A stretch of DNA of 34,835 nt from contig JAIPUZ010000009.1 in NCBI GenBank assembly GCA_022833215.1, positions 1 through 34,835 of the forward strand, in the 5' to 3' direction. Shown one piece after another: positions 1-34,835 of this stretch. The DNA is from Mesorhizobium sp. (GTDB lineage Bacteria > Pseudomonadota > Alphaproteobacteria > Rhizobiales > Rhizobiaceae). The notes under the pieces are model-generated. The model was not told the DNA's origin and ran no database searches. It saw only the letters and a list, made by a program, of their open reading frames with translations. Position 1 is the stretch's first letter; each line of letters opens with the position of its first letter. The position numbers and the translations under genes were made by a program.

Positions 1-717
1 CGCCTCGACCAGACGCCTTGCGATGGTCTTCCGCATATTGTCGTGCGGGATCAGTTCGTAGGAACCTTCCTCGAACAGCTTGAGCACAGCCTCGTCCGAC
101 ATCGGCTTCACAGCAGGCGCGGCTGCGGCAGGCGCGGCGGCTTCACCGGCAGGCGCGGCAGCAGGCTTGGCCCCGCCGCCGGCAATCGCCGCCTCGACAT
201 CGGCCTTCACCACCCGGCCCTGCGGACCCGAACCCGAAATCCCGGAAAGGTCGAGGCCGGCATCCCTGGCGATGCGGCGGGCCAGCGGCGACGCGAAGAC
301 GCGATCCGTGTCTCTGGCGGCGGCTTTCGCGTCGGGCTTTGCAGGTGCAGAAGCTTCCGCCCTGGGCGCTTCGGCAGGTGCCGGAGCACTTTCCGCTTTT
401 GCTTCGGCCTTCGGAGCGTCGGCAGCCTTGGCAGGTGCGTCGCCGGAAGCCTTGGCAGCCTGCGCAACATCCTCGCCATCCTCGGCCAGAACCGCGATGA
501 GCGCATTGACCTTCACGCCCTCGGTGCCGGCGGGCACGACGATCTTCGCGACCGTGCCCTCATCGACTGCCTCGACCTCCATGGTCGCCTTGTCGGTCTC
601 GATCTCGGCGATCACGTCGCCGGGCGCAACCTTGTCGCCTTCCTTGACCAGCCACTTGGACAGGTTGCCCTCTTCCATGGTCGGGGAAAGGGCGGGCATG
701 GTGATGTTGATCGGCAT
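1..717 (-). CDS. pdhC: Pyruvate dehydrogenase complex E2, dihydrolipoamide acetyltransferase (3' end outside window)
   Basis: E2 core of the pyruvate dehydrogenase complex, which transfers the acetyl group from E1 to CoA. The 239 visible codons start at ATG 717, 5 bases after a strong GGGAGG site. Residues 1-76 are a lipoyl domain with the lipoylated Lys43 in ETDKATME. An Ala/Pro/Lys-rich linker follows to about 135. Residues about 138-176 are the peripheral-subunit binding domain ([23 protein letters not shown]), and after a second Ala/Pro linker the catalytic domain begins near 214. The His-containing active site lies beyond the window edge, so the gene is cut by the window and not broken. 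It is the third gene after pdhA and pdhB, with 19 bases between pdhB and this start. Its first 76 codons closely resemble the lipoyl domain of pdhB. Confidence 0.96.
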
Positions 718-736
718 ATCGTCCTCCCTCGCGCCG

Positions 737-2116
<1,380 letters not shown>

Positions 2117-2128
2117 GTGCTCCCTCCC

Positions 2129-3169
2129 TCAGAGAACGATATCCGTCCAGAGCTCGGACGCATCCGGCTCGGGATCATTCTGTGCAAATTCCGCGGCGTC
2201 GGCCACGATGTCGCGCACTTCCTTGTCGATGAGCTTGAGGTCGTCCTCGCCGGCCCACTTCTTCTCGAGAATGCGCGCCTTCACCTGCTCGATCGGGTCG
2301 TGCTCGGAGCGCATCTTCTGCACCTCTTCCTTCGAACGGTATTTCGCCGGATCGGACATGGAGTGGCCGCGATAGCGGTAGGTGTTCATTTCGAGGATGA
2401 TCGGACCATTGCCGCTGCGGCACCATTCCAGCGCCATGTCGGAAGCGGACTTCACGGAGCGCACATCCATGCCGTCAACCTTGACGCCGGGTATCTTGAA
2501 CGATGCACCGCGATGCGAGAAATCCGTCTCGGCCGAAGAACGGGTAACCGAGGTGCCCATGGCGTAGCGGTTGTTCTCGATGATGTAGATCACCGGCAGC
2601 TTCCACAGCGAGGCCATGTTGAAGCTTTCGTAGACCTGGCCCTGATTGGAGGCGCCATCGCCGAAGAAGGTCAGCGATACGCTCTTGTTGCCGCGATAGC
2701 GGTTGGCGAAGGCGAGCCCGGTGCCGAGCGGCACCTGCGCGCCGACGATGCCATGGCCGCCATAGAACTGCTTCTCCTTGGAGAACATGTGCATGGAGCC
2801 GCCCTTGCCCTTGGAGTAGCCGCCCTGCCGGCCGGTCAGCTCCGCCATGACGCCGCGCGGCGACATGTCCATGGCCAGCATGTGGCCGTGATCGCGATAG
2901 GCGGTGATCATCTGGTCACCCTCGACCATCGCCATCTTCATGCCGGTGACGACCGCTTCCTGACCGATATAGAGGTGGCAGAAGCCGCCGATGAAGCCCA
3001 TGCCGTACAACTGGCCGGCCTTCTCCTCGAAACGCCGGATAAGCAGCATTTCGCGATAGGCGGAAAGCTCTTCCTCCTTGCTGAATTCAGCAGGCTTGGG
3101 CGCGGCTATGTTCGGCGATTTGGCGTCGGCCTTCGATCTGGCAGGCGCCTTTCTGGCTGCGGTGGCCAT
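2129..3169 (-). CDS. pdhA: Pyruvate dehydrogenase E1 component, alpha subunit
   Basis: Alpha subunit of heterotetrameric E1, pairing with PdhB to bind thiamine diphosphate. The 346-residue product has the ThDP signature GDG (residues 170-172) to NN (199-200), the YRDHGHMLA stretch near 91 and the conserved YRYRGHSMSDP loop near 275. The start is ATG 3169, where GGGAGAG sits 6 bases upstream and the protein begins with a Lys/Ala-rich tail usual for rhizobial PdhA. An in-frame ATG at 3250 would add 27 residues unlike the family and was not used. First gene of pdhABC. An AT-rich region and a hairpin separate it from ftsB upstream, so it probably has its own promoter. Confidence 0.97.
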   Translation of the reverse strand: MATAARKAPARSKADAKSPNIAAPKPAEFSKEEELSAYREMLLIRRFEEKAGQLYGMGFIGGFCHLYIGQEAVVTGMKMAMVEGDQMITAYRDHGHMLAMDMSPRGVMAELTGRQGGYSKGKGGSMHMFSKEKQFYGGHGIVGAQVPLGTGLAFANRYRGNKSVSLTFFGDGASNQGQVYESFNMASLWKLPVIYIIENNRYAMGTSVTRSSAETDFSHRGASFKIPGVKVDGMDVRSVKSASDMALEWCRSGNGPIILEMNTYRYRGHSMSDPAKYRSKEEVQKMRSEHDPIEQVKARILEKKWAGEDDLKLIDKEVRDIVADAAEFAQNDPEPDASELWTDIVL

Positions 3170-3352
3170 GCAACTCTCCCTGTAAGCGTCTCTTCCCGGA
3201 CGTGTGGGAGATCTTCCTCCCCACTGATGGAGGGGGAAGCTATCATGCATAATTGCATTTCGCCATGTAGAAAATGCATGGCTGGCATGCAGCTAAGCAT
3301 TTATATTCATTGAAAATTATAGCGATTAACCTGATTTCGGTTAATCGGTCAG
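3170..3352 (-). promoter_or_regulatory. AT-rich ftsB-pdhA gap, likely pdhA promoter/operator region
   Basis: This 183-base gap is visibly richer in A/T than its surroundings between 3240 and 3330. It holds five GCAT cores (3247, 3255, 3276, 3285, 3297), three of them inside ATGCAT or TTGCAT words, and a 9-bp inverted repeat at 3323-3347. It lies directly upstream of pdhA on the minus strand, so a promoter with operator sites is the simplest reading. No regulator is identified and the -10/-35 boxes are not clear. Confidence 0.4.
3323..3347 (-). terminator. Hairpin after ftsB, weak terminator or operator
   Basis: Perfect 9-bp stem (CGATTAACC with GGTTAATCG) around a 7-base loop, starting 6 bases after the ftsB stop. 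On the minus strand it is followed by CTATAATTTTC and not an unbroken T tract, so termination would be leaky. The palindrome could equally be a protein-binding site for pdhA control. Confidence 0.4.
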
Positions 3353-3664
3353 TCACCGCAGCATGATGATCACTTCATCAGGATCGGACATGTTGAGCGT
3401 CTTTCTGGCCAGCTCGTCCAGCATGTCCTTTTCCAGGGTACCATCATGCAGCAGACGCACGCGCTTCTCAAGCTCGCCGCGCTCGGCCTGCAGCTTCCCC
3501 AGCTGCGCCTGCAAACGCGCGGTCTGCTCTTCCATGCGCTCCCGCGAATTGATGCCGTACTGGCCATGATAGGCGTGGAAGGCGAAATAGGCGACAAAAG
3601 CCGCGCACAGGACGGGAATGATCAGCCGTCCGGTCTTTCTTTGCTTGTACTGACGCGTCCACAT
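3353..3664 (-). CDS. ftsB: Septum formation initiator, FtsB/DivIC family
   Basis: Small bitopic cell-division protein that links the early and late divisome (FtsQ-FtsL-FtsB). The 103 residues follow the family plan: a short basic cytoplasmic tail (residues 1-12), one membrane segment (about 13-32, rich in V/A/F), then a periplasmic coiled coil (about 42-75, with repeats such as RLQAQLGKLQAERGELEKRV) and a short C-terminal piece ending DPDEVIIMLR. Its place between eno and pdhA is characteristic of Rhizobiales. The start at 3664 has only a distant purine-rich site (AAAGGA), but the N-terminus looks like that of family members. Probably read from the eno side, across the terminator at 3755-3780, or from its own promoter in the 147-base gap. 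Confidence 0.88.
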   Translation of the reverse strand: MWTRQYKQRKTGRLIIPVLCAAFVAYFAFHAYHGQYGINSRERMEEQTARLQAQLGKLQAERGELEKRVRLLHDGTLEKDMLDELARKTLNMSDPDEVIIMLR

Positions 3665-3754
3665 GGTTCGGCCCGGAATCCTTTCGTTACCTTGTCGCCG
3701 ATTGTGCTTAATGGACGGTTACGCTCGCGCCCGCTCCACGACGGAGCGCAAAGA

Positions 3755-3780
3755 AAAAGGGCGGGTTGCCCCGCCCTTTT
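3755..3780. terminator. Bidirectional intrinsic terminator downstream of eno
   Basis: An 11-bp perfect stem (AAAAGGGCGGG and CCCGCCCTTTT) closes a 4-base TTGC loop. The stem begins with A's and ends with T's, so either strand yields a GC stem followed by U's. It lies 32 bases after the eno stop, so it should end eno transcription and leave ftsB to a separate start. Confidence 0.85.
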
Positions 3781-3811
3781 CGATCCGCCGCAACGGAATG
3801 TCTCTGCGCGC

Positions 3812-5125
<1,314 letters not shown>

Positions 5126-5196
5126 TCATAGCCAATGAGGAGGCCAAAAGGCAATCGCTTCCTGAAGGACTGTCCGCCGCTTTCGGGCGAAACAGT

Positions 5197-6027
5197 TCAA
5201 CCCTTGGCGATACTGTCGAAGGCCATGAGCTTTTCGAGTAGGCGCGGCAAATCCTTCAGCGGCACCATGTTGGGTCCGTCCGACGGCGCGCTGTCCGGGT
5301 CCTCATGGGTCTCGATGAACACGCCGGCGACGCCCACGGCCACCGCCGCGCGCGCCAGCGTTTCCACGAAGCGCCGCTCGCCGCCCGACGAACCGCCCTG
5401 CCCGCCCGGCTGCTGCACGGAATGGGTGGCGTCGAAGATCACCGGCGCGCCAAGCTCGGCCATGATCGGCAGGGCGCGCATGTCCGACACCAGCGTGTTG
5501 TAGCCGAAGGAGGCGCCGCGCTCCGTCACCAGCACATTGGGGTTGCCGGAGGCCACGACCTTGGCGACCACGTTCTTCATGTCCCACGGCGCGAGGAACT
5601 GGCCCTTCTTGACGTTCACCACCTTGCCGGTGCGCGCCGCCGCGATCAGCAGATCGGTCTGGCGCGAAAGGAAGGCCGGAATCTGGAGAATGTCCACATG
5701 CGGCGCGACGATGGCGCACTGCTCCTCGGTGTGGATGTCGGTCAGCACCGGCAGGCCGAATTCCTTGCGGATGTCGTCGAAAATCGGCAGCGCGGCTTCC
5801 AGCCCCGCCCCGCGCTTGCCCGAAAGCGAGGTGCGGTTGGCCTTGTCATAGCTCGTCTTGTAGACGAGGCCGATGCCGAGCTTCGCCGTCATTTCCCTGA
5901 GCGCGCCGGCCATGTCGAAAGCATGCTGCCGCGTCTCCAGCTGGCAGGGGCCGGCAATCAGCGCCAGCGGCGCACTGTTGTCGAAGGTGACGGTTCCGGC
6001 TTTCACCGCGGCGTTAGGGGTGGTCAT
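5197..6027 (-). CDS. kdsA: 3-deoxy-8-phosphooctulonate synthase (KDO-8-P synthase)
   Basis: Condenses phosphoenolpyruvate with arabinose 5-phosphate to give KDO-8-phosphate, the precursor of the lipopolysaccharide inner-core sugar. The 276 residues carry the family marks [78 protein letters not shown] and [12 protein letters not shown]. The start ATG 6027 overlaps the TGA of the upstream glyoxalase-like gene (ATGA), and its AGGAG site lies inside that gene, so translation is coupled. Cys and Asn positions that separate metal-dependent from metal-independent KdsA were not assessed. Confidence 0.97.
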
Positions 6028-6890
6028 GTATGCTCCTCGAAAATGAAGGCTGCGCCCTGCCCCGGCGCGGCCGCGACGACAATGCGGTCGCCCCGCATGT
6101 CGTGATCCACCCCGCCGGATACAAGATGCCGGCGCGTGGCATCGATATCGCGTACCGAAAACATGATGGCCGCAAAGACGGGGCTTTCGCCGGTCTCGTG
6201 CGGCAGACCGAATTGTTGCGCATAGAAGCTCGGCGTCATCACGGCGATGCGCGTATTGGGCAATTCAAGTTTACCGGCCTGCGCGGCTTCGCCGGCATCG
6301 GCGGCCACGCCCAGAAAAGCCGTCATCGGCGCGGAATCGGGCGCGACGGCCACGACTTGCGCAATCCGGGTTGCGCCGTTCGCATGCGCTTCCAGAACGG
6401 ACCGGTCGACGCGCGGCGTGTTCACCCTCTGGCAGGCAAAGACGAAAGTCCCGCGCATTTCCGGGGCAGCCGCAAAGGCCAGGCTGAACGAAGCCGTGTC
6501 GCTTCGCCCCGAGGCATCGACGAAAGGTCGCGAGAAATCCAGTCGGGGTCCTGCCGAAATGCCGGCCCGCACATAACGGCGATGGTCGTCATTGGCGTCC
6601 GCGCTGCCGAACACGACCGCGGAAAAGCCTTCGGGGCCGACATCTTGCCGGTAGATGCGGTCGCGCGCGACGAAGACGTTTCCCGCGGTCACCGCCGCAT
6701 CGGCGGCAGCCGGGTCCGCAATCGCGAGCGGCTCGATAAAGGTGCCGTCCGAGAAATAGACACAACGGTTTTCCGTGCCGAAAGGATGCTCGCCACGCGG
6801 CGCCACGGTGAAGCCGAGGCGAGTCAACCGTGCCCGCGCCACATCGAGATCGGCGGTGGGTAAAACGAGATGATCGAGCAGACGCGTCAT
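6024..6890 (-). CDS. Glyoxalase/VOC-like protein, coupled to kdsA
   Basis: A 288-residue protein with the N-terminal start of a vicinal-oxygen-chelate (VOC) fold: [20 protein letters not shown], then [23 protein letters not shown] with the His/Glu pattern of a glyoxalase-like module, and a second half-module near the C-terminus ([20 protein letters not shown]). It fits the family annotated as glyoxalase-like domain protein; the substrate is unknown. The stop codon overlaps the kdsA start by 4 bases, so KdsA synthesis is linked to this gene. The ribosome site at 6890 is weak. An alternative is a non-enzymatic VOC protein; metal ligands cannot be confirmed by eye. Confidence 0.75.
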
Positions 6891-6967
6891 TTCTGGCGGT
6901 GTGCCTCATTCCGCCGCGCCGTTCAAGACGATGCAGACGGCGACACAGCGCAAACTACCGGAAATGT

Positions 6968-7153
6968 TCAGGCGGCACGCGCCTGCTCCAGAACTTCCTG
7001 ATAGGCATCGAGATCGACATAAAAGACGCGTGTGATCTCCCGTATCACTTCATCATCGTGATAGCCCTGGGATTTCAGTATATTGATCGCCGTCAGTATG
7101 TCGAAACGCTCGGTCAGCCGCCGCTTTTGATGATCCTCGAGAAATCGCTCCAT
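6968..7153 (-). CDS. Small conserved-looking protein of unknown function, 61 aa
   Basis: A 61-residue acidic, helix-rich protein (MERFLEDHQKRRLTERFDIL at the start). I do not recognise a named family. The start ATG 7153 has an excellent GGGGGAAGGA ribosome site 1-10 bases upstream, which argues for a real gene. An in-frame ATG 11 codons earlier (MGWTIDQGEG) lacks such a site. There is no membrane segment, signal peptide or cysteine. The run AINILKSQGYHDDEVIREITRVFYVDLDAYQEVL looks like two or three helices with a possible DNA- or protein-contact function, but that is only a structural guess. It precedes the VOC-kdsA pair by 77 bases. The 295-base gap to the next gene on the plus strand shows no further gene. 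Confidence 0.7.
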   Translation of the reverse strand: MERFLEDHQKRRLTERFDILTAINILKSQGYHDDEVIREITRVFYVDLDAYQEVLEQARAA

Positions 7154-7448
7154 TCCTTCCCCCTGATCGATTGTCCACCCCATGAACAACACCCGGACGC
7201 GGAACGGATACTGGGCCGACTTGCTTGCGCGGAACTTGCTAACGCCGCTGGCGCTTCCCTCAATCCATTCCTCAACGACGCAAAACGCCTGCCGACTCAC
7301 TATGGCGATGGTCAAGGATAACATGCATCTGCCGACACGCCACGGTTGCATCCGATCGTCGGATTGCCTTACCGGCGATGGAGCAGATAAACTTTGGCCA
7401 CAGCCGATGGCGCTGCTATTCAGGGAGAAGGAACGGCCGGAACACCCC

Positions 7449-7829
7449 ATGAGAAGCATTCTGCCGCTTGCAGCCAGTGCCGCGATGATCTGCGCCTCAC
7501 CAGCGAGCGCGGCCGAACGGCTTCCGGACGGCGTCTATCACTGCGAGATCTATCTTCTCGGGCAGTTCCTCAGCCTCGGCGACATCACCATCAGGGGCAA
7601 CGTCTATACCGGGCCCGCCCATTTCCCGGCACCCCGGCAAGGCTACAACTATCAGATCGAGACAAATGGCGAGATTTCATGGCTGGGTCCGCTTGGCGGC
7701 TTCACGGCAGGCGGAAACAGCATTTCGCTGACCCAGGTGACATCGTTCGATCCGGTTGACGCCTCATTCGACATCATCATGCGACAGCCGCACGGCGCGT
7801 TCACCGCCTCGACCTGCACGATACGATAA
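7449..7829 (+). CDS. Small exported protein of unknown function, 126 aa
   Basis: A 126-residue protein beginning with a clear Sec signal peptide (MRSILPLAASAAMICASPASA, cleavage likely after ASA near residue 21). The mature part (about 105 residues) has two cysteines, one near its start (YHCEIY) and one near its end (TASTCTIR), which could form a disulfide, plus many Gly/aromatic residues in a beta-type pattern. No family is recognised. The ATG at 7449 is chosen because the signal peptide starts there. A GGGAGAAGGA site lies about 15 bases upstream, which is rather far, and an in-frame ATG at 7407 would put 14 charged residues before the signal. Likely periplasmic. Confidence 0.7.
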   Translation: MRSILPLAASAAMICASPASAAERLPDGVYHCEIYLLGQFLSLGDITIRGNVYTGPAHFPAPRQGYNYQIETNGEISWLGPLGGFTAGGNSISLTQVTSFDPVDASFDIIMRQPHGAFTASTCTIR

Positions 7830-7889
7830 AGCGTGCCGCGATCTTTCAGATTCGCTGCTTGCGCTTTCAGGCTATTGTTCTTTTTGCAT

Positions 7890-7948
7890 TGTCGCCCGAC
7901 AGCGGGAACTGGTTTCGGGCGACATGCTTTAGCTGTCGGCCCGAAACC
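7890..7948. repeat. Two overlapping palindromes between convergent genes, probable cckA terminator
   Basis: Stem A is a perfect 10-bp pairing of 7890-7899 with 7915-7924. Stem B pairs 7911-7924 with 7934-7948 (14 bp with one bulged G and a 9-base loop). They share 7915-7924 and so exclude each other. The block starts 13 bases past the cckA stop and 60 bases past the exported-protein gene. No T tract follows on either strand. The wording resembles a dispersed palindromic intergenic repeat common in Rhizobiales, which is a recollection and not a search result. Confidence 0.55.
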
Positions 7949-7961
7949 GCACGGCACCGGC

Positions 7962-10556
7962 TCAGCCTTCGAGCATTTCCTTGACGACAGTCGCCAGTTG
8001 CTTGAGCGAGAATGGCTTTGGCAGGAAACCGAATTTCGCATCCTCGGGAAGGTTCCTGGCGAACGCGTCTTCGGCATAACCGGACACGAACACGAACTTG
8101 ATGTCGGGCTGGCGCTTGCGCAATTCGCCGAGCAGGGTCGGACCATCCATTTCAGGCATCACCACATCGGACACGACGATGTCGACCCGGCCTTCGAGCG
8201 ACTCGAACACATCGAGCGCTTCGACGCCGGACGATGCCTCATGCACGGTATAGCCGCGCGAAGTCAGCGCCCTCACCCCGCCCATGCGCACAGCATCCTC
8301 GTCTTCGACCAGCAGCACGGTTGCCGAGCCGGACAGGTCCCGGGCGGCATCGGCCGGCTTTGCAGCCGCCACCGTTGCATCCGCTCCGTTGGCCACGGCC
8401 TTCTGCCCGGCGCCCGCTGCAGGCTGCGCCACCACGGCGGCCACATGACGCGGCAGGAAGATGCGGAAGGTGGTGCCCTTGCCCACTTCCGAATCGCAGA
8501 AGATGAATCCGCCGGTCTGCTTGATGATTCCATACACCATGGAAAGGCCGAGGCCGGTGCCCTTGCCCACTTCCTTGGTGGTGAAGAACGGCTCGAAAAT
8601 CTTCTTGAGGACATCCGCAGGAATGCCGCTGCCGGTGTCCTCCACCTCGACCAGAACGTAGTCGCCGGCCTCCAGCTCGCGATACTGGAAAGCGTTTGCC
8701 TCATCGGCCGCCACATTGCGCGTGCGCACGGTCAGTTCGCCGCCGCCGGGCATCGCGTCGCGGGCGTTGACCGCCAGGTTGACCACGACCTGCTCGAACT
8801 GGCCGATATCGACCTTCACCGGCCACAGGTCGCGGCCATGATCGATGCGAAGCTTGATGTCGTTGCCGACAAGACGGGCAAGCAGCATGCGCAAATCGGC
8901 AAGAACGTCGGTCAAAGTGAGCACTTCGGGACGCAGCGTCTGCTTGCGCGAGAAGGCCAGCAGTTGCCTCACCAGCGAGGCGGCGCGGTTGGCGTTCTGC
9001 TTGATGTTCATGATGTCCGGGAAGGACGGATCGGACGGGCGGTGGTTGGTCAGCAAAAGATCCGACGCCATGATGATGGCGGTGAGCACGTTGTTGAAGT
9101 CGTGCGCGATGCCGCCGGCAAGCTGGCCCACGGCCTGCATCTTCTGGCTCTGCGCCATCTGGGCTTCCAGCGCCTTCTGCTCGGTGGTGTCGACGGCATA
9201 GACGATCGCCGCCTCCTCGGCGCCATCGCCATCCGCTACGGCGTTGACATAGAAGCGGATATGCCGCTCCTCGTTGTCCGGCAGGACGGTGTCGATGGGC
9301 GCGATATCCGCCTGCCGCTGGCGCGCCTTTTCCAGAGCCGCCTCGAAGGCCGGGCGGTCGCGCTCGTGAATGACGGTGTCCAGTCGCACGCGCTTGTCCA
9401 GCGCATCGCGATCCACCGCCGAGCCGAACAGCGACAGGAACGGCGCATTGGTGCGCAGGATCCTGCCATCCTTGTCGACGCCGGCAATGGCCATGGGAGT
9501 CGAATTGAAGAACCGGGTGAACCGCACCTCGGAAGCTCTCAGATCGGCAGAAGAATCTTCGCCTTCATTGCGATTGAGCACGATGGTGCGCGTGGGACCG
9601 GTATGGCCGTCGCGTGTCGCCGTGACGCGGTGCAGGAAGCGAACCGGCAGCGCCTCGCCCTTCATCGTGGTCAGATCGAGGTCGATCACCGCGTTGCGCG
9701 CCGTGCCCGGATCGGGACGGACAGAGCGCACCAGCGCCATGCCGTCGCCGGCCACGATGTCGGAGAGCGCCACGGCTCCCGGCGTGAAGCTTGCCAGATC
9801 GATACCCAGCCATTCGGCGAGCGTCGCGTTGACATAGGTGACGCGCCCGTCCTGATCGGTGGAGAAGAAGCCCGCCGGCGCATTGTCCAGATGGTCTATG
9901 GCCTTCTGCAGGTCGAGGAAGAAGCGCTCCTGCTCCTCCCGCTCGCTGGAAATATCGGCCAGCTTCCAGGCGTTGAACGGCTGGCGTTGACCCGGCATGC
10001 GGAATGAGCGCGCCTCGACGCGATACCAGCGCGCACCGGCGCTTGCTCCCGGACGAATTGCCTGGCTGAGCCGAAATTCGCCATCGCCCTGCTGGCCGTC
10101 GCGCAGGCCCGACGCCAGACGATAGATGACCGATGAAGCTTCGGGCACATCCGACAACAAACCTTCGACGGTGCGGATGTCCGCGGCCGAGGCTGCGCCC
10201 GTCATCCCTGCATAGGCGCGGTTGGCATAGATGATACGATTTTTGGCGTCCGTGACCACGAGCCCCTGCGCCATCGAATCGACGAACGCCTTGGAAAGCT
10301 CGTCGCCGGTGGAGCGGGGCGCGATCTGGATAAAGCCAATGGCCGTAGCGAACAGGAAGCCGACGCCGATCATCGCGAGCACGCCCAGCATGCCGAGCAG
10401 GAACGGATCCCCGAAGCGTTCGCGGAAAAGCCCGAACACGACCGCCGAAGCGATAAGAATCAGAATGAAGATGATGAGCCGCGTTACCGTTCCCGGTCGC
10501 GTATTGTGGTCCACCATCGGCACCGGATAGAAATCGCCGCGCGCTTCCTTGGCCAT
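7962..10556 (-). CDS. cckA: Cell-cycle hybrid histidine kinase CckA
   Basis: Membrane hybrid kinase that, through the phosphotransferase ChpT, controls CtrA and CpdR in alphaproteobacteria. The 864 residues hold two membrane segments (about 25-44 and 51-75), PAS-like modules (about 90-200, 215-330 and 345-455), the dimerisation/H-box with His485 in [10 protein letters not shown], and the ATPase motifs [24 protein letters not shown] and [18 protein letters not shown]. An Ala-rich linker (704-740) leads to a receiver domain (745-864) with acidic pocket Glu751/Asp752, phospho-acceptor Asp797 ([10 protein letters not shown]) and Lys847 (LPKPFS). Start ATG 10556 follows AGGGGG by 6 bases; an in-frame extension to 10724 would cover the divergent promoter region. 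The 235-base gap to fliO contains one GAATC (CcrM-type) site near 10605. Confidence 0.95.
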
Positions 10557-10791
10557 TTGCCCCCTGCTTACGATTCCTGCCCCTTGCCGACCCGAGCCGG
10601 TTGAATCACATTCTCCTTGCCCGGAAAAGGCCCGGGGGGCAACTCTATGGTTAAAATGATGTCCGTTTGCGCGGTTCCGATGGCTTATATGCCTGACCGG
10701 AGGCGTGAAAGCAGGCAAAGGCAACTTGCGGTGGCGCCGGGCGGCGTTCTACTGTCCTGTGGTTTCCATTGCAGTGCTCCTGGGGGTGCCG

Positions 10792-11466
10792 ATGTCTGAG
10801 TTTCTCGATAGCGCTGGCGGATCCGGCTACAGCGCCGCCATTTTCTGGACCCTCGCCGCTCTGGTCCTGCTTCTCGTGGTGCTGATCGTCGTCAAGATGA
10901 TCCGCAGCATGAGTTTCGGCACCTTCGTCTCCGGCGGGCGCAACCGCAAGACGCGACTTGCAGTCATGGATGCCACGGCGGTCGACAGCCACAGGCGTCT
11001 GGTTCTGGTTCGCCGCGATGACGTGGAACATCTCATTCTGATTGGCGGGCCCACAGATGTGGTGGTGGAGCGCGACATCAGGCTGGCAGGCTCCAGACGC
11101 GTCGCGCATGCTGAACCTCCGGCAGCGCAGGCACCGGCAAGGGCGCCGGCGCCAGTCCAGCCCCGCCCCGTTCAGCCCCAGCCTCCCGCTGCCGCGCCTG
11201 CCCGGGCGGCACCGGCTCCGATGGCCCCTCCTGCGCCAAGACCTGCGGAACCTCCGCAGAATGTCGCCGCCCCCGCTCCGCGCGTCATCGCGCCGGTGCA
11301 TCCCCGGCAGCCCGCACAGTCCGCCGAGGATGCGCTGGACGATTCGCTGGCCAGCGAACTGGCCCTGTCGCTGGGCGAACCCGTGCCGGCAGCGCCGGTT
11401 CCCGGCCCAACGCTGGACGACGAAATGTCGAGGCTTCTGGGAGAATTGTCCAACGCAAAGCGTTGA
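10792..11466 (+). CDS. fliO: FliO-like flagellar biosynthesis protein
   Basis: A 224-residue protein with a short periplasmic N-terminus, one membrane segment (about 17-38, FWTLAALVLLLVVLIVVKMI), and a small cytoplasmic domain whose DSHRRLVLVRRDDVEHLILIGGPTDVVVE stretch follows the FliO pattern (a chaperone for FliP in the flagellar export gate). From about residue 105 a long Pro/Ala-rich tail runs to the C-terminus, ending in an acidic helix (TLDDEMSRLLGELSNAKR). The start ATG 10792 has GGGGG 6 bases upstream; an in-frame upstream ATG at 10705 lacks one. Divergent from cckA and away from any other flagellar gene, so a role outside flagella is possible. Confidence 0.65.
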   Translation: MSEFLDSAGGSGYSAAIFWTLAALVLLLVVLIVVKMIRSMSFGTFVSGGRNRKTRLAVMDATAVDSHRRLVLVRRDDVEHLILIGGPTDVVVERDIRLAGSRRVAHAEPPAAQAPARAPAPVQPRPVQPQPPAAAPARAAPAPMAPPAPRPAEPPQNVAAPAPRVIAPVHPRQPAQSAEDALDDSLASELALSLGEPVPAAPVPGPTLDDEMSRLLGELSNAKR

Positions 11467-11536
11467 GGCACGCTGCCTGAGGGCAGCGGCACCGCCCTTT
11501 TTCAGATTCCTCAAGGATCGGGTTTTCGGGAATTCT

Positions 11537-11562
11537 TCCGACACCAAAATCCGACACCAAAA
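11537..11562 (+). repeat. Tandem 13-bp repeat, two copies
   Basis: The 13-base unit TCCGACACCAAAA occurs twice head to tail (11537-11549 and 11550-11562) between fliO and the terminator. The second copy supplies the first three bases of the terminator stem. It looks like a slippage duplication; no function is evident. Confidence 0.8.
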
Positions 11563-11597
11563 CAAGAAAGGCCGCCAGAAGGCGGCCTTTCTTGTTT
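11560..11597. terminator. Bidirectional intrinsic terminator between fliO and dksA
   Basis: A perfect 17-bp stem (11560-11576 with 11581-11597, core GAAAGGCCGCC / GGCGGCCTTTC) around an AGAA tetraloop. A-rich on the left and T-rich on the right, it can stop transcription in both directions, as suits the convergent genes. It ends 16 bases before the dksA stop. Confidence 0.92.
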
Positions 11598-11612
11598 GCC
11601 TGTGAACAGCGC

Positions 11613-12029
11613 TCAGTCGTCGCGATAGACTTTCTCGCGGCGCTCGTGGCGCTCCTGCGCTTCGATCGACAAAGTCGCGATCGGTCGCGCATCGAGCCTT
11701 TTCAGAGAAATCGGCTCTCCCGTTTCTTCACAATAGCCGTATGTGCCCTCTTCGATCCTCTGCAAAGCCGAATCGATCTTCGAAATCAGCTTGCGCTGGC
11801 GATCGCGCGCCCTGAGCTCGATAGCGCGATCCGTCTCCGAAGAGGCCCGGTCCGCGAGATCGGGAAGATTGGCATTTTCCTGCTGAAGGATTTCAAGCGT
11901 TTCCCGCGCTTCGCGAAGGATATCGTTCTTCCAGGCGACGAGCTTGTTGCGGAAGTAAGACTTCTGCCGTTCGTTCATGAACGGCTCATCGTCGGAGGGT
12001 ACGTAATCGGCAGTAAGGTTTTGATTCAT
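11613..12029 (-). CDS. dksA: RNA polymerase-binding transcription factor DksA (single-cysteine type)
   Basis: Secondary-channel regulator that works with ppGpp at rRNA and stress promoters. The 138 residues show the coiled-coil hairpin with the tip motif DxxDxA intact (Asp57, Asp60, Ala62) and the C-terminal zinc-finger region. In that region only the first of the four zinc ligands is cysteine: the positions are Cys100, Thr103, Ser121 and Ala124, in the standard C-x2-C-x17-C-x2-C spacing. Zinc binding in the usual way is therefore unlikely. Such low-cysteine DksA proteins are known in alphaproteobacteria. ATG 12029 is preceded by GGGTGAG at 6 bases; a GTG three codons earlier (12038) is possible but would sit on that site. 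The gene faces a terminator at 11560-11597. Confidence 0.92.
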   Translation of the reverse strand: MNQNLTADYVPSDDEPFMNERQKSYFRNKLVAWKNDILREARETLEILQQENANLPDLADRASSETDRAIELRARDRQRKLISKIDSALQRIEEGTYGYCEETGEPISLKRLDARPIATLSIEAQERHERREKVYRDD

Positions 12030-12208
12030 TCGACTCACCCGACAGCCCCAAGAATTGGCGCCTATATATTCGCGAGCGCGGGCATGTACAAGCCTGTACT
12101 GCCCTGTTCACACGAACGTATAGCAAGGGCGATTTCCCGCCCCGCCCGTTGTTGCGCTCCGCCGCGGCAATCGGTAATCCTGTGCGCGTGGGACATACGG
12201 GAGGACGG

Positions 12209-12712
12209 GTGGCCAGACTTTATCTCCTGAGGCATGCCAGAGCTGGCTGGGCACAGCCGGGAATGCGCGATTTCGACCGCCCGCTCGACCCATCCGGTAA
12301 AGAAGAAGCCGTCTCCATCGGCGCGGCCATGCGAGCCTGCGGTTATCAGCCCGACCTCACTCTTTGCTCCAATGCCCGCCGCGCCAGGGAAACGCTGGAA
12401 GGTGCCGCCGGCGGCATGGACACCGGCCGTATCGTGTTTCTGGACACGCTCTACACTGAAGACGCTGCCTTCTATCTCGAAACCATCCGCGAGCACGGTC
12501 ATTTCGGTTCCCTGCTGGTCATCGGGCACAACCCCATGATGGAAGATCTGACCGTGGCTGTATCGGGCGATGGCGATTGCGGCGCGCTCGAAACGCTCAG
12601 CCATGGCTTTCCAACCTCCGGCCTTGCCGTGCTGAACTTCGAAGGCAACCTGTCCGAAGCGGCGCCGGGCAAAGGATATCTCGAAGCGTTCCTCACGCCT
12701 GCGGGAAACTGA
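12209..12712 (+). CDS. SixA-like histidine phosphatase
   Basis: A 167-residue phosphohistidine-phosphatase-type protein of the phosphoglycerate-mutase branch. The RHG-type motif is RHARAG (catalytic His9), the second active-site histidine is His107 in VIGHNPMMEDL, and the SNARRARET and GDCG blocks match SixA relatives. The start is taken as GTG 12209, because GGGAGGAC lies just before it and the protein then begins with the beta-strand VARLYLLRHA as in relatives. An upstream in-frame ATG (12149) adds 20 residues without family features. Known SixA acts on phosphorylated Hpt domains or on the nitrogen phosphotransferase system; the target here is unknown. It lies divergent from dksA with about 180 bases between. 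Confidence 0.82.
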   Translation: MARLYLLRHARAGWAQPGMRDFDRPLDPSGKEEAVSIGAAMRACGYQPDLTLCSNARRARETLEGAAGGMDTGRIVFLDTLYTEDAAFYLETIREHGHFGSLLVIGHNPMMEDLTVAVSGDGDCGALETLSHGFPTSGLAVLNFEGNLSEAAPGKGYLEAFLTPAGN

Positions 12713-12836
12713 TTCCGGCACCCCATTACATTGGGCGGGCCAACGCCCTATATCGGGCAGGAAACGGGCCTGAGCCAGAAACAGATCGAGCCAGATCATT
12801 TTGTTTCAACCAGTTGCATAGGGTTTTATAACCGAA

Positions 12837-14312
12837 TTGGCATCCTCGCTGACCACCTTCGCCGACGAGGCGCGGATCGCGCTGGACACGCTTTCCGGTC
12901 GTGCCGCCGGAATGTTCACCCCCACACTGCGGCTGGGCGTCACCGGGCTGTCGCGTGCCGGAAAGACCGTCTTCATTTCCGCTCTCGTCCACAACCTGCT
13001 CCACGGCGGCCGCCTGCCCCTGTTCGAGGCGCAGAAATCCGGCCGCATCGCGCGTGCCTGCCTGGAAGAGCAGCCGGACGACGCGGTGCCCCGCTTCCAG
13101 TACGAGGACCATATCGCGACGCTGGTCGAACAGCGCCTGTGGCCGGATTCGACCCGCGCGATCTCGGAGCTGCGCCTCACCATCGAGTATGAATCCGCTT
13201 CCGGCTGGGGTCGCATGTTCTCCCCCGGAAAGCTGTCTGTGGACATCGTCGACTATCCCGGCGAGTGGCTGCTCGATCTGCCGCTGCTTGGAAAGTCCTA
13301 CTTCGACTTCTCCCGTGAAGCATTTGAAATGGCAGCGCTTCCGGTTCGCTCCGATCTCTCGCAGGACTGGCGGACGCTCTCCGCCGCCACCAATGCGGAT
13401 GCCGACGCTGACGAGGTCACGGCGCGACGGCTGGCCGACAGCTTCGCGGCCTACCTCAGGGCATGCAAGCTCGACCACCGGGCTCTGTCCACCCTCCCGC
13501 CGGGCCGTTTCCTGATGCCGGGCGACCTCGAAGGCTCGCCCGCACTGACCTTCGCGCCCCTGCCGCCCGGCGAAGAGCGCCGCGCGCGGCCCGGATCGCT
13601 GCGCGCCATGATGGAGCGCCGCTACGAAGCCTACAAAACCCATGTCGTGAAGCCGTTCTTCCGCGAGCACATCACCCGGCTCGACCGCCAGATCGTGCTG
13701 ATCGATGCGCTGCAAGCGCTCAATGCCGGCCCCGGCGCGATGGCCGATCTGGAGCGCGCCGTCACGGAAATCCTTGCCTGCTTCCGCCCCGGCCGCGGCA
13801 ATATCCTGACCGGCCTTGTATCGAGGCGCATCGACCGCATCCTCGTCGCGGCCACCAAGGCTGACCACCTCCATCATGAAAGCCACGACCGGTTGCAGGC
13901 CATCGTGCGGCGACTTGCGGACAGAGCCATCGCGCGCGCCAACTTCACCGGTGCCGACGTCGACGTGGTCGCCATGGCCGCCGTTCGTGCCACCCGCGAA
14001 GGAACCGTCAGGCAGGGCCGCGAAACCCTGCCGGTCATACTCGGCACGCCGCTGGCCGGCGAAACGATCGGCGGACAGACATTCGACGGCAACACAGAAA
14101 CGGCCATATTTCCCGGTGACTTGCCGGAGAAAGTTGATTCCGTCTTTGATACGGAGAACGGCCACAGGCAGGACGATGCCGATCCGGCCATTCGCTTCGT
14201 GCGCTTCCGCCCGCCGAAGCTGGAACGCACGGCCGAGGGCGCTACCCTGTCACTGCCGCATATCCGGCTCGACCGCGCCTTGCAGTTCCTGATCGGAGAC
14301 AGGCTGGCATGA
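12837..14312 (+). CDS. ycjX: YcjX family P-loop protein
   Basis: A 491-residue nucleotide-binding protein of the YcjX/DUF463 family, usually linked to envelope or heat-stress responses. Visible motifs are the Walker A loop GLSRAGKT (residues 37-44), the switch-like DIVDYPGEWLLDLPLLG, and the NKxD-like ATKADHLHH near 340. The length fits the family. The start is read as TTG 12837: a stop (TAG 12819) lies only six codons upstream, there is no ATG or GTG before residue 26, and residues 1-26 fit the family. The ribosome site is poor (AGGG about 14 bases upstream). The stop overlaps the next gene's start by 4 bases (ATGA), so the two are coupled. Confidence 0.88.
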   Translation: MASSLTTFADEARIALDTLSGRAAGMFTPTLRLGVTGLSRAGKTVFISALVHNLLHGGRLPLFEAQKSGRIARACLEEQPDDAVPRFQYEDHIATLVEQRLWPDSTRAISELRLTIEYESASGWGRMFSPGKLSVDIVDYPGEWLLDLPLLGKSYFDFSREAFEMAALPVRSDLSQDWRTLSAATNADADADEVTARRLADSFAAYLRACKLDHRALSTLPPGRFLMPGDLEGSPALTFAPLPPGEERRARPGSLRAMMERRYEAYKTHVVKPFFREHITRLDRQIVLIDALQALNAGPGAMADLERAVTEILACFRPGRGNILTGLVSRRIDRILVAATKADHLHHESHDRLQAIVRRLADRAIARANFTGADVDVVAMAAVRATREGTVRQGRETLPVILGTPLAGETIGGQTFDGNTETAIFPGDLPEKVDSVFDTENGHRQDDADPAIRFVRFRPPKLERTAEGATLSLPHIRLDRALQFLIGDRLA

Positions 14313-15418
14313 GCAACACGCCCCGCAGGCCATCGGCTTTCCCCATCTCGCCTGAGGCAGTAAAGGCGGCGGGAAACGACAAGGAGCAGGGCCGGCCGGC
14401 CCCGGAACCGGCCGTTCCGCGCAAGCCGCGCGCCGCTCCGGTCGAAATGGCGGTCGCAGTGCCCGTCGAGGAGGACATCTTCGATGTTGCGGACATTGCA
14501 GAGGCCGTGCCGCCGCCGGCGACCGCGCCGCGCAGGCGCTCGCTGGCCTCGCGCATTCTGCTCGGCGCCACGGGCATTCTCGTTTCGCTCGGGGTCGGCC
14601 TGTGGATAGACAATCTCGTCCGCTCTCTCTTCGAGCGCACGCCATGGCTTGGCTGGATTGCCGCCGGTGTGGCCGCAATCGGTGCGATTGCCCTGCTCGT
14701 CGTGCTTGCCCGCGAATTCCGTGCCATCGCTCGCCTTGCCGAGGTGGAGAAGATGCAAAAGCGCGCCCTGGATGCGGTGGCCCGCAACGATCCCAAGGCC
14801 GCACGCGCTGTCGTGGATGAGCTTTCCGCCTTCGTGGCCTCAAGGCCGGAGACAGCCGCCGGCCGCCGGGCGCTGGAGGAATTGCGGGGCGATGTCATCG
14901 ATGGCGCGGACCTCGTGCGGCTCGCCGAAACCGAAATCCTCGCTCCCCTCGACGCCCGCGCCAGGATCATGGTGCTCGATGCCGCCAAGCGCGTCTCGCT
15001 CGTCACTGCCATCAGCCCGCGCGCCATTGTCGACATCGCCTATGTCGCCTTCGAATCGGCGCGTCTCATCCGCCGGCTTTCGGAGCTGTATGGAGGGCGG
15101 CCAGGCACGCTGGGCTTCTTCCGGCTGGCGCGCGGCGTCCTTGCCCATCTGGCCATAACCGGATCGATCGCCCTGGGGGATGGTTTCGTACAGCAGATAC
15201 TTGGCCACGGCCTCGCTGCCCGGCTGTCAGCCAAGCTGGGGGAAGGCGTCGTCAACGGCATGCTCACCGCGCGCATTGGCCTTGCGGCCATGGATACCAC
15301 GCGCCCCCTGCCGTTCCAGGCGCTTAAAAGACCCGGCATGGGCGATTTCCTCTCGGCCCTGACCTCCTTTGCCAGCAAGGAAACCCGGGCAAAAACGCAG
15401 GAAGAAGCGCAGGGCTGA
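14309..15418 (+). CDS. ycjF: YcjF/TIGR01620-type membrane protein
   Basis: A 369-residue inner-membrane protein of the YcjF family (DUF697), which accompanies YcjX in many proteobacteria. The first about 75 residues are a Pro/Ala-rich cytoplasmic tail. Two membrane segments follow (about 80-100, RILLGATGILVSLGVGLWI; about 112-133, LGWIAAGVAAIGAIALLVVL), then a helical cytoplasmic region (135-240) with arginine-rich amphipathic helices, and a C-terminal hydrophobic stretch with Gly (about 270-310, VLAHLAITGSIALGDGFVQQ) that may re-enter the membrane. ATG at 14309 overlaps the ycjX stop. A joint function with YcjX is likely from the coupling; its biochemical role is unknown. Confidence 0.85.
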   Translation: MSNTPRRPSAFPISPEAVKAAGNDKEQGRPAPEPAVPRKPRAAPVEMAVAVPVEEDIFDVADIAEAVPPPATAPRRRSLASRILLGATGILVSLGVGLWIDNLVRSLFERTPWLGWIAAGVAAIGAIALLVVLAREFRAIARLAEVEKMQKRALDAVARNDPKAARAVVDELSAFVASRPETAAGRRALEELRGDVIDGADLVRLAETEILAPLDARARIMVLDAAKRVSLVTAISPRAIVDIAYVAFESARLIRRLSELYGGRPGTLGFFRLARGVLAHLAITGSIALGDGFVQQILGHGLAARLSAKLGEGVVNGMLTARIGLAAMDTTRPLPFQALKRPGMGDFLSALTSFASKETRAKTQEEAQG

Positions 15419-15476
15419 TACACTTTGTGACGCGACGGAAGCTGGCGAAAAGTCGTTTTGTCCGGCATATGGTGAG

Positions 15477-15505
15477 GAACCATTAACCATTCTTGTTCAT
15501 GGTTC
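15477..15505 (+). promoter_or_regulatory. Inverted repeat with TTAACCAT word upstream of exported-protein gene
   Basis: GAACCAT (15477-15483) pairs with ATGGTTC (15499-15505), and between them lies TTAACCAT (15483-15490), a word resembling a CtrA half-site in alphaproteobacteria. The site is 41 bases before the start at 15547. A regulatory role is plausible; a full CtrA box (TTAA-N7-TTAA) is not present. Confidence 0.3.
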
Positions 15506-15546
15506 GGGCAAGGTTCCTCTCAGTATTTTGTTGCCGGGTATCCTCG

Positions 15547-16101
15547 ATGAAAAGCGTGATCGTGTCTTCCATGCTGCCGCTGGCGATGGCCATTTCGGCA
15601 ACCGTAATCCTTCCGGCAACCGCTTCGGCCGGCGAGCGCGACAAGCAGTTCTTCCAGAATGTCGAAGGCAAATGGGTCGGCCCCGGCGAAATCGTGGCCG
15701 GCAAATACAAGGGCACCAAGTTCACCTGCTCCTTCACAGGATCGACGCCTGAAGTGAAGGCCGGCATGACGCTCGACGGCTCTTGCCGCGTTGGCGTGTT
15801 CACCCAGCAGATGACCGCGACAGTCGAATACAAGGGCCGCAGCGGTTACAAGGGTTCCTTCATGGGCGGCTCGTCCGGTGAAGGTCTCGACATCGTGGCC
15901 GGCAACGTGGTAGACCCCCGCAAGGTCGTCTTCGCCATCAACCGCAATCAGCTTAACGGTGTGATGCAGGCCCGCATCCCCAATGACGATTCCATGATCG
16001 TCACGGTTTCCGTGAAGGTCGACAAGCAGGTCGTGCCGGTGATCGGCATGAACCTCAAGCGTGTCGATGGCGCACCGGTGGGCAAGCTCGCCAAGAACTG
16101 A
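15547..16101 (+). CDS. Secreted protein of unknown function, 184 aa
   Basis: A 184-residue protein with a Sec signal peptide (about residues 1-28, hydrophobic MLPLAMAISATVILPAT then ATASA, cleavage likely before GERD). The mature domain of about 155 residues has a Gly-rich, beta-type pattern (VEGKWVGPGEIVAGKYKGTK, SYKGSFMGGSSG) and two cysteines (FTCSF, GSCRV) suited to one disulfide. It looks like a small beta-barrel or lipocalin-like periplasmic protein, but no family is recognised with confidence. The ATG 15547 is chosen for the signal peptide; an in-frame TTG/ATG at 15493/15499 would add up to 18 residues. The hairpin at 16081-16111 overlaps its end. Confidence 0.75.
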   Translation: MKSVIVSSMLPLAMAISATVILPATASAGERDKQFFQNVEGKWVGPGEIVAGKYKGTKFTCSFTGSTPEVKAGMTLDGSCRVGVFTQQMTATVEYKGRSGYKGSFMGGSSGEGLDIVAGNVVDPRKVVFAINRNQLNGVMQARIPNDDSMIVTVSVKVDKQVVPVIGMNLKRVDGAPVGKLAKN

Positions 16102-16111
16102 CGAGCTTGCC
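16081..16111. terminator. Hairpin spanning the stop codon, between convergent genes
   Basis: A perfect 10-bp stem GGCAAGCTCG / CGAGCTTGCC (16081-16090 with 16102-16111) has an 11-base loop that ends with the TGA stop (16099-16101) of the exported-protein gene. The left arm is coding sequence. There is no T tract on either strand, so it may act as a weak terminator or an mRNA 3'-end stabiliser between this gene and the convergent Lrp gene. Confidence 0.5.
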
Positions 16112-16121
16112 GAAAGCGGGT

Positions 16122-16613
16122 TCAGGCAGCGTTGGCGCCGGACTCCTTGTCGAGCACCATGTAGTCCAGCGGCAGCTCGGTGGTGTTCTTGATCTGCTCC
16201 ATGGCGAAGGCCGACGACACGTCGCGGATTTCGATCTTGGCGATCAGGCGCTTGTAAAAGGCGTCATAGGCCGCGATATCCGGCACCACGACACGCAGCA
16301 GATAGTCGACATCGCCGCTCATGCGGTAGAACTCGACCACTTCCGGAAATTCCTGGATCACCTCGGAAAAGCGCCGCAGCCATTCATGGCTGTGCGAATT
16401 GGTGCGGATCGATACGAACACGTTGACGCGAACGTTGATCCTCGTGGGATCGAGGAGCGCCACGCGGCGCCTGATGACGCCCTCCTCCTCCAGCTTCTGG
16501 ATACGTCGCCAGCACGGTGTGGTCGACAGCCCCACCTTCTTTGCGACATCGGCCACGGCCAGCGTGGCATCCTCCTGCAAGAGGCGCAGAATTTTTCGGT
16601 CGAGGCGGTCCAT
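16122..16613 (-). CDS. Lrp/AsnC family transcriptional regulator
   Basis: A 163-residue regulator with an N-terminal winged helix-turn-helix (residues 1-60: MDRLDRKILRLLQEDATLA, VAKKVGLSTTPCWRRIQKLEEEGVI) and the C-terminal AsnC/RAM ligand-binding domain (about 68-150), including FVSIRTNSHS, VVEFYRMSGDVDYLLRVVVPD. Members sense amino acids or related metabolites and form octamers. The ATG 16613 has a GGAGCG site at the right distance. The upstream gap (16614-16720) is strongly A/T-rich with short A tracts, as expected of an Lrp autoregulatory operator. The effector and target genes cannot be read from the sequence. Confidence 0.93.
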   Translation of the reverse strand: MDRLDRKILRLLQEDATLAVADVAKKVGLSTTPCWRRIQKLEEEGVIRRRVALLDPTRINVRVNVFVSIRTNSHSHEWLRRFSEVIQEFPEVVEFYRMSGDVDYLLRVVVPDIAAYDAFYKRLIAKIEIRDVSSAFAMEQIKNTTELPLDYMVLDKESGANAA

Positions 16614-16720
16614 GAGCGCTCCTTGTAGAAAACTTGTTCAATTTTCAGACAAAAAACCACACCAAACAAGAAAAAAATTCCGAATGAAAACCGAATTGCG
16701 AGTGATAAATTCTCAAAACC

Positions 16721-17353
16721 TCACCTTAGCCGATTGCGGATTTCCGCACGAAGGAAAGGCAGCAATTCCATTTCGAACCAGGGATTCTTTTTCAGCCAGC
16801 CCGTATTCCTCCAGGAAGGATGCGGAAGCGGCAGCACCTTGACCCTGCCTTCGGCCTGCCAGACAGCACGCCAGTCCCTTACCGTCTCGGTCAGGGACGC
16901 CTTGCGCAGAACACCCATATGCCAGTTCTGCGCATAGATGCCGATAGTCAGGATCAGATCGATCTGCGGCATCAGGTCCATCAGTTGCCGGCGCCATGCC
17001 GGCGCGCATTCCCGCCGCGGCGGCAGGTCGCCGCCCCTGGCGTCCTGGCCCGGGAAGCAGAAGCCCATCGGCACGATGGCGAATTTTGCCGGATCGTAGA
17101 ATTCGGAGCTGGTGACACCAAGCCAGGAGCGCAACCGGTCGCCGGAAGCATCGGTAAAGGGCACGCCGCTGAGATGCACCTTCGTGCCGGGGGCCTGACT
17201 GGCAATAAGGATGCGCGCCGTATCGGACGGCACCAGCACCGGTCGCGGCTCGTGCGGCAGCGGACGCCCGACCGGCTGTTCCACGCAGATGCGGCAGGCC
17301 CGCACCTTGCGCGTCAAAAGCGCAAGGGAATCGTGCGGTTCCTGCTGGCGCAT
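16721..17353 (-). CDS. Uracil-DNA-glycosylase superfamily protein with four Fe-S-type cysteines
   Basis: A 210-residue member of the uracil-DNA glycosylase superfamily. It has the motif-1 region ILIASQAPGTKVHLSGVPF and motif 2 in PLPHPSWRN (His178). Four cysteines (Cys20, Cys23, Cys99, Cys116; C-x2-C-x75-C-x16-C) fit the 4Fe-4S pattern of families 4 and 5. The motif-1 core is SQAPG and differs from the GEAPG (family 4) and GLAPA (family 5) forms, so its family and activity are uncertain. The start ATG 17353 has a weak site; an in-frame GTG at 17410 would overlap the GST gene's 3' end and adds 19 residues. Likely co-transcribed with the GST gene. Confidence 0.8.
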   Translation of the reverse strand: MRQQEPHDSLALLTRKVRACRICVEQPVGRPLPHEPRPVLVPSDTARILIASQAPGTKVHLSGVPFTDASGDRLRSWLGVTSSEFYDPAKFAIVPMGFCFPGQDARGGDLPPRRECAPAWRRQLMDLMPQIDLILTIGIYAQNWHMGVLRKASLTETVRDWRAVWQAEGRVKVLPLPHPSWRNTGWLKKNPWFEMELLPFLRAEIRNRLR

Positions 17354-17367
17354 CCTGGAAACCCGGG

Positions 17368-17979
17368 TCAGGCCGCCGCGCTCGGGCGCGCCTTCATCGC
17401 CTGATGCCACCTGCGCACGTGGGTGAGCTCCTGCGGAAGCTCGATCCGGGCAGGTTTCATGAAATCGACGGCGACCAGCCCGGTGATGTCGGCAATAGAG
17501 TGGGCATCGCCGGCGATGAACTCCCGGCCGGCCAGTTCACTGTCAAGGAAATGCAGGAAGTCGACGACCTTCGGCTTGTTGGCCTCACCCCATTCGGGGA
17601 TCTGCGGCACCTCCCAGTCCTTCATAGCCGGGTGAAGATGACGGAACGCATGGGCCACGCGCATGAACAGCTCCAGTTCCATGCGTCGCTGCCACATCTC
17701 CACCAGCGCCTTGCCAAGCGGCCCCTCCCCGAACAATGGCGGAGCCGGATGGATCTCCTCGAAATAGCGACAGATGGCGACGGTTTCGGAAAGGACCGTT
17801 CCGTCGTCCATCTCGAGAACCGGCAGGCGCTGCAAGGGATTGAGCCTGCTTATCTCTTCGGAGCGATGCCCCATCGCCGCCATATCGACCGGCACGAAAG
17901 GCACCTCGATGCCCTTCTCGGCAAGAAAAACCCGGACACGGCGCGGATTGGGCGCTTTTCCCCCATCATACAACTTCAT
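17368..17979 (-). CDS. Glutathione S-transferase family protein
   Basis: A 203-residue cytosolic GST with an N-terminal thioredoxin-like domain (MKLYDGGKAPNPRRVRVFLA, then LNPLQRLPVLEMDDGTVLSET with the cis-proline LPVL and the glutathione-contacting ET/S segment) and an all-helical C-terminal domain (about 85-200; SIADITGLVAVDF has the N-capping box and hydrophobic staple). The active-site residue is not clear: the usual Ser/Tyr/Cys position near residue 10-13 reads KAPNPRR. ATG 17979 follows GGGAGAAG by 5 bases; the in-frame ATG at 18027 lacks this. The substrate is unknown; a detoxification role is the general expectation. Confidence 0.88.
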   Translation of the reverse strand: MKLYDGGKAPNPRRVRVFLAEKGIEVPFVPVDMAAMGHRSEEISRLNPLQRLPVLEMDDGTVLSETVAICRYFEEIHPAPPLFGEGPLGKALVEMWQRRMELELFMRVAHAFRHLHPAMKDWEVPQIPEWGEANKPKVVDFLHFLDSELAGREFIAGDAHSIADITGLVAVDFMKPARIELPQELTHVRRWHQAMKARPSAAA

Positions 17980-18023
17980 TGGCTTCTCCCTGCCACAGAC
18001 ATGAATGGAATATAGGGCCGCGC

Positions 18024-18641
18024 TCACCGGAAACGAAGCAATTGCCGCAGCCAGTCGCCGATTGCCGCAAGCGCGTCATGTTCTGGCTCCGGCTGCCCGC
18101 CCTGCCGGTCGCGCCACTGGCGCGGACGTTCGAATTTGCCGGCCCAGATGCCGCGCCCGGCCGCGCGGGCGGCGGCCTCCTCGCGTTCGAAATCGCCGTA
18201 GGCGACGGCCCATCCCTGCACCACCTGCTCCCGGTTGAGATCCATCCCGTCAGCCGTGCAATCGGCAAGCAGACGCCCATACTGGTCGGTGCGCCACCAG
18301 TTGCAGGCAACGGCCTTGTTGCGGGTAAGTGCGAGCAGGGCCTCCCGCGATTGTCGGCCGCATGGATATTCGCGCCCGTCACGGGTGCAGTTCTGGCGGT
18401 ATTCTGGCGCATCGATGCCCCGCAGGCGTATGCGCTGACCGTCGAGCTCGATGGAATCGCCATCGACGATCTTCGCCGCACCCTGCTCGGTTCGCATATT
18501 CGCCTGATCGAGTCGCGCGACAAGGAATGCCAGCACCGCAAACAGCAGGATGGTGAGACCATAGTCCAGCCACCGCCTTGCCGGGTTGCGGCGGCGCTGG
18601 CCGCGATAGCGGTTTCCGGTACGCGGACGCGATCTGCTCAT
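18024..18641 (-). CDS. Membrane-anchored thermonuclease (SNase-like)
   Basis: A 205-residue protein with a very basic cytoplasmic N-terminus (residues 1-24, many Arg), one membrane segment (about 27-43, LTILLFAVLAFLVARL) and a staphylococcal-nuclease-like fold. Catalytic equivalents are visible: Asp60/Asp62 (VDGDSIEL) and Asp77 for the calcium site, Arg72 and Glu80 in RLRGIDAPE, and Arg123 in YGRLLA. Paired cysteines (Cys85, Cys94 and Cys113, Cys128) suggest disulfides outside the cytoplasm. So a tethered periplasmic or surface nuclease is likely. The start ATG 18641 is the only one near the basic N-terminus. Divergent from the kinase gene with a 75-base gap. Confidence 0.85.
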   Translation of the reverse strand: MSRSRPRTGNRYRGQRRRNPARRWLDYGLTILLFAVLAFLVARLDQANMRTEQGAAKIVDGDSIELDGQRIRLRGIDAPEYRQNCTRDGREYPCGRQSREALLALTRNKAVACNWWRTDQYGRLLADCTADGMDLNREQVVQGWAVAYGDFEREEAAARAAGRGIWAGKFERPRQWRDRQGGQPEPEHDALAAIGDWLRQLLRFR

Positions 18642-18688
18642 ATGGCAAACAAAGTCTTAAGCATTCGGTCGTAGCGTATCGGAGGACC

Positions 18689-18703
18689 ATGCTGGCCGCA
18701 TAG
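18689..18703 (+). CDS. Five-codon leader ORF before the histidine kinase
   Basis: ATG CTG GCC GCA TAG: the ATG is placed 5 bases after a strong GGAGGA ribosome site (18681-18685), while the kinase start at 18717 has no good site of its own. The frames differ, so it is not an extension. A leader that delivers ribosomes to the kinase start by reinitiation is one reading; a misplaced start is another. Confidence 0.35.
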   Translation: MLAA

Positions 18704-18716
18704 ATTGAACCCTTTC

Positions 18717-20237
18717 ATGCCGTTGCAACGCTCAACCACAGCGGACAAGAATATTGTGGACCGCCGCCAACCGCATCGCAACAGCGATGTGGCGCGCGCT
18801 GTGCGCAAGACCCGCGACCGTCTGGCGCAACAGGCCGGCAATCCCGATTTCGACCGCGAGATGCTGAAACTCCACGCCCGCGCCATGGTGGGCGGCGCCA
18901 TCTTCCTTCCCGGGCTGATACTGCTGGTCACCATTGGCGGAGCCGCCGCCGGCATGGGCAGCCAGATTCTGGTGTGGGGCGGCGTGTCGCTGCTTCTCAA
19001 CGCCGTGCTGCTGGTCGTTGCGCAGCGCATCGACAAGACCGATGCCGCCCTGATCAAACCCGGCTCGGCCCGCCGGGAATTCCTGTTTGCACACGCGCTT
19101 TCCGGCCTGGGCTGGGCTCATTTTGCCCTGCTGGGCTGCACGGCCTGCGCCGTGGACCAGTTCCATGTCGTGAAGGCAGTCACGCTCTTGCTGGCCATGG
19201 CCGCCACCGCCATCATGACCTCGTCGCTCAGCGGAGCCCTGCTCGCGACTTTCGCCCTGCCCGTAATAGTCTACGCTTATGCTTCCAAATGGCCGATGGC
19301 TCCCATCGACATGATGATGCTGGCGCTTCTGGCCGTCGCCCTGCCCTTCCTTTCCTATGTCGCACGCCATCTCAACCGCTCGTCGGTCATGCTGCTTTCC
19401 TTCCGTTCCGAAAAGGATGCGCTGATCGCCGAGCTGGAAACCGCCAAGGCCATGTCGGACGAGGCCCGCCACCGCGCCGAGGAAGCCAATCTGGCCAAGT
19501 CGCGCTTCCTCGCATCCATGAGCCACGAGTTGCGCACGCCGCTGAACGCCATCCTCGGTTTCTCGGAGGTAATGGCCAACGAGGTTCTGGGGCCGGTCGG
19601 CAACGAGACCTACAAGGATTATGCCGGCGACATCCATCAGTCCGGCCAGCACCTGCTCAATCTCATCAACGAAATCCTCGATCTGTCGCGCATCGAGGCC
19701 GGCCGCTACCAGCTTCAGGAAGAGCCGGTGGAACTGGCCCTGCTCGCCGAAGACAGTTGTCACATGATGGAGCTTCGGGCGCGCAACAAGGGCATCCGCA
19801 TCGTCCAGCAATTCGAGCCGACGCTGCCGCGTCTGTTCGCGGACGAGCGCGCCATCCGCCAGATCCTGCTCAACCTGCTTTCGAACGCCATCAAGTTCAC
19901 GCCCACCGGTGGCGAAATCCGCGTACGGGTCGGCTGGACGGCCGGCGGCGGTCAGTACATCTCGGTGAAGGACAACGGCCCCGGCATTCCGCAGGACGAG
20001 ATTCCGGTCGTCCTCGCCGCATTCGGTCAGGGTGCGATTGCCATAAAGAACGCGGAACAGGGAACGGGTCTTGGCCTGCCTATCGTGCAGGGGCTCGTCG
20101 CCATGCATGGCGGCGAGTTCGAACTGCATTCGCAGTTGCGCGAAGGCACGGAGGCGATCGTCATCTTTCCGCCGTCACGCGTCATGGAAGAACTCCCTGC
20201 CCTGCCGACAAGGATCGCCGCCAACGCAGGCTGGTGA
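18717..20237 (+). CDS. Membrane sensor histidine kinase, PleC/DivJ/PdhS-type
   Basis: A 506-residue kinase with a cytoplasmic N-terminal tail (1-55), about six membrane segments between residues 56 and 217 (with FLPGLILLVTIGGAA, LVWGGVSLLLNAVLLVV, VTLLLAMAATAIM, LLATFALPVIVYAYA, MMLALLAVALPFLSYV), a short coiled coil, and a HisKA domain with His270 (SRFLASMSHELRTPLNAILGF). The HATPase domain follows: NLLSNAIKFTP, DNGPGIPQDE, EQGTGLGLPIV. The H-box neighbourhood (GFSEVMANEVLGPVGNETYKDYA) is the kind seen in the PleC/DivJ/PdhS kinases that act on DivK in alphaproteobacteria; which one is not decided. There is no receiver domain. The start is ATG 18717; a TTG at 18705 is in frame. It ends 15 bases from convergent cobT. 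Confidence 0.85.
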   Translation: MPLQRSTTADKNIVDRRQPHRNSDVARAVRKTRDRLAQQAGNPDFDREMLKLHARAMVGGAIFLPGLILLVTIGGAAAGMGSQILVWGGVSLLLNAVLLVVAQRIDKTDAALIKPGSARREFLFAHALSGLGWAHFALLGCTACAVDQFHVVKAVTLLLAMAATAIMTSSLSGALLATFALPVIVYAYASKWPMAPIDMMMLALLAVALPFLSYVARHLNRSSVMLLSFRSEKDALIAELETAKAMSDEARHRAEEANLAKSRFLASMSHELRTPLNAILGFSEVMANEVLGPVGNETYKDYAGDIHQSGQHLLNLINEILDLSRIEAGRYQLQEEPVELALLAEDSCHMMELRARNKGIRIVQQFEPTLPRLFADERAIRQILLNLLSNAIKFTPTGGEIRVRVGWTAGGGQYISVKDNGPGIPQDEIPVVLAAFGQGAIAIKNAEQGTGLGLPIVQGLVAMHGGEFELHSQLREGTEAIVIFPPSRVMEELPALPTRIAANAGW

Positions 20238-20252
20238 GGTTCGGCGCCAGCG

Positions 20253-21251
20253 TCAGGCGCGCTGCGCCACAGCCATGCCCGAAGCCATCTGCACGGCAGC
20301 CTTCACCAGCCCTGCACCGAGCGCCGCTCCAACGCCCTCGCCATGGCCTATACCGAGATCGAGAACCGGTTCCATGCCGATGAATTCGGCAGCGCGCCGG
20401 TGGCCGGGTTCGGGCGACAGGCTTGCCAGAAGGCAATGGTCGAGCGCGCCGGGTTTGACCTTGTGCAGGACTGCGGCGGCCGCGGTTGCCGGAAACCCGT
20501 CGATCAGAACCGGGATGCGCTCCATGCGGGCAGCCAGAATGGCGCCGGCAATGGCCGCAAACTCACGGCCGCCCACGCGCGCCAGAGCCTCCAGCGGATC
20601 GTCGAGATGCGGACCGTGAAGATCCAGAGCCTGATCGACGATAGCCCCCTTGCGCGCCACGGCCGCCTCGTCTGCCCCGCTTCCGGGGCCGACCCAGTCC
20701 CGGCCCTCGCCTCCGAACAGCGCCGCCAGAAGTGCGGCCGCCACGGTGGAATTGCCCACGCCCATGTCGCCGAGGCAAAGCAGGTCCGAGCCGCCGGCAA
20801 TGGCCTCCATGCCGAATGCCATGGTCGCCGCGCAGCCGCGTTCGTCCAGCGCCGGCTCGCGGGTGATGTCGCCTGTCGGCAGGTCGAGCGCAAGGTCGAA
20901 CACCTTGAGCCCCAGATCGTAGGTCAGGCACACCTGATTGATGGCTGCGCCGCCAGCCGCGCACAATTCCACCGCTTCGGCGGTGGCCGTGACCGGGCGC
21001 GGTGAAACTCCATGCGCCGCCACACCATGCGTCCCAGCGAAAATGGCCACCAGTGGACGCGATACCTGTGGGTTGGCACGACCGGTCCAGCCGGCAAACC
21101 ACGCGGCGATGTCCTCCATCAGACCGAACGGCCCCTGCGCCAGAGCGGCCCTTGCGAACACCCGGCGGATATCGGCTTCGACCTTTTCATCCGGCTCCGG
21201 CAACTTGTCCAGAAGGACGCGGAAATCTTCGAACGGCAATGCGCTGACCAT
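20253..21251 (-). CDS. cobT: Nicotinate-nucleotide-dimethylbenzimidazole phosphoribosyltransferase
   Basis: Lower-ligand activation step of cobalamin synthesis: it makes alpha-ribazole phosphate from nicotinate mononucleotide and dimethylbenzimidazole (called CobU in some alphaproteobacterial naming). The 332 residues match the family. Visible blocks are LVAIFAGTHGVAAHGVSP, AGGAAINQVC, CLGDMGVGNSTVAAALLAALF, ARVGGREFAAIAGAILAA and VLIDGFPATAAA, plus the catalytic-glutamate region EPVLDLGIGHGEGVGAALGAGLVKAA near the C-terminus. No cobS lies beside it in the window, unlike the common divergent cobT-cobS pair. I see no cobalamin riboswitch upstream. The 210-base gap to the DUF1289 gene holds nothing else I can support. 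Confidence 0.96.
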   Translation of the reverse strand: MVSALPFEDFRVLLDKLPEPDEKVEADIRRVFARAALAQGPFGLMEDIAAWFAGWTGRANPQVSRPLVAIFAGTHGVAAHGVSPRPVTATAEAVELCAAGGAAINQVCLTYDLGLKVFDLALDLPTGDITREPALDERGCAATMAFGMEAIAGGSDLLCLGDMGVGNSTVAAALLAALFGGEGRDWVGPGSGADEAAVARKGAIVDQALDLHGPHLDDPLEALARVGGREFAAIAGAILAARMERIPVLIDGFPATAAAAVLHKVKPGALDHCLLASLSPEPGHRRAAEFIGMEPVLDLGIGHGEGVGAALGAGLVKAAVQMASGMAVAQRA

Positions 21252-21461
21252 GTGCGCCGGCTCCTTGCAAAACTGCCGTCCGCATAGCTCCCCCGCGCCT
21301 CACTGACAACCGTTCTCGCCAAAAACGGCAAAAGCCGGCGGCTCCGGAAAAGCTTGCATCATGGCAAAGGGTGCACCATGTGGGATAAGGTCCCGCTTCT
21401 TTGTTTGAGCATGGGGCAGGAAATCCGCTTCGCTTTCCGGCCGATGTTCAGGGAAACAATC

Positions 21462-21698
21462 ATGACGGCAATCGAGTCGCCCTGCATCCTCGTCTGTTCG
21501 ATAGACCTGAAAACCGGATACTGCTTCGGCTGCGGGCGCACGCGCGACGAGATAGCAGGCTGGATTTCCATGAGTTCGCAGCAGCGCCGGGAAATCATGA
21601 GCGAGCTCGCCGCCCGCCTCGAAACCGTCGAGCGCAAGCCTCGCCGCGAAACCCGCCGCGCCCGCATGGCGCGCGAACGCGCGGAGGCTTCGCGATGA
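21462..21698 (+). CDS. DUF1289 family protein
   Basis: A 78-residue protein with the family's conserved cysteine set: SPCILVCSIDLKTGYCFGCGRTRDEIAGW (C-x3-C-x8-C-x2-C), probably a small metal or iron-sulfur site. The C-terminal half is arginine-rich and helical (RKPRRETRRARMARERAEASR), as in other members. The ATG 21462 follows CAGGGA at 9 bases; the long in-frame stretch upstream lacks family resemblance. Its TGA overlaps the start of the protease gene (ATGA), so the two are translationally coupled. The function is unknown. Confidence 0.85.
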   Translation: MTAIESPCILVCSIDLKTGYCFGCGRTRDEIAGWISMSSQQRREIMSELAARLETVERKPRRETRRARMARERAEASR

Positions 21699-22399
21699 GC
21701 CGCACGCTCTGGATCATACTGGCTGTCATCGGTGTGGCTGCGATCCTGCTGATGATCAACCATGAATCGGGAACGACCCTCGGCTTCCTCAACGATGACT
21801 TCGCCGGCCTGATCTGGCTTGGCGTACTCGCCGCGGTCATAGGTGCGGGACTGCTGCGGTCAGGCCATCGCTTCGGTGAAATGGCGCGCAGTTTCGGCCT
21901 GTGGGCATTGATCGTCCTGGCGCTGGTGGCCGGCTACCAGTATCGCTACGAGTTGCAGGATTTCGGCAACCGCGTCACGGCCGGACTGATTCCCGGCAGC
22001 CCGCTCATGCTCGGCACCGAGGATGGCCGCGCCACAGTTGCACTGGACAAGGGGCGCGGCGGCCATTTCGAGGTGCGCATGGCGATCAACGGCACGCCGG
22101 TGCAGGCAATCGTCGATACCGGCGCGACAACGACAGTGCTGAGCGCTGAAGATGCACGCGCGGCCGGCTTCGATCCCCAGTCCCTCAACTATTCGGTCAG
22201 GGTTTCTACGGCGAACGGCACCGCCAGCGCCGCTGCCGTCCGGGCCGACGAAATCGTCGTCGGCAACATCTCGCGTCGCAACATGCCGGTATTGGTGGCC
22301 GCGCCCGGCGCGCTTCGCCAGAGCCTGCTCGGCATGAATTTCATCGGGTCGCTGTCCGGATTCGACGTGCGCGGCGACCGCATGGTCCTTCGCGACTGA
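21695..22399 (+). CDS. Membrane-bound retroviral-type aspartic protease (TIGR02281-like)
   Basis: A 234-residue clan AA aspartic-protease family protein. Three hydrophobic segments (about 4-21, 36-53 and 67-83) anchor it, and a periplasmic protease domain follows from about 105. The catalytic motif is Asp141-Thr-Gly-Ala (AIVDTGATTTVLS), and the flap/second conserved block is ADEIVVGNISRRNMPVLV with LLGMNFIGSLSGFDVRGDRMVL. Homodimerisation is expected because one DTG-type motif is present per chain. The substrate is unknown. The start overlaps the DUF1289 stop. A 15-bp tandem duplication includes its stop codon. Confidence 0.88.
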   Translation: MSRTLWIILAVIGVAAILLMINHESGTTLGFLNDDFAGLIWLGVLAAVIGAGLLRSGHRFGEMARSFGLWALIVLALVAGYQYRYELQDFGNRVTAGLIPGSPLMLGTEDGRATVALDKGRGGHFEVRMAINGTPVQAIVDTGATTTVLSAEDARAAGFDPQSLNYSVRVSTANGTASAAAVRADEIVVGNISRRNMPVLVAAPGALRQSLLGMNFIGSLSGFDVRGDRMVLRD

Positions 22400-22430
22400 A
22401 CAGGCCGCGACTGAACAGGCCGCGACCGAA
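22391..22430 (+). repeat. Tandem 15-bp repeat over a stop codon
   Basis: CGCGACTGAACAGGC occurs at 22391-22405 and 22406-22420, followed by a degenerate 10-base partial copy (CGCGACCGAA). The first unit contains the protease stop codon, so the protease frame ends inside the repeat. It looks like a slippage product in the gap before the DUF924 gene. Confidence 0.85.
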
Positions 22431-22447
22431 ACGGAAAAGGAGCCGAC

Positions 22448-22996
22448 ATGGATATTTCAGCCACCGACCCAGGCAGCGTGACAGGTTTCTGGCGCCAGTC
22501 AGGCCCCGAAGCCTGGTTTCGCAAGGACGAGGCGTTCGACGCAGATTTCAGATCGCGTTTCCTCGATCTGCACTATGCCGCCGCGCGTCGCGAACTGGAC
22601 CGCTGGGTCGGGGATGCGGAAGGCGCACTGGCCCTCATGATCCTGCTCGACCAGTTTCCCCGCAACTGCTTCCGGGGCACGGGCCACATGTTCGCGACCG
22701 ATCCGCTGGCGCGCCACTACGCAGCCAAAGCGATAGAGGCAGGACACGATCTGGCCGTCGACGAGCAGATACGCGTGTTCTTCTATCTGCCGTTCGAGCA
22801 TTCCGAGGACATTGCCGACCAGAAGCTTTCAGTCGAGCTGCACAAGGCGAATGCCGCCAGCTATCTGGAATATGCTGTGGACCATTACGACATCATCGAA
22901 CGCTTCGGCCGCTTTCCGCACCGCAACGGCCCGCTGGGCCGCGAAACGACGCCTGAAGAGAAAGCTTTTCTCGAAAATGGCGGTTTCGCCGGCTGA
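22448..22996 (+). CDS. DUF924 family protein
   Basis: A 182-residue helical protein matching the DUF924 family (YbiU/YcbJ-unrelated; function unknown). Typical features are the early FWRQSGPEAWFRKDEAFDADF stretch, LDQFPRNCFRGTGHMFATDPLA and the acidic SEDIADQKLSVELHKANAASY helix pair, then a C-terminal FGRFPHRN motif with a conserved His. The start ATG follows AAAGGAG by 6 bases. It is transcribed after the protease gene with a 48-base gap holding the 15-bp repeat. It ends 9 bases before the convergent folK gene. Possible enzymatic function is not known. Confidence 0.85.
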   Translation: MDISATDPGSVTGFWRQSGPEAWFRKDEAFDADFRSRFLDLHYAAARRELDRWVGDAEGALALMILLDQFPRNCFRGTGHMFATDPLARHYAAKAIEAGHDLAVDEQIRVFFYLPFEHSEDIADQKLSVELHKANAASYLEYAVDHYDIIERFGRFPHRNGPLGRETTPEEKAFLENGGFAG

Positions 22997-23005
22997 ACAA
23001 GGGAT

Positions 23006-23518
23006 TCAGCCGCGCCACCACTCCCGTCCGGAAGCAAGGCGTTCTATGCCGCCGGTATCCACCGCCGCCACGCGCTTCTCGACCGGCCTGCCGCCTATGT
23101 CGAGGCCGGGAGCGAGCTCGGCCAGCGGCGCTAGCACGAAGGCGCGCTCCAGCATGCGCGGATGAGGCACTTCGAGCCCGGCTTCATGGATGATGCGGTC
23201 ATCGAAAATCAATATATCGATGTCGATGAGGCGGGGTCCCCACCGCTCCTCGCGCACCCGCTTCAGCCGGCGCTCCGTTTCGAGACACAGTTCCAGAAGC
23301 TGCTGCGGCTGCAGGGACGTGGAAAGTTCCGCCGCTGCGTTCATGAAGTGGGGCTGATCGAGCTTTCCCCATGGCGGCGTACGGTAGAGCGAGGACACCG
23401 CGCTCACCCGCACATGCGGATGGGCATCGAGCATGCCGAGCGCGGCGGCCATGGCCTTTTCCGGATCGCCAAGATTGCCGCCCAGACTCACGAAGACGCG
23501 GCTATTGTGGCCAGGCAA
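23006..23518 (-). CDS. folK: 2-amino-4-hydroxy-6-hydroxymethyldihydropteridine pyrophosphokinase
   Basis: Transfers pyrophosphate from ATP to 6-hydroxymethyl-7,8-dihydropterin in folate synthesis. The 170-residue product has the HPPK signature VFVSLGGNLGDPEKAM, the SLYRTPPWG loop, FMNAAAEL and the metal-binding motif RWGPRLIDIDILIFDD with the conserved Asp pair, then VPHPRMLERAFVLAPLAELAP. Its start overlaps the last 17 bases of folB, so it is translated from the same mRNA as the third gene of folP-folB-folK. Confidence 0.96.
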   Translation of the reverse strand: MPGHNSRVFVSLGGNLGDPEKAMAAALGMLDAHPHVRVSAVSSLYRTPPWGKLDQPHFMNAAAELSTSLQPQQLLELCLETERRLKRVREERWGPRLIDIDILIFDDRIIHEAGLEVPHPRMLERAFVLAPLAELAPGLDIGGRPVEKRVAAVDTGGIERLASGREWWRG

Positions 23519-23861
23519 CTGTCACCTCGACGTAGTCCAGAACGCCGCGCACCGGCGCATTCGGCTTGCGAACGGTGATCTCCGAACGCCGGATCTGCGG
23601 AAATCGCGCCGCAAGCGCCTTCGCCACCTCATGCGCCAGCGTCTCGATCAGGAAATGCCGGCGGCCGGTCACCATCTCCTCGATCACCTGAAAAGCCACG
23701 CCGTAGTCGACGGTTGCATCCATCGAGTCCGCTTCGAGCGGCTTGCTCGGTTCGACGTGCATCACCGCATCGACGTAGAAGCGCTGGCCGAGCCGTTCCT
23801 CCTCGTCCAGCAGTCCGTGCCTTGCGAAGAAAGCGCAATTCTTCATGCGTATGGTGTACAT
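23502..23861 (-). CDS. folB: Dihydroneopterin aldolase
   Basis: Cleaves 7,8-dihydroneopterin to 6-hydroxymethyldihydropterin, the substrate of FolK. The 119 residues match the family: IRMKNCAFFARHGLLDEEERLGQRFYVDAVM (the ARHG start motif with the active-site His region), VDYGVAFQVIEEMVTGRRHFLIETLAHEVAKAL (with the catalytic Glu/His segment) and a C-terminal strand KPNAPVRGVLDYVEVTV with the family's typical K-P. ATG 23861 lies 3 bases after the folP stop, so it is co-translated. The gene overlaps folK by 17 bases. Confidence 0.95.
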   Translation of the reverse strand: MYTIRMKNCAFFARHGLLDEEERLGQRFYVDAVMHVEPSKPLEADSMDATVDYGVAFQVIEEMVTGRRHFLIETLAHEVAKALAARFPQIRRSEITVRKPNAPVRGVLDYVEVTVAWPQ

Positions 23862-23864
23862 GTT

Positions 23865-24722
23865 CTAGTGTCCGGACAGGGCGGCAAGACGGGATTGACG
23901 CGCAAGCATAGCATCTGCGACGGCCAGGGCATCCATGTTGATTGCGACATCGTGGACGCGAAAAAGCTGGGCGCCTTTCAGACGAAGAATGACGCTGGTG
24001 GCTGCCGTTCCCGCATCGCGATGCGGTGCTTCGCGTCCGGTGATCGCCCCGATGAACCGCTTGCGCGAGGTCCCCGCCATCAGCGGAAAGCCCAGCGCAT
24101 GCAGTTCCTCGAAGCGCGCCATCAGGTCGAGGTTGTCCTCGGGCGTCTCCTTGGCGAAGCCGAAGCCGGGGTCGAGCACGATGCGCGCATCGTCGATGCC
24201 GGCCTCACGGGCGATTTCCAGCGACCGGCGCAGGAACAGGAACTGGTCTTCGACGGGATCGGCCAGCTTCTCGCGCTCCCGCCCCGTATGCATGATCACC
24301 AGCCCCGCCCCGGTATCCGCCGCCACCCTGGCGATGCCCGGCTCGCGCTGAAGCCCCCACACATCGTTGACGATATGCGCGCCCGCCGCCACCGCCAGCC
24401 GCGCCGTCTCTTCCCGGTATGTATCCACGGAAATGAGCGCCCCATGGAGCGAAGCCAGTGCCTCGATTACCGGCAGGACTCGCTTCTGCTCCTCGGCTGC
24501 GCTGACGGGCGTGGCCATGGGGCCGGTGGATTCACCTCCGACATCGATGATCGCCGCGCCCTGCCCGATCATCAGGCGGGCCTGCGCCACCGCCTCGTCG
24601 GGCGTGGCATATAGGCCCCCGTCCGAAAAGCTGTTCGGGGTCACGTTCAGGATACCCATCACCACGGAACGCAACCCGAGATCGATATGGCGACCATGCG
24701 CCAGATGCCACTGTCTCATCAT
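23865..24722 (-). CDS. folP: Dihydropteroate synthase
   Basis: Joins 6-hydroxymethyldihydropterin pyrophosphate to p-aminobenzoate; the target of sulfonamides. The 285 residues contain VMGILNVTPNSFSDGG, IIDVGGESTGP, ISVDTYREETARLAVAAGAHIVNDVWG, VLDPGFGFAKE (pterin site), PLMAGTSRKRFIGA (the SRK loop) and a C-terminal RVHDVAIN helix. The start at 24722 begins MMRQW; the second Met (24719) has the better ribosome site, so the end may be 3 bases shorter. First gene of the folP-folB-folK operon, divergent from the DUF922 gene with an 82-base gap that must hold both promoters. Confidence 0.96.
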   Translation of the reverse strand: MMRQWHLAHGRHIDLGLRSVVMGILNVTPNSFSDGGLYATPDEAVAQARLMIGQGAAIIDVGGESTGPMATPVSAAEEQKRVLPVIEALASLHGALISVDTYREETARLAVAAGAHIVNDVWGLQREPGIARVAADTGAGLVIMHTGREREKLADPVEDQFLFLRRSLEIAREAGIDDARIVLDPGFGFAKETPEDNLDLMARFEELHALGFPLMAGTSRKRFIGAITGREAPHRDAGTAATSVILRLKGAQLFRVHDVAINMDALAVADAMLARQSRLAALSGH

Positions 24723-24804
24723 GCCTGCCGTTCAGCCTGTGGCGATTGACCGCTTTTTCGTTGCGCCGAAAGCCGCCGTAACGCAAGGTGCAGCCAGAGA
24801 CAAC

Positions 24805-25422
24805 ATGATGAAGAAAATTTTCCTCTCCCTTATCATCGCGGCCGGAACCGCGGCGCCCGCCGCCTCGGAAACCGTTTCGAAAAGCTACAGCTATTTCGGC
24901 GTCGGCGGCACCACATTCGAGCAGATCGAAAACGATCTCTTCAAACGTGGACCCCATGTGAAATCGACCGGCCTGCGCCATCCGGGCGCGACGCGGATGA
25001 ACTTCACCACCAGGATCGGCTACGCCAACGATGGCCGCCATTGCCGCATCGTATCCGCGGACACCACGGTAAAGGCCAGCATCGTGCTTCCGAGATGGCG
25101 GCAGCGCAGCCGCGCGAACACCGAAGTCCGCATTTTCTGGGATACGCTGTTCGCCGATATCAAGAGGCATGAGGAACGCCATGTCGAGATCGCAAAGGCG
25201 CACGCCCGCGAACTCGAACAGACATTGAGGAAGCCGGCACGATACAGGACCTGCGAGGAAGCCGCGGCCAGGGCCAGAGAGATTTCGGCCAGGGTGCTCG
25301 CGAAGCACGACCGCGCCCAGATCGAATTCGACCGCATCGAAGGCATCAACTTCGAAAACAGGCTGCTGCGCCTGTTGCTCTATCGCATCGAACGGCAGGA
25401 TAAGGCCGCAAAGCAGAGTTGA
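24805..25422 (+). CDS. Secreted DUF922-type zinc protease
   Basis: A 205-residue exported protein with a Sec signal peptide (about residues 1-21, IFLSLIIAAGTAAPAASE, cleavage after AAS/ASE) and a mature domain with the zinc-protease signature HEERH (in IKRHEERHVEIAK), which fits the DUF922 family of putative secreted Zn-dependent proteases. Two cysteines (RHCRIV and RTCEEA) flank it and could form a disulfide. The start is the first Met of MMKK, with AGAGA as a weak ribosome site 5 bases upstream. Cell-envelope substrate unknown. An in-frame extension upstream would run through the folP promoter and was not used. Confidence 0.85.
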   Translation: MMKKIFLSLIIAAGTAAPAASETVSKSYSYFGVGGTTFEQIENDLFKRGPHVKSTGLRHPGATRMNFTTRIGYANDGRHCRIVSADTTVKASIVLPRWRQRSRANTEVRIFWDTLFADIKRHEERHVEIAKAHARELEQTLRKPARYRTCEEAAARAREISARVLAKHDRAQIEFDRIEGINFENRLLRLLLYRIERQDKAAKQS

Positions 25423-25468
25423 CGCGCGCCCTGCGCGCCCACCGTTTCTAAATCGGAGAAAAACAATA

Positions 25469-26953
25469 ATGGACCAGCCGATTGGCGGCCAGCCGAAAGG
25501 GGCCGTTCCCAGCTTCTCGCTCACCGACGGCGAAAAGAACGTCATCATAGCAGGCGTGCTTCTTGCCATGCTGCTGGCCGCTCTCGACCAGACCATTGTC
25601 GCGCCTGCCCTGCCAACCATGGCCGCCACGCTCGGTCATGCCGAATATCTGTCCTGGGTGGTGACGGCATATCTGCTCACCGCGACCGCGGTCGCCCCTC
25701 TGTACGGCAAGGTTTCCGATATTTACGGTCGCCGTCCTGTCATTTTCGCAGCGATCTTGATTTTTCTGGCCGGCTCCGTCATCTGCGCCCTTGCGCCCAA
25801 CATGCTGGTTCTCATAGCCGGCCGTGCCGTGCAGGGACTTGGCGGCGGCGGCTTGTTCGCGCTGACGCAGACCGTGATCGGAGACCTCGTGCCGCCGCTC
25901 GAACGCGCCCGCTATGCCGCCTGGATTTCCGGCACATGGGCGGTTGCCAGCGTCGCCGGCCCCTTGCTCGGCGGCGCCTTTGCCGAACACCTGCACTGGT
26001 CGCTGATCTTCTGGATCAACCTGCCCCTCGGGCTCATCGCCATAGCCGTCGTCAACAAGCCGCTGAAGAAACTCGCCATCGCCGGCACCAGACACAGAAT
26101 CGACGGCTGGGGCGCGCTGCTGCTCATCGTCGCAACCTCCATGTTGCTGCTGGCTATCAACTGGGGCGGTAACCGCTATGCCTGGAGCGATCCGCAGATC
26201 GCAGGACTTCTGGCGGGTTCGGGCGCACTCTGGTTCCTCTTCGGCCTGCGGCTGCGCATGGCCGATGAACCGCTGGTGTCGCTGGAAGTTCTGGGCAATC
26301 GCGTCGTGCTGGCCGGCACGGTCACAATGTTCCTTCTGCAAGGCGGCAGCATCGGACTTGCCGTCTATCTTCCGGTTTACATGCAGGCCACACTGGGACT
26401 GTCGCCGGGCGACACGGGTCTGGCGATGCTCGGTCTTCTGCTGGGAATGACAGCCGGCGCCGGCATAAGCGGCCGGCTCGTTCCGCGCATAGAGAACTAC
26501 AAGCGCATAGCGCATATCGGTCTAACCTGTGCCGTTCTGAGCCTCTTCGCGCTCGCCTGCATTGCCGATCGGGCACATCTTCTGGAGGTGGAGCTTGCCA
26601 CCACCATCGTCGGGATCGGCATCGGCACGATTTTCCCGGTTTCGACAATCGCGGTGCAGAACGCTGTGGAGAAGAGGGACCTCGGCATCGCAACGGGCCT
26701 GCTGACGTTCCTGCGCTCTCTGGGAGGTGCGGTCGGCGTTGCCGCGCTCGGCGCCATCGCCCTCGGCAACGATCTCCCGCTTGCGGGCGAAGGCGCGATG
26801 GCGGCTGAAGTCGCCGGCCCTCACGGATCGTTCTCGATCATATTCGTCGCTGCGGGCGCCATGCTGGCCGCCTCGCTGTTGACGTTCGCCTTCATGCCGC
26901 AGAAGCCTTTGCGCGGCTACGATGCTGCTGACGCCCCGATCATGCCGGAGTGA
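25469..26953 (+). CDS. DHA2-type major facilitator superfamily exporter
   Basis: A 494-residue drug:H+ antiporter-like protein with about 14 membrane segments. Visible motifs: LDQTIVAPALPTM (motif D1), GKVSDIYGRRPVIFAA (motif A), RAVQGLGGGGLFALTQTVIGD (motif B), and WISGTWAVASVAGPLLGGAFAEHLHW (motif C, typical of exporters). This architecture is typical of EmrB/QacA-type multidrug exporters. The start ATG follows CGGAGAA by 9 bases (47 bases after the DUF922 stop). The substrate is unknown and there is no adjacent EmrA-like adaptor, so it likely acts alone. A hairpin at 26962-26992 follows its stop codon. Confidence 0.92.
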   Translation: MDQPIGGQPKGAVPSFSLTDGEKNVIIAGVLLAMLLAALDQTIVAPALPTMAATLGHAEYLSWVVTAYLLTATAVAPLYGKVSDIYGRRPVIFAAILIFLAGSVICALAPNMLVLIAGRAVQGLGGGGLFALTQTVIGDLVPPLERARYAAWISGTWAVASVAGPLLGGAFAEHLHWSLIFWINLPLGLIAIAVVNKPLKKLAIAGTRHRIDGWGALLLIVATSMLLLAINWGGNRYAWSDPQIAGLLAGSGALWFLFGLRLRMADEPLVSLEVLGNRVVLAGTVTMFLLQGGSIGLAVYLPVYMQATLGLSPGDTGLAMLGLLLGMTAGAGISGRLVPRIENYKRIAHIGLTCAVLSLFALACIADRAHLLEVELATTIVGIGIGTIFPVSTIAVQNAVEKRDLGIATGLLTFLRSLGGAVGVAALGAIALGNDLPLAGEGAMAAEVAGPHGSFSIIFVAAGAMLAASLLTFAFMPQKPLRGYDAADAPIMPE

Positions 26954-26961
26954 CAAAGTCA

Positions 26962-26992
26962 GAGCAGCGGGCGTTCTGAACGAACGCTGCTC
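26962..26992 (+). terminator. Bulged hairpin after the MFS gene, possible terminator
   Basis: GAGCAG (26962-26967) pairs with CTGCTC (26987-26992) and CGTTC (26972-26976) with GAACG (26982-26986), leaving a 4-base bulge and a 5-base loop, 9 bases after the stop. Only a broken T-rich stretch (CTTCTATTTCT) follows, so it is a weak candidate. Confidence 0.4.
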
Positions 26993-27054
26993 CGGCTTCT
27001 ATTTCTGGCTGAATTTATGCAGCGTCAGACGCTTCCGCCCGACTGCAAAGTGCC

Positions 27055-27375
27055 CTACCCCTGACGTTCCGGGATCGATACGACGAGACCGTCGAGTTCG
27101 TCCTTGATCCTGATCTGGCACGACAGGCGCGAGTTCGGGCGGACATCATAGGCGAAGTCCAGCATGTCTTCTTCCATCGCCTCTGGCTCGCCGACGACAT
27201 CCGTCCATTCCTCACCGACATAGACATGGCAGGTGGCGCAGGCGCAGGCGCCGCCGCATTCGGCTTCGATGCCGGGCACGGAATTGCGGATGGCGCTTTC
27301 CATGACGGTCGAGCCATTTTCGGCTTCGACATCGAAACGGGTGCCGTCGTGGGCAATGAAGGTCAGCTTGGTCAT
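27055..27375 (-). CDS. Adrenodoxin-type 2Fe-2S ferredoxin
   Basis: A 106-residue electron-transfer protein. The cluster ligands follow the vertebrate/bacterial adrenodoxin spacing exactly: Cys40, Cys46, Cys49 and Cys86 (C-x5-C-x2-C-x36-C), with an extra Cys44 inside the loop. The acidic helix with [18 protein letters not shown] matches partner-binding regions of this family. ATG 27375 follows AGGTGA by 7 bases; the in-frame ATG at 27426 adds 17 residues unlike the family. The partner (a P450, a ferredoxin reductase or Fe-S assembly) cannot be read from the neighbours, but it lies next to the Hpt gene, with a 93-base gap between. Confidence 0.95.
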
Positions 27376-27468
27376 TTGTTCACCTGAGGGGGAAGCCTCC
27401 GCGGAGATAATGACTCCGCCGGGCAAGTCAACTGCGGCGCAAGATCGCCCTTGCAGGCGTGTGGACGA

Positions 27469-27843
27469 TCAGGGCTGCCGCTCCAGCCGGCGCAGGAAAT
27501 TCAGGAATTCGTCAACGGCCTGTTCAAGGCTGATCCTGTGCTGCTCAACTTCCGGCTCGCGCTCCAGCGCATCCGCGCAATCGGCAAGCGCAAAGGCACC
27601 CACCCCACGCGCCGCGCCCTTCAGTCCATGCGCCATGGCGATACGGTCTTCGGGTGAAGCAGAGCCGACTCGCAGGCTGGTCGAGCGCGCCTGTTCCGCG
27701 AGCAGGCTGAGCACTTCACGCTGTAGTTGCCTGTCGCCCATGGTCTGCCGCTCGAGATGGACAAGGTCCACGGGCGATACGGGTACTTTCCCACAGCTTT
27801 CCATTGCCTGTCCCGAACTGGCCATATGCCTGCCTTTATTCAT
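27469..27843 (-). CDS. Stand-alone histidine phosphotransfer (Hpt) domain protein
   Basis: A 124-residue protein with a single Hpt domain. The phospho-accepting histidine is His72 in AHGLKGAARGVGAFAL (H-x2-KG), after the helix LQREVLSLLAEQ (about residues 40-51) and before the C-terminal helix with DCADALEREPE. There is no membrane segment. It can relay phosphate between a hybrid kinase receiver and a response regulator; no partner is seen next to it, though the window contains CckA and a PleC/DivJ-like kinase. The start at 27843 is used; a second in-frame ATG (27825) also has an A/G-rich site. It lies 298 bases from gpr, on the opposite strand. Confidence 0.9.
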   Translation of the reverse strand: MNKGRHMASSGQAMESCGKVPVSPVDLVHLERQTMGDRQLQREVLSLLAEQARSTSLRVGSASPEDRIAMAHGLKGAARGVGAFALADCADALEREPEVEQHRISLEQAVDEFLNFLRRLERQP

Positions 27844-28141
27844 GCGCCCAACTCCCCCGCGCGTCGATCACGATCGTCGATGCGCAGGTTAATCTGGCAA
27901 TAAGCGGTGGATAGCGGGTTAAGGATTGAACCATGTGCAACCCGAAAAAACCGGGAATTCCGCGGTTTCGCCCTCACGCCGCCGTTAACCTTATATTTAA
28001 AGTTTTACGCATCGGCGCGAATGCATGTTTTATTTACCCCCCTGTGTCATTACGATACGAGGCTTCCACAGTTGGCCTCTCCGCAGGGCGTGAAGAACCA
28101 GAACAAGACGCTCCACGCAGCTAGTACAGGGTAGCGAAGGC
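27844..28141 (+). promoter_or_regulatory. Hpt-gpr divergent promoter region
   Basis: 298 bases without a coding sequence I can support, rich in A/T near 27980-28005. It holds three TTAA words, including TTAACC (27985-27990) followed by TTTAA at 27996-28000, which is close to a CtrA-type box (TTAA-N7-TTAA) but spaced by 8. Upstream of gpr the start at 28142 has GAAGG 3 bases ahead. No -10/-35 pair is convincing. Confidence 0.35.
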
Positions 28142-31100
28142 ATGGCGAAGAAAACCACGACGGCAAAGTCCCTCGACAAGGAAGTTGCCCAGGAGCTTGA
28201 AAAAGCCCTCGATCTCGAGCTGGATCTGGACGCGTCCGATATCGGCGATCTCGATATTGCGGCCTCCATGAAGGATCTGGAAGCGCAGATTGCGGAAGCT
28301 GCCGACGAACTGGCGCGTGCAAGCCGCACCTCGCAGGAACGGCAGCCTGAGCCTGCGGCAGAGGCAGCCGTGCAGGTTGCGGAACCGCAGCCCGCGCCGT
28401 CCGATCTTCGCCCCGTGGAGCCGCAAGCTGCGCAGCCTGCGGGCCTTGCTCCGGCCCCCGCAGGTTTTGCGCCGGCCAACGACGATCGGCAGAAGGACTA
28501 CAAGTCGCTTCTCCACAGCCTCAACCGCCGTGCGCCGAACACCATCTATTGGATCGTGGCGTTCCTGTCGCTGGCCTGGATTGCGGGTGCGGCCGCGCTG
28601 GCCAATCTGGTCATCGGCCCCGAAGTCTGGCAGGTGCGCTCCTTCGAGCAGTTTCTCGCCCGTCCGCAGCTGATCGGCCTTGTCGTCGCCACCGTTCTGC
28701 CCATCATCCTGTTCTGGGCCTTTGCCGCCATGGTGCGCCGTGCGCAGGAAATGCGCCTTGCCGCCCAGTCCATGACGGAGATGGCGTTCCGCCTGGCCGA
28801 ACCGGAAAGCATCGCTCAGGATCGCGTCATGGCGCTTGGCCAGGCCGTGCGCCGCGAAGTCGCGGCCATGGGCGAAGGCATCGAACGCACGCTGGCCCGT
28901 GCCGTCGAGCTAGAAACGCTGGTGCACAGCGAGGTCAACCAGATCGAGCGGTCCTACTCCGAGAACGAGGCGCGCATCCGCTCGCTCGTCGACGGTCTTG
29001 GCAGCGAGCGCGAGGCTGTCGTCGGCCATGCCGAGCGCGTTCGCGCCTCGATAGCCGGTGCGCATGAAACTCTGCGCGAGGAGATCAGCTCCGCCGGAGA
29101 CGCCATCCGCGAAAGCATCAAGGGCGCGTCGACCCAGCTTTCGATGACCATCACCTCCTCCGGTGACGCCCTGATCGACCGCATCAACGAAAGCTCCCTG
29201 TCGATCTTCGATTCTGTCGAAAACCGGCTCGATTCGATCACCGACCGCCTGTCGACCTCGGGCGAGGCATTTGCCTCCCTGCTCGACACCCGCATCGCCA
29301 AGCTGACCGACAGCGCCGACGGCCTCACCCGCTCGCTCACCGAACTGCTGGACGACCGCACTTCGGGCATGGTCTCGCTGCTGGGTGGCGCCGCGCGCAC
29401 CCTCACCTCCGAGTTCGAGGCGAGCCTGTCCGGCATCGAGCGTACGCTGGCCGAGCGCGGCCAGGCGCTGATCAGCGAGTTCGAAACCCGCGCCGAGGCG
29501 CTGGACACCGGCACGCAGAAGCTCAACGCAGCGCTCGAAGCACGCGCCCGCCAGATCAACGAGACGCTGGCCGAGCGCACCCGCGACATCGCCACGGCCT
29601 TCAACACCGGCAAGGATACCCTCTCCTCCATGATCGAGCAGGGCCGCGATCAGATCGGCTCCGATATGGCCGAACTGATTTCCTCGACCTCGACCATGCT
29701 CGAAACGCGTGCCGGCGAGTTCGCCGGCCGCCTCGAAGCCGCCCGCGACACCGTTTCCACCGCCTTCGATGCGGATATCGAAAAGCTGGCTGAAGCCCGC
29801 GCCGAGATCGACGAGGCCGTGCGCAGGCACGGCGCCGAGATGGCCGAAAGCCGCGAGCGCATGGCTGCCGCCCTGCACGACGATCTGGCGAAATTCGCCG
29901 AAGGCCGCGCCGAGATCGACACCGTCGTCTCCAGCCAGATCGAGAAGCTGGCCGAAGGCCGCAGCCTCATCTCGCGTGCCCTCGAGGAAGACCTGCGCAA
30001 GGTCAACGAATCCCGCGCCGCCATCGACGCCTCGCTTGGCACGCATCTCGAAACCCTCGAGGAAGGCCGCAAGCGGCTGGCGGACTCCCTGCACGAAGAC
30101 TCCCAGAAGCTTGTGCAGGCGCGTGCCAGCATTGACGAAATGGTCTCCAGCCATGTCGGAAAGCTGGCCGAAGGCCGAACCATTCTCTCTCGCGCGCTCG
30201 AAGCCGATCTTGCCAAGCTGGCCGAAAGCCGGTCGAGCATAGACGGCCTGGTAGCCGGACAGGTCGAGAAGCTGGCGGAGGGACGCGACATTCTGCGCCG
30301 TGCCATGGAAGCGGACCTTTCCAACATCAACCGCATGATTGCCGAGCACTCCGAAAAACTCGCCGGCGACCGCAATCTGCTGTCGCAGGTGCTGGAATCC
30401 GACCTCGCCAGGCTCGAGGAAAGCCGCGCCGGCATCGATGGTCTGGTTGCCGGCCAGCTTGAGAAGCTCGCGGAAGGCCGAGACTTCCTCAGGACTGCGC
30501 TCGAAGCCGACCTCGTCAACATCAACCAGATGATCACCGAGCATTCCGGGAAACTGGCGGGAGATCGCAACCTGCTGACGCAGGCGCTGGAAGCGGATCT
30601 TGCCAAGCTGGCCGAAAGCCGCGCAGGCATCGACGGTCTGGTCGCCGGGCAGGTGGAAAAGCTGGCCGAGGGACGCGATATCCTCAAGTCCGCTCTCGAA
30701 CGCGATCTGGACACCATCCGCACTGTGATTGCCGAACAATCCCAGCAGCTTGTCGGAGAGCGCGAACGCTTTTCGCATTCGCTTGAAGACGATCTGCGCA
30801 ATGTCAACAACCTCGTCGGCGCGCACGCCGATCGCCTGGTGCAGGAGCGCGCTGCCCTCGCCAGGGCCTTGGAAGATGACCTTGCCAGACTGGCCGAGAG
30901 CCGTTCGAGCATCGACGGTCTGGTTGCGGCTCAGGTCGAGAAGCTGGCCGAGGGACGCGACATCCTGCGCCGCGCGCTGGAAGCGGATCTCGCGAAGCTG
31001 GCCGAAAGCCGCTCGGACATCGACGGCCTTGTCTCCGGACAGGTCGAGAAGCTGGCCGAAGGCCGCGATATTCTCAAGCGCGCGCTGGAAACGGACCTCG

Positions 31101-34100
31101 GCACCGTCCAGCAGGCCATTTCCATGCAGGCTGAGAAGATGGCCGACGAGCGTGCAAAGCTCTCGCAGGCGCTGGATGAGGAACTGGCCCGCGTCAACAC
31201 CCTCATCGAGCAGCATGCCGGCCGTCTCGTGATGGATCGCAGCGCACTGTCACGCGTGCTTGAGGAAGATCTAGCAAAGCTGGCCGAAAGCCGCGCCGGC
31301 ATCGACGGCCTGGTTGCCGGACAGGTGGAAAAGCTGGCCGAAGGCCGCAACATCCTCCAGCGCGCGCTGGAAGCCGATCTGGAAAAGATTTTCCACAGCC
31401 GCGGGCAGATCGAGGAAGCCGTTGCAGGTCAGGTCGACAAGCTGGCCGACGCCCGCCGCGAGATCGACGTGGCCGTCAGCGATCACATCGAACGGATCGC
31501 CTCGACCAGCACGCGTATTTCCGATTCGATTACCGGCGACATCACCCGCATCGAGAACGCTTTCGAACGCCAGACCGGCGTCATCGAGGAGCGCACCACC
31601 ACCATGGAGCGCGCCCTCTCGATCGGCGTCGACAATATTCGTGGCACGCTTGAAAAGAGCGCCGTGTCCGTCGCAGGCGCTCTGCGCGACAAGGTTCTGG
31701 AAATCACGTCGGTGCTCAACGAACAGGCCGGCATGGCCTTCACCGACGCCGACCGCAAGATCGCCGAGCGTGCCGAACAGACCTCGGCCGCCCTGCTCTC
31801 GCGGGCACAGGATATTTCCCGTGCCTTCGAGGAGGCGGAAGGTCGTCTTGCCAGCCGCGCGGAAGACACGTCCTCGATGCTGATCGCCCGCGCCGAGGAA
31901 ACCGCCGACAGCCTTGCGGCCCGGGCCGGGTCCATCGTCGAGAGCTTCGAGGTCGCCGACCAGCGCCTCGCCCAGCGGGCGATCGAAACGGCGCAGTCGC
32001 TGGCGGCGCGCGCCGGCGATATCCTGCGCAACTTCGAGGATGCCGACGCCCGTCTCGGCACCCGCATCGGCGAATCCGCCGAGGCTCTGGCCGCACGCGC
32101 CGCCGATCTCGGCCGCATCTTCGAAGCGGCTGACGAAAAGCTTGTTGCGCGCATTGCCGAAGGTTCCGAGGCTCTTACCGGCCGTGCGGCCGAGATGAGC
32201 CAGATCTTCGACGCCGCCGACCAGAAACTGACGCAGCGCATCGCCGAAGGCTCGCAGACCCTCGTCGGCCGCGCTGCCGAGGTGGGACGCGTCTTCGAAG
32301 AGGTCGACCAGCAGATCACCCGGCGTATCGCGGAAGGCTCCGAGGTTCTGGGTGGCCGCGCGGCCGAGATGGGACGCGTCTTCGAAGATGTGAACCACAA
32401 GCTGACGCAACGCGTTACCGAGAGCTCCGAGGTTCTGGGCGAACGCGCCGCCGAAATCGCCCGCGTGTTCGACGAAGCCGACAACCGTATCGTTTCGCGC
32501 ATTGCCGATACGGCATCGACCATCGGCCAGCACGCCGAAAACATCGTCGGCGCCTTCGCGCAGACGGAACGGCAGGTTGCCGAGCGCGCCGTCGAAACCG
32601 GCAGGGCTCTCGCCGATCAGGCGCGCTCCATCGAGACCGCGCTTGCCGGTGCTGACGAACGTCTGGCCGCCGGCGCCGCCACCGTCGCGAGCCGCATCGG
32701 CGATGAAGTCGCCAGCGCCGAGAACCGCTTCGCCCGGTCGGCGGAAGCGATGGGCGAGAAGCTGAACGAGCAGATCGCCCAGGCCGAAAACCAGCTCGTG
32801 GCCCGCGCCAACACCATTGCCGAGACCTTCACCGCGGTTGGCCAGCATATCGGCCAGAGCACCAACGAGGCGGCAAGGACCATCGGTTCCAACACGCGCG
32901 AGCTCAACGACATGCTGGCCCAGCGCTCGTCCGAGATTTCCCGCATTCTCGACGAGACCGCGCGTCCGCTGGTCGAGCGTTTTGCCGATGGCGGCTCCGA
33001 ACTGCAAAAGAGCATGGAGGAAGCGACAGAGCGCGCCACCGAAAAGCTGCGGCAGGAAAACGCACGGCTTTCCAGCGCGCTCGCCAACCGCACGGCGGAA
33101 ACGCTGTCGGCGGTGGAGAACGCCCGCGCGACGCTTGCCGAGAACATCAACGACCTCATCGGCCGTCTGGGAGCTTCCAGCCAGGGGCTCGGCCAGCTCA
33201 TCGAACGGGCGGCAGCCAACCTCGGCGAGATCGATGAGAAGCTGGCTGGCAGCACGCAGAGCTTCGCGGCGACCACCGAAAAGGCCGCGCAGACTTTTGC
33301 AAGCTCGGCGCGTCTGGTCGACTCCAACACCACGCGACTCACCGAACTGTCCTCCAACACACTGCGCGAGGTGGCTTCCATCGCCACCAGGTTCGACGAG
33401 CACAGCCGCCTGCTGTCCAGCGCATCCGAACTGCTCAGTTCCGCCCAGAGCAATCTGGAGCACACGCTGGAGCGCCAGTCCTCGCTGGACGACCTCGCCG
33501 TCGGCCTGGTGAAGAAGTCGGAAGATCTCGAAAAGGTCATGAAGTCCTTCGAGTCGCTCGTCAGCCGCACCCTGCAGACGGCCGAGAGCCGCACGCTGGA
33601 ATCGGCCGACAAGATCCGCTCCTCCATTGGCGATGTCGTGGAGGCCGCCACGAAGCGCTTCGCCGACGCCACCGACGAGATGCGCCGCACCGCATCCGCC
33701 ATCAAGAGCGAACTGGACATCACCCGTGCCGAGCTGAAGCGAGGCGTGGTGGAGATGCCGGCAGAGGCGAAGGAATCGACCACTGCCATCCGCCGCGCCG
33801 TTTCCGAGCAGATCAACGCTCTGAAGGAACTGTCGGCGATCGTCGCAAAGTCCGGCCGCAGCACGGAGGCCCCGCAATCGGGCAATTTGCGCCCTGCAAC
33901 GCAGGCCCCTGCTCCGCGTCCGCCCGAGCAGCCGCAGCGTCCCGCTCCGCAGCCTTCCGCCGGCACGCTTGGCGACACGGCTCTTCGCGGCGCGCTCGAC
34001 AAGGAGCAGGGTTCGCAGACTGCACTGCGTCCGCGCGAGCCGGAAGCCCGCCAGCAAGCGCAGCAGGGTGGCTGGGTTCGCGACCTGCTCACGGGCGCTT

Positions 34101-34516
34101 CGCGGGACGAGGCCGCAAAGCCGGCTGCGGATACTCCGCGCGCCGCAAAGCCGGCCGAACGTTCGCCGCTGCATGTGGTGGAATCGCTCAACTCGCTGTC
34201 GGTCGACATTGCCCGGGCTATCGACCACGAAGCCTCGATCGAGTTGTGGAACCGCTACCGTCGCGGCGAGCGCGATGTGTTCACGCGTCGTCTCTACACC
34301 CTCAAGGGCCAGCAGACCTTCGACGACATCCGCCGCAAGTATCAGGCGGAAGCCGAGTTCCGGGCCGCCGTGGACCGTTATTGCGAGGACTTCGAGAAGC
34401 TCCTAAAGGATGTTGCCCGCACCGACCGCGACAACATCATGACGCAGACCTATCTCACTTCCGATACCGGCAAGGTCTACACCATGCTGGCTCACGCCAG
34501 CGGGCGCCTGCGGTAG
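28142..34516 (+). CDS. gpr: Growth Pole Ring (GPR)-like giant coiled-coil protein, 2,124 aa
   Basis: A 2,124-residue protein whose length and layout match GPR of Agrobacterium (about 2,115 aa, a ring at the growing pole needed for polar growth; annotated as apolipoprotein-like in rhizobia). N-terminus: acidic and Pro/Gln-rich (1-115). Two membrane segments follow (about 135-157 and 177-197), then a long alpha-helical region of about 1,700 residues that lies on one side of the membrane. Within it are two repeat arrays (545-1114 and 1221-1521; see repeat entries). A Pro/Gln-rich linker (about 1895-1990) leads to a small C-terminal domain of about 115 residues (SVDIARAIDHEASIELWNRY onwards). The start at 28142 has GAAGG 3 bases upstream. 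Closed by the terminator at 34537-34565. The high-GC antisense frames across it are artefacts. Confidence 0.85.
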   Translation: MAKKTTTAKSLDKEVAQELEKALDLELDLDASDIGDLDIAASMKDLEAQIAEAADELARASRTSQERQPEPAAEAAVQVAEPQPAPSDLRPVEPQAAQPAGLAPAPAGFAPANDDRQKDYKSLLHSLNRRAPNTIYWIVAFLSLAWIAGAAALANLVIGPEVWQVRSFEQFLARPQLIGLVVATVLPIILFWAFAAMVRRAQEMRLAAQSMTEMAFRLAEPESIAQDRVMALGQAVRREVAAMGEGIERTLARAVELETLVHSEVNQIERSYSENEARIRSLVDGLGSEREAVVGHAERVRASIAGAHETLREEISSAGDAIRESIKGASTQLSMTITSSGDALIDRINESSLSIFDSVENRLDSITDRLSTSGEAFASLLDTRIAKLTDSADGLTRSLTELLDDRTSGMVSLLGGAARTLTSEFEASLSGIERTLAERGQALISEFETRAEALDTGTQKLNAALEARARQINETLAERTRDIATAFNTGKDTLSSMIEQGRDQIGSDMAELISSTSTMLETRAGEFAGRLEAARDTVSTAFDADIEKLAEARAEIDEAVRRHGAEMAESRERMAAALHDDLAKFAEGRAEIDTVVSSQIEKLAEGRSLISRALEEDLRKVNESRAAIDASLGTHLETLEEGRKRLADSLHEDSQKLVQARASIDEMVSSHVGKLAEGRTILSRALEADLAKLAESRSSIDGLVAGQVEKLAEGRDILRRAMEADLSNINRMIAEHSEKLAGDRNLLSQVLESDLARLEESRAGIDGLVAGQLEKLAEGRDFLRTALEADLVNINQMITEHSGKLAGDRNLLTQALEADLAKLAESRAGIDGLVAGQVEKLAEGRDILKSALERDLDTIRTVIAEQSQQLVGERERFSHSLEDDLRNVNNLVGAHADRLVQERAALARALEDDLARLAESRSSIDGLVAAQVEKLAEGRDILRRALEADLAKLAESRSDIDGLVSGQVEKLAEGRDILKRALETDLGTVQQAISMQAEKMADERAKLSQALDEELARVNTLIEQHAGRLVMDRSALSRVLEEDLAKLAESRAGIDGLVAGQVEKLAEGRNILQRALEADLEKIFHSRGQIEEAVAGQVDKLADARREIDVAVSDHIERIASTSTRISDSITGDITRIENAFERQTGVIEERTTTMERALSIGVDNIRGTLEKSAVSVAGALRDKVLEITSVLNEQAGMAFTDADRKIAERAEQTSAALLSRAQDISRAFEEAEGRLASRAEDTSSMLIARAEETADSLAARAGSIVESFEVADQRLAQRAIETAQSLAARAGDILRNFEDADARLGTRIGESAEALAARAADLGRIFEAADEKLVARIAEGSEALTGRAAEMSQIFDAADQKLTQRIAEGSQTLVGRAAEVGRVFEEVDQQITRRIAEGSEVLGGRAAEMGRVFEDVNHKLTQRVTESSEVLGERAAEIARVFDEADNRIVSRIADTASTIGQHAENIVGAFAQTERQVAERAVETGRALADQARSIETALAGADERLAAGAATVASRIGDEVASAENRFARSAEAMGEKLNEQIAQAENQLVARANTIAETFTAVGQHIGQSTNEAARTIGSNTRELNDMLAQRSSEISRILDETARPLVERFADGGSELQKSMEEATERATEKLRQENARLSSALANRTAETLSAVENARATLAENINDLIGRLGASSQGLGQLIERAAANLGEIDEKLAGSTQSFAATTEKAAQTFASSARLVDSNTTRLTELSSNTLREVASIATRFDEHSRLLSSASELLSSAQSNLEHTLERQSSLDDLAVGLVKKSEDLEKVMKSFESLVSRTLQTAESRTLESADKIRSSIGDVVEAATKRFADATDEMRRTASAIKSELDITRAELKRGVVEMPAEAKESTTAIRRAVSEQINALKELSAIVAKSGRSTEAPQSGNLRPATQAPAPRPPEQPQRPAPQPSAGTLGDTALRGALDKEQGSQTALRPREPEARQQAQQGGWVRDLLTGASRDEAAKPAADTPRAAKPAERSPLHVVESLNSLSVDIARAIDHEASIELWNRYRRGERDVFTRRLYTLKGQQTFDDIRRKYQAEAEFRAAVDRYCEDFEKLLKDVARTDRDNIMTQTYLTSDTGKVYTMLAHASGRLR
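29774..31483 (+). repeat. GPR repeat array 1: 17 units of 36 or 29 residues
   Basis: Codons 545-1114 form 17 consecutive units, each beginning near a D-L (or similar) pair. Eleven units are 36 residues (e.g. DLAKLAESRAGIDGLVAGQV then EKLAEGRDILRRALEA) and six are 29 residues (e.g. DLVNINQMITEHSGKLAGDR then NLLTQALEA). 11x36 + 6x29 = 570 residues, which accounts for the whole segment without gaps. The 29-residue units lack exactly one heptad. At the DNA level the 36-mers are highly similar to each other, which implies duplication by recombination. Confidence 0.88.
31802..32704 (+). repeat. GPR repeat array 2: ten 29-residue units plus one hendecad
   Basis: Codons 1221-1521 form ten 29-residue units that start RA(A/E/G/Q)-x or similar (e.g. 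RAAEMGRVFEDVNHKLTQRV then TESSEVLGE), plus one extra 11-residue block (RAEETADSLAA, residues 1250-1260) after the first unit. 10x29 + 11 = 301 residues with no gaps. The unit differs in sequence from array 1 but shares its 29-residue length. Confidence 0.87.
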
Positions 34517-34536
34517 AAAGCGGTTTAAGCCGAATC

Positions 34537-34565
34537 GAAAAGGGCGGGAAATTCCCGCCCTTTTC
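34537..34565. terminator. Bidirectional intrinsic terminator after gpr
   Basis: A 12-bp stem, GAAAAGGGCGGG (34537-34548) with CCCGCCCTTTTC (34554-34565), around AAATT. It is 20 bases past the gpr stop and followed by TTTTG on the plus strand. The A-rich left end lets it work on the minus strand too, where it lies 6 bases past the stop of a possible small ORF. Its core is the same AAAAGGGCGGG as the terminator at 3755-3780. Confidence 0.88.
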
Positions 34566-34571
34566 TTTTGG

Positions 34572-34667
34572 TCAGCGCATTGCTGCAACCAGCTTCTGCA
34601 ACAGGCGGGCCATGCCCGCTGCCGTGCAGACAACCGGAACCGTGGCGGTTTCCTTCCGATATCGCAT
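34572..34667 (-). CDS. Possible very small protein (31 aa), ending at the terminator
   Basis: Reading the minus strand, the frame ending at TGA 34572 stays open to the window edge (34835, 88 codons). The most plausible start is ATG 34667, with GGAAGGG about 11 bases upstream, giving 31 residues that start MRYRKETATVPVV and end in an amphipathic helix (MARLLQKLVAAMR). The stop is 6 bases from a strong bidirectional terminator, which is the usual place for a real gene end. Another ATG at 34730 would give 52 residues but has no ribosome site. No family is recognised. Otherwise 34566-34835 shows no gene, except a possible 11-residue C-terminal tail of another minus-strand frame ending at 34799. 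Confidence 0.3.
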   Translation of the reverse strand: MRYRKETATVPVVCTAAGMARLLQKLVAAMR

Positions 34668-34835
34668 TGGGAAGAATGCCCTTCCCTTGCTGAGGAGATG
34701 CGCGGAGCAAACCCGGTGTTCCGTAAGCATCCGAGCAGGCACGCGGCTGAGAGACGCGCGCGTGATGTTGAGCTGAGCTATGATGCAGGGATTGGGTTTC
34801 AGGCGGCCTGCTGATGAGGCGCTGTCTCGGGCTGG

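Follow-up and report, generated by a model that had tools for sequence, protein, structure and literature searches.

Length changes in the helical rod of GPR/RgsE-type giant proteins lie mostly near whole turns of the hydrophobic stripe

In the GPR/RgsE-type giant protein encoded in the window (the whole analyzed stretch of 34,835 nucleotides from Mesorhizobium sp., contig JAIPUZ010000009.1) and in its homologues, nearly all insertions and deletions (indels) of the helical rod, whether tandem copies or not, were found near whole numbers of turns of the hydrophobic stripe, and unit lengths, stripe periods, and indel lengths were mutually consistent, clade by clade. These results are likely explained by an extremely long α-helix with one narrow, hendecad-based stripe, forming a parallel homo-oligomeric rod that is held in phase. 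The length of the rod evolves freely, and the direction of its stripe almost never changes.

The window encodes a protein of 2124 residues (Table 1), and positions 29,774-32,704, the subject of the initial annotation, correspond to its residues 545-1521. We found the features of the GPR/RgsE type in this protein, including a giant ORF, an N-terminal pair of hydrophobic stretches, a long Pro-poor helix, a Pro-rich linker, and a conserved C-terminus. Known members are GPR (Atu1348, 2115 aa) of Agrobacterium tumefaciens and RgsE (SMc00190, 2089 aa) of Sinorhizobium meliloti (PMC8262873, PMC7327166). GPR organizes polar growth in A. tumefaciens (PMC8262873), and the 2124-residue helical protein probably organizes tip growth in these bacteria. 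The C-terminal domain was present in 146 of 149 genomes of the order, and it had neither a Pfam match nor a confident relative in the PDB. Its model was all-helical (pLDDT 74.7, pTM 0.69) and gave no Foldseek match against the PDB at E 0.001 or better.

Table 1. Features of the giant protein and their positions in the window
Feature	Positions	Strand	Basis or remark
GPR/RgsE-type giant growth-pole protein, 2124 aa	28142..34516	+	ORF
Pair of hydrophobic stretches, probably transmembrane, near residues 130-200	28529..28741	+	direct sequence reading
Helical rod, residues 206-1895	28757..33826	+	3 Pro, 0 Trp, 0 Cys, net charge -91
Hendecad-dominated segment, residues 320-545	29099..29776	+	stripe period 3.656
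Array 1, four 36-residue units (576-719)	29867..30298	+	stripe period 3.600 from 545-690
Array 1, mixed 36/29 units (720-1109)	30299..31468	+	stripe period 3.612 (about 65/18) from 690-1070
Array 2, nine 29-mers and one 40-mer (1210-1510)	31769..32671	+	stripe period 3.624 (about 29/8) from 1195-1500
Single 40-residue unit (1239-1278), 29 plus one hendecad	31856..31975	+	
Pro-rich linker, about residues 1896-2005	33827..34156	+	many small indels in homologues
C-terminal domain, about 115 aa, highly conserved	34157..34513	+	

Start-motif parsing divided array 1 into 16 consecutive units, ten 36-mers and six 29-mers, in the order 36, 36, 36, 36, 29, 36, 29, 36, 29, 29, 36, 36, 29, 29, 36, 36, with the end of the last unit set rather than found by the motif. 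Array 2 comprised a 29-mer, the 40-mer, and eight further 29-mers; most of its starts came from the motif, those at 1210 and 1308 were placed by eye, and the last end was set. The autocorrelation of residues 545-1070 peaked at lags 130, 36, 65 (36+29), and 94 (z up to 22.5 against shuffles) and that of residues 1070-1521 at lags 29, 58, and 87 (z up to 18.8), and the leading lags in residues 210-545 were 22, 33, and 11. At the DNA level, TRF reported periods of 195, 108, and 87 bases for the arrays, and the alignment of 36-mers with 29-mers was best with one seven-residue gap (44.3 versus 23.3 ungapped). Parsing and autocorrelation therefore agree with the units proposed in the initial annotation, in which 36 is 29 plus a heptad and 40 is 29 plus 11. 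Array 2 was correctly described there as 29-mers with a single 11-residue insertion, as was the presence of both 36-mers and 29-mers in array 1, although 36, in 10 of 16 units, rather than 29 is the more frequent unit of the latter. Additionally, the 36-mer has an internal 18-residue repeat (16 of 2000 nulls). A general unit of 18 residues was rejected because the 29-mers of array 1 had no excess at lag 11 or 18 (1030 and 1040 of 2000 nulls) and the excess was only weak in the 29-mers of array 2 (82 and 79 of 2000 nulls).

The power at 3.5, the period of a canonical heptad coiled coil, was only 0.4-1.8 in the array segments, which peaked at 3.600-3.624. The stripe period was near 11/3 in residues 320-545, and both arrays were mixed. 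These results support the mixed heptad and hendecad geometry proposed in the initial annotation. The stripe was weaker near residues 1196-1207 and 1779-1790. AlphaFold2 prediction of residues 545-1521, as a single chain without alignment, was poor (pLDDT 58.9, pTM 0.24) and gave long helical pieces with breaks.

Homologues were collected from 180 loci (L032-L211). An ORF of 900 aa or longer carrying the C-terminal motif was present at 173 of these loci, 3 of them without the N-terminal block. The 171 proteins used, including that of the window, contained 148 distinct rods, and 116 of these were compared in 58 disjoint pairs. Among the 40 loci of the order set, 12 were missed by the strict motif and found by alignment to the C-terminal domain; two of the 18 rod indels in this set, both of 2 residues, lay in the linker on inspection, leaving 16. 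The 58 pairs contained 86 rod indels in total. Sums of 7 and 11 accounted for 64 of the 66 rod indels below 60 residues, versus 7 of 185 indels in the flanking segments of the same pairs; because this is a weak test, which 29 of the 59 lengths below 60 and all lengths from 60 up pass, helix phase was tested directly as well. The result was robust to gap costs: in the 49 closest pairs, 41 of 41 indels followed the rule when standard costs were used, as did 44 of 45 with the loosest setting. The two indels outside the rule (2 and 4 residues) occurred in pairs of 72-74% identity, as did one of 32 and two of 68 residues that fit the phase less well. Indels of 1-6 residues numbered 2 in 94.5 kres of rod versus 165 in 16.9 kres of flanking segments, which freely accept indels of 1-15 residues and may be unusually prone to small ones because they are partly Pro/Ala-rich.

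The period fitted from indels alone was 3.614 for pairs of the 29/36 clade (n = 72) and 3.662 for hendecad-class pairs together with other families (n = 23), with 0 of 1000 jitter nulls in both cases; the latter fit omits the 40 and 51/62 classes, whose pairs contain 5 indels, as well as the pair L089/L090 (indels of 2 and 11, first member classed as 'other'). Measured apart from the indels, the stripe period was 3.621 in the 29/36 clade and 3.656 and 3.663 in the hendecad class and other families, respectively, as well as 3.635 in the 40-mer class (40/11 = 3.636) and 3.643 in the 51/62 class. The expectation that length changes keep the stripe in register was thus borne out in the 2124-residue protein and its homologues by both indel lengths and helix phase, and a search for numerous insertions breaking the 7/11 rule in the homologues did not find them. 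Rod length is unlikely to act as a strict ruler, given that it varies between 719 and 2883 aa and is unequal within 40 of 58 pairs. In species at 95-99% rod identity, one-sided changes of 29 or more residues were found. The rod is in this respect unlike SMC, an antiparallel coiled coil, of the same family, which had 10 interior indels in 15 pairs and none above 5 aa. This control (30 loci among 80 genomes with a match) counts interior gaps, excluding 40 residues at the start and 25 at the end, and its pairs share 58-83% identity, a greater divergence than in most GPR pairs.

Among 40 homologues from 13 other families, the median stripe period was 3.663, near 11/3, and the commonest repeat lag was a multiple of 11 in 30 proteins; the remaining ten comprised eight with lag 40, one with 62, and one in which 88 and 29 were tied. 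Units within the family depend on the clade and include 29/36, 40, 51/62, and multiples of 11. The first three are lineage-specific mixes with heptads added, and the 29/36/40 units of the 2124-residue protein belong to the Mesorhizobium/Aquamicrobium lineage. The rod in general is therefore not built on a 29-residue unit, as had been suggested. Nor did the suggested shared ancestor of the two arrays find support: when their profiles were compared over every circular offset, the match was no better than with core-preserving column permutations (nulls reached in 1417 and 776 of 2000), and common ancestry could not be detected.

In the reading we prefer, the hendecad (11 residues, 3 turns) would be the basic and probably ancestral unit of a rod formed by one extremely long α-helix, whose hydrophobic stripe is single and narrow. 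In the Mesorhizobium/Aquamicrobium lineage, interposed heptads (7 residues, 2 turns) would have given 29 (11+11+7) and 36 (11+7+11+7), and a further hendecad would give the 40-residue unit. The chains may contact each other along the stripe, in a homo-oligomeric coiled coil that is parallel, in register, and nearly straight; a whole-turn change would then affect all chains at once, so that length could vary while phase stays fixed. At the growth pole, such a rod would act as a spacer and scaffold for the conserved C-terminal domain and the membrane-anchored N-terminus, and the ratio of heptads to hendecads would set the handedness of the supercoil, slightly right-handed at 3.66 and slightly left-handed at 3.61.

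Quantized lengths might instead be purely mutational, produced by whole-unit recombination of tandem copies whose first unit was in phase by chance, with no selection on the stripe. Since 65 of the 86 rod indels are recognizable tandem copies at 50% identity or more, the quantization may indeed be largely inherited from the first phased unit, and most indels of the 29/36 clade are 29, 36, or their sums. However, helix phase is also kept by the 21 indels below 50% tandem identity (best R 0.79, 0 of 1000 nulls) and by the 13 below 35% (best R 0.85, 0 of 1000 nulls), and single indels of 7 and of 11 residues occur. The units also differ between clades, each class matching its own stripe period, and the rod nearly lacks the small indels in which the flanks, perhaps slip-prone, are rich. 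We consider a purely mutational origin unlikely.

Apolipoproteins A-I, A-IV, and E (PF01442) show an 11-residue-based amphipathic helix periodicity, and the class A helix has a wide hydrophobic face suited to lipid. The rod shares the hendecad periodicity and could likewise lie on or wrap lipid; in Pfam, PF01442 matched the 2124-residue protein with E 4.3e-25, although its 89 bits are just below the gathering cut-off of 90. Instead of a wide face, however, the rod has a narrow stripe: in the helical wheel of the arrays, the central bin is 100% ILVMF and only one 40-degree bin is fully hydrophobic. Large hydrophobics make up 25% of the rod overall, with no Trp and one Tyr, the 148 distinct rods carry a net charge of -5.1 per 100 residues, and the arrays had no match among PDB sequences at E 0.01. 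Although Zupan et al. 2021 proposed an apolipoprotein-like action for GPR, whose function was impaired by two A-IV-like domain deletions (PMC8262873), a helix of this kind is quite improbable here, and the narrow stripe of an acidic, Trp-free rod is more in keeping with a nearly straight coiled coil than with a helix lying on lipid. The PF01442 fit probably represents a shared hendecad pattern rather than demonstrated homology. The phase rule suggests that the apolipoprotein label reflects periodicity of the hendecad type, not lipid carriage. A rod doubling back on itself as an antiparallel bundle was suggested from SWISS-MODEL models and from 50-nm foci, which are smaller than an extended helix (PMC8262873). 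We regard this as very improbable because the one-sided changes at 95-99% identity would demand matching changes in the other arm, and SMC shows no such interior changes, although a periodic bundle sliding by whole units is compatible with the data.

The phase rule provides a testable map of stripe and break positions, predicting that deletions of 22 and 33 residues, as well as 29 and 36 in the 29/36 lineage, are tolerated and that those of 20, 24, and 31 are not. Loss of 20 or 21 residues, as in coiled-coil deletions already published, would rotate the stripe by roughly half a turn or a quarter turn. Deletion of the whole domain did less harm in an interference assay than the small A-IV-4cc deletion (PMC8262873), possibly because the latter shifted the stripe out of phase; the size of this small deletion is given variously as 20 aa, 21 aa, 413-433, and 413-434 (PMC8262873), and the last, 22 residues inclusive, would be in phase. 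Significant complementation remained after the A-IV-1 coiled-coil deletion of about 20 aa (PMC8262873), an effect milder than strict phase-locking predicts, which counts against the preferred explanation. To us it is an evenly balanced proposition that GPR is a length-free, phase-locked rod in which selection fixes the stripe angle over more than 1000 residues and allows whole-turn growth and shrinkage, with heptads having retuned the period within one bacterial family, from the right-handed hendecad value of 3.66 past the straight value of 3.63 to 3.61, and changed the twist of a growth-pole scaffold per lineage.

The 2124-residue protein resembles GPR and RgsE in giant size, (probable) N-terminal membrane anchor, and apolipoprotein-like matches; GPR has a continuous helix of about 1700 aa, and a Pro-rich stretch precedes its C-terminus, which is important for function (PMC8262873, PMC7327166). 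According to its authors, the helix-rich secondary structure of GPR 'does not offer easy clues'; their account describes A-IV-like domains and 21-aa coiled coils, and its main text does not contain the words repeat, heptad, hendecad, or amphipathic (PMC8262873). A limited literature search found no description of the unit rule for GPR, in line with the initial annotation. For hendecad and mixed coiled coils, the periodicity theory in PMC4786415 and the decompositions in PMC9369452 give the same allowed periods, around 3.5-3.67, and the same 18/5 and 11/3 patterns, with insertions of 2 and 6 residues the most strained. In contrast to those coiled coils, the mix described here shifts by lineage, in rods of up to 2883 residues, and crosses the straight-helix value of about 3.63. 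We know of no other case in which a heptad/hendecad mix shifts across that value between lineages. With apolipoproteins the rod shares the 11-residue-based periodicity, but it differs from them in its narrow stripe, acidity, lack of Trp, far greater length, and interposed heptads.

The 2124-aa ORF is assigned to the GPR/RgsE-type giant growth-pole proteins by a match of its predicted architecture, consisting of the parts listed below, to that described for GPR of A. tumefaciens (PMC8262873) and RgsE of S. meliloti (PMC7327166). The Pfam Apolipoprotein model matched the ORF with an E value of 4.3e-25 (89 bits; cut-off, 90). A weak NCBIfam match of residues 1313-1605 to the anti-phage protein ZorA (7e-5, 21 bits; cut-off, 190) probably reflects common helical periodicity only. 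Open frames of 768 aa (28910-31216) and 985 aa (31271-34228) were found on the minus strand, antisense to the rod, and are probably a by-product of repeat codon use, not genes.

Features of the GPR/RgsE-type ORF and its helical rod
Feature	Window position	Strand	Residues of the ORF	Description
GPR/RgsE-type ORF	28142-34516	+		2124 aa
Hydrophobic stretches			near 130-200	two
Rod			206-1895	three prolines
Array 1			576-1109	sixteen consecutive units
Array 2			1210-1510	29, one 40, eight 29s
Pro-rich linker				3' of rod, followed by the C-terminal domain
Conserved C-terminal domain	34157-34513			~115 aa

The initial annotation had proposed units of 29 and 36 residues in array 1 and of 29 with a single 40 in array 2, and these lengths were borne out by the parse, in which two unit starts of array 2 were placed by eye. 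Array 1 consists of four 36-mers followed by units of 29, 36, 29, 36, 29, 29, 36, 36, 29, 29, 36, and 36, so that its commoner unit is 36, not 29. When the 29-mer was aligned to the 36-mer, one 7-residue gap scored 44.3 versus 23.3 ungapped, and fell after residue 7-9 of the 29-mer. An internal 18-residue repeat in the 36-mer was reached by 16 of 2000 core-preserving permutations. The likeness between the two arrays was not above hydrophobic-pattern expectation (nulls reached it in 1417/2000 and 776/2000 permutations); therefore, their equal 29-residue length, from which common ancestry had been suggested, is no evidence of common descent.

The stripe period, defined as the spectrum peak of large hydrophobic residues in residues per turn, was 3.656 in residues 320-545, 3.600 in 545-690 (36/10), 3.612 in 690-1070 (65/18 = 3.611), and 3.624 in 1195-1500 (29/8 = 3.625), and the spectral power at the heptad value of 3.5 was at most 1.8 in the array segments. 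When the stripe was traced by dynamic programming in steps of 3 and 4 residues, the mean step was 3.672 (320-545), 3.600 (576-719), 3.611 (720-1109), and 3.627 (1210-1510). Stripe period and unit length agree in this rod. Measured against a straight helix of 3.63 residues per turn, the stripe spans a range of about one turn over residues 239-1735, and its phase drifts further past residue 1735. Within both arrays, every residue of the central 40-degree bin was I, L, V, M, or F (16/16, 42/42, and 24/24), versus 25-57% in the flanking bins. The stripe is weak at residues 1196-1207, between the arrays, and 1779-1790, near the rod end, which are candidate hinges or partner sites.

Homologues were collected from 60 of 137 matched genomes of the family (out-of-frame query), 40 of 60 matched genus genomes, and the best 80 of 571 named loci, among which Aquamicrobium defluvii was the nearest named relative (C-terminal domain 100% identical; rod 98% identical, zero indels). 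Including that of the window, 148 distinct rods of 719-2883 aa were obtained. Strong self-match lags below 60 residues were 11, 22, 29, 33, 36, 40, 44, 46, 47, 51, 55, and 58, and the only exceptions (5 and 12) both occurred in the rod of one homologue, L089. This rod has a poly-alanine stretch and lag-5 repeats, with an adjoining 2-residue indel relative to its nearest neighbour, L090.

In 58 disjoint nearest-neighbour pairs, 86 rod indels were found, most commonly of 29 (24), 36 (14), and 11 (10) residues. Among those below 60 residues, 64 of 66 were sums of 7 and 11 (the L089/L090 indel being one of the two outside the rule), versus 7 of 185 in the flanking segments (the 170 residues preceding the rod and the C-terminal linker), in support, among homologues, of the earlier proposal that length changes hold to heptads and hendecads. 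Four gap-cost settings gave 64/66, 69/72, 69/73, and 63/65, or 41/41, 44/44, 44/45, and 40/40 in the 49 closest pairs. Indels of 1-6 residues numbered 2 per 94.5 thousand rod residues versus 165 per 16.9 thousand flanking residues, a ratio that may be overstated as the flanks are partly Pro/Ala-rich and perhaps slip-prone; the indel length spectrum is independent of it.

Because the 7-and-11 sum rule discriminates weakly, the indel lengths were also tested for helix phase. The period fitted to these lengths alone was 3.616 (R 0.869, n = 86), and none of 1000 jitter nulls (lengths shifted by up to 3 residues) reached this R, nor the R of 0.676 for the 24 distinct lengths (0/1000). Pairs within the 29/36 class gave 3.614 (R 0.933, n = 72), and hendecad-class pairs (7 indels) together with other families (16) gave 3.662 (R 0.948). 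These values are close to the separately measured stripe periods of 3.621 (29/36 class), 3.635 (40-mers), 3.643 (51/62), 3.656 (hendecad class), and 3.663 (other families). The quantised lengths might be purely mutational in cause, as 65 of the 86 rod indels are tandem copies; however, the indels without clear tandem identity likewise keep phase (21 at <50% identity, best R 0.79; 13 at <35%, best R 0.85; 0/1000 for each), which speaks against this explanation.

The C-terminal domain was present in 146 of 149 genomes and 43 of 44 sampled families in an order-wide search, and showed 81-95% identity to that of the window in 17 other loci. It had no Pfam match or confident PDB relative, was all-helical in the AlphaFold2 model, and may act as GPR's functional head. 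Forty of the order genomes with this domain, from 13 families other than that of the window, were sampled for their rods. Thirty of them had a multiple of 11 as the commonest self-match lag, eight had 40, one had 62, and one had 88 and 29 tied, indicating that the base unit of the rod is the hendecad and not, as initially annotated, a 29-residue unit. Their lags up to 89 residues were 11, 18, 22, 29, 33, 36, 40, 43, 44, 51, 54, 55, 58, 62, 66, 72, 77, 80, 87, and 88. Twelve disjoint pairs yielded 18 listed rod indels, of which inspection placed two in the linker; of the other 16, fifteen were multiples of 11 and one was 40. Within the family, the rods were classified as 29/36 (112), hendecad (15), 51/62 (9), 40 (7), none (4), or other (1), and rods of one class grouped together in a tree built from the non-repeat ends (10 changes versus a shuffled mean of 35). 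As this FastTree tree is midpoint-rooted and 51 of its 137 inner branches are drawn open, the polarity rests on the state of the other families, from which we infer that hendecads came first and heptads were added. The 40-mers in 8 of the 40 other-family proteins imply that heptads were added outside the family too, or were present earlier.

A helix rises 0.15 nm per residue, and one of 1,700 residues would span about 255 nm. The study of A. tumefaciens GPR quotes 600 nm for the extended 1,700-residue helical domain (PMC8262873), and the shorter length weakens its argument that GPR must be folded to fit 50-nm foci. It also reports that removing about 20 residues from A-IV-4 was "surprisingly" the most severe change in an interference assay, and that loss of the entire A-IV-4 domain was less severe. 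At an assumed 3.65 residues per turn, 20 residues make 5.5 turns, half a turn out of phase, and 22 make 6.0, so that the severity fits the phase rule if the deletion is 20 residues long. This is a lead only, because an equal-sized deletion in A-IV-1 complemented well and the size is given variously as 20, 21, 413-433, and 413-434 (PMC8262873). The main text of that paper contains none of the words repeat, heptad, hendecad, and amphipathic. No description of this repeat rule was found among the matches listed, which comprised titles and abstract starts with few subscription papers. GPR was reportedly first described in a 2019 PNAS paper.

The rod is free in length and fixed in phase. Its length differs within 40 of the 58 pairs and varies fourfold overall; therefore, it is probably no ruler for ring size. 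The rods are acidic (net charge -5.1 per 100 residues over 148 rods) with 25% large hydrophobics, and that of the window has zero Trp and one Tyr, a composition more suited to the core of a coiled coil than to a lipid face. The simplest reading would be a parallel, in-register homo-oligomer, every chain of which would take the same indel at once. On a supercoil-handedness scale, other-family rods would have a slight right-handed twist and array 1 of the window a slight left-handed one; the AlphaFold2 model of the arrays without alignment was highly uncertain. SMC is an antiparallel two-arm coiled coil, and as a control in the same family it had 10 interior indels in 15 pairs, nine of which fell within residues 504-617, the probable hinge. 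The GPR rod varies freely in length between relatives, whereas interior changes in SMC did not exceed 5 residues.
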